Assembly (NCBI RefSeq): GCF_032118995.1
Contig: NC_092667.1
Coordinates: 6,006,931 to 6,070,930 of the forward strand
Length of the DNA stretch: 64,000 bases
From: Asterias amurensis
Lineage: Eukaryota > Echinodermata > Asteroidea > Forcipulatida > Asteriidae
Direction: 5' to 3'
Shown here piece by piece: positions 1-64,000 of the stretch; position 1 is the first letter of the stretch; each line of letters opens with the position of its first letter. The notes beneath the pieces are model-generated. The model searched no databases and was not told the origin of the DNA. It worked only from the letters and a program-made list of their open reading frames with translations. A program made the translations under genes and the position numbers.

Positions 1-264
1 GAGTTGACACCCGTTTTGGCATACTTTGTTCAGCACACAACAACAGTAAGTGGAGAAGAACCCTTCGTCTTGTGTGACTTGTGGTGTTCCGATTTGTTTG
101 GGAATTGGGCGGCGGCTGAACGGGAACTGTCTATTTTGGAAATTCAAAGTGCAGTTGAATTGCTTGCACTGTTGTTGGTTGCAGCAGTTGACTGCAGTAT
201 CACTAGCACTAGTGCAGTGTGGGCGAGACAGCTTGCTTCCAAATCGTTCAGTGGTCAACTCGTG
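1..264 (+). promoter_or_regulatory. 5' UTR/first-exon region of EFR3
   Basis: The EFR3 start codon at 265 lies in an exon whose donor is GT at 272. The upstream 260 bp is more GC- and CpG-rich (for example gggcggcggctg near 108) than the intron that follows, as expected of a 5' UTR. The transcription start is not identifiable and may lie outside the window. Confidence 0.5.
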
Positions 265-3200
265 ATGCCTGGTAAGTTTTAGGCAAATGACATCTCTCCT
301 AAATAAATTCCTAATTAATTGTTTTTTATACAGATCTAAAAATGTTAATTATTTGTTTGGTTAGTTATTATGCCTTTTTAATTATCATGGTTATTATAAC
401 ATGGAGGTAGCTCCATGGTTATATGGCAATATAAATATTATTATTGGTATTATCCAGGCATTTAATTGTATTGAATAATAACAATAAGAACAATAATATT
501 ATACAAATATACAGCATTTATTTATAAGTCGCACTTTCCGGTAAACTATTATTCAAAGGCGCCGGTCTAAGTAGTATACTGGTACGTACTAGTACAGCAG
601 TAGAAGCCTAACTAATTACAAAAATTGAACATAGGCCTATATTGAACAAATTTAACCATTTAATTTTAATCAAAAATTGTGTATGTTTATTTTCTCTCGA
701 AAAACTATTAAACCCACAATATTTCCCAACACTTTTGTTAAACTGTGATTTCATTTTTGGTGCAATCTTCGTTAAATGCATGAACTGTGTGCACCAAATT
801 TTATTTTGAAATATATTTAAAAATGCTTTCACCAATCCAATTTGTATATTATTTAATTTTTACAAATGTTGTTATTGGCTGATAATGCAAACTGCACTGT
901 TATTATTTTTCTCTTGAAAAAAAAAACCCAACATGCAATACTCAAAACATTGCATTTTCATTTGATTTCAACATTATTTTCCTTAAAATTTATATTAAAT
1001 TGATATTTTCGATTTTTTCGTTTATTTATTTATTTCCAAATTGATCTGAAACTGTGGTGCATGTACTGCATGAGTGCCCCTTTGTCCTTCTCTTTTTTCC
1101 CCATTTTGCCCCCAACCACCCCCATTTCTCCCCATTGTTTTTGGCACAAAACCAGGCTCGCTTACCGGCATGACCCATTACGTTTATGCAGGTTGCTGTA
1201 ACTGTCTTTCTGCGTTCAGGCCACGCTACAAGCGCCTTGTTGAAAGCATCTACCCAGCAGACCCCGAGGTAAGTCTGATCCACTACTAAACCAAGGATTT
1301 ACGATACAACATCGGGCCTGTATGCTTTGTTTTTGAAAGGGCAAAGGCACCAAAGAATTTTCTCTTTGGTAAAGGGCACCCTATGAGGAAATTGTAAATT
1401 TCTATGACCAGGGGACATGGGAACAATCGCCTTCATTGCCTCTGCTCTGTGAAATATCATGCTTGCAAAGGTATACTTTGCTTTTATGTCACTGCATATA
1501 TTATTTTGTTTCAGGATGGCTTGGTGCGGAGTAACATGGAGAAATTGACCTTCTATGCTGTTTCTCATAATGAGAAACTGGATCGGATTGGAAGTTACTT
1601 GGCTCATAGGCTGGATAGAGATGTCTACAGGCAGAGGATTGGGTAAAGTAGAAGATTAAACTATGAACATATTATGTACTTCAGGCACTTTCTCAAAACT
1701 TGTTGAGGTTTCTTCACAGATGTAGGGTGTCATGGCCGAGTGGTTTAGGACATCAAACTCAAGTTCTGGTGATTAAGTCATCGGATTGTGGGTTCAAATC
1801 CCGGTTATGACACTTGTGTTCTTGGGCAAGATGCTCTACTATATATTTGCCTCTTTTGTTTCTTCTCACTTTCAGCTACGTGTTTATCTCAATGAAAGCT
1901 CTGGATCAGTTACTTCTAGCCTGCCATGCACAGAGCTTGAATCTATTTGTAGAGAGCTTCTTGAAGATGGTACACAAGCTGCTGGAATCCAATATGCCGG
2001 AACTTCAAGTTCTTGGAACCAACTCAGTAAGTTACCACTAAAAGTACCCCCCCCCCTCCCCCACCCTCTCTTCTTAAGCTCTGTTGTTGTCAGTAGCAGA
2101 GTGAAGATTAGGATTCCACTCATCATACTTGCGCCCCTTGAGCAAGGTACTAAACCATAGTAATAATATTTAAGTTTGGGAAGGTTTTGCATAAAGTGCT
2201 CGCCACTATAGCACTGGTTTGATTCCTGGCTTGAGCCATGTGAGATTAGAGTTGTGCCATGAGAGTCTTTCTACTGGCCCTCTGGTTTTCCTCCCTAAAA
2301 AAATGAAACATTTTTTATCTCTGACTGTGTTCGGTGGTCGTGTATGGGTTGATGTGGCTGGCTGCCCTTGCATGCCAGCAGCTCGAACGCGTTGTAGCTG
2401 CGTGCTTCGCAAATCAGCTTCTCAGCTACAAATAAGGATGATAAGCCTTCCTTATTATAACTATTATTATTACTGTGATTAAAAACCTGAAATACATCAT
2501 GGAAATGCCCAATAAATTTTGTTCCTTTTTGTGTGTTTTTCCAACGCTGTAGTTTGTGAAGTTCTCCCAGATTGAGGAAGACACACCCTCCTACCATAGG
2601 ACCTATGATTTCTTCATCGCTAAGTTCAGCTCCATGTGCCATAACAATAGCGACGATGCTGAGACAAGACGCAAGTAAGTATATGGGAGTTGAGGCATTG
2701 TGTAGTGAGGTATCAATTTGATTTGTGGTAACACTATTTGCTAGGTAGATTCTGTTCTTTAGAGTAGATTTTTGAAATTCGGGAGACTTCTTAGTTCTGA
2801 AATGAACTGTCCTTCTTTTTGACTACTACCTGGGCGGAAGGTAGGAAATCGGCCGTGAAGCTAATAATGAGAAGTCCCCTTGATCCACTAAAAGCTAAAG
2901 TAGTAGTCCCAGGGTGGTCCTCTCACATCTAAAACTGAAACTTCTTCATTGTCTTCTCTTCATTGGGTTCTTGGCTAATGTAGTTTGCTTTTCTGAGAGT
3001 CCTTGACTTCACGACCAGAGTCCTTGACTTCACAACCAGAGTCAATAAATGAAATAATTTATTTCTTGTTTTTTTTCCTGTATGTAGGATTCGTCTTGCC
3101 GGTCTGAAAGGACTTCAGGGCGTGGTTAGGAAGACGGTTAGCGATGAACTTCAAGTCAACATCTGGGACACGACCTACATGGACAAAATCGTTCCCTCTT

Positions 3201-6200
3201 TTTTGTTCAACATGAACGAGGGCTTTGACAGGTTAGTTGAGTTTAACTTTTTTTATCCAGGCTCAAACAACTGATTCTACTGTCGATGGGTAGAGCATAC
3301 AATTCCAAACAAACATTGATACATTAAGTTTAGCGTGTTGTGGCCAAGTGGTCTAGAGCATCAAACTAAAGTTCTGATGGCTGAGCCATCAGAGTGTGGG
3401 TTCGAATCCTGGTCATTACACTAATGTTCTTGGGCAAAACACTTGACTATTATTGCTTCTTATCACCCAGAAGTAATTGGGTAACATGTTCTTTTATTTC
3501 AGCAATCTTGAATCGCCAGTCCATGAGCATCCAGAAGAGAGGCCAGAAGTGTTGGCCGACAGCTGTCTAAGAGACGTCATGAGACGAGCAGCATACGCAA
3601 ACATCCACGCTGTTATTAAACCGGTGCTGAAGTAAGACTAAAGTATTTATACATTTATACCTTTACTTCTGAGGTACATATCAGAGGTTTGAGGCAAGTT
3701 TTTGTGTGCAAATGAAGGAGGGTTTCTCTCAACAACCATTTGTTGATATTCTAAATGGATGCCATGGGTGCTATTTACCCCTTCGGGTGTACAACCCTCT
3801 TGACCCCTTCACAGAGCCTGCAATAATTGTATATTGTATCATTGTTTACAGACATCTAGACCTGCATGAGCTGTGGGTTCCAAACAACTTTGCCATCAAG
3901 GTGTTCAAAGGAATCATGTACTCTATACAGGTTAGTCTTTCAATCATTTAAAGGCATGGGACACTATTGGTAACTACTCAAAATATACATTAACATACAA
4001 ACTATCTCGGTAACGAGCAACGGAGAGCTGTTGATAGTATAAAACATTGTGACAAATGGCTCCCTCTGACGTAACGTAGTTTTTAGAAAGAGTTATTTCT
4101 CACTAAAATATTTGAATCTGAGAAATACTTTAAGCCTGAAGCCTCTCTCAGGCATCTGAAAGTTTTGGTCTCTACGTTTCAAACAGTACTCTGCTTGTCT
4201 TCAGATCATTCTCCTGAATGACGGGCAGAGTATACCAGTCAAAATGTCGAGACACTCTTACCAAAGGAAATGTCCACATCGTTGAAGGTGTAAGTTTACT
4301 AGTAATAACTACTTTCTACTATCCACACCATCGTACACTTCAAACTTCCTTGGTTTTATTTCCTTGCCTAAAAAACCCAGTCCCAGTACGGCTATGTCAC
4401 GCCACACTTTCTCCTGCTCCACTTGGATGAACACATGAAGAACACACCCAAAATTAAACGCAGCATCGTTGAGGTTCTGAAACAGATCGTAGCCATCGCT
4501 GCGGACGGCGCCGTCGGACCCTCCGTTCTAGAGATCTTCAATACTCTGTTGCGCCACTTGAGGTCGTCTGTTGATGAGCGCCTGTCAGGTGGACAGGCCA
4601 TGTCTGGGAGCCAGTCTGCGTCCGACTTACAACAGCTCAAGTTTGACGAGAACGAGGAGATACTGTTTGAAGAGGCAATCATTGATACTATAGGTGAGTT
4701 GAAATTTGAAGATGTTACTCTGTACTCCATAAACTGCCCAAAACTGCCCTGCCTGTTACTCCACAATTTCTTGATTTTGTGCAATTCATAATCATAGACG
4801 TTAAATTAATTTTTGCATAAAAGAAATTGGCTGTTGCCAGCTTGGTGTTTATATCCCCTTGTGGGAGTTTCCTGAGTTCCCTTGATGGGAAAATCATCTA
4901 AACAAACAAACAAACAAACAACCAAATATATATAAATATAACTTGCCAATGGTTTATTTGTTCAAGGTGCTTTTGCAAGTATTCTACCGGATTATCAGAA
5001 GATTGAGATAATGATGTTCATTATGGGTAAGGTCCCGATGCCTAAGGATCGTACTAGCACCCAGCTGCAGGAAGATGATCATCCACTGGCTTCATTTGCT
5101 AAAGGGTTAGTCTACTTCACTGAATCATTCAGTCAATATCAGACACATTGTTATAATTATTATATATTTCTGGAAATAAAACCAAGGATGCCTAAGAAGT
5201 GAACTTAATCACTAAAGCTTGCAAGCTTGAGGAAACCTGTAAACAAGGGTGCTTGGGATGTGAACCAGAAACACTGGGGTTAACCCCTACCCTTTCACTG
5301 GAGCTTGCAAGCCTGAGGAAACCTGTACGCAAGGGTGCTTGCTACGTGAACCAGAAACACTGGGGTTAACCCCTACGCTTCTATGATGCGTGTTATGGGT
5401 TCTTTTACGTGCACTACAAATCCTAGTACACAGGACATCCCATCGCTTAATGTCACTTAGCACTAATGCTAACAATAGATGCTCCAAGCTTTCTATTTAC
5501 TCACTTAAATCGTAATCAATTGCTAAAATTTGAAACAAAAAACCTGTCTTTGTAATTTCAGAGAGGGAGACATCCTTGTGCAAGATATGCTTCTTAAAAG
5601 TTTACTGGAGGTAAGGTGTATTTTTTAAAGTACTTGGAACTAATTTCTGAAAGTTAAAATTTTATGTTCAAAGGTTTAAAAGGCATAAAAACACCCAAAC
5701 AACAATAATCAATGTTTTCATCATCTGTATTGGTTTTCAGGTGGGAACTAAATACACAACAAATTCCATGGCAACCACTTTTCCAGCGTCGTTCTTCCAG
5801 CCTCTACTCAATATGTCCGTCGTACCAAACCCAGGTATGGAAATAAATCGGTTTTAATTATTCACATCAACAAAAATAATCTCTAAGAGGTACCACTGTC
5901 TTGCTTTTGCTCAGAGTGTCTCAAAGCCACATGTAAACTACAAACATAGACAAAATGTTCATTTGACTCAAATTCAGTTTTGTTTATATCGGACAACGGC
6001 AAACATTTTTTCTATTGTTGCCGAGCTGTGATCCTTGGCTTTAAAGCAGTTACAAATTGAGACTACTGGCAGAGGGCGACTGCCAACACATAGCTGGATA
6101 GCTCACTTGGGAGAGCATCGGCACAGTAAACAGGAGGTCGCAGGTCAAAGTGCCACTCTAGTACATTGTCAAAATCAAATCAGATTTGAATCAGGCTTGC

Positions 6201-9200
6201 AGTCCAGTATGTATTTTGAGTTTAAGTCAAATCACTTATGTTTTTGTTTAGGGATTCGAGTTGTTGTTCAGGAGATTCTGCACACGCTTATTGACCGTCA
6301 TGAGAATGTCATCAAGCTCTATGCAAACCGAGGTATCGTCAAGAATATTGGGGATCTTGAACTGAAGGTGGAGAAGGCGTCTCGCCAAGACATCATGTTC
6401 ATGAGAAAGGTGATTGATTTAACCCTTTAGTTCTCAAACTGTCCTAAACCGCCCCCAACTGCCCAAACCGCCCCAACTGCCCCCAACCAACAGAGAAGGT
6501 TGGGAAGTTGTATCTTGGGTAAAGCCCAGTTCATACTTCCTGCCAATGCGAATGCGATACAATTTCTGGCATCACAAATTCACACTGAATAGTTTGCATC
6601 AATTAAAGTGTGCTCAACTGCTCCGAAACATTCGCTTCGAAAACAGCCAAATGGCATAAAAATTCATTCAACTGGCAAGGCTTGACTGTTGTAGTCTCAG
6701 GAAATTTATAATTGTTTTTGTGTTCTTCTCTACTCAGCATGGTGCTGAGTTCCAGTGGCACATCTTTGAGAATCTGATCCGATCCCAGAACACTACCAAG
6801 AACTTTGTAGCCATCTACTGCACGATGTCACTGCTGTGTGTGGAGCTAGGCACGGATGACATCCTGGTGGGATTGGTCAAGCTAGCCCTGGCACTGCAGG
6901 TACTTTCTGTCAAAATGAGTCTGGAATTGGGGGTTATACAGTAGACCCCTGAAAGGGATTTTACAAGGCATGTCTTCCAGTGCCTGGTGTTCCTCTTTGT
7001 ACAGGTAATACAAGTATAGCACGGTAGATGAATGCCTGTGCAAAGGAATATTAAACCCCCAAACAAAAACTTAATAAAAGTCGAATAATTTTGACAAATA
7101 TCCACAAAATTCTTTACACCCCTTGTAATTTTGTACAATTTTAATTGCTTATACTTTTTCTAGGATCATGCCTGTGACCCTACCTCCAAGATACCGACTT
7201 CCATCAATACGCAATCCACGCCATCGTAGCACAGTACTTGAATTTGATTGGTCAGTTGACTGCTATACCATCATTGTGTCAACATGTCTGGCAGGTAAGT
7301 AGTTACGTTAAATAAGCAGGCATCACCTAGCCTCTCCAACTGTCATGTCAAGGCTTTAGGCGGCAGCAAACATACCATACCAGGACCCATTCATAGAACT
7401 GCTTAAGCGGAAAATATTGGTTGACACATTTCTGCTAAGCAGAAATGAGCAGGATACCAATAACAAATTGTACATGTGACGTGGCAGTTTGGCTGGTCAC
7501 CTTGTTCTGGTAAGCATAATTTCGTTGTGCTGAACTGCTTTTTGTGCTTAAGCAGCTTTATGAAATTGGGCTCAGGAAAATTCTTTATTTTGGATATTTT
7601 GATACTTGTGTACTATATGTGCTCCCTTCTGTTTTTTTATGCAAAGGTGATCGAATCGAGGCGGAAGTCCACTCCTCATCTTTTGCCGCCAATTAGTGTG
7701 GAAGACAAAGTCCCAAGTACAGGGTGAGTGCAGATAACCTTCTAATGTGGAGTAATAATAATAGTTGATTGTTATATCGCACTTTACACACCAGAAGGGC
7801 ACCTAGTCATTTATTCTCTTTGTAATTTTCCATTTTGTTTAGTCAAGGAAGTCTGGCACCTGAACTGCTTTCCAAGTTGACAGTATAAGTGAAGCATTGG
7901 AAGCAGTGGTCATGATGTATCCCGACTCTCTGTACCCTACATTCATGTACAAGAACCAAGGAATGGTAAGTCTTTTGCTTAACAGTTTTCTGCTTAGCCA
8001 AAAATAAGCAGGACACCAGTCGCAGAGAGTACACGTGGAATGGTACTTTGGTTAAAACCTGACTTAGATAAGCAAAATTCTATGGTGAAGTAGCTCTATG
8101 TAATATTCACTAACATCATAAGGCCACTTTACAGTGAGGCTACACTAAACTGATTTGAGATGTGGACTCAAATCAAATGTCACCAGAGAACATTGCCGCC
8201 TACTTCTGGGGCTGAAACAGGGTCACCCCCTTTACAGTCCGTAAGAATGTGAGCATGGTTATCATCCACTAGGAGCTTGGCTGGTAAAGCAGAATGCCGT
8301 ACCCCCCCCCCCCAACTTGTACATAACAACTCTTTATCCCCGATGCAAATCTAACATCTCTGGTATCGCTGCGGTACCCGCTGCTAAAATATAGGATTCA
8401 AACTGGCCTCTAGCTGCCGGGCAACCTCGGTAGTCTAGTTGGTAAGACACTGCTCTAGAATTGCAAGGGTCATGAGTTCGAATCCCACCCGAGTAACATG
8501 CCTGTGATATTTTTCCACAGGACTTGGGAAAGTACAGAGTATACAGTGCTAACACACATCGGTGTATGGGTAAAAACTAAAATTAATAGCAATTATGGGT
8601 TAGTGCCTTGCTCAATGCACAAGTCTCCTGACCGGGTACGAACCCACACTCTGCTGACAACACCAGAGCCTGGGTCCAGAGAACTAGACTGCTCAGCCTC
8701 GACACGCCTAAATTATGCAGTGATTACAATTGATTTCTTTTCTCTGTTTGTAGTTGACACACGTCCAAGGAGTGTAACAGACGCTGGCTCCATTCATGTT
8801 GACTTTGAGCTACTCCAAGCTTCAACAGCGGGGGTAAAGGTAAGGATAGGAGCATGAAAAGGGACCAGCACTAAACATCCCCTTGCAAGACTATATAATA
8901 AATCATCAGCAGAAATGGGACAAAGGTATGACAGATCTTACTCCAAAAGTGACTGAGATTCAGATGGGCAGTGCTGGAGGAGCAAACTGGAGATGGCTCA
9001 ACTAGTTTTATTCTAGGAGCATTAGAATTATCTCGATCAAGAGGGCACCCTGCAGCAACATTTTGTGGACACCCTGGAGCAGGACTCTGTAAAAATATCA
9101 TGACCTACCAGTTATCATCCAGCGAAGAGACCAGCGTCCAATTTCCAAGCTGTTAAGAATAGAAAAAACTGCTTGCAAAATACTTTTGCTAAGCAAGAAA

Positions 9201-10527
9201 TGAGTGGGGTACTAGCGCTGCAATGGATTGTGTATGGTATTTTGACCGTAACCTATTTTTGCAATGCAAGAGATTTCTGTGCTAAGCAGGTTTTTGTGCC
9301 GAGAAGGCTTTAGGCTTAAGCTGAAAGTATTGCTTTACAATTGGTTTGCTAAGCAGATATGAGCAGGACACCAATCACAAATTGTACGTGTGACATGGTA
9401 GTTTGGTAAGCGTAAATTTGTTATGCTTAGCTACTTTATGATGATGATGATTCAAAATAAATAAATAAACATTATTACAGTCATTTTCATTGTATATTAT
9501 TTTGTTTACAGCAGAAGCACCTGACTGAGCATGTGACCTTTGAGAGTTTGAAGCAAGTGTTACTGAGTGGCATCAATGATAGCTCAGTCGAAGAAGAACG
9601 ACAGAAGAGGTTGGACGTTCTCCATAGCTTCAAGAACTCCACACTGGATGAACTGGCTGCCGCAGCAGAGGTTAAAGTAAGTTAGAAAATAGAGTTTCAT
9701 GGCTCTGCTTAACGTAAGCAAAGAATTGGCACTTGCGGAAGGAAAGAAATCTGCGTTTACGTCAATCATATTTCGTGGGTTAGCGGGGAATTTTTGCAGA
9801 AGCAGTCAAGGGGAAAGAGATGAAAAGAGAAAGAGGCCTCCTTCAAAAATAAACAGGCATAAATTACTCATTATTGACATTGTATTTTAGCATTTTGCTT
9901 TTTTTGATTTGGCAGAACGAAAAGTGGCAGCAGAAACTGAATGAAATTCTGGACACTGTAACAAAGTGAGTACTTTTATTATTGCGATCAAGTTTCTGAG
10001 AATGAAATTGGGGATGCCTCATAAGTGAACTTAATCACTGTAGCTTGCAAGCCTGAGGAAACCTGTTAACAAAGATGTTTTCTATGTGAACCAGAAACAC
10101 CAAGGTTAACCCCTACTCTTCCAAGATAAGTGTTCTTGGGTCAATCTTAGTACATGGGACCTAAAGCTTAATGCCCCATCTAAAGGACAAAGCAGTTATT
10201 ATAAAGTATCTTGCTCAATGACCCAAGTGCATAGACCAGGACTCGAACCCACACTCTGCTGAAACTTCAGTGTTTGAGTGAGGTGCTCTTAACCACTCGA
10301 CCACAAATTATCTGCTAAGAGTTATTTATCTCTCCAAATATAAAGTAGGGAACTTTTGTTTGCTGTCTATGGTCCATCACCTCATATTTTCCCTTGCATC
10401 TCATTTGTATTGCAGGAGTCCACAGACACCAGCAGGGAGCCCGACTAGGCCAGATCCTTCAACGCCCTTACAGTTTCAATCAGTCCCAACGTACGAGATG
10501 AAATTTCCAGAACTTTGTGTCTATTAG
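265..10527 (+). CDS. EFR3: EFR3 homolog, plasma-membrane scaffold of the PI4KIIIalpha complex
   Basis: Coding exons read as 265-271, 1192-1268, 1515-1642, 1876-2026, 2553-2674, 3088-3231, 3503-3631, 3852-3930, 4381-4693, 4967-5105, 5562-5610, 5741-5834, 6252-6409, 6738-6899, 7164-7294, 7647-7723, 7843-7965, 8754-8839, 9512-9676, 9916-9965 and 10416-10527, all with GT/AG borders. The product is about 832 residues, close to vertebrate EFR3A/B. The N terminus is MPGCCNCLSAFRPRYKRLVE: the cysteines at 4, 5 and 7 are the expected palmitoylation cluster. Other family blocks include DGLVRSNMEKLTFYAVSHNE, GLQGVVRKTVSDEL, DGAVGPSVLEIFNTLLRHLR and the C-terminal YEMKFPELCVY. EFR3 is a helical-repeat protein that anchors PI4KA with TTC7 and FAM126/hyccin at the plasma membrane to make PI4P. 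Phases fit throughout except in exons 15, 17 and 18, where single missing bases are inferred (see findings). The start is set by the two-codon first exon MP-G, as in relatives. Identity is very sure; exon 18 borders are less so. Confidence 0.95.
1725..1850 (+). repeat. tRNA-derived SINE, 5' part (family A)
   Basis: Lies in EFR3 intron 3. It has a tRNA-Leu-like A box (TGGCCGAGTGG) and B box (GGTTCAAATCC) about 60 bp apart, followed by the family tail gacacttgtgttcttgggc. The same head recurs at 3337, 15118, 29842 and 57738 and inverted at 10200-10310 and 40853. It is a retroposon fragment, not a working tRNA gene: the acceptor stem does not close. Confidence 0.8.
2692..2885 (+). repeat. MITE-like repeat (family C, 'ggtaacac...gggcgga')
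   Basis: In EFR3 intron 5. It shares the ordered words ggtaacac, ctaggtagat, gttctttagag, gggagacttct and acctgggcggaaggta with 19494-19725 and 58335-58475. It is noncoding and diverged. Confidence 0.6.
3337..3460 (+). repeat. tRNA-derived SINE, 5' part (family A)
   Basis: In EFR3 intron 6. The A-box-like tggccaagtgg and B box GGTTCGAATCC are followed by cattacactaatgttcttgg. Same family as 1725-1850 and truncated before the ATT tail. Confidence 0.75.
3951..4340 (+). repeat. Interspersed element 'cactattggtaa...' (family D)
   Basis: Fills most of EFR3 intron 8. The ordered blocks gggacactattggtaactac, gatagtataaaacattgtg, ggctccctctgacgtaacg and tctctcaggcatctgaaag recur at 62356-62697 and, more diverged, at 63640-64000. 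Nonautonomous and noncoding. Confidence 0.7.
4900..4923 (+). repeat. (AAAC)n microsatellite
   Basis: About five AAAC/ACAA units in EFR3 intron 9, between the repeat-like sequence before it and the exon 10 acceptor. Confidence 0.8.
5195..5490 (+). repeat. Interspersed repeat with internal duplication (family E)
   Basis: In EFR3 intron 10. The block gcttgcaagc(c/t)tgaggaaacctg...gaaccagaaacact(g)gggttaacccctac occurs twice, roughly 85 bp apart. A third copy at 10019-10130 is joined to an inverted family-A SINE, so this block is probably the 3' half of a longer composite SINE. Confidence 0.65.
6090..6170 (+). repeat. tRNA-like retroposon head (family F)
   Basis: In EFR3 intron 12. It has an A box (tagctcacttgggagagc) and a weak B box (ggtcaaagtgcc). 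The acceptor stem is not complementary and no close tRNA fold forms, so it is a SINE head rather than a gene. Confidence 0.55.
7385..7575 (+). repeat. Inverted-repeat MITE, GCTTAAGC/TGCTTAGC family (family G)
   Basis: In EFR3 intron 15. It starts near catagaactgcttaagc and ends near gcttaagcagctttatgaaa, giving complementary ends around a core with gctaagcagaaatgagcagg and gtgacgtggcagtttggctgg. Related copies lie at about 7975-8095, 9170-9445, 14450-14530, 15885-16035, 27745-27905, 31985-32058, 38695-38762, 51775-51990, 55555-55625, 57145-57305 and 61268-61440. It is the most abundant element in the window. Confidence 0.75.
7975..8095 (+). repeat. GCTTAAGC-family MITE fragment (family G)
   Basis: Begins 10 bp after the EFR3 exon 17 donor. 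It carries ttgcttaacagttttctgc, agcaggacaccagtcgcaga and gataagcaaaattctatgg, matching family G. Its closeness to the exon explains why little intron sequence of its own is visible here. Confidence 0.6.
8330..8600 (+). repeat. tRNA-related SINE (family B)
   Basis: In EFR3 intron 17. It has an A-box-like tagtctagttggtaagacac, a B box (GTTCGAATCCC) and a body with ttccacaggacttgggaaag, gagtatacagtgctaac and atcggtgtatgggtaaa. Other copies lie at 10815-10985, 18465-18645 and 58820-59040. Confidence 0.7.
9170..9445 (+). repeat. Two GCTTAAGC-family MITE copies (family G)
   Basis: In EFR3 intron 18. Two consecutive copies carry tttgctaagcaagaaatgag and ttgctaagcagatatgagca, each followed by the diagnostic caccaatcacaaattgtacg-type core and ending in gcttagctactttatga. 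Confidence 0.65.
10000..10310 (-). repeat. Composite SINE, inverted (families E + A)
   Basis: In EFR3 intron 20. The family-E block (ttgcaagcctgaggaaacct) comes first; the tRNA-like head, read on the minus strand, follows at about 10235-10310 with a B box seen as ggactcgaacccacact and an A box as ttaaccactcgaccac. This shows E and A are parts of one retroposon. Confidence 0.7.
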
Positions 10528-12141
10528 TAGAGTCATTTATTTTTTTAAATATTTTAAGTTTTACCGTCTGATCAACAAAAGCCCTGGTCACATTTTAGAC
10601 ATACTTAATTGTATGTAGATGTGTTTATATCACTCATTTGGGTTTTTTATTTCATTTTTGAATAAGATGGATTTATTAGTGGATGTGTTTTATGTATATT
10701 TTAAATTCCATTTGGGTCAGTGTACAAACCTATCACCAAAATAGTGGTATTACAGTATTTGTGATTTCATTTAAAACCTTGTCATAGGATTCGTACTGCA
10801 TTCAGCAACCCAGCACTCTCGTTGACCTAGTGGTAAGACATCTGTTCTGGAAAAGGTTGTGGGTTCGAATCCCACCTGAGCATTACATGGCTTGTTGATT
10901 TCACACAGGACTTAAAAGAAAATGCCGCTTTATAGTCATTGGGGAATGGGTAAAACAAAATAATATTCTTTATTTTGGATGCACATTAACAAATAATTCA
11001 CGGTTTGTCACTAGTTTCTCCTGACTTATGACAATAGATTGAACTCAAAATTGTACAGGTTTGTTATTTCATGTACCAGTACTTGGTTGATCACATAAAA
11101 CATGAACACTGTCTGCCAGTATTTTGTAAGCTCTACCAATCCTGCATAATACCCTTAATGATAAAGAAACATTGAAACTCTAGGAGTGCAATAACAGGCT
11201 TAAGTAGCATTTTTGTTTAAAGAAAAAGAATTTTATCTGCTAATGTGTAATATGTAAAGGTATTTAATAGTAATTATTTTATATCAAATGTCATTATGAT
11301 GATTGTGTACAGATAATCCTCAGAAGTTAAACTCTTCCTTATTTGTATTTGTTTTTAAATCAGTTCTTGGTATTAGGTGCAAGTTGGGTTAACGGATCAT
11401 TAAAGACAAAAATGATTTTTTTCTTCCAGTGTTTTTTACAAACTGTGCTTGCTGGAAGGTTCTGTGGCTGATTTGTAAACATGTATCGGATAACATGGTC
11501 TGAAGAACTGATAACTGAAATGGATTACAAACACAAGATACAAGTCTATGATTTGAAAGGGGATGTATTTGTTTTTATTGTCCAAACTAACGGTGAACGC
11601 GCCGCCAATTACAGGAAAGGGAAAAAAGTATAAACAAAATAAATAAAATGGTAAGAATTGAAATTAGAAAATATAAAATAAGGTTGTTTCAAACAGGAGA
11701 CAAAGTTGGAGTTTACTTTATTTGAGACTATATCATGTAAATTGAAGTAGGGTCAATTTAATTTTGAAACGTGGGTCAAATTGGCTCAAGGACTATTTGT
11801 TGATTGGTGGCTGATTAACTGGTACTACATGGTAAAATATATGGCTACTAGTTATTACTGACCTCTCAAATGGTCATATATTGTGTATCCCATGGATTTA
11901 GTTGCATAACTAGAGTGGGTAGCCCCTCCCCCTTCTTTGCCCCCCCCCCCCTCGATCCACCCAAATGAGATAATATAACATGAAAAAATAAATGGTTTGA
12001 TACGATAAATGTATTTGCCCCTGTTTTAATTACCACCCAAATGAAACTGTCCGGTTATCCCTCTATATGTAAAGCATTTTTTCAGAGACTTGGATGGTAG
12101 GGAGAACTATTATAAACTTGCTGGAATATGAACTTAATAAA
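10528..12141 (+). other. EFR3 3' UTR region
   Basis: AT-rich sequence after the EFR3 stop. AATAAA-type signals occur near 11638 and at 12136-12141, so the UTR may run about 1.1-1.6 kb. It contains a family-B SINE (10815-10985) and an 11-C run at 11941. No coding exon is seen. Confidence 0.45.
10815..10985 (+). repeat. tRNA-related SINE (family B) in the EFR3 3' region
   Basis: The A-box-like gttgacctagtggtaagaca and B box GGTTCGAATCCC precede the family body, which carries ttcacacaggactt and tggggaatgggtaaaac. Same family as 8330-8600. Confidence 0.65.
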
Positions 12142-12639
12142 GATTTATAACAAAACGAAACGGAGTCATAATTTGCAAGTTTTTTTTCTGCTGGTATAAG
12201 AACTGTAATAATAGCACTTTGTGCTCAATAGATGGCATGGTGTAACCCCCCCCCCCCCACCAACCACCATCCTATGTATCTTCTTAGTGTTCTCAAATCT
12301 CAGGACTTATGTAAAACAAAAAGAGGAAAAGATTGTGTTAATTTATGTGAATTTGTTTGCCGGATAACTAAACAAGCTTGTACGATGTGCAAGAGAGTTT
12401 TTTTGGGGAAACAAACATACATAATCTTAAACATTCTTTGTTTTAATCGTCCAAATTGAATAATTTGTCCTATAAAGTTCGGTTCCAGATACTCAACACA
12501 ATCTGTTTGCCCTACACCCCCCCCCCCCCCCCCCACCCACGCCCACCACGGCCCACCCCCTCAAGGTGTTAAACGACTGTTTTGTGGCTGATGTAAGATA
12601 CAAACTGAAAAAAGCCGTCTAGTTTGTTACATATCTCTG

Positions 12640-12745
12640 GATCCCAACTATAGTTGGGCCGTCCCAACTGAAACAGAGCTATCTAGCTAGCATTGGACGT
12701 CGTCCCAAAACTGTAGTTGGGACGACTCTACAGTTGGGACGGGAT
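12640..12745. repeat. Cluster of GTCCCAACT inverted repeats
   Basis: The words cccaactatagttggg, cgtcccaactg, cgtcccaaaactgtagttgg and ctacagttgggacggg are direct and inverted copies of one 9-mer and can fold several ways. Probably the ends of a small inverted-repeat element. Confidence 0.55.
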
Positions 12746-13111
12746 AAGGACTGCTGAGGAAGTGTGCCTTCTGTCTGTCAATTTTTTGTCTCCAAAAGTT
12801 AGAATGCAAAGTAATTTTTTGCTCTGAGTGGTGTACAATTACAACTTGACTTCTATCACTGAATTGAAACACTTTTGAGGTAAGATTATGGCTTTATTTA
12901 TTTAGGCATACGTTATTTAAATATCTGTGTGACCAGAGATGTTTGAAAATACGACGATGTTATTTAACAAACAACCGCTCACAGGATGCAGAGCAGGTCC
13001 TGGGTTGTTTGCAACAGCTATTTATTTTGGCTCCTTTATTTTTCCCTTTTCCAAAGAAATTAAAGTCTCTGGGTCTAGTCTTAGCTGAGCTTAGTAGTAG
13101 AAGTTAGTAGA

Positions 13112-13170
13112 TAGTTGTGATAACGTAACCCTCTTTCGCCGTCGGCAGGAGGGCTACGTTATCGCAACTA
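13112..13170. repeat. 59-bp foldback element
   Basis: The left arm TAGTTGTGATAACGTAACCC pairs with the right arm ending GGGCTACGTTATCGCAACTA. Two positions differ, both G-U compatible in RNA, and the loop is about 16 nt with tcgccgtcggc. It lies about 350 bp before the next gene's acceptor. Confidence 0.7.
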
Positions 13171-13524
13171 AATTAAATAGTATCCTCCTCATCTTAATAA
13201 ATAGTACAGTAGTCTTACCATTGATTGCAGGCTTAAATTAAGAAAGAGGAGTTCAACTTCAAGGATGCTAGGGTCGGCTAGGGGTCATGGGCATGGGTTC
13301 AAAGTCAAACTCAAAGTTCACTGTGGAATAACCTCTGACTGAGGTTTTCCTTGAATGACTCCGAAAAAACTGAGTTTTGCTTATTATCTCGCATAGATAT
13401 ACGGATGGGATAGTAGTACAAAAAAGTAGAACTAACATCATTAAAACTTAAAAGTGTTCTTGAATAAACATACATGTTTTTTGAAATCTTAGTTGTTTTT
13501 ATTCTTGTATCTGCAGTAGCTACC

Positions 13525-15408
13525 ATGAAGGGTCAAATCCTAGTTTTCTCCATCGTTGGTTGTCCCCACTGTATGAAAGCAAAATTCACCTTAGGGGAGT
13601 TAAACCTACCCTACGTTGACGTCAGCGTGGACAAGTACCAGGAGTCGGTACGTAAAGACCTGGTGGAACGCACCGGCAAGCGAACAGTTCCCCAGATATT
13701 CTTTAATGCACATCATGTCGGAGGCAACGATGACCTTCAAGAATTGGTATGAAAAAATAAATTGAATAGGGGTAGGAAAAACTTGTTGTCGAAATCTTAG
13801 TTGGCCTACGTGTTTCAGGCGCGGAATTGCCCGAAGGCCATGGCCTCCGTTGCCCGTGCTCTTGCGTCTTGGCCTTGGTGCCCCTTCAAAGTTTCCCATA
13901 AACTTAATGATTTTCCAATGGAAGTGCTCTTTGCTAAATGAAAATGGCCTTGCCTACTCAAGATGAAATTTCAGGCCTGATGTTTTGTGAATGGTATTTT
14001 AATTAGCTTGGCGTTGTAGACCTTTAACACGGGTGATGATTTTGAAGGAATGTGGTCCGGTTCACATTTTGTTTTCTTGAAGGCAGTCAGGGATCATTCC
14101 CAACTCATGTCATTTGATTGTGTATGATTTAGGCTGTATCAATGGTAACAATAGGATCATAATGCTATTGTGCTACAACAGTGCTGGCAAACTCATACAA
14201 CCAACACAGCCACATGTAATATAAAAGCCAATGGAATGCTAGTATTCACACAGGTAAAGCAAACTTACAAACAAATGTGTAAACAACCCTCAGGTGCAAG
14301 ATAAGGAAAGATTACAGAAACTTATTCAAGAAGTTGAGGAGAACGAGTCGCCGGCGGACGCACCTCAGGTACCAGATACAAGCTTAAAGAACACATCAGG
14401 GACAGGTAAGAACAAGTGTAGTTTAACAGATGACCTGGGCCCAATTTCATAAAGCATGTAAGCACAAAAACTTGCATAACACAAAAAACTTTTGCTTAGC
14501 AAAATACGTTACCAGGCAGAACACCATACAGTTACCATTGCTGCAACTGGTACCTCAGTCATTCTTGCTTTACCACAAATGTCGAGACCAGGACATGAAC
14601 CCATGAGATTTAACAGGGAAGGGGGGCTAACTATTAATTCGGAACCCATGTGGAACAGTGTAGTCAGTCAGCGCTATGAGCACAACAAGCTAACTCAACA
14701 GAAGGAAACACCTTTGCCATCCCAGTACATACTCCTGGGTGAAGAGAAGCAATTAAAGTCTTACCCAAGGACACGAGTGTCATGACTGAGTTCCGGACCA
14801 ACACTCTGACGTCTCAGCTAGCAGAACTTGAGACTGCTTTTACAAATTCTTCTTATTTGTTTTGTATATTTTTTCATTTGCAGATGGTGACTTTAACTTC
14901 TCGTGTGAGCTGGACGATTGTGCCTTACTTGTTAAAGATCTAAGAGAGAGTGGTTTAATATCGGACCACCGGCGGGGTCTAAAAGTTTACAAAGACTCCT
15001 TTGTTGGTCGCGAATTCGTGGACTGGGTTGTAAAAACGAAAGACGTTGGTAAGAATTTAAAATTATTTTATTTAAAGGTAGGGTCATAGATTTGCAAGTA
15101 CTCCAAAAATGAATGATTTTAAAATCGTGGTTAATTCATGAGAGTGTGGGTTTAAGTCCCAGTCATGACACTTGTTGAGCAAGATACTTTACTATAATTG
15201 CTTCTCTACACCCAGGGTATAAATGGGTACCTGTGAGGGCAGAGGTTAATATTGTGTTTGAAAAAGCCTTCTGTTGCCACGACAGCTGAGGGCTGTATAT
15301 TCCCCAGGGAGCTGAGAAAGATTAAAGGGATGTTATTGGCCCAACAACCAGGGCACTAATGTAAAGCGCGTTGATACGGTTATTGTGAAATGCACTACAT
15401 AAAAACTA

Positions 15409-15440
<32 letters not shown>

Positions 15441-18400
15441 AATTATTATTCTTGCTTAGATCGAAAAAGAGCAGTTGAGATTGGCCAGGCCCTGATCGAG
15501 CAACATTTTGGCCGCCATGTCAAGAACTCCAACGATCTAGAGTTTGAAGACAGTGATAAGATCTACCGACTGATTGAGGACGACACGGCCACTGCACTCA
15601 ACCAAGGCATGAGTTCTCTATGTGAGCCCAGACGAGGTAAGACTGCCATTGAAGAAGGTCTTTAAGGTCAAATTTAGTTTTGTGATCCACTCATTTCCGT
15701 GGCCAAGTGTTTCTGATCAGCTGAGTGTGGGTTCAAGTCCTGGTCTTGACACTTGTGGTCTAGTGCACTGGACTCGAGCTCTGGTGTTTCTGATCAGCAG
15801 AGTGTGGGTTCAAGTCCTGGTCTTGACAGTTGTGGTCCAGCGCACTGGACTCAAGCTCTGGTGTTTCTGATAAGCGATTTTTGCAGAACAGGTCACATAT
15901 AATACTATGCTTACCAGCCAAAAGGCGCAAAAATACTGCTTGACCAATTTCTTTGTTAACCTAAAATTGAGTTGAGCACCAGCCACAACAATGCAAATTT
16001 GAAGTTAATAGGGCTGGTTACTTGTTTCTGTTAAGCAATACTACTCTGTTCCGACCGTAGCTAAGTCTTTCTCAAAGGCTAAATGACAACATAGTCTTGT
16101 TTTGTTTTCATTTCTGCATTTAGCATCTGAGCTTGGTGAGGAGTTACGGAGGCTCATACTCGACATCTACAGCGAGCACCTCTCCAAAGATGGCAAGGTA
16201 TGATTGGATGATTTGCATGCCTCATGTATATTTATGAGTTAATCTGGATACCTCATTGGATAATCAGTGATGTCACCAGACATGCAACGTTTTCCTCTAT
16301 AGTTTTTGAAGGATTACCTAGCATCAAATGTTCATATTCAATGTTGAACAAATATTTGCGTAGAGAATGACAAAAGTATCCATTGAATTTGGATTTCATT
16401 TACTTGTATTAGGGTGTGGACTATAAAGGTATCCGTGACAACGCAAAGTACCAGTTGTACGTGAAGCACACTGCTGAGCTAGTACGTGTTGATATCGCTT
16501 CGGCAACCAGGGCAGAGAAGCTTGCCTTCTTTATTAACGTGTACAATGCTTTGGTCATCCATGCCAACGTGCAGAACGGACCACCAACGAATCTCTGGCA
16601 GAGATATAAGGTGACTATCCACTGTTACTGTAGCTACATGTGTCTCTTATTGGGCTTACTACCTGTTACTATTTCTTATTTAAATCTGTTGATTCTGGTT
16701 GTGAAGCCGAGGACTCTAAGAAAAGCAAACTTAATCATTGTACTATCCAAGAACCCAATGGAAAGAAGACAATGAAGAGGTTTCAGTGTTTAACATGTAG
16801 GAGGAAACCCCCCAGAGAATTGTTTCAGGGAGAAACCTTCACTAGGAGTAGGGACTGAACACACGATCCACATAGTGCCTGTGGTGGATTTCGAACCGAG
16901 GTCCTAGAGGTGGAAGGCTAGGAAAGATGCACTGTGCAAACCCGATGTACACCGATATGTGAAAAGTTCTACTTGGTGTTTTCTGAGCTCAACAGGAAAA
17001 AACTCCACGGGGGAACTTGGTTGGAATTCGAACCTACAACCTTCGCAATTTGGAATGGTCTAGCCCTTGGCAGTCTCTCAATTTTGTCAATATCTTTGTT
17101 TGGGGATGCCAGTCAAACTGTAACTGCTTTATAGCCAGGGATCACACCCAAGTTTACAAAACTACCTGTGAAGCGGCAGCAGAGGGATCACCTTAAGAGG
17201 ATGCGACTTTTATATTTCAAATATCAAGTTCAGTAAGTTTCCCTCGTGATTTATGAATTGATGCTTTAAATGTAGTTTATAAAATAATACTTTATGAATT
17301 TTCTTCGTTCCAGTTCTTCAACCGTACCTGCTACATCATCGGTGGTCACATTTACTCCCTTCAAGACATCGAGAATGGAGTCCTCAGGAGCAACAGGAAG
17401 GGCATCGGACAATTCAGCCGCCCCTTCTCAAAGAGCGATCCTCGTATCAACATTGCCCTAGAGACACCTGAACCGCTGATCCATTTTGCACTGGTCTGTG
17501 GGGCCAAGAGCTGTCCACCGATCAAAACATACAGCGCTAGTGTAAGAATACAGTCTTGGATTTTTCTATTTAAGGGATTAATTCACCCAACCCAAGCATA
17601 ACCGGGGTTCTCCCTTAACCAACCAACAAAAATGGATAGTGTGCGAACCACTTGTCCTATCTCGAGTTTACTGACCTGACACTGAAACCACTGACCTCGG
17701 ACCTGCAGTCCAGAGTAAAATTTAAGCCTTGAAGGTTCCATTTTGTTACTGTCGATTCCTTTTTTATTAGCAACCTCAAACACTTACTTTAAAGTAATGT
17801 AAAGTTGGCACAAGTACAAACACAAATGTGCCTGCTTTTGTTTTGGAAGATCAATGACCATATATAATTATTTTTCTCAGGGTATTTATCACGAGTTGAA
17901 GTTAGCCGCAGAAGCATTCCTAGAGAGCAGTGATGGATGTGAAATCCTCGCTGAGAAAAATGAAGTGAAGCTAAGCAAAATCCTGCAGTGGTATAAAGTG
18001 GACTTCGGCTGCAGTGATAACTCGGTAAGTCTTGTTTTACTCTACCTGTATATTTCCTACATGTGGCATGTTTTGGCCAATGAGTGGTCAAGCGCACTGG
18101 ACTCATGCTCTGATGTTTCTGATCAGCAGAGAGTGAGTTCAAGTCCTGGTCTTGACACTTTAGTCCAGCACACAGGACTCGAGCTGTGGTGTTTCTGATT
18201 AGTAGAGTGATCGTTCGATTCCAAATTCTGCGCTTACTATCGCCATTCGACACTTACTCTGCAATTGCAACTTGGAGTACGCACGCGCACAAGCAAGAAT
18301 TCCCTGCTAGCAAATGAAATTCTGACGTTAGCACAGAATTCCCTGCTTCCGCAAGCGTTGATTCTTTGCTTGCGGTAAGCAGAGCCATGAAGTTGGGCTC

Positions 18401-19074
18401 CAGTCTTGACACTTGTGTCCTTAATCAAGACACTTGTGTTACATTAGTGTTTCTGTGATAGCCACTTACAATCCAGGTGGTAACACTGTTCTAGAATTGC
18501 AATGGTTGTGGGTTTGAATCCCACCTGAGTAATACGCATGTAATTTTTTCACAGAAGCTCGGGAAAGTACCGGGTACACAGTGCTAATGCATATCGGTTT
18601 ACAAGGGTAAAACCAAAGTTAATATTCTTTATCCCGATGCAAATTTCCATCTATTAAGCCACTGACATGTTGTCGCTCTCAATCTACTTTTTCTTTTAAG
18701 AAGAAACTATAAATAAAGCGTAAACTTGCGGTTACAACCATGTGTAAGTCTCTTTTTTGGGAGTGTTGGCTCTGAGAAGAGCCGGTGCTCAGAGCTGGTT
18801 TGGTCTCGACGTTCAAACAGTATACTCTGCTCGTCTTCAGGAGAAGTTTACTATTTATTTATAGTTTCTTCCTATTTCTCCACACCACGCAAAGCTTCAA
18901 ACAATACTTATATTTTATTGAATTGAATCCCGATTGCTTTACCAGGTGTTACAGTGGATTCATGAACATATGGGAGATGGTGAAAAGAAGACTACACTAG
19001 GGAAGATGCTGGCAAGTGGAAATTACAAACAATCCTATCTTTCCTACAACTGGGCACTAAACTCTAAAAGTTAA
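13525..19074 (+). CDS. Glutaredoxin-DEP-DUF547 fusion protein
   Basis: Coding exons: 13525-13746, 14294-14405, 14884-15048, 15460-15636, 16124-16197, 16413-16610, 17314-17541, 17881-18024 and 18946-19074; all phases fit, giving 482 residues. Residues 1-75 form a glutaredoxin-like fold: CPHC active site (C13, C16), TVPQIF cis-proline loop (P56) and GGNDDL. Residues 76-111 are an acidic linker. A DEP domain spans about 112-215, with GLKVYKDSFVGREFVDWVV. DUF547 runs from about 251 to 420, with EKLAFFINVYNALVIHAN, YIIGGHIYSLQDIENGVLR and LVCGAKSCPP (376-385). Grx domains reduce disulfides or glutathionylated thiols; DEP domains bind membranes or receptors; DUF547 has no settled function. The ATG at 13525 follows a good acceptor (ctgcag at 13511-13516). 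Starting at 13474 in the same frame would add 17 hydrophobic residues, but these look like the intron's pyrimidine tract. Domain calls are sure; biological role unknown. Confidence 0.9.
14445..14535 (+). repeat. GCTTAAGC-family MITE fragment (family G)
   Basis: In intron 2 of the Grx-DEP-DUF547 gene. It contains gggcccaatttcataaagca and cttttgcttagcaaaatac, matching one end of family G. The rest is degraded. Confidence 0.55.
15118..15445 (+). repeat. Near full-length tRNA-derived SINE (family A) with ATT tail
   Basis: In intron 3 of the Grx-DEP-DUF547 gene. It lacks most of the A box but keeps a degenerate B box (gtgggtttaagtcccagtca), the body gcttctctacacccaggg...ggtaccgtgag-like, ttccccagggagctgagaaa, ttaaagggatgttattggcc and an (ATT)n tail at 15412-15450. 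The tail runs almost into the exon 4 acceptor and replaces the usual pyrimidine tract. Confidence 0.8.
15705..15880 (+). repeat. Tandemly duplicated SINE heads
   Basis: In intron 4 of the Grx-DEP-DUF547 gene. The unit gtgtttctgatcag...gggttcaagtcctggtcttg...cactggactcgagctct repeats about 2.3 times with a period near 77 bp (starts at 15707, 15784 and 15861). A related 1.5-copy array lies at 18080-18205 in intron 8. Confidence 0.7.
18080..18205 (+). repeat. Tandemly duplicated SINE heads, second locus
   Basis: In intron 8 of the Grx-DEP-DUF547 gene. Carries gcgcactggactcatgctct, gagttcaagtcctggtcttg and caggactcgagctgtggtgt, the same unit as 15705-15880. Two arrays in one gene suggest local copying. 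Confidence 0.65.
18465..18645 (+). repeat. tRNA-related SINE (family B)
   Basis: Intron 8 of the Grx-DEP-DUF547 gene. It has gtgggtttgaatcccacctg, ttttttcacagaagctcggg, gtacacagtgctaatgcata and the end tctttatcccgatgcaaatt. Confidence 0.7.
18699..18912. repeat. Inverted-repeat MITE (family H)
   Basis: The left end aagaagaaactataaataaa pairs with the right tttatttatagtttcttc at 18854-18871. Internally, ctgagaagagccggtgctca forms a smaller hairpin. The right flank (ttctccacaccacgcaaagc) recurs at 53995-54180, 56090 and 62930-63050. It ends about 35 bp before the last exon of the Grx-DEP-DUF547 gene. Confidence 0.7.
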
Positions 19075-19451
19075 TCTTCATATAGTTCCCTGGTGTTCAT
19101 TCCACAATTGCAATGTTCAGAAGAATATTTGCACTTTGTATTTTAATCCTCAAAAACAGTGCCTTGAAATGAACAATGTCAAGTAATGTGTAGACTCTGT
19201 GTATGCAGCCAAAGCCAATGGTAGTTGTGCCTTTGACCTCGTTGAGGGCGCTGTTCACCTTGTTCAATGGCGCAATATACTAAGGTTCTTTTTGAGTCCA
19301 AATTTAATTTGATGTGGAACAGTTGTTTTAGAATGGTTTATGGGTGATAAACCAACAGCAATATCTTGGTTTAATGGATCACAGTGCATTGTCGACAATC
19401 TTTTTACTGGTATTTTTGTAATATTTAAAGACTAAGATATTGTAAAATAAA
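19075..19451 (+). other. 3' UTR of the Grx-DEP-DUF547 gene
   Basis: From the stop at 19072-19074 to an AATAAA at 19446-19451; AT-rich, with no repeat of note. A UTR of about 380-400 nt is inferred. Confidence 0.55.
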
Positions 19452-19493
19452 ATTTAAAATATAGGTTCTATTTGTAATTTATTTACCTTATAT

Positions 19494-19725
19494 GGGATTT
19501 GAGGCATTGCACGATGAGATATCAATATATATTTGGTTTGCGGTAACACCATGTGTGCATCTACTTGCCAGGTAGAGTTTGTTCTTTAGAGAGCTTTGCT
19601 ATATTCTACTACCGCAGAGTAGATTATTTTGAAATTTATTCGGGAGACTTCTCATTTTTGAAAAAAAACTGTCCTGCTTTTTATTTACTACCCGGGCGGA
19701 AGATAGAGAATCAGCTGTGACTACT
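19494..19725 (+). repeat. MITE (family C)
   Basis: The best-preserved copy of the family seen at 2692 and 58335: ggtttgcggtaacaccatgt, ctacttgccaggtagagttt, ctaccgcagagtagatt and ttactacccgggcggaagat. The first block is also the terminal inverted repeat of the element at 55901-56070. Confidence 0.65.
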
Positions 19726-19726
19726 A

Positions 19727-20599
19727 CTTTACTACTTTGTGCTTACAGACTTTATGAAATTGGGACCTGGTATCTTTACTGATCTACCGGTCATATCCGC
19801 TAAAAATGTAGGTCTTAGCTTTGAATCCCTCCCAAGTAGAATGCCTGTGGAATTGTTGTTTACCCTTCTGTTTTTCGCAGGGGGGAGGGGGGGACCCAAA
19901 CTAGTCTTTCATGTCGCCATGCACAAGCCTATATGCCAGGTGGGCAACTGGTAATATATTTTTCTCATTGAAATGTAATATTTGTACAGGAATACTCATA
20001 GTTTATTGTTTATGTATTGGGTTTAGTTTTAGGTTTAGTTTTTAAAGCATATTAAAGCTTTTAAAGCGTGATAATTTATTTATTTCTGAATCTCATAAAT
20101 CCAAACTGAAAGGAAGGGGGCATGGCTATCAATGGGGGTATGAGAATTGTTCTGTATAGGCTTTATGAAATTGGGCCCAGAATTGGTTCTGGTGAATTAC
20201 TGCACAATCTCCACATACTGGGGGTACACGTGCAGGTGACTGAGCAGCAATTGTTTACATGAAGTGGGCCCCCCTGATAATGTAACCCATATCCATAGCA
20301 ATCCATAGCTTGAAGTGTACTCTTACCAATAGATCTTGACTGACGTGTTTGTTCTTAATTTATTATAAAGTAAGAAGGGAAGCAGTTCCCCCGAACAACA
20401 TCCCCCCCCCTCCCCCAGTTGCACACTTTTTTTCTGGAGGTGGTCTAATTAGTGAATATAAATAGTATTCATGGTGTTTGTGTTTCAGAAGAAACCTCTC
20501 AGTTAATGTTTGAACAATGGCAAAATGAGAATTAGTGTGTGTGATCAAAAGCAGAGAGCAGACGACACTGCACTATTCTCAGCTTGGCGTTATTAAATA
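19727..20599. other. Intergenic, no gene seen
   Basis: Contains family-G fragments (19735-19760 and 20160-20180), a GC-poor core and C/G runs near 19880 and 20400. Short reading frames here show no conserved domain or splice context. Confidence 0.4.
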
Positions 20600-20703
20600 C
20601 CGCCCTATTGTGGTAAAACTTCAAAGCCGATTGTCTACATTAAATACCGCCCTCTTGTGGTTAGACTTCAATGCAGACTGTCTTTATTACTGCCCTCTTG
20701 CGG
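20600..20703. promoter_or_regulatory. Three CTCF-like sites in tandem
   Basis: CCGCCCTATTGTGG (20600-20613), CCGCCCTCTTGTGG (20647-20660) and CTGCCCTCTTGCGG (20690-20703) lie 47 and 43 bp apart in one orientation. The reverse strand reads CCACAAGAGGGCGG, close to the CTCF core (CCASYAGRKGGCR, one mismatch). The surrounding text (aaaacttcaaagc/agacttcaatgcag/agatttcaaaactg) also repeats, so this is a three-copy tandem unit of about 45 bp. CTCF binding is inferred only. Confidence 0.45.
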
Positions 20704-23059
20704 TAAGATTTCAAAACTGTTGCAAGATTTAATAGGGGATTTTTACGATCAAAATTTTGTTAGAAAGATAACATTGATGTTTAACATGTTTTTACCAAAC
20801 AAATAGAGTTCCATAATTATAAAAGTATTGGCAAAACAAAAGCTGATATCATACAATAATGTCGAGAATGAAAGTTTAATTAATGCGTCGTGATGGGTTC
20901 CGGATTTGATTACGGGCGTGGAAGTTTGTGTTTCCAAGAAAAAAATATAATGGCATAAAAAGCGGCGCTGACGAAGGGGCCACGCGGGTGTGTGGATGGA
21001 TTCCCAAGTACTTCCTTCATTCTAACTGCATACAGACAAAACCAACCATGTACTAATTGTTCTGGAAATTCCTGGATTTCGTTCTCCGGTATCAGTTTTA
21101 TTGCATTGAACAACCACCACTGTGTCAGCTTCGGAAGATAACACTTTTTCACAGTACGCCCCCCCCCCCCCCCTACTAAAAATGTTAATGGTGGGGCTGT
21201 GATGACGTAATTGTTCTTGGAAGCTGTAATAATAATTGGTTTGTTCCACCCTCCATCGTTATGTTATAATGACTTGTCAATGATAGAATTGTTCTATGGA
21301 CTTATTTTAATCGTGTTCGGAATTATGATTTGTCTTTAGAAACAATAATTTTGTGGCTAGCATGGGGCCCTAATCGTCAAATATCTTGTTCTCCAACGTC
21401 TCATGACTCCACGCACGCAAACTTTATTTTTTGAAATGATTGGAAAGCCTGACTCTGTTATTAGCACAATTTGATATTAATTTGATCGTCCATCTGAATC
21501 CTTCACTTTTTGGCAATTTAATAAAAGAAGGATGGAACTCATTGCAAGGGTTGGAGGAAGGTATACATTTGGTAATAATAATTCCTTGTTCAGGTAACAA
21601 AGGTTTTCTTCCCTCTGAAAATGAATGGCAAACAAAACTTGTGATTTTTTAGAATTCGACAGCAGGTCAGCAGCTAATCGATAGTATCAAGCATTTTGAA
21701 GTAATGTGATTGCATAAAAAGATGTCAGATATTTATGCCACATGAACCAGATGAAAAGCGTTACTGTCAGTATTGCTCCTCAGATGTATGTTCTCAGATT
21801 GCAGAATATTGGTTCAATTTTTGCTAACAAAACAATTGTCTAAATATTCCCTTCAGATTTTCGGCGATATTATCTCAAAGACGCGACCACCTTTTGAAAA
21901 GCAAAATATTTAATTTGTTACACAGTTTTATATTTACATTCGTATAATTAAAACAATCGAACTTCCCTCAAAAAACAAAGGTATGTGTTGCCAATAATTA
22001 TTATGTTATTCTTTATTTTATCCTAGAACGGCTAAAATGTAAAACAGCTTAATAATTCCCTCTATATCTCTCAACTCTAGAGGAAATAATACATGGCACA
22101 AACATCCGTGGCTCAACATACCTTGAACCTTGTTGTTGTGACCATAGAGAAAGGATGACGCAGAACAAAAGACCGATACAAAAAACACAACAGATTCCAG
22201 GGGGAACTAGCATTTTTGTAACACCCACGCCGAGGCAAAGTGTTTTCTGTTCCAGCCACTAACGATTTTCCAAAGCACGGCAATAAAATCTCCCGCGCTC
22301 TACCAAGTATCCATTATGCCTAGTTTGCATCCTCATCAATTGCATCAGCTTTATAACTAAAAGGGATGATTGCATGATGATGACGTCACCTCGTCCGACT
22401 AAGTGTCCGTCACTGAGAAGGGATCATCAACGACTGTACGTGGAAGAAGCCATTGAAGAAGCTGTGATCATCTGAATAGAATGGGGGGATGGGGGAGGGG
22501 GGGGGGGGGGTAAACACCCACTCTATTCTTGTGCATCCGAATATTCCATATACATTTTACAACAATATTGTTGTTTAAAGTGTGTTTTGTAAAATGAGCT
22601 GCAGAAATGTATTGCACTCAAATTCCAGCTCTATATATAGATCGCAACGTGTAATGTTTTCCACCACAAGTTTAACCCCATTTTGATACCCTAGTCCATT
22701 AATCAATATATGCTATCTTTACTTTTGGTAACTTATGATTCTCACTTATGTTGTTTCCAACAATGCCTTGCATAACAAACATAGCTGTTTTCTATTGCAT
22801 TGTTTTGGAAGTTTTGTTTTTTGACAATGACTTTTTGTGTGTGCATACCTAGATGTTATCTGATCCAAAAAGTTCAGATGGCATAATTTAGGACGTGCTG
22901 GGTCATTATTAAGCAATATCTAAAAACTAGAAGAAGTGTAATGTGATCCATAAAACAAAGGTATACCCCGCTGCTTGTGTGTGAGTCGTTGAATACAATC
23001 TCTCTTGGGGGTAGACTGTGACAAGTCTAAAATAACTCTATCCGGATGTTTATCTCATT
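20704..23059. other. Intergenic, no gene seen
   Basis: AT-rich. Holds a 16-C run (21159-21174), a 14-G run (22497-22510) and scattered short reading frames without domain similarity or matched splice sites. No clear repeat family apart from homopolymers. Confidence 0.4.
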
Positions 23060-23341
23060 GTGTTGCACGTGGCTGAAAGTTTGTCAACCCCCACTGCTGT
23101 GCAGTTTTGGCTTACGGAAAGTGACAAATCACGAGCCTTGTTATATTTGGCTCGTTCTGACGTAGAAGACTTTCACCAATGGCAAGCGTCGACACGTAAT
23201 GTTCGGCGTTGTCCGACCGGCAAGTCAGCCGGCCAGCTGTTAAGAAGGTCAACAAACTTTCGTTGTCCGTCAGGAGTTCGCGGTAAAACCAGTTACACAC
23301 CATCATTAGAAGTGGGGAGAAATGCTCTTAAAAGTGGTAAG
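23060..23341 (+). promoter_or_regulatory. CpG-richer island, possible distal promoter/first exon
   Basis: About 280 bp with clearly more CpG (gcgtcgacacg, ttcggcgttgtccgaccggc, ccggccagctg, gttcgcgg) than its flanks. It has a CCAAT (near 23176), a variant of the motif-A word at 23075-23089 (gaaagtttgtcaacc), an inverted consensus motif A at 23247-23262 (ggtcaacaaactttcg) and a donor-like AGTGGTAAGT at 23334-23343. An open frame of 95 codons (23060-23347) matches nothing I know. It could be the first exon of the patched-type gene or of a noncoding RNA; both are inferences. Confidence 0.35.
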
Positions 23342-26340
23342 TACTGAACAAAAAATGTATTTTATTGTTTCAAAAACTACATTTTGTAATTATCATTTAG
23401 GTGCAATATTCTATCGTGTAAAATGGTGCTTACCAAAGTATTTCTTGCTATCTGAGTAAAGCAAGACACAAAGGAAAGTGGGGGTTTTTGTCCGTGTGTT
23501 CGTGTGTGTGTAATCATGGTGTGTAATGAACACGCAACCTTTTTTTGCACCCTACTCACCGATTTAGCTGGAAAACACGTACAGTATTACCAGATTAATG
23601 GTCTAAAGTGATGGACCTCTGATCAATGGAGATAGATCTCTGACCGTGCTCAGAAGATAATTCCACTGCCAAACTTTGACTAATATTGTTAGTTTCTGTT
23701 GGTTGGTTTTTTATTGGTGTTGGTGGCGGTACGGGTGGGTACACGTTTTGTAAAGAGAGTGCAATGAATTGGTTTCCCAGAAAACTTTCTGTACCCCGCC
23801 AACACTCTTTCACTCATTCTCACAAAAAAGGAATATCTCATTTAGGTATAAACTGATAAAAGATACCTAGTACTACTAGATTATTTTATAACAATAGGAA
23901 AACCAAGTGACTCAGTTAGTTGGCTGTACCTGTCTAGCTAGCAGTAAAACCCAAGTGCATACGTTAAGTAGTAGTACTAGTAGTAGAGCTTTGTATCTGA
24001 TATGTTTTATTTCAAAGAATCTGTTTGAACTTTCAAAGCTTTCAAATCGCCAAATTAAGTAAAGAAAGACTTTGTGGACATTAGTTATTCGCTATTCTCC
24101 TGAGAGTGTATTTCTCTTGGAAAACAGCTATACAAAAATCAATAAAAAAATAAGTAACACACAGTAACACTTAGTTTGTATCACTTATTTTCTATTCTTT
24201 AAAGATAAGTTATTCGCAAAAGAGGTGAGAAATAGAGGAGTTTATTTGATACTTCAAATTGCACCAATTGTATTATAATGTTAAATTTTGACAATACTTA
24301 TCCACTTTCATCAAATAAAAAGAGCCAAAATCACATCCAGTTTAAAATGGGAGCCAACAGGGCCAGCACCATGTCATGACCTCCAGCTTTGAGGGGGGGG
24401 GGGGGGGTCTGTTAAAAAGTTGACATTAAAACCACTAAAAGTAGTCCCTGCAGTTTGTTTTGAGGTCAATTACTTACACAAATAAAGTTAATGGTTCAAG
24501 GATGGCCATAGTTTGATCTATATGTAATGGTCTTGTAATTCTATTGCAATTGTGAGTGATTGATGACCTATTGTTAATGTACAGTAGCCATGCCCCCCCC
24601 ATTGAAATTATGGACTTTTGGCATTTGAAATTTAATGTCACATTTTATGCACTTTAATATGATACTTTTGATATTTTTCACAACAATGTTTCCATATTCA
24701 GACAATGTATTTGTTCTCATGCTAACAAGATAAATCATAATTAAAGATGCTGAAAAGGAGCTTGTTTAAGAAAATGGCTACCATACCAGAAACGCCCCTT
24801 AAGAAAAATGGTGGACCCCTGTTGTGCCCCCCTTAAATGTTACCTCAGTTTGACATTTATTTTACAAAACTGGGAACGCTTGTGTAATCTGTTGGGCAAT
24901 AGTCAATTCCCATAAAACATTTTTTAAATACTTTTCCCAACAGGTAACCACCCCCCCTTTTAGCCTGACTCGTTCTCTAACCAAAATCTCTCCCCCTTTT
25001 GTCTCCTTGTTTAATTGTACTCCTTGCTTTTTGCTGTGTGCTCTGTGACTCTCTCTATCCATTCATTTCCACTTGATACCTGTCCCCTTTTATAGGCCGT
25101 TATACCTGTGTGTTGTGTTGTCATTAAGACTCTGCTAGGGTCAAAACATTAAATATTCATTTATTTGGTGAATGGTAGCATAATGGAGCATGAAGATTTA
25201 TAAGCCTATTGCAATACAATGCAATGCCATCATCCTTGTCAAAGATTCTTGCATACTCCAAAAAAAGTCATTATTGTCCAGACCATTCAGACTACATCTT
25301 CTTATAGCATCATAATGTATACTCCAAAAAGCACCCAACAAAAGAGATTTCTGCCTACGCGGATTAGAGAAGTCTGTTCTGCAGACAGAATATCCAATAA
25401 TCAATAGTGAGTGGGGTGTACAACTGTTCAAACAGTGAGTGCCACTGAATACTTAGAAAGTTGCATAAGTCATAAAGAAAGGATACAGCAAAACAGCATT
25501 GATAAACAATTGTTCAAATTTATGGAGCTATTATGCAACTTCTCAATGGATCATTTTTTTGGGGGGGGGGGGAGGGCAATTGAATGGCTTACTGCAGGGC
25601 TTCAAGACGCCCTGTAAATTGAGTTCACAATTCCATGGGACTAAGCTCGGAATTTCTTGGTATTATAGGAGTTAGCAGAGCCATGCAATTTTATGGGGCT
25701 CGTAAAACAAAATCTTGTCCGATTAAAGGAGACCTTTTGTTTTCCATTTTTTGTTTTTTTCCTCGGCCAACTACAACATTCGTTTTCAATGAATTGTAAA
25801 CAGTTATCATTTGAGATGCCTACCCATCAACAGTGCACATGTTGACACTAACACAGAATGTTGTATAATCAAGTTCACAGTTCTACCTCCATGGTTCCAT
25901 TTACATCTGGATTTGCTGTCATCTTTTAAAGTGAATGCCACATGCATTTGATGAAACGGTGGGAGGAATTTGTTTAAACTAATGTCATGGACACTACTTG
26001 CCATTTAAAATGAACAAACAAAATAGCGGTCAAATTTTTACAAGCCATGTATGGTATGCATGGCTCGAATTTAAGGGGGACATGTTGCTCAAAATATTTA
26101 TTGGACCTCCAGAGTTGTCTGTGCAGGACCAGAATGTGAGAAAAAATTTGCAATTTTGAATTTGAAAAGCACAATTTTTCAACAATCCTAGAGTCATATT
26201 ATCAGACTGAAAGTCAACATTTGAACACAAATGTATGGCCAGCGGACTTGTCTGGTCATGAGTTTACTGGCCAAATGCTAAAACCACTGGCCTAAGGCAT
26301 GTGGTCCAGTGTATGCCAGCCAGCAATATGATATCATGAG
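23342..26340. other. Intergenic, no gene seen
   Basis: AT-rich, with G runs at 24393-24407 and 25561-25572. Several short frames (for example 25219-25407 and 25807-26230) lack splice context and known domains. No clear repeat family was recognised. Confidence 0.4.
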
Positions 26341-26348
26341 GTGAATGC

Positions 26349-27004
26349 TAAGCCTGGGCGAATAATTTGAATATCCAGTTAATGGCGAATAGGTTTTCCT
26401 ATCCGTAACCGCGAATGCCTTTTTTTTCTTAACCAGATATCCACAATGGGCACGAATACCTTTTTTATAAACTGGATAGTCCTGTAATTACAACCAAGTA
26501 AACGGATATTCTTTAATATCCGAATATCCGCGGACGTCGGGCAACAACTGATAGGAATGTTTTGTCTGAATCCTTATGAAACTTCTATTAAGACAGCATA
26601 AAACAGCGTAAATTAAGTATTTAACTATGCTCACCTCTGTGAAGCGTTAAAACAATGACATTTCTGACGTAATTTGTTCCAAGATTACGAAAGTTTTCCT
26701 TCACGTAGAGTCAATCCCGATCAAAAGTAAAAGCAAATCGCCATCTTTAAACTAGATCCGGTTATTTTTATGAATGAACCGAGTGACATTGTCTATAAAT
26801 ACTAATATCAATCTGCCCATAAGATCTCACTCACAAACAAACAGCGCCCTCTAGCGGCAAAACAAAAATATTTGTTTATTATTATTTTTTTTTAATAGCA
26901 CCCTCTAGCTGCGAAAAAAACTATGCGAATATCCGGTTAATTTCAGATAGTTGGCCAGCGGTAACCGAATACCAAAAGTTCACTATTCGCCCAGCACTAA
27001 ACTA
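26349..27004. mobile_element. hAT-like nonautonomous DNA element (MITE) with 8-bp TSD
   Basis: Flanked by gtgaatgc at 26341-26348 and 27005-27012. The ends carry complementary blocks: cctgggcgaataatttgaat on the left and cactattcgcccagcactaa on the right (near 26979-26998). Inside are more inverted words of the type cgaatatccggttaa. At 656 bp with no transposase it is nonautonomous. An 8-bp duplication is typical of hAT elements. The right flank is the first unit of the 114-bp array. Confidence 0.7.
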
Positions 27005-27303
27005 GTGAATGCATCCACACATTACACAGTCAACCCTCCTACTTTCTGACCATTCAATCTCATCCACTAAGGTTTTGAATGATATGTCCGATGTTATACA
27101 TGTATATGATATCACGAGGCAAATGCATCCACACAGTACACAGTGAACCCTCCTACTATCTGACCATTCAATCTCATCCACTAAGGTTTTGAATGATATG
27201 TCCGATGCTATACATGTATATGATATCACGAGGCAAATGCATCCACACAGTACACAGTCAACCCTCCTACTATCTGACCATTTAATCTCATCCATAGAGG
27301 TTT
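27005..27303. repeat. 114-bp tandem repeat, about 2.6 copies
   Basis: Unit starts (gcatccacac) at 27011, 27125 and 27239 give an exact period of 114. Each unit has gaaccctcctactatctgac, ttcaatctcatccactaagg and atacatgtatatgatatcac. Because 114 is a multiple of 3, the minus strand stays open for 97 codons, with a 38-residue period; that is a by-product of the array. Confidence 0.85.
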
Positions 27304-27744
27304 GATTTATTGTGTAATTCCAAACCTTGTTTTACCAAAGACGGCAAACATCTCCTTTAAGTGAAACTTGAAACACAACCCAATTATTACAGAATCTTTT
27401 GAGTTTGACAGCAGTTTGAGTCGGGCACTTGAAGTCAGTCAATATTTGAAGGAATCTCTGATACAACATAAGCTTTATCTAGGGTCCATTGTCCAATCTT
27501 ATCAAATTGGTTTTGCTGACAATGGCACTGCAAACTTTGTGGCAAATGCGGTTTTCTTCGTTTTTTGATGGATTATTGTCTCTTGTAAACCACAAACACT
27601 TTTTTGATGTCCTTGTTTTCTAGACTGATTTGGAGTGCCTAGGTTTTTTAATGCCTAATGATGTCACACACTCAACAGCGACATGTCTGAAGTTGAGACC
27701 AGGGTCAAATTTCCTCTAAAGCTGTCAGTGTCAAACAGAAAATA

Positions 27745-27905
27745 ATACTTGACAAACTTCTTTGCAAAGCAAAAATTGAGTGGGGCACCAGCCAAAACAA
27801 TGTAAACTTCATGTAATTTTGGCTGGTAAACTGTACCTGCCAAGCAGTAGGCGTACTATTATGTGCGAAGCAAATTTTTTGCTTACAAGCTTGATTAATT
27901 TGGCC
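27745..27905 (+). repeat. GCTTAAGC-family MITE fragment (family G)
   Basis: Intergenic. Carries tgacaaacttctttgcaaag, agcaaaaattgagtggggca and the right end gcgaagcaaattttttgctt...ttaatttggccct. Diverged; between the 114-bp and 234-bp arrays. Confidence 0.5.
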
Positions 27906-28578
27906 CTAGAAAAGGTTGAGTGGGAGACCAAGTTTTGACGTGAGGACTGAACTAACTTTTTTTCTCCGCCTATAATTTTAATGCACTTGTTACAATGGCG
28001 CATCTGGCCATAATGCTGTTTAAAGGTCAAGAACACCTGTCAGTATTCAATCCCCACTAGTTCAGCCGTCTTGTTTGTTTGTTTTTTTTCTACTGCTCAA
28101 AAACCACTGATTGTTCCTCAAATTTCAGCAAAAAATAAAATGTTGCCTGAATCTTTATATTTGGTGTGGCACTCCAGAGGGTGCAAGTTGTCTAGCCAGT
28201 GTAAGTTCTGTGAGTTATTGGATTTATGCTGTCAGTTCTTTTAATACTCGTAGGACCCATGCCGGAACTAGGACCCATGCCGGAACTAGGACCATATTGC
28301 TTTCTAATAATTGAGCTTCTAGCCTGATTGTGACTTGTGATTGCCTGAGTTTGTGACCTTTAAATGACCTCCTGTACTTTAATAGCTTGCTAGATCAGCA
28401 GGTTTTCATTTTAGGCTTGACGTGACGTGTGTGATTTTGTCTCATTTTGACCTTAAATTCAAATAATTCTGCATTCCCTATTACGCAAGACGATCTTTTT
28501 TTAACTTTGCAGTTAATCATCATTTTCTAATTTGCATTTGAACTGATAACAAATACCCCGCGTATGGATGGATCATCC

Positions 28579-29313
28579 AAAGTTCAGTATTGTTAAACAA
28601 TACCGTCATGATCTAATATTGTGGTAGGCCTATACCCTTTGTTCGTAATATCAGTATTATGAGAAATATTACAAACAGAGCTTTTAAGATCCATAGTTCC
28701 ACTTTTCACACAACACTGAAATTGAGATTCACAACAAAAATTACATTTCCTTCTCAGAGATACAGTGAAAGCAGAATTCATAGACCCTCATAACAAACAA
28801 TTGATTTAATCAAGTTCAGTATTGTTAAACATTATAGTCATGATCTTACATTGTGGTAGGCCTACCCTTTGTTCGTAATATCAATATTATTTGAAATATC
28901 CCAAACAGCTAGAGCTCATTGAGTTACCTTTTGAAGAACCAATACTAGTTTCACTTTTCACAAAGTAAAAAACACTGAAATTGAAATTCAAAACAAAAAT
29001 AACATTTCCGTCTTAGAGATACATTTAAAATTGAGGAAGTAGAATTCAAAGACCCCCATAACAAATAATACAGTCATGATCTAACATTGTGGTATGCCTG
29101 CCCTTTGTTCGTTATATCAATATTATTAGAAATATCCCAAACAGCTAGAGCTCTTGAGTCACCTTTGAGGATCCATAGTTTCACTTTTTACAAAGTTAAA
29201 AACACTGTAATTTAAATTCACAACAAAAATAACATTTCCGTCTCAGAGATACAGTAAAAATTGAGGAAGTAGAATTCAAAGACCCTTATAACAAACAATT
29301 GATTTAATCAAGT
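28579..29313. repeat. Tandem repeat of about 234 bp, about 3 copies
   Basis: Units begin near 28579, 28812 and 29050. The word gtcatgatctaa(t/c)attgtgg at 28605, 28837 and 29073 gives periods of 232 and 236. Shared blocks include ccctttgttcgtaatatca, agaaatattac/atcccaaacag, ttcacttttcacaa and acatttccgtctcagagata. Copies differ by scattered substitutions, so the duplication is not recent. Confidence 0.85.
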
Positions 29314-29566
29314 GAGGGTTGTAGTGACGCCATGGACATAAATCTCTTTGATATTTAATCAATTCTTCAAAACCACTTAATCTGTTGTTCTAACATTTCT
29401 TGGTACCGTTATATTCACAACAGGTTTTATGACTTAATACTTTTTGAAATCTTGATCCTGTGTACACATGCTGATAAGGTAATTGAAGGGTGAACCACAG
29501 AGAGAGGACGGTGAACCATGCTACCTGTAATAGACCACTTGAATAAACTGCATTAACCCTGGTCCA

Positions 29567-29650
29567 GTGGTCGGACCATTGAGGTAGAATGGTCAGACTA
29601 TACAAGACTTGCAATCACAAGGTTGTGGGTTCGAATCCAACCAAGCTAAC
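29567..29650 (+). repeat. tRNA-related SINE head (family B-like)
   Basis: Has gacttgcaatcacaaggttg and the B box GGTTCGAATCC followed by aaccaagc. The A box is degenerate. No intact tRNA fold. Confidence 0.5.
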
Positions 29651-29841
29651 CTCTGAATTCACAATGACTTGAACAAGTATGGTCGTCTAGTTACTGAATC
29701 ACAATTTCTTGATTGTAAAACTTGAAGCTAGAATTGTTATAACTAAAGGTGGACTATTGTTTTTATTTTAAACAGGATATGTTTTAAACTAAACTGATAT
29801 TGTTCCAAGGTTCTCTCCTTGCATTCAGCTAGCCTGTCAGG

Positions 29842-30200
29842 GCTAAGTGGTCTTAAGTCCAGGCTTTGGTGTTACTAGCAGCAGAGTGTGGGTTCGAATT
29901 CCAGTCATGACACTTGTGCCCCTTCAACAAGGCAATTAAACATAACTGCCTCATAAAAGGTGGGGAAGGTATTGCATTCCGCTCTACCAGCCAGGCTCCT
30001 AGTGGATGATACCCTTGCCTACATCCTTACAGACTATGAAGGGGATAACCCTGTGTCAGCCCCATGAGTAGGTGGCTCCTAGTGGATGATACCCTTGCCT
30101 ACATCCTTACAGACTATGAAGGGGGTAACCCTGTTTCAGCCCCATGAGTAGGTGGCTCCTAGTGGATGATACCCTTGCCTACATCCTTACAGACTGTAAA
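29842..30200 (+). repeat. SINE (family A) with 80-bp tail expansion
   Basis: A tRNA-like head (ctaagtggtcttaag, then GGTTCGAATTCC) and body lead into ggctcctagtggatgatacc...ggtaaccctgt(g/t)tcagcc, which repeats with an 80-bp period (29994, 30074 and a partial copy at 30154). The third copy runs into a G run at 30201-30216. An inverted relative of the tail is seen near 8215-8290. Confidence 0.75.
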
Positions 30201-30897
30201 GGGGGGGGGGGGGGGGCAGGAGTAGATGGCAATGTGTCCATTGTGATTCTTGATTTGGTGGACAGTCCAAATCAGTCTCACCCTAGGTGGCCCCTTGGCC
30301 TTTTGATGTAAGGAGATATCTTAAAAATAAAATTAAGTGCACGAATCCTGTATGAACTTAATATTCAGTACGCTTTGGGACTAATAAAAATTATCGTTTA
30401 TTCTTTCCTGTATTTATAATAGCTTAAAATTTTCATCTACTGAAACAACTGTCTTTAAATGCAACGGCTAGCGGCCATTTATTGTAATTGCTGCCATTAA
30501 ACATTCTGCTGGGTGGATTTTACTGCTGCCAGCAAAAATTTTGCAAAATGGCCTGTCAATATCATAAAATTATAAATTGTTTATAATAATGGCCATGTAA
30601 AAATAATGTGGATTGCGCTCTTATAGTATCTCGTTATACTAATGTCATGCAGACCACTAGTATTTTGAATCATCTTTGGTTTAGCAGCATTCGGTGTTCA
30701 GTTAGGATTTTTTAACTCACTTCATAAAAGATCTTTTTAAAAGCTAATGTTTTATATCTGTGCTCACATTGGAGTGAATTTTTCTCAAGACCTCAAGGGA
30801 CCTCTTAAAAAGTATTATTTTGTTTTCCCGTTGTACATTGTTTCTGTATAATGCAGTCTGTACCATAATACTAGTCAGAGGGTGTCTGGTGTCTTTT

Positions 30898-31015
30898 GGA
30901 CACCTTATTAAAAAATTGAATACCCTGTTTTCAATTTGAACACCCTATTTTAAATTTGAACACTCCGTTTTAAATTCAGATACCCTGTTTTAAATTTAGA
31001 TACCCTATTTTATCA
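30898..31015. repeat. Minisatellite, about 24-bp unit x5
   Basis: Units of the form (g)aataccctgttttaaatttg recur five times with small changes. AT-rich and noncoding. Confidence 0.7.
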
Positions 31016-34000
31016 AACAGTCTTAAATGTTTTCAGCAAATTTGGACACCCTTAAAATACCAAATCGTGGCTGAAACCTTGGTCTGTATGCTTTGTGGGG
31101 GAAAATATCTAGGGCTACATTAAAGCCACACCTTTCATTAGGAAACCAAGCAATTTCCACACAATAGGATGTGTAACACACACAAGCACGCTCCCATTTA
31201 TACATATTTCATAGGAACTACCCATGAAAATTGCATTATCCAATAGCAACGATGCACGCTACGGCTGAACGAACGGGTTGAAGCCAGCAGACAAAGTTTG
31301 TTGAACCTCCTCTCTTTTCCTTGGATGCTGTTTCTGTTTCTGCGTTGGCCTGGAATTAATAGTAGACACAAAGCCAGCATGTACCAGTACAAGACTCACA
31401 ACAAAAGCTGCGCCGTGTATTTTCATTCACAAGGCATCTAGAGGTATCAAGGCAGTCGTATCGGAAGATGCAAATATTTGGAGCGGGGTCAGTTTTAGTG
31501 ATATTTCGTCTTGTTTTTCAATTTATTTAAGGCCGAGTGTAACACTTTCACAACATTTCGAGGAGTCTGATCTGAGTGCTACAGGACTACACTTCTTGGT
31601 TTTTTTTTGAGTTCTCGACGGTGAATTTGTCTGCTAAATGTGAGTAGCTTTCCTATTTTTCCCGCATCGTTGATCACGGTATTGTTACAAAATGGCAACC
31701 TTTTAACAATGGTATTGTTGTTGATGGCGGGTTTGTGGAGAAAAACAACCGAAATATTGCCGCCAATAAGAGTATGTTGTGGTTTTACTGCAATTTTATT
31801 TTTATTGTGTATTCCTAAAGATTATTCTTCCTGCGTATCGACATAACCGCTCTGGGTCCAATTGCATAGACATGCTTTTAAAAGCACGACAAATTTGGTC
31901 CACAAAAGGATCAAACAAAGTCACTTACTGGAAAAGTGTTACCAGCTTAAATGTCATGTTGTGTGCACAGTTTGTAACTGGTTCCTTGATTACTTTCGCT
32001 AAGCTGAATGTGTTTAAGCAGTATTGTCTGCTTTAACAGCTCTATCAAATTGGGCCCTAGACTTTCGGCAATTGCTACCACCTTTTGAAATAAAGTTTTC
32101 AAATGTTAGTTTGATCGTATATTATCTTCATTTATATAGGATTCAAACAATCAAATGGTTCCAAAAACCAAAATGAAAGAATAAAACATTTCCTTTACCT
32201 CTGAAATATCAGGTTTACTTAAACAGCAACTGGAGATGTGTATGAATTAAAAATTGAGTTTGGTGTAATAGTATGGAACTTAGCCAATATAAATAATTCC
32301 AACCATGTGTTTGCTTATTGCTATGTACATAGTGTTGAACGTGGCCAAGCAGTTAATCCCAGAACTGTGTGTGTATATTCGTGCAGCGTCCCGACGAAAG
32401 TTTGTTGGCCCCAAGATGTATCACGAGTTACATCCTGCTGAAGAATGAATAATTCATGAATAAATCATGCTATTTCCTAGATTTGAAGTTAGATTGACTG
32501 CATGTGGGAAACATTGTATCCTGTTTTGATGTAATGTTCCTTTTTTACGCAAGCTGCGTTACTTTTAGGTTAGTTTTTAAAATAGCGTCTTAATGTTTTT
32601 GGTACAGTATCAGGTCTTGAGTTTATGAAGGCTACCGAGGATGGCCTCTGATGCCCTTGTCTTGGCCTTTGTGCCCCTTCAAGAGTTTCCATAGACTTTA
32701 AGATCTTATAATTGAAGTACCCTTAGCAAAATTAAAACAGACTTTCCCTCTTTTAACGATGAAATTCCAGGCCTGCAGTATCGCTGATATTTTTATGCTG
32801 GTTTATACAGCAAATAAATATAAAAGGGAATAAATTTTATTACTTGCAAATAACCTCGCTGTATACATGTAAAAAAAATAACATGAGATGCTCTTTGGGT
32901 TCTGAAAAGGCAATTAATAATTGAGTAAATTATCATTACTTGCGGACTTTCAAGGCTGACTGTGCAAAAAATAATCTACTGGTATATGATTGGAATAAGT
33001 ACCTATTCATTAATAATATTAAAAGCATTTCATACAGCTCAGTTGTTAAAGTGCAGGCCTGTGTTAATCCTGAGGTCGTTTTGTCAAATCCAACTTTTGG
33101 TCTTTTTAAAAATTAATCGGAGAAGAAGTAAGAGGACTCAGTTAATATCAACCAACTGCCTTGAATATAAAAAATTGGGGAAAAAACTGTGACTGTTTTT
33201 ATTTTTTAAATTATTTATTTTGTACTGTAAAAACAACCTTCCCACTGAAACCCAACTGTGTGGGTTCTTCAGTGCTCCATATTTGGCACAATGTACCCCC
33301 CCTTAACACCAACTCGGCGGCGCGTTATCAACTAATCAGATTATAAAACGCTTTGTTTTAATCTCATCAATACGTTGAATTATTAAGCCGTTGTTAGAGA
33401 GCAGAGACAAAAGTTTGTTGGCCTCTAGGTCATGAATAATTCATGGGAGCTGTTTTATATTCAGACATCACACTGACGCACAGAGGAAAAAAATCCATTG
33501 TGTTGGGTTTTGGATTGCGTATTATCTTTGCGTCTGTTCTATTGTTTAATCCCAAATAAAACAATAGCAAATCAATTGTCATTATAACATTGTCACATAT
33601 TTTGTAGTAGAAAGAATTGTGGTGAAACAAAAAATACTGGATATTGATTTTGTTGAACTGGGAACACATTGTGATCAGTTGCATATAATTGAAAGGTCAC
33701 AAGGTCCTAGGTTTTCCATTGTATTTGACAGAGACTTATTTTTATTGAAAGTCAATTCATGCCTACATAAATAATACAAGTCATTGTTAAATATTGTGCC
33801 AGATGCTGCCACATTCATAAGTCCAATGTTTTCTTCTGTTGAGTTTGATTTATTACCTAAATATCTAATTAAACTCCCACCCACTCAGCCTCGTTTGGAG
33901 TGGCTTGCATTAAAACAATTATAATAGAAAGGTATGGAATTATTCTGATAAAACTCGATCATTATTTACAGTAGCTGTATTTTGTCTAATATTCTTGATT

Positions 34001-34967
34001 GGTCAACAATTGCTGAATTTGGTCAAGAATACCTTGCAAGATTTAATTGTGCAGTTTATCAGCCAAGAGTAATTTTATTACGGCGGATAAATTATTTCCA
34101 ATTGTAAAGTGTTTTGCTAGAGTACCATCTACACATTAATGCATGTTCTTTGTTCCGTCACTACTAATAATAAATTGCGCACGGCACACAGTCACATTGC
34201 TTACTACGTGGCTACGTCAATGTGCAGGGTGAAAAGTTTGTTGAACCCATCACTTGCAGTTTGCATATTCATGAGCATACTTGTTTATTCATGACCTTTA
34301 CTGGTCTAAGAATGGATCCTGAAACAAGTCCAAGGGAAAACCTGAAGGAAACACTATAGTCATTTATTTGAAAGAGTAGAATCAAATTACACATCAGATA
34401 TTCCTGTAGTCAATTCTTAAGCCTTAAGTTACTATATTCACTGTTGACTCCTGATCCATATTTTGTTTCCCTTATTTTTGCTTCTCGGTTACATCTTTGT
34501 AAGAGCGCTATATATAAATGCTTTTTGTATTGCATCATTGTAGTGTATTGTAATTCCTCCTGCGCCACTATACCAAAATATCAGTGAAAGTTTGTTGACC
34601 CAGGCCCCCTCCCTTAGTGTGAATAAAAAATTGAAGGGGGGGGGGGGCGCTCTGTAGTCTGGCTGATTCATGGGACTTTATTTCCTCTTAGAGTCAAGTC
34701 ATCCTACCTCCATGGTCATACCTACTGCAGATCTGGAAACTACCATGGCCTTTGCAATAGCATAGTGAAAGTTTGTCGAACCATGATGTAAAGGGGGCGG
34801 AGTTATGGAGAGTAGGGCCTTGAGAGATTTCCATTGTGTGGTGATCATGCTCTGTGTGTGAATGTCACTGTGAAAGTTTGTTGACCAGAGGGAAAGTCAT
34901 GCATATTCATGAGATTGTCTGCTGACTTTCTCTGCATGGATCCAGATGGGAAAGTTTGTTGACTGTG

Positions 34968-35130
34968 GGGAAACTGATGCATATTCATGGGTCAGCGAAT
35001 GGGTGGCCTGCATTGGCTAGCGGTCTCTAGGGAAACTGATGCATATTCATAATGTTCTCTGAATGGGTGGCCTGCATTGGCTGGAGTGATCTACTGGGAA
35101 ACTGATGCATATTCATAATTGCTTGTTCGC
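34968..35130 (+). repeat. 63-bp tandem duplication inside the motif cluster
   Basis: The unit (gg)gaaactgatgcatattcat ... gaatgggtggcctgcattgg ct... starts at about 34968, 35031 and 35097 (last copy partial). Each unit carries motif B and motif C; only the first keeps motif A just upstream. Confidence 0.8.
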
Positions 35131-35639
35131 TCTGTTGGTTGGAGCATGTTGGAAAGAAAGTAATGCATCTCTGAGTAGGTCAAGATGGGAAAGTTTATTG
35201 ACTGGTGTGAAAGTAATGTATATTCATGAGGTCTTTTAACCTGTGGTCTGTAATTGGCTGATGCTCTGTGGGTCAGGATGTGAAAGTTTGTTGACTGGCT
35301 GGGGAAATGATGCATAATGTAAAGGGCTGCTCGAATAAATTACCTCTTCATCACAGTCTGGATACAACTCAAGTCAGGATGAGCTGGTGTGATCACAGAG
35401 TGACTTGTGTTTTTTATAGGAGCCAGTTGGATGGAAGGCTGTAGGCGAGAGTAGTAGTTGTGAGAGGGTTTGTTGACAGTTAGATCATACATTATTCATG
35501 AGAAGTCTTCCCTAATTGGCTGATCTCCAGATGTCTTTAATAAAAAGTGGGATGGTGGGATGCGATACAGGTATGTGTATTATTTGTTCGCAGTGTGCGC
35601 TTTGGTCCTTTTGGTGCAACGGTTGCTCGGCGCAAGCGC

Positions 35640-35955
35640 AAGTTTTACTGTCAATGCGGTGATGAGGAATAGTTGGTGGGAGATCTAAACGTTCAAGGCA
35701 TTCATAAGAAAGTTTGTTGCCCTGGTGGGAGTTCAAAGCGCATGATTTATTCTGGTCGGTGATGAAGATGAATTGATGAGTTGATGAGGAAATACGAATG
35801 AACATTTGAGGCTTTCGTGAGAAAGTTTATTGGTTTGCCCAGGGAGTATTAAGGCAAAGCGCATGTTTCATTCTTGTTAGTGATTTAAGATGAATTGATG
35901 AATTGATGAGGAAATACAAATGAACAAAGGCTTTTATGAGAAAGTATGTTTCGTG
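35640..35955 (+). repeat. Tandem repeat of about 117 bp, about 2.5 copies
   Basis: Blocks atgaggaaatacgaatgaac, gaggctttcgtgagaaagtt and aaagcgcatg(a/t)tt(t)attc recur at roughly 115-120-bp spacing, each ending in a motif-A variant (35707, 35821 and a degraded one at 35940). Confidence 0.65.
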
Positions 35956-37160
35956 ACTTATATGGCGCCACATACTAAAAACAAAATAACAGAGCGAAGA
36001 CGGTTTTAAATGCTTGGCTTTATTTTTGTGACCGTCTATCACGAGGCTGAGCATTTAAATTTTTTGATTTTATTTTTGTTAACTAGCCCCAAACAATTTA
36101 TCAAGTTATTTCCAAGACCAAATGTCATGCCTGATGTAGGCAAATATATAAGTAAATTAATTAGCAAATAAATAATTTTTTTAATAAATTCCAAACAAAC
36201 AAACCATACACTATTTTGGGTGTAAAATTTGTTGCCAACAATTCAAGAAAATATGGTAAATCTTGACCTGCTTGTTTCCAGATAAATAGGAACAGAACTC
36301 ACTATTATTTGTTCATAAAAAGTTCCAGGATAATAAAATTAAAAAAATTGTTTCACTCCATACCACATCCTGGAAATCAGTCATTTATAATTGTGTCATC
36401 CATGGTTGACTCGAAAAGTTTGTTGGCCTGGCCTCGGCAATGGAAAATGAAAGGGAAGTAGCCACAGAGGTTAACTAAAAGTGCGTGTAGACCTAAGGAT
36501 GTTCATTCTGTAGTTGAACTGCCTACGTAAGCATCGATTGTTGATTTTGCTTGAAAGTTGTATGTGTAGCAAGTTACGATATCGATTGGGACAAAAGCAT
36601 TTGATTTCTGCGTTGGATTGATAAAAAAAGTCAAGTAGCACATGGATTCTCAGGTTAGTTGATTAACTCTTTCAGTGCCAAAGCTTTTTTTTATTCTAAG
36701 TTCAAAAAAAAATTGTGAAAAAAGAAAATGTTTCTCACCAAACGAATCGTATCTTGCTGATTTGTGTTGTCTTGGTACATCCCAAAGTCAATACTGTATA
36801 ATGTATTTCGTGAGTGAGAATGCCCTCTCTAGATAGGGTCGTGATTGATTTATTTCAAAATCCGGGAATCGTTTCTCAAAATGTTTATTCATTAACAACA
36901 GCTGCAGTGCTACTAAATAAGGATTTATGGCCATTCATTTTCTGAGTAAATACCAATTAGGCATACTTGAAATAATTAACAGCTCTTGTTTGTTGTTTTC
37001 GCAAGGCTTGTAAAACAGGATGTGGAATGGTTGTTAAAAACGTGGAGGGAAAAAACCATCACGAACTGTAGTTTCTTTTTAGGTCACCACTATCAGAACA
37101 AAGGAAAGTTTGTTGACTGCAACTCGACACCCAAAAGTCAAACTTAGAGATGCATTAATG

Positions 37161-38529
37161 GTTTCGGCTCATAATATATTTTTTTTCTTGTTTCCTTTAG
37201 CTACAATACATAATAGAGGAAAAGTTTTTTTGTTATGTGTCCCCCATAACGTTCTATAAAGTTATTTGTAAAGATCCATTTAAAATTGAGACGGGGAAAA
37301 GCTGCAGGCGGCATTTGTGATTGACTAAACCTTTACAATTCTATTCAGTCAGGTACTTCATGAACGTTGCTTATTGTTCAGTCCAGACACAATATATTGA
37401 TACTCCTTAGTAATCACTTTTTCTGCACGAGTTAGAAAGTCATTCGACCGTTTTGACCTGCCTATGCTTCTTTTACTCTGAAAAAAACACCTCGTTCTCT
37501 AAAACTACTTCATTCATAGGATGTTTCAGCCTGCCTCGTTTTTGAAAGGGCACCTTGGTAAAGTGCACCCTTTGATCATAGCTTTGATGAAGTTGTAAAT
37601 TGCTACTAAAGCATTTGAAGGGCACCAAGGCAATGACCAGGGGCATGGATAGAATCGCCTTTATTGCCTCAGTGAGAAATATCAGGCCTGGGTTTTCTCT
37701 CTAAAACTACATTCAAATGGGGTTGTTTCTAACAATGTCTTATGATATCAACAGCTCCCCAAGGCTCTTTACCAAGGAAGTTTTCATAGTCAATATTTTT
37801 TTTTTAAAGTAATTTACAAAGGAAGACTATACCTTCCCTTTAATCACATAGCCTGGTGAGTTGAAGCCTTGGTTCTGAAACTGCCCGATTCCTTTTTTCA
37901 TTGTTTGCCACATTTTCAGTTTCGACGAACTTTCAAAGTTGAAGTAGTGTTTGAATTGATTGTTTACAGGTTATTTTAATAGTGCCAGCATTTTAACACG
38001 ATTGTTTGGCACAAGTTCAGATAGCCATCGGGTATTAAAATTGCCCTTTGTGAACTTTTCTGTTAAATATTTTTTAGATTACCCGCATATTGATGCCTTT
38101 GTCTCATCATTGTTATGATCTCTTTTATTGCAAATTTTTGGACGATTTTTATTCATTTTAAAAAACCAACGATGTGTATCCCTTTTTGATTTGTTCTTTT
38201 GTTTCGGATGATGAATCATTTCTAGCTCTTTGTTTGAAATTCATGTATGACTGGTAGATTGTTTTGTGTCAGTTGGAGCAAAGGACAAACATTTGTTTTT
38301 TCTTTTTTCAATTTGATAATGGCAGGATGTGTGTAATAGCACACCTCTGATGTTGAAATTTGGGAGCAGTTAAATGGATTGACTTCTCACTGCTAAATGC
38401 TGAAAGTTTGCGGGGGGGGGGGGGATGGTTAAAGGGGCATGATGCCTCTGGACTGAGTGTTTTGGGCTGCCTAAAGCATTGTTAAACAAATAATATGGAT
38501 ATGGTAGGAAATAGTGTGCAATGACCAGG
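37161..38529. other. Intergenic/5' intron, no gene seen
   Basis: AT-rich with a 13-G run at 38412-38424. The text around 37530-37690 (gaaagggcaccttggtaaag...gggcatgg) resembles 1330-1440 and is a repeat remnant. No exon recognised. Confidence 0.4.
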
Positions 38530-38656
38530 GGTCGATTTCACAAAGAGTTAGGACTAGTCCTAAGAGATAAAAGCGTACAGTTAGTCCTAAGTTAGGACAA
38601 GTAACTCTCCCTAACTCAAGACAAGACTAGTCCTAACTCTTTGTGAAATCCACCCC
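38530..38656. mobile_element. Palindromic MITE (family I)
   Basis: The ends GGTCGATTTCACAAAGAGTT and aactctttgtgaaatccacc are near-perfect inverted repeats, with the inner palindrome aggactagtcct on both sides. 127 bp. A second copy lies at 50787-50937. Confidence 0.85.
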
Positions 38657-39240
38657 AGGGGGCATTCCGTGAAGTATCAGGCTTGCCTTTTTCTGGTAAG
38701 CATAATGTTGTTATGCTTAGCCACTTTTTGTGCTAAGCAGCAACTCTATGAAATTTGCCCCTGTAGTAGTGCAGTGAAACAATCAAACCATACGTGTAGT
38801 TTAGATGGGATTATGATCAGTCTGTCTCTGTATTTAACTTTTGGTTTTACCATTGAGGAAGGATTATGGTTTTACTGACACATAAATCATTCAGCAGCTG
38901 CCTTGAGATTGACCTTAACTCAAAGGTCCTTCATCTATCTAGAAGACTTTATGCTACCCTAGGGCGGGAGTGGGGCATGATGAGTCAAGTTGACAGTTTG
39001 TTAAGCCTCTGAAATGTTACTCTCTTCAGGTTTCCTTTTTGCTCTTATTTATGATTGCTTGTTTGTTTTTTGTTTTTGTTTTTTAGATAATAGCATTGAT
39101 TCATTTTTTATTTCAAAAGTTACCCTTTAATGTTTGATGAAATGCTTGGTCATCATTTCAATAATACATCGTTCGTTGCTTGTTTTACAATGCTAATAAT
39201 TTTGTTCTTTCTTTCTCAATCTTTGTTTGGTCTCTACAGA

Positions 39241-39594
39241 TTGGAGCTAGCATTTTCAAGGAAAGACACTTTAATCAAGAAGATCATACTTTTGTTTAAT
39301 GCTACTGGAAAAAAAACTTGGCAGCAACTTTCAATTGAAGGTTAAACCACCACCTACAGCTGGCAAAATAAACTCCGAGAACAAAGTCCCCCAAGGTCGT
39401 TGGTTGACTTTCCACCTATCGCATTTCAAGTCAGGATTTCCTTCCTGAATCAACCTGGTGTTTTATTGATCATGATATTAACTTCAAGCTAACATAATTA
39501 TTGTAGAGGTGTTGCATTGCTTTGCATTAGGCAATCCACGACACGTCTAAGTCCATAGATTTCTTGAGGTGAATGTTTACGGAAAACCTACAAA
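39241..39594 (+). promoter_or_regulatory. 5' UTR exon part of the patched-type gene
   Basis: A pyrimidine-rich acceptor (ggtctctacag, ending 39240) precedes sequence that runs without another acceptor to the ATG at 39595, so this exon's 5' part is probably untranslated. It holds upstream ATGs at 39299, 39472 and 39573; the first opens a frame of about 43 codons, which could dampen translation. Where the transcript starts upstream is unknown. Confidence 0.45.
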
Positions 39595-42500
39595 ATGGCT
39601 CAGTATAGTTGTGTGAATCACGTTATCAGTAGAGCATTCTACAAGTATGGGAAGCTGATCGCAAGGCACCCTCTCTTGTTTTTGATCAGTCCCTGTATCA
39701 TTATGATTCTACTCTGCATCGGAATCAGCCAAATTGAAATCAACGGAGATGTGGAGTATCTCTTTACGCCGGAAGATTGCAAAGCGCGACAAGACGGTGA
39801 GTTCACGCAAGAACATTTCCTTCTCGGGACAGAGGGCGGGAACTTTCTACCGAACCGAGAGCTCATAATGTTCAATCGAAGAGGTCGGATAATTGTAACA
39901 GCAATGGACGGCGGCTCCGCTCTCCGCCAGGACATTATAGAAGAGCTGATGAGACTTGATGAAAGAGTGCGGACATTCACTGTCGATTTTAACGACACGG
40001 AAACCAGCTACAATCAGATTTGCCAGAAATGGATGGGAGAGTGTGTCGATAATCAGCTACTTCTCTTTTACCGCGGTCGAGTCAGTGAATTCTCAAACAT
40101 CACGGTTACGTACCCACAAGCCGACCTGCCACTTATGTTTGGTCAAAGCATTCCACTCATGATCGGTCCAAACTTCGGAGGCGTTAAACTGAAAGATTCG
40201 AATGTAGTAGAAAGCGTCTTTGCCATTCGTCTGTTCTACGCCCTTGGACTCCCAATCGAGGAGGATCATCTTGCATTTGCTTGGGAGGAGGAATTCATTC
40301 AGGTGATGCAAGACTTCCAGAATGAGACTTCCCTGTTGAAGATTGCTGCCAGCCACTCGGAGACCCTATCGACGGAGGTTAACGAGGCATCATTTCGGGT
40401 CATACCACGTTTCATCTCCACATTCTGTATGTTGATTATTTTTGCCGTCTGTTCGTGTATCATGAGGGACTGGGTGCAGAGTAAGCCATGGCTAGGTCTG
40501 ATCGGTGTAGTCAACGCGGCCTTTAGCATCGTCTCTGCCATCGGGTTCCTTAGCCTTGTTGGGATGCCCTACAACGAGATGGTGTCCCTCATGCCATTCT
40601 TAATTCTTGGTAAGTAATATTGTGGTATTTAATCTTTGCTCAGAGAAAGGAGTTTTTGCTCGCTCAAACATTCATGCTCAATGCTAAGACAGTGAATGAA
40701 ATGATTGCTGAAGTATTTAATCCCCAGGGTGTTGCACTCTTTCGATGACCTTTAATATTTATAGGAACAATTTGTCAAGAAAGATACGACAGTAGGAATG
40801 GTTCAACTGAATACAATGAAACCAAAAGCAAATAGACACAGTACCTACAGATTAATGTCCCATCTGAAGAACAACACAATTATGGTAAAGTATCTTGCTC
40901 AAAGACATAAGTGCCACAACGGTGAGTCAAACACACTCTGCTGATCAGAAACACCTGAGCTTAAGTCCCATGGTCTTCACCACTTACCTAGGATATATTT
41001 CTAGAGCCCACGGCTTCCCAACTTGTTGGTTGTGTATACATGTAGACACATTAAAATGTATCTTTTTCTACCTGTTTGTTTTGTCTAGGTGTTGGGGTTG
41101 ACAATATGTTTATCATGATAGCAGCATGGCGACAGCTCAGTCTCTTTCTCTCTGTAGAGGAGCGTATGGGACGTACCTTCTCGGAGGCTGCTGTCTCTAT
41201 CACAATCACAAACGTCACAACGGTCTTGGCATTCATCATCGGAGCTAGCTCCCCTCTGCCGGGGGTCAGAACCTTCTGCATCTACGCTGGCATCGCGATG
41301 TTCTTTGTCTATTTCTACCAGATGACGTTCTTCGGAGCCTCAATGGCTTTGGTTGGCCAGCGAGAAGCCAACAATCTCCACTGCTACACATGCAAGAAGG
41401 TAACATCCAGAAATTTGATTCTGAAAAATTGGCATTTAGGGCGCAAAAAATTACTTTCTAAGATTTTCTTCAGAGTAGCATTTTACTTAATCTTTATCGG
41501 GTTGAAGTTTGGAGTTCTGAATAGGTTTATGATTGATAAACGCACTAAAACCAGAATTGCACTTTAGCCTGGGTGGTTAATTCCCTGAAAGAAGTTAATA
41601 TCTGAAAACTTACTTCAGTTGTTATGTGTCTTTTCTGAAGCATTTTACTTAAATCTATATCAGATTGAAATATGGAGTTCTGAACAGGTTTCATATTGAT
41701 AAACTCACTAAAACCAGAATTGTTCATTTACCTGCGTAGTTTAATTATGACGTTTATATCAAAATAAAATGATTTCTTTTGTTCTGACTATCAGGTTTTA
41801 CCTCGAGAGGAATCGCCCAACAAGTTCTACATGATCTTCTGCTCTGGTGGAATCTCAAGAACCAAACATAAGGGCTCTGTAATCGACCTGGAACATCGCA
41901 TCATGAAGTTCTTTCGTCTGTACTACGCTCCTTTCATCACAAAGCGTTGGGTCAAGACAATTGTTCTTATACTCTACATTCTTTATCTCAGCGGTGCTCT
42001 CTATGGCTGCTCACAAATCAAGCAAGGGCTTGCCTTGAAAAACCTGGCCATGGACAACTCTCCTGCCTTTGAATTCTACGATTTGGAAGATGTGCATTTC
42101 CGTGATGTTGGGCCGGCAATCAGCGTGGTCTTCAAGGATGAGGTGAAGTACTGGGACCAGGAGGTGCAGGAGAAGATTGAGAACATGACCCACGAATTGG
42201 AACTGAACGACCATGCATTCGGGGAGGAGCTGACGCAGTCTTGGTTAAGAGACTTCTGCAAGTACTGGCAGGCCTTTCTGTTGTACAGACCTGACGAGAA
42301 CGTCAAACCAGGGAAGGATGGATTCATGTATGTCTTAACGGAGCATTTTCTGAAGGATCCACGCTATTTGATGTATCAGTTGGATATTGTGATCAGTGAG
42401 GATGACACCGCCGGGGTAAACCGCAGCATTAAACAGTCACGGGTAATGTTACAGACGAAGAATCTACATACACTGACGGATGAGACGGAGACCATGTTGA

Positions 42501-43222
42501 GCTTAAGGGAGACTGTTGAGGCTTCTCCCTTTGATGTGATCGTCTACCATCCAGCGTTTGTTCTCTATGAGAGCTACGTGGGTATCATCCCTAGCCTTCT
42601 GCAAACCCTAGGGATCGCATTGGCGTGCATGTTCCTGGTAGCTGTTATCATGATACCGCATCCAGTCTGCGCCGTTTGGGTCTCGCTCTGCGTTATCTCA
42701 ATCGATGTCGCGGTTTTGGGCTACATGGCCCTCTGGGGAGTCAACATTGATCCAATCTCAATGGTAAACATAATCCTCTGCATAGGTTTCAGCGTTGACT
42801 TCTCTGCGCACATCACATACGCATTTGTCGTCGCCCCAAAAGAAAACTCTGATGATCGCGCAAAGTACGCCCTTCACGCCTTAGGGATGGCGATCCTTCA
42901 GGGTGCGCTATCATCAATCATCGCTATCTCTGCGCTATCGACAGCCCCCATTTATATCTTCCGGATTTTTTTCAAGACACTATTTCTTGTGATGGTGTTT
43001 GGGGCGATGCACGGACTGGTCATCCTCCCCGTCGTTTTAACTTTTATGGGGAGGTGTATGCCTCACCAAGTTCCCAGGGAACATGAAGATGAGAAAGAGA
43101 AACTGCCGGAGGAGGGTCACCAACCCGCTGTCGCGGCCGCTTCTAGTTTATTGACCATTCCACTCAAGACAATGCCTGGTGAGCATGAAACAATTGTTGA
43201 TCTCCGTGTTACAACAGTATAG
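39595..43222 (+). CDS. PTCHD3: Patched domain-containing protein 3-like (RND/SSD membrane protein)
   Basis: Coding exons 39595-40609, 41089-41399 and 41795-43222 fit in phase, giving 917 residues. The layout is that of patched-related RND permeases: TM1 near 25-48 (HPLLFLISPCIIMILLCIG), a large extracellular loop, a sterol-sensing-like bundle from about 268, the TM4 motif GVGVDNMF (D343), a second TM7 near 480, a second large loop, and TM10 GFSVDFSAH (D777). The paired TM4/TM10 aspartates are the proton/ion-relay positions of this family. The N terminus CVNHVISRAFYKYGKLIARH and block VGMPYNEMVSLMPFLILG also fit. The C-terminal 45 residues are polar and end VTTV, a class I PDZ-ligand pattern. 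PTCHD3/ptr proteins are linked to membrane lipid or sterol handling; the substrate is unknown. Not canonical Patched: shorter, and no hedgehog-specific feature is recognised. The symbol is by resemblance; orthology is not tested. Confidence 0.88.
40853..40995 (-). repeat. tRNA-derived SINE (family A), inverted, in intron 1 of the patched-type gene
   Basis: On the minus strand the head has agcagagtgtg and a degraded B box; on the + strand it is seen as tgctgatcagaaacacctga preceded by aatgtcccatctgaagaaca and tatcttgctcaaagacataa. Truncated. Confidence 0.6.
41440..41740. repeat. Direct duplication in intron 2 of the patched-type gene
   Basis: tagcattttacttaatcttt ... cactaaaaccagaattgcac (41475-41565) is repeated as agcattttacttaaatctat ... 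actaaaaccagaattgttca (41637-41726), a spacing of about 161 bp. A short local tandem duplication covering the donor-side half of the intron. Confidence 0.7.
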
Positions 43223-44734
43223 CATTGGATTTAACTTGTCCTTCTTTCAGTGGTTCTCTGAAATGGCCGTTACCTCTCTCATTGTACATGTGCAGTATTT
43301 TTGTATTGGAACCAGTTGTTATTTTGTAAATATCCTAGCATGGTGTCTTGATTTAAATGTTACTATTATTTCAATGATTCCATTCTGTGGTGGTGCTAAA
43401 AATTTCATTTATTGCATGTGTGTTGTTAAATCAACCCAATTATTATTTTTTTTTTGTGAATCCCTCTACCTTCTTTCCTTATGTAAACCTTGTGCTTTAA
43501 TGTGTTTTATTTCTAAAACAAGTTCCGGTTTTATTCGGCACAACATAATTTCAAACTGTTCTTCAAAAATGGCACATTAGTAAGACCAGAAGAACCAGCA
43601 GTTAAATTTAATTGCAGTGGTATTTGTAACACCTCTATTTATACATGATTAAAACGATTGAATGGTTTAAAACACCAAAGGGATTTGTTTGAAATACCAA
43701 AAGTTTACGTTTAAAACGCTAACGGTATTTGAAACTTTAAAACAGGTAACCTTTTGACATTTTACATTTAGTTTCATGCCAAGGAAACTGTTTTAGAAAC
43801 CATGTTTTTCGCGTGCTTTTATTTGACCCTTTTGCCACAATGTGCTTATATTTGATTTCATGTTTGAACTGATTGTTTTATGATTTTAAAGTTGTTTCTG
43901 CATCAAGTAAGTTGTTTTATTTTAAAGGGCTGAAGTTTACGTTTTATTTTAAGCATGCAATTTTCTGCATGATCATATGTTGTAAAGAATATGTGTGTTG
44001 GTCTAAACATATTATTTTACCATTAATTGCAATTAGTGATTGTTTAGCTTCCTAGTTGTAATGGCATCATTTTCAAAAAATTGTTTGAGAGCGTTGGCAT
44101 TCATTGCGTGACTTTTTATTTGATGGGTGATTTCCATCGGGGAAATCTTGTCTTCATGAGCTGTTTTTGTCGAAACAAACAAATGGAAGAATGATTAAAC
44201 CTGTTGTTGCAATGTTGGACACTCAAGTACAATTCAAAGCTGTGTTTTTAAATGTAAATTGGAGCACTTATCTAAAACTGAGTTTCCAGATGTTTGATTT
44301 GCATTCAATTCAGAAGACAAACCTGACTGGCTGGTTTGATTCATTTAACTCAAAAACAAGATTAGAACATTTATCACTTTCATGATGATTGTGCAATCCA
44401 CACAAAGAGTTGAAGAGTTTTCTTTTTGTTTGTTCCATATGGTCCCTCCACAGCTCAAAACCCCTCCTGCATGTTGATTTATTTCTGGCAAAAGTTTTTG
44501 GTGGCATGGCTTTGAAAATATTGATTTGAATTACCAAAGATAGCAGACAAGAAATTAATGATCTCTTTTTTTCTTCTTTTCTTATTTTCTCTCCATGCTT
44601 ACCGTAGCAGTAGCTGCTCAACCTGTCATTGCATAGGATAAGTTTTAAAGATAGTTTGGATTATTTTGCCGTCTCAGTGATACAACTTTAGTATTTGCAC
44701 AATATTCGTAAAGATGAAATGGTCATCAAATAAA
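43223..44734 (+). other. 3' UTR region of the patched-type gene
   Basis: AT-rich sequence after the stop at 43220-43222, with an AATAAA at 44729-44734 followed by a G-rich run (44748-44758). No repeat or exon recognised; a 3' UTR of about 1.5 kb is inferred. Confidence 0.45.
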
Positions 44735-45690
44735 AGATGCTAGAAATGGGGGGGGGGGAAATCAACAAATCAATGTTTTACTTATAAAAATGAATGCTTG
44801 TTTTTGCCAAACACATACTCTGAAGACCACTCTTGATCAATAAACTCCATTAACCAAGAGCTCCATCATATGCAAAAGCAATTTTATGAAACCCATACAA
44901 ATTATCAAATGACCTTAAATAGTTCTGAGCAGACGATTTTAAAGAAAACTTGAAAGGCCCCACCTTTTAATTTGAGGTTGAATTAAGGACAATAATAAAT
45001 AAAAAAATATGTTTAATAGCAATGTCAAATCCAAAGGTGGATGGAAGATTAACATGAGTTAATTGTCAATAACAATTTTCAAGAAACAATTGTGGGTGGT
45101 TCTAAATAAATAAATTGAGTCCACTGTCCATAAAAGGGTTTGTGCCTGTCCAATATCCAAGAATCATTTGCTTACACTATACAACCCCACTTAAGCAACA
45201 TTCATTACTAAAGGGTCTGGGTACTGTTTGTTGATGCACCTTAAAGGGTTACACTTTCTCAACTTTTATTAAAGCACATTGTGTTTCATTGTTGGTTTAA
45301 AACATAGAATATACAATCATCATATTTGCAGAAACATTTTCTCAAATCTGCTTTTTTTAATATATGCAAAATTGTCACTTAATGGTATAATGTGTGTATA
45401 GCTGTCACAAGGTTACGGAAAAGCCCTTTGCCGATTTGATAACATTTTTGTGGTCATTTTATTGTCACAAGAGTTTGTTGATCATTGTGCAAGAGCACGT
45501 CCAGACAAAACTATTTTAGAAACTTTGACATTGGGAAGTGCTTGGTCAGGTCTTTTGAATTCGATATCATAAAAGTTCCAAAGTCTGTTAGTTTTTCTGG
45601 GTGACCAACATTTGGCCATGATGGAACTAAAACTTGTTGGCTGTCTTTTGATGATAGGGGCATGACTGTGGGAAGGTGTTTTAATTAAGA

Positions 45691-45872
45691 CCTATCTAGA
45701 CCATTGTCATGCTGCGGCCATCTTGGTCATGTTCCTTGTATTCAATACCTAATGCATAATAATATTCATTGTACACAGAAAGGAACCAGACTATCTTTAC
45801 TTCCATGCTCAATTTGTTTACATTTATTTGAATTGGAGAAAAATCAAGATGGCCGCACCATGATAAAGGTCT
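45691..45872. mobile_element. MITE with YY1-like terminal inverted repeats
   Basis: The left end (45697-45726) reads tagaccattgtcatgctgcg then gccatcttgg; the right end (45843-45872) reads atcaagatggccgcaccatg then ataaaggtctg. They are inverted copies of about 30 bp with a few mismatches. Each carries AAGATGGCCGC, close to the YY1 core. About 180 bp and noncoding. No target duplication confirmed. Confidence 0.65.
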
Positions 45873-46979
45873 GTTGTTTGACACAATGTCTTTGATTTGT
45901 CTTATGAATAATAGCTTTAGTTGCATCTAGTGTTGTTCAATGAGCAGTATCCGTTTGAATTTAAACTGGGAAAATATAATATATGATATGAGGTTTTGAA
46001 TGTGCTGAACCAGGAGTCAATTGCTCAAGCACAACACCACTCACTTCATACCAGTAAAGTGGTTCTGATTAAGTTTGTTCTCTGAAGGGTGTTTGTATGT
46101 ATCCTTGTTGTATGTTGCGCTCTTTCAAAACTACAAAATTTAAGGTATTGCGAATTGTGAACTTAAAATGTGCAGAAACCACAAAATCATTTTGACATTG
46201 CGGCAGGGTTGGGAGATTCTTTCATTTCAAAGTCCGCACTCGATCAGCTGTTACCGCGGGGGTGTTGTTTGCGGTTTTTCGTCCAGGTATACCAGCCAAC
46301 CGATAAAGGGGATGCCCTGATAAAATATAGAGAGCTATTGTTTGGAGATAAGTCTTATTGACTTAAATATTATCCTTAAAGGAAGTGTAGCTATGCTGGT
46401 AAATCGAAAAGTATGTGCAATGCAAGCATACTTTCTGCATCACAAACATTTGTTTCACGAATATAAATGTTGTGTCAGACGAGGCAAATTACAGGCAATA
46501 AGTTCCTGGCAATCCTAAATATGAAATATCATTTCTATGTCAGTTTTCTCATCATTCTCCTATGGGATGGTGTGTTACAGTTAGACAAATGTCTCTTATG
46601 CATACAGTGCAGTCGGTTGCCTCAAAGTTGCATGTAACAATTGCCCTGTGTGACATATGGCCTCAAGAAGATAACCCAGAATATTGTTTGGATAGCTGTT
46701 TTCATTACAGCAAGGAATAAACTTCCATTTGGGACGATGAGAAAAACAAGACAAGTGAACAAATCGATTAGTAATAATTATTGAAAGATACAAATGAGTT
46801 ATTGTTGGACTTTATCCCTCCTTAGATTTCCACACAAACAATTAGCAAGATTCATTCTTTGTGCTTGGCATTCGAAAAAAATATTTTAGGTTTTTGTTTT
46901 GGCTGTGACACATCAAGTTGTAGGTTCCTATTGTCTAAATTTAGCTGATGCAACAGTGTTAATTGTAGGCATTTCAACT

Positions 46980-47030
46980 CTGACTGACTCTTTCTTTGAT
47001 TTGGGGTTAAACGAAGAAAGAGTCGGTCAG
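46980..47030. repeat. 51-nt hairpin
   Basis: CTGACTGACTCTTTCTT (46980-46996) is complementary to AAGAAAGAGTCGGTCAG (47014-47030), 17 bp with one T/G position that can wobble in RNA, and a 17-nt loop. It stands alone in AT-rich sequence. The stem is short for an animal pre-miRNA. Confidence 0.6.
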
Positions 47031-49319
47031 TTTCCCTGTGGTTTATTACTTGATCGTAAATATTTTATTCAAACCATTAAATATTACTAGTACAACTTTC
47101 TTTTTAACAACTGACCAAACATTTTGGTAAAAATCTCAGATGACTATTATTCTCTAGTACAGAAGGTAAACCAGGGTACAATTATAAGAATTTGAAAATG
47201 ACCAATCAAATTATCTGTTTCAAAGCTCTATATTGTCTTGTGACCAATAGAAAACCTCAATGCAAAGCTTGAGATTGGATGTACTTTCCTATAATGTATT
47301 ATGAATATTTTGGTTTATGATAAATCAAACATGAACTTTGTGTGTTATATAAATCCATATTTATTAATTTACCAAATTAATATATATTGTTCTTTTGTAA
47401 TGCAGAGCATATAAGATAAAGAAAGTTATTGTAAAGTAATAATTTTTAGATCTCTATGTGCCTATACCTAAAGTAAGTTTAAACCTTGTCGTTTTGCTGG
47501 ATTGATGTGGCAGGCTTTTGGATATTGATATAGTATTAAACGTACATCATGTGAAATGGAAACGGTATTTATCAAAACCACCCAAGCTAGGGATTATTTT
47601 TTGAAAATATTGACAAGATAACAGAAAAAAAACAAATGTTGCCGATTATGTTGGGATTGTTTTTCTCTCGGTTTTAAAGATTGTTTTGAAAACTGCATCT
47701 TTTGGAAAGGAGCTAGGATGTTATTCTGAAAAACTAGATTGGTTCAAAATTGACTAGTTGCTGTGTTGAATGTGCCTTTTTTAAAGTGATAAATCACATC
47801 ATGCTAATACAAGAGAGAAAATAAAAAAAAAATAACTTACCTGGTCTACTTTTTGGGACAACATAACTATCAAACAATTTAACAACAATAATTGGAATGT
47901 GAAGTTCTTGGCAGCAGTTCAATTCACATTTTTTTTTTTTTTGGGGGGGGGGGGTGAATACCTACTAGGCTTTATAGTTTGCACTTGGTTTTACCTGTCA
48001 GAATCGCTTTAATTAAACAGTCTTTCACCTTAGTGATTTGTAGAGGCATTCTTTTGCACTGATATGGTTAAATGCAATAACCAATTGTATCAGTTAAAAG
48101 AAGTAAAAGAAGGAGAGATAAAAAAAAGATATATTTTTCAAGTAAATCTTAATCAGTAAGTCTTAGTCAAATTAAGCAGCTTTGTTTATTGTTATAAATG
48201 CAGTTTATTTAATAATGTATTAGAGAGATTGTTAAGCGACGAATCAATGCAAGCAATGTATACTGTATTTAGGTGGTAACGCAGTAAGATCTGGTGTAGT
48301 TTTGAAAATGATAAATATAATGTAATGAAATAATGGGTTTAATGTTAAACCATAGATTTGCACTGCACTGTTAAATTTTGCACTGTAGTAAGTTCTCAAT
48401 AGACCTTATCTTAACTGGCAATGTGGGTTTTGGTTTTGACCAGTCAAGCAATAATGTCTGCGGGCCTTGTTTAATTGTGGAACTCACTTATTAACTTTGT
48501 CAAGAAGCTGTAACCAGTAATGTCTTAAAATGCTAATGAGATGAGAAAAAGTACTAATTGTCATTTATAAATGGCTTTACTCAACAAAACGCCAGAAATC
48601 TATACCATAATTAATGAAACCTCTGAAACTAACCTCATTGAATCAATGGGCCAACTTAGGCAAGAAACAGAAAATAAAATAAAATACTTAGTTTAGTAAA
48701 AATGAACACTTGACTGTGATTGGTTAAATTACAGAAAACTCCTTTCATAGTTCAGAATAATGTTGTACAGTGTATTATATCATATTTTATAAAAAGTTTA
48801 AACAAAATTATAAAGAAATGTAATTTCTTTTCCAGACAAACCCTATGGTAACTATATAGTAAATACATTTATCATGAGATTTGTACATTTTTGACTTCGC
48901 AACTTTATCTTCATTCTTAGGATTGTAGATGGTGGTCAGTTGTTTATTGCGTTCAGTATAAAGTCATAATTAATAAAAAAGTCATTGGATAAAGTAGAAA
49001 AGAATACTATTCGTGTTTCTTGTTGATTTTGTTGTTTTGTTTTAACTTTATTTATCTAAAGCCTTTGGCTTTGAGAAAGAATATATGTGACTGCGCTGAT
49101 TGGACTGGAAGATAAACAATATTATTAAATTTCTGTACATATAAAATAATACTGTTTACATGTTTCCTCAGGCTTGCAAGGCTGCAATGACTAACTTTAC
49201 TTATGAGGCTTCCTTTTTTTCATTACCAGAAGTAACATGATAACCACTTGAATCCCCCCCCGAAAGACAGGAGCCCCGCCTACCCCATTTCATATCCAAA
49301 TTGTAGTCAACAGAGGGCG

Positions 49320-49459
49320 CTATATAAAGATACCGTTAGTTTTTGCTGTTGTACGTCACAACTTAGTGAGCCAATCAGATTTGTTAATTTTTTGTACACG
49401 GCGTTTAATTTTTGCTGGTGTTTTGGTTTAGACCGTTTCCTTCTGCTGCCGTTTTTCGA
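49320..49459 (+). promoter_or_regulatory. DLGAP5 promoter and noncoding first exon (proposed)
   Basis: Contains a TATA-like ctatataaag (from 49319), a CRE-like TACGTCAC (49352-49359) and a CCAAT box in gagccaatcag (near 49371). Downstream is a pyrimidine-rich stretch ending at a strong donor, cgaGTAAGTAT (exon end 49459). The next acceptor, ctcag at 50538-50542, opens the exon holding the DLGAP5 ATG. CCAAT/NF-Y boxes are usual in G2/M genes, which suits DLGAP5. The transcription start is inferred. Confidence 0.45.
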
Positions 49460-50542
49460 GTAAGTATAAAGTGCATTTTGAGTCAGTACAAACTAACCAA
49501 ATTGCTGAATATTCTGGGATGTAAAAAAAAGGTGGAACTAAGGGAGGTAAGGCTAGATGAGATAAGAGATTGATTGAAGGGGGTGGACGAGGTTTTTTGT
49601 ATTCAGACGAATAACTCGTACGTTGGAGTTGGACAACTCGACCTCTGATGAACTTTGGTAGGCCTAAGTAAGTAGTAGTACTAGTAGTAGTACACTAGAC
49701 TGTTGAGACAACTCGACCTAAGATGTGACAGAAAGTAATCGGAAAAAACTTTCCGTAACTTATGAATATGACGCCACCAATTTTTCATTCGAAACGAAAT
49801 AATATTAATAATAATTTACCCCAGTCAATCCAAAATGTGAGCGAAAATAGCGTAGGCATAGCGGCTATCGCTGATGATAATTGAAGTTGTAGGCCCTATT
49901 TTATTATATTCATAAAAATTAAAATACAGTCCCCCAGGCCCATGCGTGATAATCATGATAATAATATATTTAAATACTATTATTATAGTAATATTATAGG
50001 GGCCTACTAATAGTGTTATTTAATACTAATAATAGTGAATTTATTCTGAATTAGAGTAAGACCCAGGGCCAGTAACTGGGGCGCTGTACTCCTTTTTTTT
50101 TCGAAAATGTTGACGTTCTATGTCAAAATTCGAAAAGAGGAGTACAGCGCCCCAGTAACTGGGTATAATTCTGAATCCGATATTTTGTTGATTGGCAGAC
50201 TTTTTTAAGTTCAGTCAAATATTAAATTAAATAAATGTACAATGCATTTACGCAACTCTTTGCAATGCTCTGTCTACTCTGAGAGTCTGACTCTACTCTT
50301 CTTAAAACTATTAAACTAGGAATCGTTCCGCTATCGACTACTATACTATGTATGTGAAGCTTGAGTTTTCCTGTGCTTAGCAATTTTGTTGTGCTTTATG
50401 CAAAATTGAGCCCAAGACTGAATATAGATTACTAACTAATATTAATAAACCAAAACCTGTGCCTACAAAACAATTTAAAAATATAACAAAAATTTCTGGG
50501 AAATGCTACTAAATATATAATTTCTGTCCATTTTTAACTCAG
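49460..50542 (+). other. Proposed 5' UTR intron of DLGAP5
   Basis: AT-rich intron if the first exon is right. It holds the 93-bp foldback at 50070-50162 and a family-G remnant near 50380-50410 (gtgctttatgcaaaattgagcc). Confidence 0.4.
50070..50162. repeat. 93-bp foldback element
   Basis: The left arm CAGTAACTGGGGCGCTGTAC plus TCCT pairs with the right AGGA plus GTACAGCGCCCCAGTAACTG. A second, looser pairing (tttcgaaaatgttgac against tgtcaaaattcgaaaa) extends the stem around a tiny loop at about 50117. Nearly the whole element folds on itself. Confidence 0.8.
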
Positions 50543-50556
50543 ATCCCAATCTGATC

Positions 50557-53500
50557 ATGGATTTTACCAGTAATTATAAGAAAAAAGGCATGGCCCTTGA
50601 CCAAGAAGGTAAGAGAACAATGAGAGTAAAGCGGAGGTCCGTCGACCAGCGCTCGCAGAGAGACACCACCTTCATGCGCCACCGAGACGTTCAGAAACTA
50701 GCTCCTCTGAAAGAGAATCTTGATGCTAATGTGCAAAGGTCAACTCTACCCCCGACAGGTAAGAAAAGACAAGTCAAGACTGCCCTGGGGTCGATTTCAC
50801 AAAGAGTTGGGACTAGTCCTAACTTTGGAATAGTCCTAGGAGATATACAAATTGCATGGATAGTCCTAAGTTAGGACGAGTAACTGGTCCTAACTCAAGA
50901 TAAGACTAGTCCTAACTCTTTGTGTAATCCACCCCAGCTGCCCTATCAAGTGAGAAGAATTCCAAGACACAATATATGAAAGTAGTGCTGAATGTTAATA
51001 TTTTGTTTCTGGTAGGAAATTTAAACCTTATTGTTCTTGTGTTGTAGCTAGACCAATTCTAGTGGTGGGCTGTTAATCCACCAAGGGTGAGGGCGCTGGG
51101 TAGTACAGTGTATTTTGCTCGGACTACTGGTTAAAATTTGTTAGTTCTGGGCAGGCAGGCATGTGGGCAGGCCTGCCAGGTACCACCCACTGTAGCTACA
51201 ACTACTGGTTTGTGTCTTTTTTATACATACATGTAGTAGATTATCTTGCCATCAAGGGAATTCAGCAAGCTCTCACATAGGGATATAGAGGCCAAGCTGG
51301 CAACATCCAATCTTTCCCAATATGAACATGAACTGCACAATCAAGATATTGTGATTCTGTAACTAGACAACCATACTTATTCAGTTGTTCTAGTCATTGT
51401 TAAATCAGTGGCTAGCTTATGGCATTCAAACCTACGACACCTTGTCCTTGCATGCCTTTGAGCATTTTGATTGATTGATTCAAATCTATCTTGGCAGCAT
51501 CAGCACAGAAACCTGTAGACGCAAACCTAACCAGGAAGGAAATGCTACAGAAATGGAAAAAAGAACGGGATCTAAAGAAAATGATGGAGAAGGAGAAAAA
51601 TAAGAAACCGATGTTCAAGGTTTGCAAAGTTGTAGCTGAGAAAAAGCCTACCAATCTATCGACAAGCAGGACACAGAAAAATCCTGCCCCCAAGAGAACC
51701 GAGGTAAGTGTTTCCTTTTCTTACGGTCTTGTCATATCAAAGATGAACTTCTAGGCTCCACATAGAACTGGGCCCAATTTCTTGCTTAAGCAGCACTATT
51801 TTGCTAAGCAGAAAGTTGTTCAAACATTGCTAAGCAAAACTAAGCAGGATACTAGTAAGATTAGTAAGACAATGAATAATGTAACAATGCAAATCCATAG
51901 TGAATGCGCAAGCTCGCTGCCTTATTTTCTTGCAAACCTTAGCATGACAAACTGCTTACTGTTTCTGCATTGCTATGAAATTGGCCCTTGTCCGGAAACC
52001 TTTCTGTGCTGGCAACTTTATGTGTTTCAAAACAGTCAGTCCTAAACAAAATTGTCTGTGTACTCTTCTGTGGATGGCAATAGACCTTAGTTGATTTTAT
52101 TTATGTATATGTTTGTATCCAAAAGGTCCACCCTAAACCAGAAAGGCGAGTTACCCGTGCCTCAACGAGAAGCTCAGCCAGCAAGGTATATCAGTTTGTA
52201 TTTGAGTTCTACTAAAGGGCAATAAGATCATGACGACTTCGGCTACAGCTACGGCTAGATCGCGCGCGTCTGCCTATTCTTCAACACTGGTAGACGCGCT
52301 GATCTAGACGTAGCTGTAAGTCGTCGTTTCGGACACGGCCTGAGTTTAACCACAAACATCAAATAGGAAGTCATTGTGCCAGCTTGTTAAATGAACCACT
52401 TGGGCCAAATTTCATGACAGTGTTGCTGCGGACTTCTTTGGTACGCAGAGCCATGAAGTTGCACCCCGATGGCACATGGTGATGTGTTTTGAGAGTTCCT
52501 TGCCTCTACCTTGGCTTGGCCAGTGTTGCACAGTGTTCTCCCTTAACATTGGTGGGTTAGCCAAATGCTAGTTTAAAGCACCTGAAAACCAGTGTTTGTT
52601 CTCCCTTAAATACTAGTTTATTAAGCATCTGAGAACCACTTTAAATTCTCTCCAAGTGGTCTGGCTGGATATTCATTCATGAATTTCACAGAGAGGAAAT
52701 GCAAAGTACAAAAAAATAAAAACGATAAATAAAACATTCACATAGGAGAGTATACCAGAGAGATAGTTCAGTGTCAAAAAGCAGCCATGTTGTTTTGTTT
52801 TTATTACGGACTAGTGAAAAAGCTTATTGGACTAGAGAAATTATAAGCTAACTTGTCCTCTTGACTAGCCAATGACAAAGCAACTGGTGTAAATTACAAA
52901 AAATACAGATCGTAAGTTCTGTTCCTCACTGAAGCTCAATCCAGACTACAAAGCTTGCCGAACATGTTCGCAATTTTAACATTAATATTTGCTCCAACTG
53001 TATTAAATGATTCCCCTCTCTTATGTTACAGCCGGTAGCTGCACATGCTAAACCTAAAGTTGCTGCTGTTCCTGTTTCTACAAGAACCACCAGGCAATCA
53101 ACAAGACTGGCTGCATCAAAACGTAAGCAAACTTCTAATCTCTTTGGTTCTGTTGAAATAGATCGATCAATTAGGCTTCGCCCACAACGCACATGTGAAC
53201 AAGAACAAGTGGGCCTCTCCAATGCATTTCTGCACAACTCTACCGGCGCGCCAAGCATACGCGCACGTATGTCGGCTTTATTGTTGGACCTTTGTTGCGT
53301 TGTGATTGGTCAATATGCAATGGGGCGGAACTTAATGGATCTGTCTATTTATACAACTCCCAAGCAGGAGATTCTCTGTCCTTATTTTGTTTTCATTTTA
53401 TTTTTGTCAAGACATGACATTTCTGGGTCCCGAATTTAATTGAAACACAGGTCTAAAAATAATTGCCCAGGAGTGTTTAAAAAACATCAAAATTCATCCT

Positions 53501-56500
53501 TGTTGTTGCTGAAGATGAGCAGAGCACACTTGTTGAGCCACTTCTTTATTCCAACCTTGGGTCTTTTTCAAATCCAAATTTCTTCCTGACTGCAACATTC
53601 ACACATTTATGTTTTACACTGTTCTTCCCAATTCAGCTACAGTAAACGGTGGTGCAAAAAGTAAGGTGTCCAGCAAGCCAAGCACAGAGGAGTTTGCATT
53701 ACCATCACTCAAGAATATAACCAGCGATAGGGGTCAAGCGTTCCAGGCTGCTGATCTCGGAGAGTCTTTCGCTCCGGTTAATTTTAATTTCAATCTGCAG
53801 TTTGAGCCCATGAGCCCGGCCAGCACACAGAGTTTTCTTTTCCCGGGAACAGCCACGAGAAAAGGAAGGTAAGACAGTTTGAAAAAGAAATATAATGTGA
53901 TTTGATGATAATTATAATTATCAATGTAATGTTCTTGATGATCACCTTAACTGTTATTAAGTCTGCTTTGGTGCAACAAATCCATCTAAAACTTAGCTAA
54001 GTATTGTTTGAAGCTGTGCATGGTGTGGAGAAATTATGCTTTGGTGCAACCAATCCATCTAATACTTAGCTAAGTATTGTTTAAAGCTGTGCATGGTGTG
54101 GAGAAATTATGCTTTGGTGCAACCAATCCATCTAATACTTAGCTAAGTATTGTTTAAAGCTTTGCATGGTGTGGAGAAATAAGAAGAAACTATAAATAAA
54201 TAGTGAACTTGTCTGTACAACCATGTGTAAATCTCTTAAGGTGAGTGTTGGCTCTAGCTGTTTGGATGCTGAAAGGGGACCAGCAGTTTTCCTATTGTAA
54301 GGGGTACTTCTATAAGGCACCACAGCAATTTCTCTGGGTGCCATAGGTTGTTTAAGGGCTTGCTGACAACTCGGCTTAAAAACAATCTTTGTGCTTTGTG
54401 AATTGGAGCCCTGGACGTAATCAAGGCTGTTTTTTCCTTAGTCTGTAGTTAAATGGAGGTCATTGTCTCCGTTGCCTCGCTCTGTGCCTCGGTTCCCCTT
54501 CAAAAGTTTCAAATAGACTTTCAGATGCCTTGGCAAAATAAAAATGGCCTTGCCCTCTTAAAGATGAAGATCCAATAACTAACTCTGACCGAAACATTTA
54601 AAATCAACAGGTGTTCAACGCCCCTCTCAAGTATGCGAAGAAAGAGAGATCCCTCCCCGCAACCTCTAGAGATCTCTGCCATCTCTGCTCCTGTCGTCCA
54701 TTCTCCAAAGAAAGTTCCCGCGCCGCAACCTATGGAGATCTCTGCCATCTCTGCGCCTGTCGCCCATTCTCCAAAGAGAGTTCCCGCCCCGCAACCTCTG
54801 GAGATATCTGCCATCTCTGCGCCTGTCGCCCATTCTCCAAAGAGAGTTCCCGCTCCGCAACCTCTTGAGGTCTCTGCCATCTCTGCTCCTGTTGTCCATT
54901 CTCCAAAGAGAGTCGTCCACTCTCCAGCCAAGAAACATGGTATGTTGTCATGTGACAGTCTTGCCTTTGTTCTCAAGTTGTAATTCAATTCAGTCTAATG
55001 TTGAGCTGATGTAATTTAGATTGTTACATATGAGACAGTACAGTGTTTCAGTATGGAATTGTCGTTCTAGTTAAGACTTCAGTTATGTGACATTTCTCCG
55101 TTTCTAAATGGAATGCCGGTGGGGGTGTAGGGTTCTTTTTGCCTAAACCAGGAATGTAATTTCTCCGTAAAAAAAAGAAAAATTTAAGATGGTGCCCCAG
55201 ATTGCAGAGTAGTAGGGCTTTAAAAACCAAAGATAAATGTTAATACTTGGCTTCATGCTGGCAAGTTTTGTAACTCTGAGCTCAGAGTTCAGGTTTTTTC
55301 TCAACCCTAACCCTGAGACTTGCACAGTGCGTACAATGTTTGTTCAAGCAGGTTAGACTTCTTTTACTTAGGAGAGTTCTGTTCCACCATTTTTATTTAC
55401 TGTACCATACATTTAATCAGGAGGTGTTTCTCTTTCAGACGTATCATCCTTCCGTAGTTTAGTGGTGACAGAGACAGCAAGGTTGAACGACTTAAGCAGT
55501 AAATGGGAGACAGTTCAAAAAGTAGAGACACTCACCGAGGAAGGTAAGTTGTTGAAGCAAGCACAAAAATCAGCTAAGCACAACAAAATTATGCTTACAA
55601 GAATAAGGTTACCAGCTAAACTACCGTGTCACGTCTATGATCATACCTTTAACTACCGATACTTATTTATTCTTCCTTGAGCCTAATCGTAGTATTCCTT
55701 TGTTCTTAGTACTTGGTGAGATCCGCAGCACTATCGGCAAGGCCCAGCTTCTAATAGACCAGAGGTTTAAGCAGTTCTCTGGACTAGTGGATAACTGTGA
55801 GTTTGGCAGTGGTGAGAAAGAGACCAATCCATCGGATCTAACAGGATTCTGGGACATGATCTTCTTTCAGGTAGCTAAAATCAGACATAATGTTATATGG
55901 AAAGGTTTGCGCTAACACCATGTAATGCTCAGATCGTCTTCTGGAGAAAGCTGTCTCCAGAAGGCGATCAGAGCATACAGATCGAAATGTCAAGTTGAAA
56001 CCAACGGTTCTTTTAAGAACCACCCCAACTCATTAAAAATAGTCATTACATGGTGTTACCGCAAACCTTTCTTATCGTATTTCCACCATGCAAAGTTTCA
56101 AATCCTACTTAGGCATAATGTTCTTCCAAACTAAGACTGTTTTCTGATTATTATTTTTTTGCCCTTGGAAAAAAACAGATTAGATCCCCGGTGCTGGAAC
56201 TCTAAAAACACAACATCAACTCACTCCAGACTTTCAAGTCTAAATTGAAAACTCATCTATTCTCTTCTCGCCCTTTACCTGTATATTTAGCAGCGCCCTG
56301 TACTATTGGGAAACGCACTCTATAAAGCCTGGATCATACTGAATACTGCGGATGCAAATGCGAAGCGAATAATCACATCACAAGTCTGTTTTCGCTGCAC
56401 AGCTCAACTGTTGCAAACTATTGGCTGAGAATTTGTGACGTAAAGATTTGCTTTACATTTGCAGGAAGAATGGACCGGGCTGTAGTCTTACTAATTGTTT

Positions 56501-59500
56501 TGAGCAGAAAGCTTGACTGAATATTTAACTTGATTTTGTTTATTACTAGGTTGAAGATGTTCATGGGTTGTTTGCCCATCTGGATAAACTACAAGATAAT
56601 AACTGGCAGAAGGAGAAACCGGTTCTAACAAGTGTTAAACCTAAGAAGGTTATTAAGGTATGTCCAACACAATTTACATAAAAAATAGACTGCGCCCTTG
56701 TATTTATTTGCAAGGATAAAGACTGGTCCTGCTGTCAGATCCGGTGATTCTATTGGGTACAATGATACGTGCAGTGACAAGAGCTTTCCATAGTTGCCCA
56801 AACAGCACCTTAGGAGACAGTAGACTTACTGGGTAAATCTGTTGTTCTTAGAATTGTGGGCATGTTTGCTGCCACCTAGCGGGTCTTTCAGAATAGCTGT
56901 TTTTAGGTAGCTTGACTTCACACTTTGAGGCTCGTGAATAACGCCAGAGACTTGCCTCCAAACCGGCTAGTACTTTCACGTTTGACATTCATTTCACATA
57001 GAGATATGCAGTCAAATTCTATTGCGGACATGGCAGCCATGTACTTAAAGTCTCCCATTCTTTACATATCAAAACACAACAATCAATGCATTTTCTTTGG
57101 TCTTTGTAGTCAGCCTGTGTCAAATTTCCAAACGTTGACCCAATTTCATTGAGCTACTTAAGCACAAAAAGTAGCTGAACTTATGCTTACCAGAATAAGA
57201 TAACCAGCCAAACTACCATGTCACGTGTGCAATTTGGGACTGGTATCCTGCTTATTTCTGCTCAGCAGACATTTTCTGTTTAAGCAGCTCTATGGAATCG
57301 GCCAAGTAGGAGTGTTTGCTTCGTTTCATGGAGTCCTAAAGTATGATGAGTGTTCAGGCTGAAAACAGTTACTTGAGTTTGTCCTGTGTTATTCCTTTAT
57401 TGGTAGAAGTCAAAACCAGTCCCAACTGTGACGAAACCCAACAAGGACCGCGACGCAGCACGCCAGCGTCTCCAAGCCATCAAGGCTGCCATGAAGGTGA
57501 AGGTTACAAGGGCACGTGCCTCTGAACAGGTCGTCTTTGAGGGCGGCTTTTTTAAAGTTGAGAGTCCAGTACGAAGCCCTGCCCCACACTGTGAAGGTTA
57601 GTTAGTTGGAACCATTTGGATTTATTTACTGTTTAAATCACAGAAAGAGAAATGATACACTTGTTGGTTGACTTGTTAGTTTGTTTGTTTGTTTACATCT
57701 ACATTTATGTAGAATTAAAACAATTGATAAAGATAGGGTGGCGTGGCTGAGTGGTTAAGAGCATCGAATTCAAGTTCTGGTGACTTAGTTATCAGAGTGT
57801 GGGTTTGAATCCTGGTCTTATTAACACTTGTGTCCTTGAGCAAGATGCCTTTAATTGCTTCTCTCCACCCAGTGGTGTAAATGGGTACCTCCAAAGGTAA
57901 AGGTTGATATTGTGTATGGACAAGTCTTTGGAGCGCTCAGATTGCCCAGGTTCTATACTCCCCAGGGAGCTGAGAGAGATTAAAGGGATGTTATTGGCCC
58001 AATGACCAGGGCTGAAATGGACTATATTAGAACTTGTTGTTATTATTATTCTTAAAAGTAGACTTTGCCTTTGACAGCTGGTTCACCATTTAAACCTTCC
58101 CGGATCGGTGCTGGACCCGGTAGCAATACCAACACTCCAAGGATCCAGAGCTATACCCCCAAGAATGCAAGACACTCCATCCAGAGCAAGCTATGCACCC
58201 CTCTCAGCAAGTTAGTCCTCGGTGAGGTTGTAGACAAGTCATTGTTAAACTCTTCCAGAGACAGGACTCCCAGACCTAGTGGTGTCATCAACCGGGTAGA
58301 GCAAGAGGTAAAAGTTGTTGAATCTGTGTACATTTGGGCTGTAGTAACACCATGTGTGTATCTACTTGCCAGGTAGAGTTTGTTCTAAGAGAACTGTCTT
58401 GCTTTATTCTGCTACCGCGGAGTAGATGTTCTGGAGACTTCTCAGTTCTGACAGGAACTTTCCTGCTTGTTGAGTCTGGTACAGGAACCATTCACCGCAG
58501 AAATTAACACCTATTCAATTCAAGTCATGTCATCTTAAATGGTCCTACCAAGGAACAAAATTTCTTTGCATACATGCAATACACAAATTAATTACACACA
58601 ATCATATTACTACTGAAAAATAATTAGATAAATTAATATATGAACCACATAATAAACCACAATGGAACCATATGATACCATTCAAAGTTTGGCTCCTTTT
58701 AGTTAAAACCTTTCATGAATTGGGTCAATCCTACATATAAGACTCGGGACTGGAATTTCATCTTCAAAAGGGCAAGGCTTTTTCATTTTGTAAAGGGCAC
58801 TTCCTTTGGAAAACCTTAAATCGTTTGCAGTACCTGCTGCTGAATCATGGGAATCGCACTGCATCTAGCTACGGAGCAATCTACAGTGGTCAAGTTGGTA
58901 AAACCCTATTCTAGAATTGCAAAGGTTGTAGGTTTGAATCCCACCCAAGTAATATGCCTGTGATTTTGTTCACATAACTCAGGGAAAGTACTGAGTATAC
59001 AGTGTAATGGGTACAAAAACAAAAACTGAATATAATATTTCACATTGTTTCATTAACAGGATCCATTTGCAAGGTATCTGAAGCCGTCAGCCATCTCCAT
59101 GACGGATTCAAACAGTGGTGTTTTACTGGCAGGATTGGACAGTCCTCAAGTCTGTAGGACCTCCTTGCAGGTAAGACACATGTTATTTCTTGATGGTCCG
59201 TCAAAGTGTATTTGATACAAATTATGAAAATGAAATGGGGATTTTGGAATGCTACTTTGCAGCCGACAAACCGAGGCTCAATTTCAAGTTGCACTAATGA
59301 ACTTATAGCAGGCATGAGATTCTTCCTACTTCAGTCTGTTTTCCGATTTGTTTTGCCCTTTGAAAATCTGACAAATACAGCCTACGCCATGTGCACATGT
59401 TGGACAGCCCTTGTACTTTATAAGATATTCCTTCATTTTATCCAAGGCAAAATGTAATGGTAGCATTATAGTGAGCAGACGGTATTTGTGTTATTAGTGC

Positions 59501-60051
59501 AAGATCTTGAAAGATATTCTCACAATTACATTTTATTGTTGTATTATTTTATTTTTAGAATAACATCCTCAATTGAAAGGTAATTTTCCATCATTAACCA
59601 ATTTCATCTGGATTGTTGATAATCATGAATTAAGAGGTTCGCTTTTTACAATACCAAACCACGCATACAATGCCCTCTTATGTCCGATTAGAAAGGGTAT
59701 AAAAGGCAGTTGAGCATTAGACAAGGTCACCAGTCTAAAGAAGCTCATATCTTAGAAGTGTAATGTAACTAACTAAAATTATGTTGAAGTATTAAACATC
59801 TATATTGGTTTGGGATTTGTAAAAAAAAAGCTCTTTATTCGTAATTGTTGATGTCTCTTCATCTTTGTACAACCAATGCAGCGAGTGAATACTTTATTTT
59901 ATTTTAATTTTCACTTCTTCAGGCATCCCTTCTATCAGATGTGTTTACACCACCCCAGTTGCAGTTCCAAACCAACGTGCAAACACCCAAACAGATTGCA
60001 AATGACCTCATATGTTTTGATTCACCTGCTCCAGCCAAGACGGGATTGTAA
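50557..60051 (+). CDS. DLGAP5: DLGAP5/HURP homolog, mitotic spindle microtubule-stabilising protein
   Basis: Coding exons 50557-50758, 51498-51703, 52126-52185, 53032-53122, 53637-53868, 54611-54939, 55439-55543, 55710-55870, 56550-56657, 57407-57596, 58078-58307, 59060-59170 and 59923-60051 all join in phase, giving 717 residues (human about 846). The basic N terminus (RTMRVKRRSVDQRSQRDTTF) and the helical block RKEMLQKWKKERDLKKMMEK ... MFKV match the HURP microtubule-binding region. Residues about 270-372 are a 22-residue repeat (APQP-EISAISAPV-HSPKR). The GKAP/SAPAP homology region covers about 375-515: SSFRSLVVTETARLNDLSSK, IGKAQLLIDQRFKQFSGLVD, DLTGFWDMIFFQVEDVHGLF. HURP is a RanGTP/importin-beta- and Aurora A-regulated protein that stabilises kinetochore fibres. 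Vertebrate neuronal SAPAPs share the GKAP domain but not this N terminus, so DLGAP5 is preferred. The C terminus FDSPAPAKTGL has an SP site. Confidence 0.93.
50787..50937. mobile_element. Palindromic MITE (family I) with 7-bp TSD
   Basis: Flanked by ctgccct at 50780-50786 and 50938-50944. The ends GGGGTCGATTTCACAAAGAG and ctctttgtgtaatccacccc are inverted; inner blocks are gactagtcctaac and its inverse. It sits 28 bp downstream of the DLGAP5 exon 50557-50758 donor. Sister copy at 38530-38656. Confidence 0.85.
51775..51990 (+). repeat. GCTTAAGC-family MITE (family G)
   Basis: DLGAP5 intron. It opens with gggcccaatttcttgcttaa and closes with gcattgctatgaaattggcc; the core has ttgctaagcaaaactaagca. 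Confidence 0.65.
52232..52325. repeat. 94-bp foldback element, CpG-rich
   Basis: The left arm gacgacttcggctacagcta, then cggctagatcgcgcgcgtct, pairs with the right arm agacgcgctgatctagacgt, then agctgtaagtcgtcg; the loop is about 20 nt. Unusually CpG-rich for this intron (cgcgcgcg). Confidence 0.75.
53964..54181. repeat. 74-bp tandem repeat x3 from a MITE end
   Basis: In the DLGAP5 intron before exon 54611. Units starting gctttggtgcaac at 53964, 54038 and 54111 each hold acttagctaagtattgttt and aagctgtgcatggtgtggag. The last unit runs straight into aagaagaaactataaataaa, an end of family H (18699), so the array is an expanded MITE terminus. Confidence 0.8.
54650..54935 (+). repeat. 66-bp coding tandem repeat in DLGAP5
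   Basis: Four units plus a partial one of the 22-codon repeat, in frame inside exon 54611-54939. The nucleotide units are very similar (ggagatctctgccatctctg, ttctccaaagagagttcccg), which points to recent expansion or homogenisation. Open frames in other registers and on the minus strand follow from the 66-bp period. Confidence 0.9.
55901..56070. mobile_element. MITE with long terminal inverted repeats (family C ends)
   Basis: The left end aaaggtttgcgctaacacca, then tgtaatg, mirrors the right end cattacatggtgttaccgca, then aaccttt. An inner perfect-looking hairpin gatcgtcttctggaga / tctccagaaggcgatc lies at about 55932-55969. It begins 30 bp after the DLGAP5 exon 55710-55870 donor. Confidence 0.85.
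57145..57305 (+). repeat. GCTTAAGC-family MITE (family G)
   Basis: A good full-length copy: caatttcattgagctactta at the left, taaccagccaaactaccatg in the core, and tttaagcagctctatggaat at the right. Confidence 0.7.
57738..58055 (+). repeat. Full-length tRNA-derived SINE (family A) with ATT tail
   Basis: The clearest copy: A box TGGCTGAGTGG, B box GGTTTGAATCC, body (ttgcttctctccacccagtg, actccccagggagctgagag, ttaaagggatgttattggcc) and tail tgttattattatt at about 58038-58050. It lies about 25 bp before the next DLGAP5 exon (58078). Confidence 0.85.
58335..58475 (+). repeat. MITE fragment (family C)
   Basis: About 27 bp after the DLGAP5 exon 58078-58307 donor. It contains ctgtagtaacaccatgtgtg, ctacttgccaggtagagttt and ctaccgcggagtagatg. 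Confidence 0.65.
58820..59040 (+). repeat. tRNA-related SINE (family B)
   Basis: Just before the DLGAP5 exon at 59060. It has tagaattgcaaaggttgtag, ggtttgaatcccacccaagt, cagggaaagtactgagtata and a degraded 3' end. Confidence 0.7.
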
Positions 60052-61267
60052 ACAGAGAGGGCGGTGCTTTAAAGGGAAAGACAAAGATCCCAACATCTCA
60101 ACTGATGTCCTAAGTTTCGCTTATTGAAGTTTTAATGCCATGGACAAATTGAAAACTCGGTACTACAGAGTTTTTTGTCTAGACTGCTTCGATTTTAGGG
60201 CCTGTAAGCATCGCTGCATGGTATTTGCTTTGGTCTCGCAGAGCTTGGTTGATCATTCGATATTAACTCCCCAAAGTATTTAAAGATGACACAATAGATC
60301 CTGAAACAAACCTGAGGTAACTACTTTATCAACTTCCAAGACAGAGTGGAGCTAATATCGACTGTTCAACTGAACTAAACCATGTTCATTTATTTTACTA
60401 TGCCTCATATCTCAGCAACTGATTAGGATGATTGTGAACTAAAGTGAATGTTTGGTTTTTTCCTGAAAGCGCTTGCGTACAACAATTTGGGGAGCTGCAT
60501 GCACGCTTAGTAAACAACAAAGATAGCGTCTAGCACATGATGTTGAATGGTCCAATGGGAATTGAACTCTAGGTCATGAATAATGTATGAGGTATAGTAA
60601 AAGAAATGGTTAATCGTTTAAAAGATAATAATTATGTCAGTGGAAAAATGCAAAAAACGGTGTTTGAAACTGGTGCTGATCGCTTCCAAACTTTTAGAAT
60701 TACCCGTTCTGAAATCATGTTAACCATGGCATGTTCGTTAGTTTGTTGATTTGTTTGTTTGTCACTGGGAGTTTTTATGGTAAAATTTTGTGATCTTAAT
60801 TCTTTATTTGGGTCATTTCTGTTGTGACAAGTCTGGATGCATTTATGAGAATGGAACCAAAGGTGTTTAGGCATCAGAAGAAAATATTCATATTCCGACC
60901 ACAAAACAACATGGATATATATTGCTTGATCTGTATATACATGTACATTTGTAATATACACTGTAGGAAAACTCTGTTAGCGATTATCCTGATCCTGTGA
61001 AACTTTTATAACTAATCAGTAAGTGTGCTTTTAAAATTATACAAATTTACATTTTTGAAAAGGCATAACTAATTACCACATCTGTAAATCCATAGATATT
61101 TGAAAAACTTATCAATTTATAAATATACTAATCTGTACAATTATTTTTTTAGTCTGAATAACAAGGGCAGGGCTTGAGAGTAAATTTCCAGTAATATGGG
61201 TCGGTGACTTGTTCTCCCCGATGTCTGGATCTCTTATCTCTTGCTGTGCACTACCCTAGTTCCATCC
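60052..61267 (+). other. DLGAP5 3' UTR and downstream intergenic
   Basis: AT-rich, with no AATAAA that I can single out. A motif-B-like palindrome tcatgaataatgtatga occurs at about 60573-60589 without a motif A. No exon seen. Confidence 0.4.
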
Positions 61268-61440
61268 TGAGCCCTATTTCACAAAGCTGTTGTTAAGCAG
61301 GACTTTAAAGTGTTCTGCTAAGCTAAAACATGCAGGGTACCAGTCATATATATTGTACTATGCTGCATGGTATTTCACCTGGTAACCTCTCGTTATGCTT
61401 AGCTATTTGTTGTGCTTAAGCAGCTCTATGGAGTAGGGCT
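61268..61440 (+). repeat. GCTTAAGC-family MITE (family G), full length
   Basis: Starts gagccctatttcacaaagct and ends gcttaagcagctctatggag; the core has gctaagctaaaacatgcagg and ggtaacctctcgttatgctt. Confidence 0.7.
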
Positions 61441-62355
61441 TAGGTGTGTGTATCGTCAATGTCATGTGATCAGGATTCATGTAAAATTCACAGTAAGTCA
61501 AGCAATGAGTAAGGTTGACCCATCATACACTTCTGACCTTTGTGTGGGTGAAATAATGTACTTCGTAGGGCCATGCCATCTCAATTAAAGGGTCTGGGTA
61601 CTGTAGTTTTGTAGGACACCATGTCCACATATTAACATTAAACTTTACACAGTTTGAAGATAATGATGGTAGAAAGCTTCCCTGAAAGTATTACTTGCTG
61701 AAGTACCCAAATCCTTTAAGGTAATTTACAGGCAAAAAAGTCCCTCCAGTACTGTTCAAGTATTTACTTTGCATGTTGTGGTTGGTTACCTTTAAAAGTT
61801 GCCAAAGTGCATCCTTTGTTGTGAAACCACTGACCAGCAAAGAGCCTCTTCGAAAAGTGTGGTTTGGGCGCAGGCTTTTAAAAGGTTGTGTTTGCCTGTT
61901 GGAGATACAATGCATGTTCAAAACAATTGATGAGACATACGAGGCTGGAAAGGAGCCAAAGCCTGGTTTCGAAAAGGTCAGTAAGAACCAGTTGTAGCCT
62001 ATAATTGGACGATCGGACAACACATTCCAAGACATTTAAACAAAAGGGCTTTCAACAAGGCAAGGTTGTATATAAAATTAAAATAAAACATGTATATAAC
62101 TTTTTTGAAACATTAATCTTTAATCTTAGCATGTAATTATTTGTATCTTTATTAACCAGCAGAAATAATGTTTTTTATGAAATAAATAGACAATTAATTT
62201 GTCGTATGTATGAATCACAGTTTCTCATTTTTGCCCAATGTGACAAGAAATAGATTACTCGGTCTTTCTGAAACTAAGTAATTGGAAGCCAGATAATAAA
62301 AAGGCATAACTGTCGTAGAGCTCCTTTAAAGCATGGAGGTAGGTACCTCCATGTT
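61441..62355. other. Intergenic, no gene seen
   Basis: Contains the repeat word aagggtctgggtactgta at about 61588 and short frames on both strands around 61690-62035 without domain similarity. AT-rich after 62050. Confidence 0.4.
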
Positions 62356-62697
62356 TAAAGGCAGTGGGCACTATTGGTAATTACTCAAAACAATTGTTAG
62401 CATAAAACCTTACTTGATTACGACTAATGGGGGAGAGGTTGACAGTATAAAACATTGTCACCTTTTGAGAAACGGCTCCCTCTGAAGTAATGTAGTTTTC
62501 GAGAAAGTAATTTCCACGAATTTGATTTCGAGACTTTGGATTTAGAATTTGAGGTCTCGAAATCGAGCCTTGCAACTTCGACGACCGATTGAGCTCAAAT
62601 TTCCACAGTTTTGATATTTTATGCTTGTGTTGAGATACGTACACCAACTGTGAAGAGTAGTCTTTGACAATTTACCAATAGTGTCCACTGTCTTAAA
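62356..62697 (+). repeat. Interspersed element 'cactattggtaa...' (family D), complete
   Basis: Left end aaaggcagtgggcactattg and right end aatagtgtccactgtctta are inverted, so the element is about 340 bp with short terminal inverted repeats. Inside, tttgatttcgagactttgga / ttgaggtctcgaaatcgag form a second inverted pair. Confidence 0.8.
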
Positions 62698-62814
62698 AAA
62701 GAAACCCAGCTATTTGACATTATATTTCAGACGGACGATTGTTTTCTCTGAAGGGTTTATACCGGTAATTAATTTATATCTTACAATTAACGTTCAGATT
62801 GAAGTTTAAAAAAC

Positions 62815-63060
62815 GCAGAGTATAGAGTTAGAAACTTATCGACCAAACTGGCCATTTCCAGAGCCAACACTAATTTCTCTCAAAAGATATGTACTTGCAA
62901 TTTTATAAAGTTCATTCATATCTTATTTTCTACACCATGCAAAGCATCAAAACCACATTTAAATTGGTTATTTGTTTTGAAATCCCCATTCCCGTTACCG
63001 CAAACCTTTCCATATCGTATTTCCAACATGCAAAGTTTCAAGTCCTACCAACTTTGTGTG
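62815..63060. repeat. MITE end fragments (families C/H)
   Basis: cttattttctacaccatgca, cgttaccgcaaacctttcca and tatttccaacatgcaaagtt match the flanks of 18699-18912 and 55901-56090. A mosaic of two degraded copies. Confidence 0.5.
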
Positions 63061-63373
63061 GTTTATCCCTCCAAAACAGCGACGTCACCGTTTTATGTGC
63101 CAATAACATCAAGCCTACTTTTGGACCAGGGTGTTTTTAAATCGATAATTATTGATCAACGGCACCTCTTTTACTGGACCCAAATCGATAAAGGGGTGAA
63201 AGTGGGTTTTGTGTAACACAAGACATAACACAAGATAAGACGTTATGTGGTAGTTACAATTGTAAAGCGCAACAGAAGATAACGGGGATGGTATAGGACA
63301 GGACGCCATCTTGAAACAGTTTTTGTTTTGGTATAATGATGAAGTTTTGAGATATCAACCGAACTTTTGAAAG

Positions 63374-63403
63374 ATGGAGTCTAAACTTCCACAACTGTTG
63401 GTG
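63374..63403 (+). CDS. Possible first coding exon of the next gene (partial)
   Basis: ATG at 63374 opens ten codons (MESKLPQLLV) ending at a perfect donor (GTG|GTAAGT, GT at 63404). About 70 bp upstream is gacgccatcttgaaac (63302-63317), a YY1-like site often found near metazoan start regions. Ten residues are too few to name a family. It may equally be a chance ATG before a chance donor. Confidence 0.3.
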
Positions 63404-63639
63404 GTAAGTCATATCGTAAATGTTTGATATTATTTATATTTTGCAAAATAGAGATTCGGTTGTTTTGTTTTTTGGTAAGAATGTTTGAATTCTACTCCAA
63501 TCTGTTTTGGGACAGGATATTGACTGAAAACAGTCACTAGGACTCCTGGATAGGTTTCCATTTCAGCAAATAAGCAGACAATTTTAACGTGACGTCGTTT
63601 TACTGAGCGCGAAAATTAAAGCTCCAAAGATTTCACTTT

Positions 63640-64000
63640 ATAGAAGGGTATATACTCCACAAGTTATTTTATGGGCATAAAAACTTACGAGTTTATTGTG
63701 CACTGGGGAAAGGTTGGTAGTATAAAACATTGCTAGAAACTATCCCCTTTAAGTAATGTTAGTTTAAAAGAATGAAGTCATTTTTCTACCAACAATTTTG
63801 AATATATGAGAAAGACTTAATGGGCGTGAAGCCTTTCTTGGGAATCTGAAAGCACACAGTTATAACAAGGATGGGTTATTCTTTTCATTACTTTTCTTGC
63901 AACTTTGATGTCCAAATTGAGCAAAACGTTTCTCAGATTTGTCATTATTATGTTTGGATATGATCAGTGGGTTTTACAATTTGTATACCATGCCTTAAAG
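63640..64000 (+). repeat. Diverged family-D element, runs off the window
   Basis: Carries ttggtagtataaaacattgc, aaactatccccttt-aagtaatg and aagcctttcttgggaatctg, in family order. It lies in what would be intron 1 of the gene proposed at 63374. Confidence 0.6.

What the first reader, a model, noticed from the sequence alone, without database searches (positions are those of the whole stretch)
31292..37160. One-strand cluster of a fixed-order, fixed-spacing composite motif (A-B-C)
Seen: motif A (GAAAGTTTGTTGACC) occurs about 15 times in 6 kb, in one orientation. Motif B (ATGCATATTCATGA/ATGAATAATTCAT) follows 23-29 bp later in seven cases (exactly 27 bp at 34872/34899, 34950/34977 and 35189/35216). 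Motif C (ATTGGCT) follows B by 27-37 bp at four places. Distances between modules vary (78-690 bp) and intervening sequence is mostly unrelated, so this is not a plain satellite. Known: A's reverse strand fits the forkhead consensus RYMAACA; B is one mismatch from the POU-dimer MORE ATGCATATGCAT; ATTGGCT is an inverted CCAAT. Inference: either a homotypic enhancer in the upstream region of the patched-type gene, or repeated small promoters, since an element pair about 27 bp apart recalls PSE-TATA spacing of SNAPc-dependent small-RNA genes, each driving a short RNA.
Basis: partly seen in the sequence, partly recalled or inferred. Interest (0 to 1): 0.9.

Follow-up and report, generated by a model that had tools for sequence, protein, structure and literature searches.

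The report
Oriented forkhead-POU site cluster, sea star
Near a patched-type gene of a sea star lies a real, same-direction cluster of two short DNA motifs that looks like a gene-control region, and one of the two motifs turns up far more often across that genome than chance would give.

Summary
Motif A (core AAAGTTTGTTG) occurs 13 times at <=2 mismatches in 31,292-37,104, all on +; mean identity among 11 of 14 modules is 0.84 inside A, 0.25 in flanks, background 0.26. Motif B fits the POU-homodimer elements MORE/MORE+1 perfectly 7 times there (0.075 expected) and never elsewhere in the window. Six of 12 B sites lie 23-29 bp after an A. The genome is Asterias amurensis. A strict A-B pattern has 7 hits in 491 Mb, 4 in this window; 6-7 are expected by chance genome-wide, so the concentration here is what counts. 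Dense A arrays on contig 4 are unrelated satellites. B alone is genome-wide: 194 against about 10 expected, partly in transposon ends and small tandem arrays. Best reading: a heterotypic regulatory cluster (forkhead-like A, POU-dimer B, some CCAAT) in the presumed promoter/first-intron region of a PTCHD3-like gene. Binding, target and activity are inferred; no cross-species, chromatin or RNA data. The small-RNA-promoter reading is disfavoured, not excluded.

The parts
31292..31306 (+). A site (CAAAGTTTGTTGAAC), 230 bp upstream of a TATA-like box at 31522
31522..31639 (+). possible promoter and first exon: TATA-like TTTATTTAAGG at 31522, CpG o/e 1.07 in 31401-31800, donor-like AAAT|GTGAGT at 31640 (inferred, no transcript data)
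32396..32468 (+). module: A at 32396, B (MORE+1 ATGAATAATTCAT) at 32445 (49 bp), a second B-like site (1 mismatch) at 32456
33409..33444 (+). module: A at 33409, B (MORE+1) at 33432, 23 bp
34232..34294 (+). module: A at 34232, B (1 mismatch) at 34261, a weaker B-like site (3 mismatches) at 34281
34586..34600 (+). exact A; no B within 60 bp after it
34767..34781 (+). A (GAAAGTTTGTCGAAC); no B within 60 bp after it
34872..35322 (+). dense core, partly tandem duplicated: A at 34872, 34950, 35189, 35282; B at 34899, 34977, 35039, 35105, 35216 and degraded at 35310; ATTGGCT at 35012, 35076, 35253
35464..35521 (+). module: weak A (3 mismatches) at 35464, B (MORE+1, 1 mismatch) at 35487, ATTGGCT at 35515
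35708..35835 (+). A at 35708 and degraded A at 35821 in a 113-122 bp tandem duplication
36414..36428 (+). A site, no B within 60 bp after it
37104..37118 (+). A site, no B within 60 bp after it
23075..23089 (+). outlying A-like site (13/15) in a CpG-rich stretch
23247..23261 (-). outlying exact A on the minus strand, same CpG-rich stretch, donor-like GTAAGT at 23337
39595..43222 (+). coding exons of a PTCHD3-like gene (39595-40609, 41089-41399, 41795-43222); joined protein 97% identical to an Asterias rubens PTCHD3-like protein

Best explanation
The interval is a heterotypic, same-orientation cluster of transcription-factor sites that controls transcription from this locus, most likely of the PTCHD3-like gene downstream. 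A typical module is a forkhead-like site (A, read on the reverse strand as GGTCAACAAACTTTC) followed 23-29 bp later by a POU homodimer site (B, MORE or MORE+1), in four places with an inverted CCAAT box (C) about 30 bp further on; some A sites stand alone. Shown here: the motifs, their order, strand and spacing, their excess over chance, the unrelated flanks outside the tandem core, and the concentration of pairs in this locus. Inferred: that forkhead and POU-class proteins bind, that the region is an enhancer or promoter-proximal array, the target gene, and that the core grew by local tandem duplication of a B-bearing unit with retention of the sites.
For: A identity 0.84 against 0.25 in flanks (background 0.26) across 11 of 14 modules, the core copies 34950, 35189 and 35282 dropped. 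Seven perfect MORE/MORE+1 sites in 6 kb against 0.075 expected (maximum 1 in 200 Markov sequences); none perfect elsewhere in the window. Spacers 0 and 1 between half-sites match the MORE and MORE+1 forms reported for class III POU factors, including the half-site ATTCAT (PMC4576985, passages). Six of 12 B sites lie 23-29 bp after an A; 6 of 5,999 circular shifts equal this, and 20,000 random placements reach at most 4. A word-enrichment scan returned mainly A- and B-derived words among its 40 listed. A strict A-B pattern has 4 of its 7 genome-wide hits in this 64-kb window, against 5.8-6.9 expected in the whole genome. B alone is enriched genome-wide, 194 against about 10. An A and a CCAAT (31240) lie upstream of a CpG-rich, TATA-bearing stretch. 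Published reporter work reports that site orientation and order matter (PMC10122648, title and start of abstract only).
Against: No expression, chromatin, binding or cross-species data. The constrained A core is longer than a forkhead site, so another protein may bind it. Five of the 7 perfect B sites sit in the tandem core and are not independent. Strict orientation is unusual for an enhancer (general knowledge). Eight of 15 A sites have no B 20-60 bp after them, 4 of 12 B sites no A before. Outside the window the strict pair occurs 3 times, at or below chance, one of them with a one-mismatch MORE+1 site. Nine exact A copies elsewhere outside satellites (3-4 expected) have no B-like site within 200 bp in 9 of 9 loci, so A alone does not mark such modules. 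B also occurs in transposon-like ends, so its excess is partly copying.
Confidence: 0.57

Rival explanations
1. A decayed minisatellite without function: an ancestral A-B unit was duplicated along 6 kb and the flanks have drifted away.
For: Tandem duplications are plain at 34,968-35,119 and around 35.7-35.95 kb; common orientation follows from tandem origin.
Against: Neutral drift would not leave an 11-bp core nearly invariant in 11 modules whose flanks are at background identity; MORE and MORE+1 forms alternate while the half-sites stay.
Confidence: 0.2
2. Repeated small promoters (PSE-TATA like), each driving a short RNA.
For: Pairs about 27 bp apart and one orientation; a T4 run within 250 bp after 11 of 15 A sites; one of six U2 upstreams (L048) has AAGTTTGGCAACC, 10 of 13 letters as A by eye; 21U-RNA promoters of C. 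elegans are a recalled parallel.
Against: The A matrix scores at random level in the 90 bp upstream of 6 of 6 U2 genes tested (best 1.2; random 95% point 3.4), 5 of which share a different element, ACAAC(C/T) type, near -60; over 200 bp one of them reaches 8.9, at -125. No Rfam match at E<=1. No T4 for 284-648 bp after four consecutive core A sites. The U6 test failed: the returned copies looked degenerate by eye.
Confidence: 0.08
3. RNA-level elements: A and B act in the sense transcript of the gene's first intron, which would explain one-strandedness.
For: The interval copies of A at <=2 mismatches are all on the coding strand of the PTCHD3-like gene.
Against: B has the two-half-site form of a DNA-bound dimer with spacer 0 or 1; an exact A lies on the - strand at 23,247. 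That the interval is transcribed is itself inferred.
Confidence: 0.07
4. Transposon-derived: B, or the whole module, was brought by a mobile element.
For: Three exact B sites picked from +/- pairs share flanks and carry B in near-duplicate, as ends of one inverted-repeat family.
Against: Window flanks do not match that element; 5 of 5 unpaired B sites sampled have mutually unrelated flanks; the strict A-B pair is not above chance outside this window.
Confidence: 0.07

Closest known systems
Homotypic and heterotypic clusters of transcription-factor sites (enhancer type)
   Same: Many copies of few short motifs in a few kb near a gene, unrelated flanks, spacing preference between partners
   Different: One orientation and fixed order, an 11-bp core kept almost unchanged; growth partly by tandem duplication
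POU homodimer elements MORE and MORE+1 (Oct6, Brn1, Brn2; PMC4576985, passages)
   Same: Two half-sites ATGNAT/ATNCAT with 0 or 1 base between; ATTCAT half-site as in variant MORE
   Different: Hybrid ATGCAT-ATTCAT is the commonest perfect form here (4 of 7); 6 of 8 sampled genomic copies begin TCATGCAT; clustered, and paired with A
Forkhead plus POU control of silk genes in Bombyx (SGF-1, POU-M1; recalled, papers only listed)
   Same: The same two factor classes would act together
   Different: Different animals and genes; no binding data here
SNAPc-dependent small-RNA promoters (PSE)
   Same: Two elements about 27 bp apart, oriented
   Different: A is not the element shared upstream of U2 genes in this genome; no known RNA found

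Membership tests
Homotypic/heterotypic transcription-factor site cluster | Motif density far above chance in a few kb | tested here: met
Homotypic/heterotypic transcription-factor site cluster | Motifs kept while flanks are not | tested here: met
   within the locus only: 0.84 against 0.25; across species not testable here
Homotypic/heterotypic transcription-factor site cluster | Regulatory activity or open chromatin | not testable with these tools
   no such data held
POU homodimer element (MORE/MORE+1) | Half-sites ATGNAT and ATNCAT with 0 or 1 base between | tested here: met
   7 perfect (5 with spacer 0, 2 with spacer 1); 12 at <=1 mismatch with spacers 0-2 allowed
POU homodimer element (MORE/MORE+1) | Bound by POU proteins | not testable with these tools
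   no binding data; the genome-wide half-site spacing test did not complete
Forkhead site | Match to RYMAAYA | tested here: met
   GTCAACA on the reverse strand of A, read directly; consensus recalled, named in papers only listed. Weak test: the kept core is longer
SNAPc PSE promoter | Same element upstream of snRNA genes of this genome | tested here: not met
   6 of 6 U2 upstreams (90 bp) at random score, out of 36 U2 matches listed; U6 inconclusive
SNAPc PSE promoter | Defined small RNA downstream | tested here: inconclusive
   no Rfam match at E<=1, but unknown families cannot be seen; T4 within 250 bp after 11 of 15 A sites
Satellite or dispersed repeat | Alignable copies of the module elsewhere | tested here: not met
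   by pattern only: strict A-B has 3 hits outside the window, none with a perfect dimer, one with a one-mismatch form; C4 arrays are different repeats. No alignment search of the interval was run

The most novel reading that the evidence does not exclude
Asterias carries a genome-wide class of POU-dimer-site arrays (TCATGCAT-ATTCATGA) that arise again and again by local tandem duplication of short units with otherwise unrelated sequence, also inside a DNA transposon's ends; at this locus such an array has been welded to an orientation-locked partner site A, giving a repeated, directional regulatory code.
Probability: 0.25. Interest if true: 0.72.

Novelty: new variant of a known kind. Interest (0 to 1): 0.5.

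Why it matters
If real, the locus is a natural experiment on regulatory grammar: several natural replicates of one ordered, oriented site pair with unrelated filler in a single locus, whose order, spacing and direction can be tested copy by copy. The genome-wide B arrays would let one ask whether selection repeatedly favours duplication of a dimer site to build enhancers.

Tried and rejected
Satellite origin: 55 of 67 exact A copies (9 + 46) lie in two one-strand arrays on contig 4, a 187-bp satellite with A at 0-2 mismatches and no perfect B in 12 of 12 pieces read (one-mismatch hits in 8 of 12, up to 9 per 10 kb). Another listed A-like set is a 493-bp tandem repeat (L042, TRF). Rejected as the source because flanks differ.

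snRNA promoter: U2 upstreams tested, negative over 90 bp (6 of 36 listed U2 matches); over 200 bp one reaches 8.9 at -125. No perfect B lies upstream of those six U2 genes, but 2 of 6 (L045, L046) have a one-mismatch MORE at -311, not followed up. U6 inconclusive: 6 matches, the copies read looked degenerate, and an exact conserved U6 stretch was not found (the tool skips very common words).

Sex-region idea: the candidate region in print is on chromosome 10 (PMC11757944, passages). Literature: the reverse strand of A has no hit; the B12 strings occur in 9 papers on other matters by title; one search was too broad to tell anything. I make no wider claim that this is unpublished.

Not answered: PTCHD3 paralogs, the half-site spacing test (115, 118, 121, 123, 125, 127, 129, 131, 134, 137, 139) and the permuted-word control for B pairs (104, 106, 116, 119, 128, 132, 135, 140, 141). 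So the B-pair excess (26 hits at 10 places; 0.0007 by independence; reversed control 0, a weak control since it contains CpG) is not corrected for tandem repeats, which multiply any word.

Full report
Identity of the sequence. The window is G000:C20:6,006,931-6,070,930 of a 491,506,623-base genome in 23 contigs. Contig lengths C1 38,009,675, C9 23,750,475 and C19 15,767,093 equal the maximum, N50 and N90 given for the Asterias amurensis assembly GCA_032118995.1 (PMC10625585, passages; the paper gives 22 scaffolds and 491,537,102 bases, a small difference). A protein named as Asterias amurensis lies on a contig of 26,310,238 bases, the length of C6. A PTCHD3-like gene lies at 39,595-43,222; its joined protein is 97% identical over its length to an Asterias rubens PTCHD3-like entry and 70% and 67% to Patiria and Acanthaster entries (Pfam Patched and sterol-sensing domains). 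Further left are glutaredoxin and DUF547 exons and a DEP match below its cut-off.

The motif A. GAAAGTTTGTTGACC at <=2 mismatches occurs 14 times on + and once on - in 64 kb; 13 of the + sites lie in 31,292-37,104. A matrix made from 14 sites adds 35,821 and a weak 36,223. Across 11 of 14 modules (34,950, 35,189 and 35,282 dropped as near-duplicates) mean pairwise identity is 0.84 within A, 0.25 in the 40 bases before and 0.25 in the 60 bases after; background is 0.26. So A is a discrete element and not the relic of an alignable repeat.

The motif B. Allowing ATGNAT, 0-2 bases, ATNCAT, the interval 31.2-37.2 kb holds 12 sites at <=1 mismatch (1.63 expected, maximum 9 in 200 Markov sequences) and 7 perfect ones (0.075 expected, maximum 1); the remaining 58 kb hold 14 at 1 mismatch and none perfect. 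Five perfect sites have spacer 0 and two have spacer 1. Passages of PMC4576985 describe MORE, the variant ATGAATATTCAT, and MORE+1 for class III POU factors. The five perfect spacer-0 sites lie in the partly tandem core and are not independent.

The arrangement. Six of 12 B sites lie 23-29 bp after an A start, none lies before an A by 20-47 bp, and 6 of 5,999 circular shifts do as well. ATTGGCT follows B starts by 28-37 bp at four places. Seven of 15 A sites have a B 20-60 bp after them and 8 do not; 8 of 12 B sites have an A 20-60 bp before and 4 do not. A word-enrichment scan returned mainly A- and B-derived words among the 40 listed.

The setting. A at 31,292 and a CCAAT at 31,240 precede a TATA-like box at 31,522 and a donor-like GTGAGT at 31,640, in a CpG-rich stretch (o/e 1.07). 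I read this as a possible first exon, which would put the cluster in promoter and first intron; no transcript data support it. Another CpG-rich stretch at 23.0-23.4 kb carries an exact A on - and a near copy on +.

The genome-wide test. Exact A: 67 copies, 63 forward and 4 reverse, reversed control 3. Fifty-five lie in two contig-4 arrays of a 187-bp satellite; 12 are elsewhere, 3 of them in the window, against 3-4 expected in all. The 9 others have no B-like site within 200 bp. A looser A pattern gives 157 forward and 50 reverse (control 17 and 12), listed only in part; the listed rows include a 493-bp tandem repeat. The strict pair AAAGTTTGTTGN{5,35}ATTCATG gives 7 hits (control 1), 4 in the window, against 5.8-6.9 expected in the whole genome. 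The total is thus no excess; what stands out is four in 64 kb. Of the 3 others none has a perfect dimer and one (C7) has a one-mismatch MORE+1 site 37 bp after the core start. The pattern misses degraded and wide modules, so it is a strict count.

B elsewhere. ATGCATATTCATGA occurs 194 times, 100 forward and 94 reverse, against 10-11 by Markov models. Among the 100 rows listed, nine +/- pairs 1.7-4.9 kb apart suggest inverted-repeat elements. I sampled one arm of three such pairs, which share flanks and hold B in near-duplicate, and 5 unpaired sites, whose flanks are unrelated. Pairs of ATGCATATTCAT with starts 42-72 bp apart occur in 26 hits at 10 places (0.0007 expected by independence). At 4 of the 9 places outside the window I read 700 bases each: arrays of 58, 43 and 48 bp or irregular, with different unit sequence around the same B. 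Tandem arrays multiply any word they contain and the permuted-word control did not complete, so I claim an excess for B sites, not for the number of arrays.

Mechanism. Most likely POU dimers on B and a forkhead-like protein on A act together, with a CCAAT-binding factor in the core, to drive the PTCHD3-like gene. Steps shown: motif identity, order, spacing, concentration here. Steps inferred: binding, target, activity. The forkhead assignment of A is the weakest, since the constrained core is longer than a forkhead site.

Rivals. Small-RNA promoters: U2 upstreams at random level over 90 bp in 6 of 6 tested and no Rfam match speak against; the T4 test is mixed (none for 284-648 bp after four core A sites, but within 250 bp after 11 of 15), and 2 of 6 U2 genes have a one-mismatch MORE at -311. 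A functionless decayed array remains possible at one in five; it does not explain the sharp edge between A and its flanks. RNA-level action and transposon origin are less likely.

Verdict. A confirmed observation, a partly right interpretation, and a new variant of a known kind. Interest 0.5: an unusually ordered and oriented natural site array and a genome-wide B element that invites a test, but without conservation or functional data.

Noticed in passing
G000:C4:11.793-11.833 Mb and 14.839-14.916 Mb (L009-L020): A 187-bp satellite on one chromosome; the A-like matches are on one strand in the 12 pieces read. Nucleosome-size period, possibly centromeric.
   Followed up: partly
G000:C4:8.71-8.80, 9.70-9.73 and 12.26-12.34 Mb (samples L042, L043): A 493-bp tandem repeat (91% matches in L042) with a short inverted repeat (AAAGGGC..GCCCTTT); in L042 one Rfam match, far below its cut-off. 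The 9.70-Mb set was not read.
   Followed up: partly
L056, L057, L058: Inverted-repeat DNA element, by the +/- pairing of its ends, whose ends carry the B motif in near-duplicate.
   Followed up: partly
L045 and L046, 311 bp upstream of U2: One-mismatch MORE at the same place upstream of two U2 genes; might be a distal element or shared ancestry.
   Followed up: no
G000:C10:3,862,489-3,863,514: 63-bp tandem array; the listed matches hold B and CCAAT.
   Followed up: no
L052 (C8:20,871,901-20,872,600): Three 58-bp B units directly after the donor of an exon that looks by eye like an SH3-domain exon.
   Followed up: no
G000:C9:17.755-17.911 Mb: Array of U2 genes mostly about 5.4 kb apart, with lower-scoring copies mostly towards the high-coordinate end.
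   Followed up: no
window 56001-56046: Match to the histone 3' stem-loop family on + strand, near exons that look DLGAP5-like by eye.
   Followed up: no
window 38520-38660: Palindromic stretch (GGACTAGTCCTAA type, by eye) that looks like a short interspersed element.
   Followed up: no
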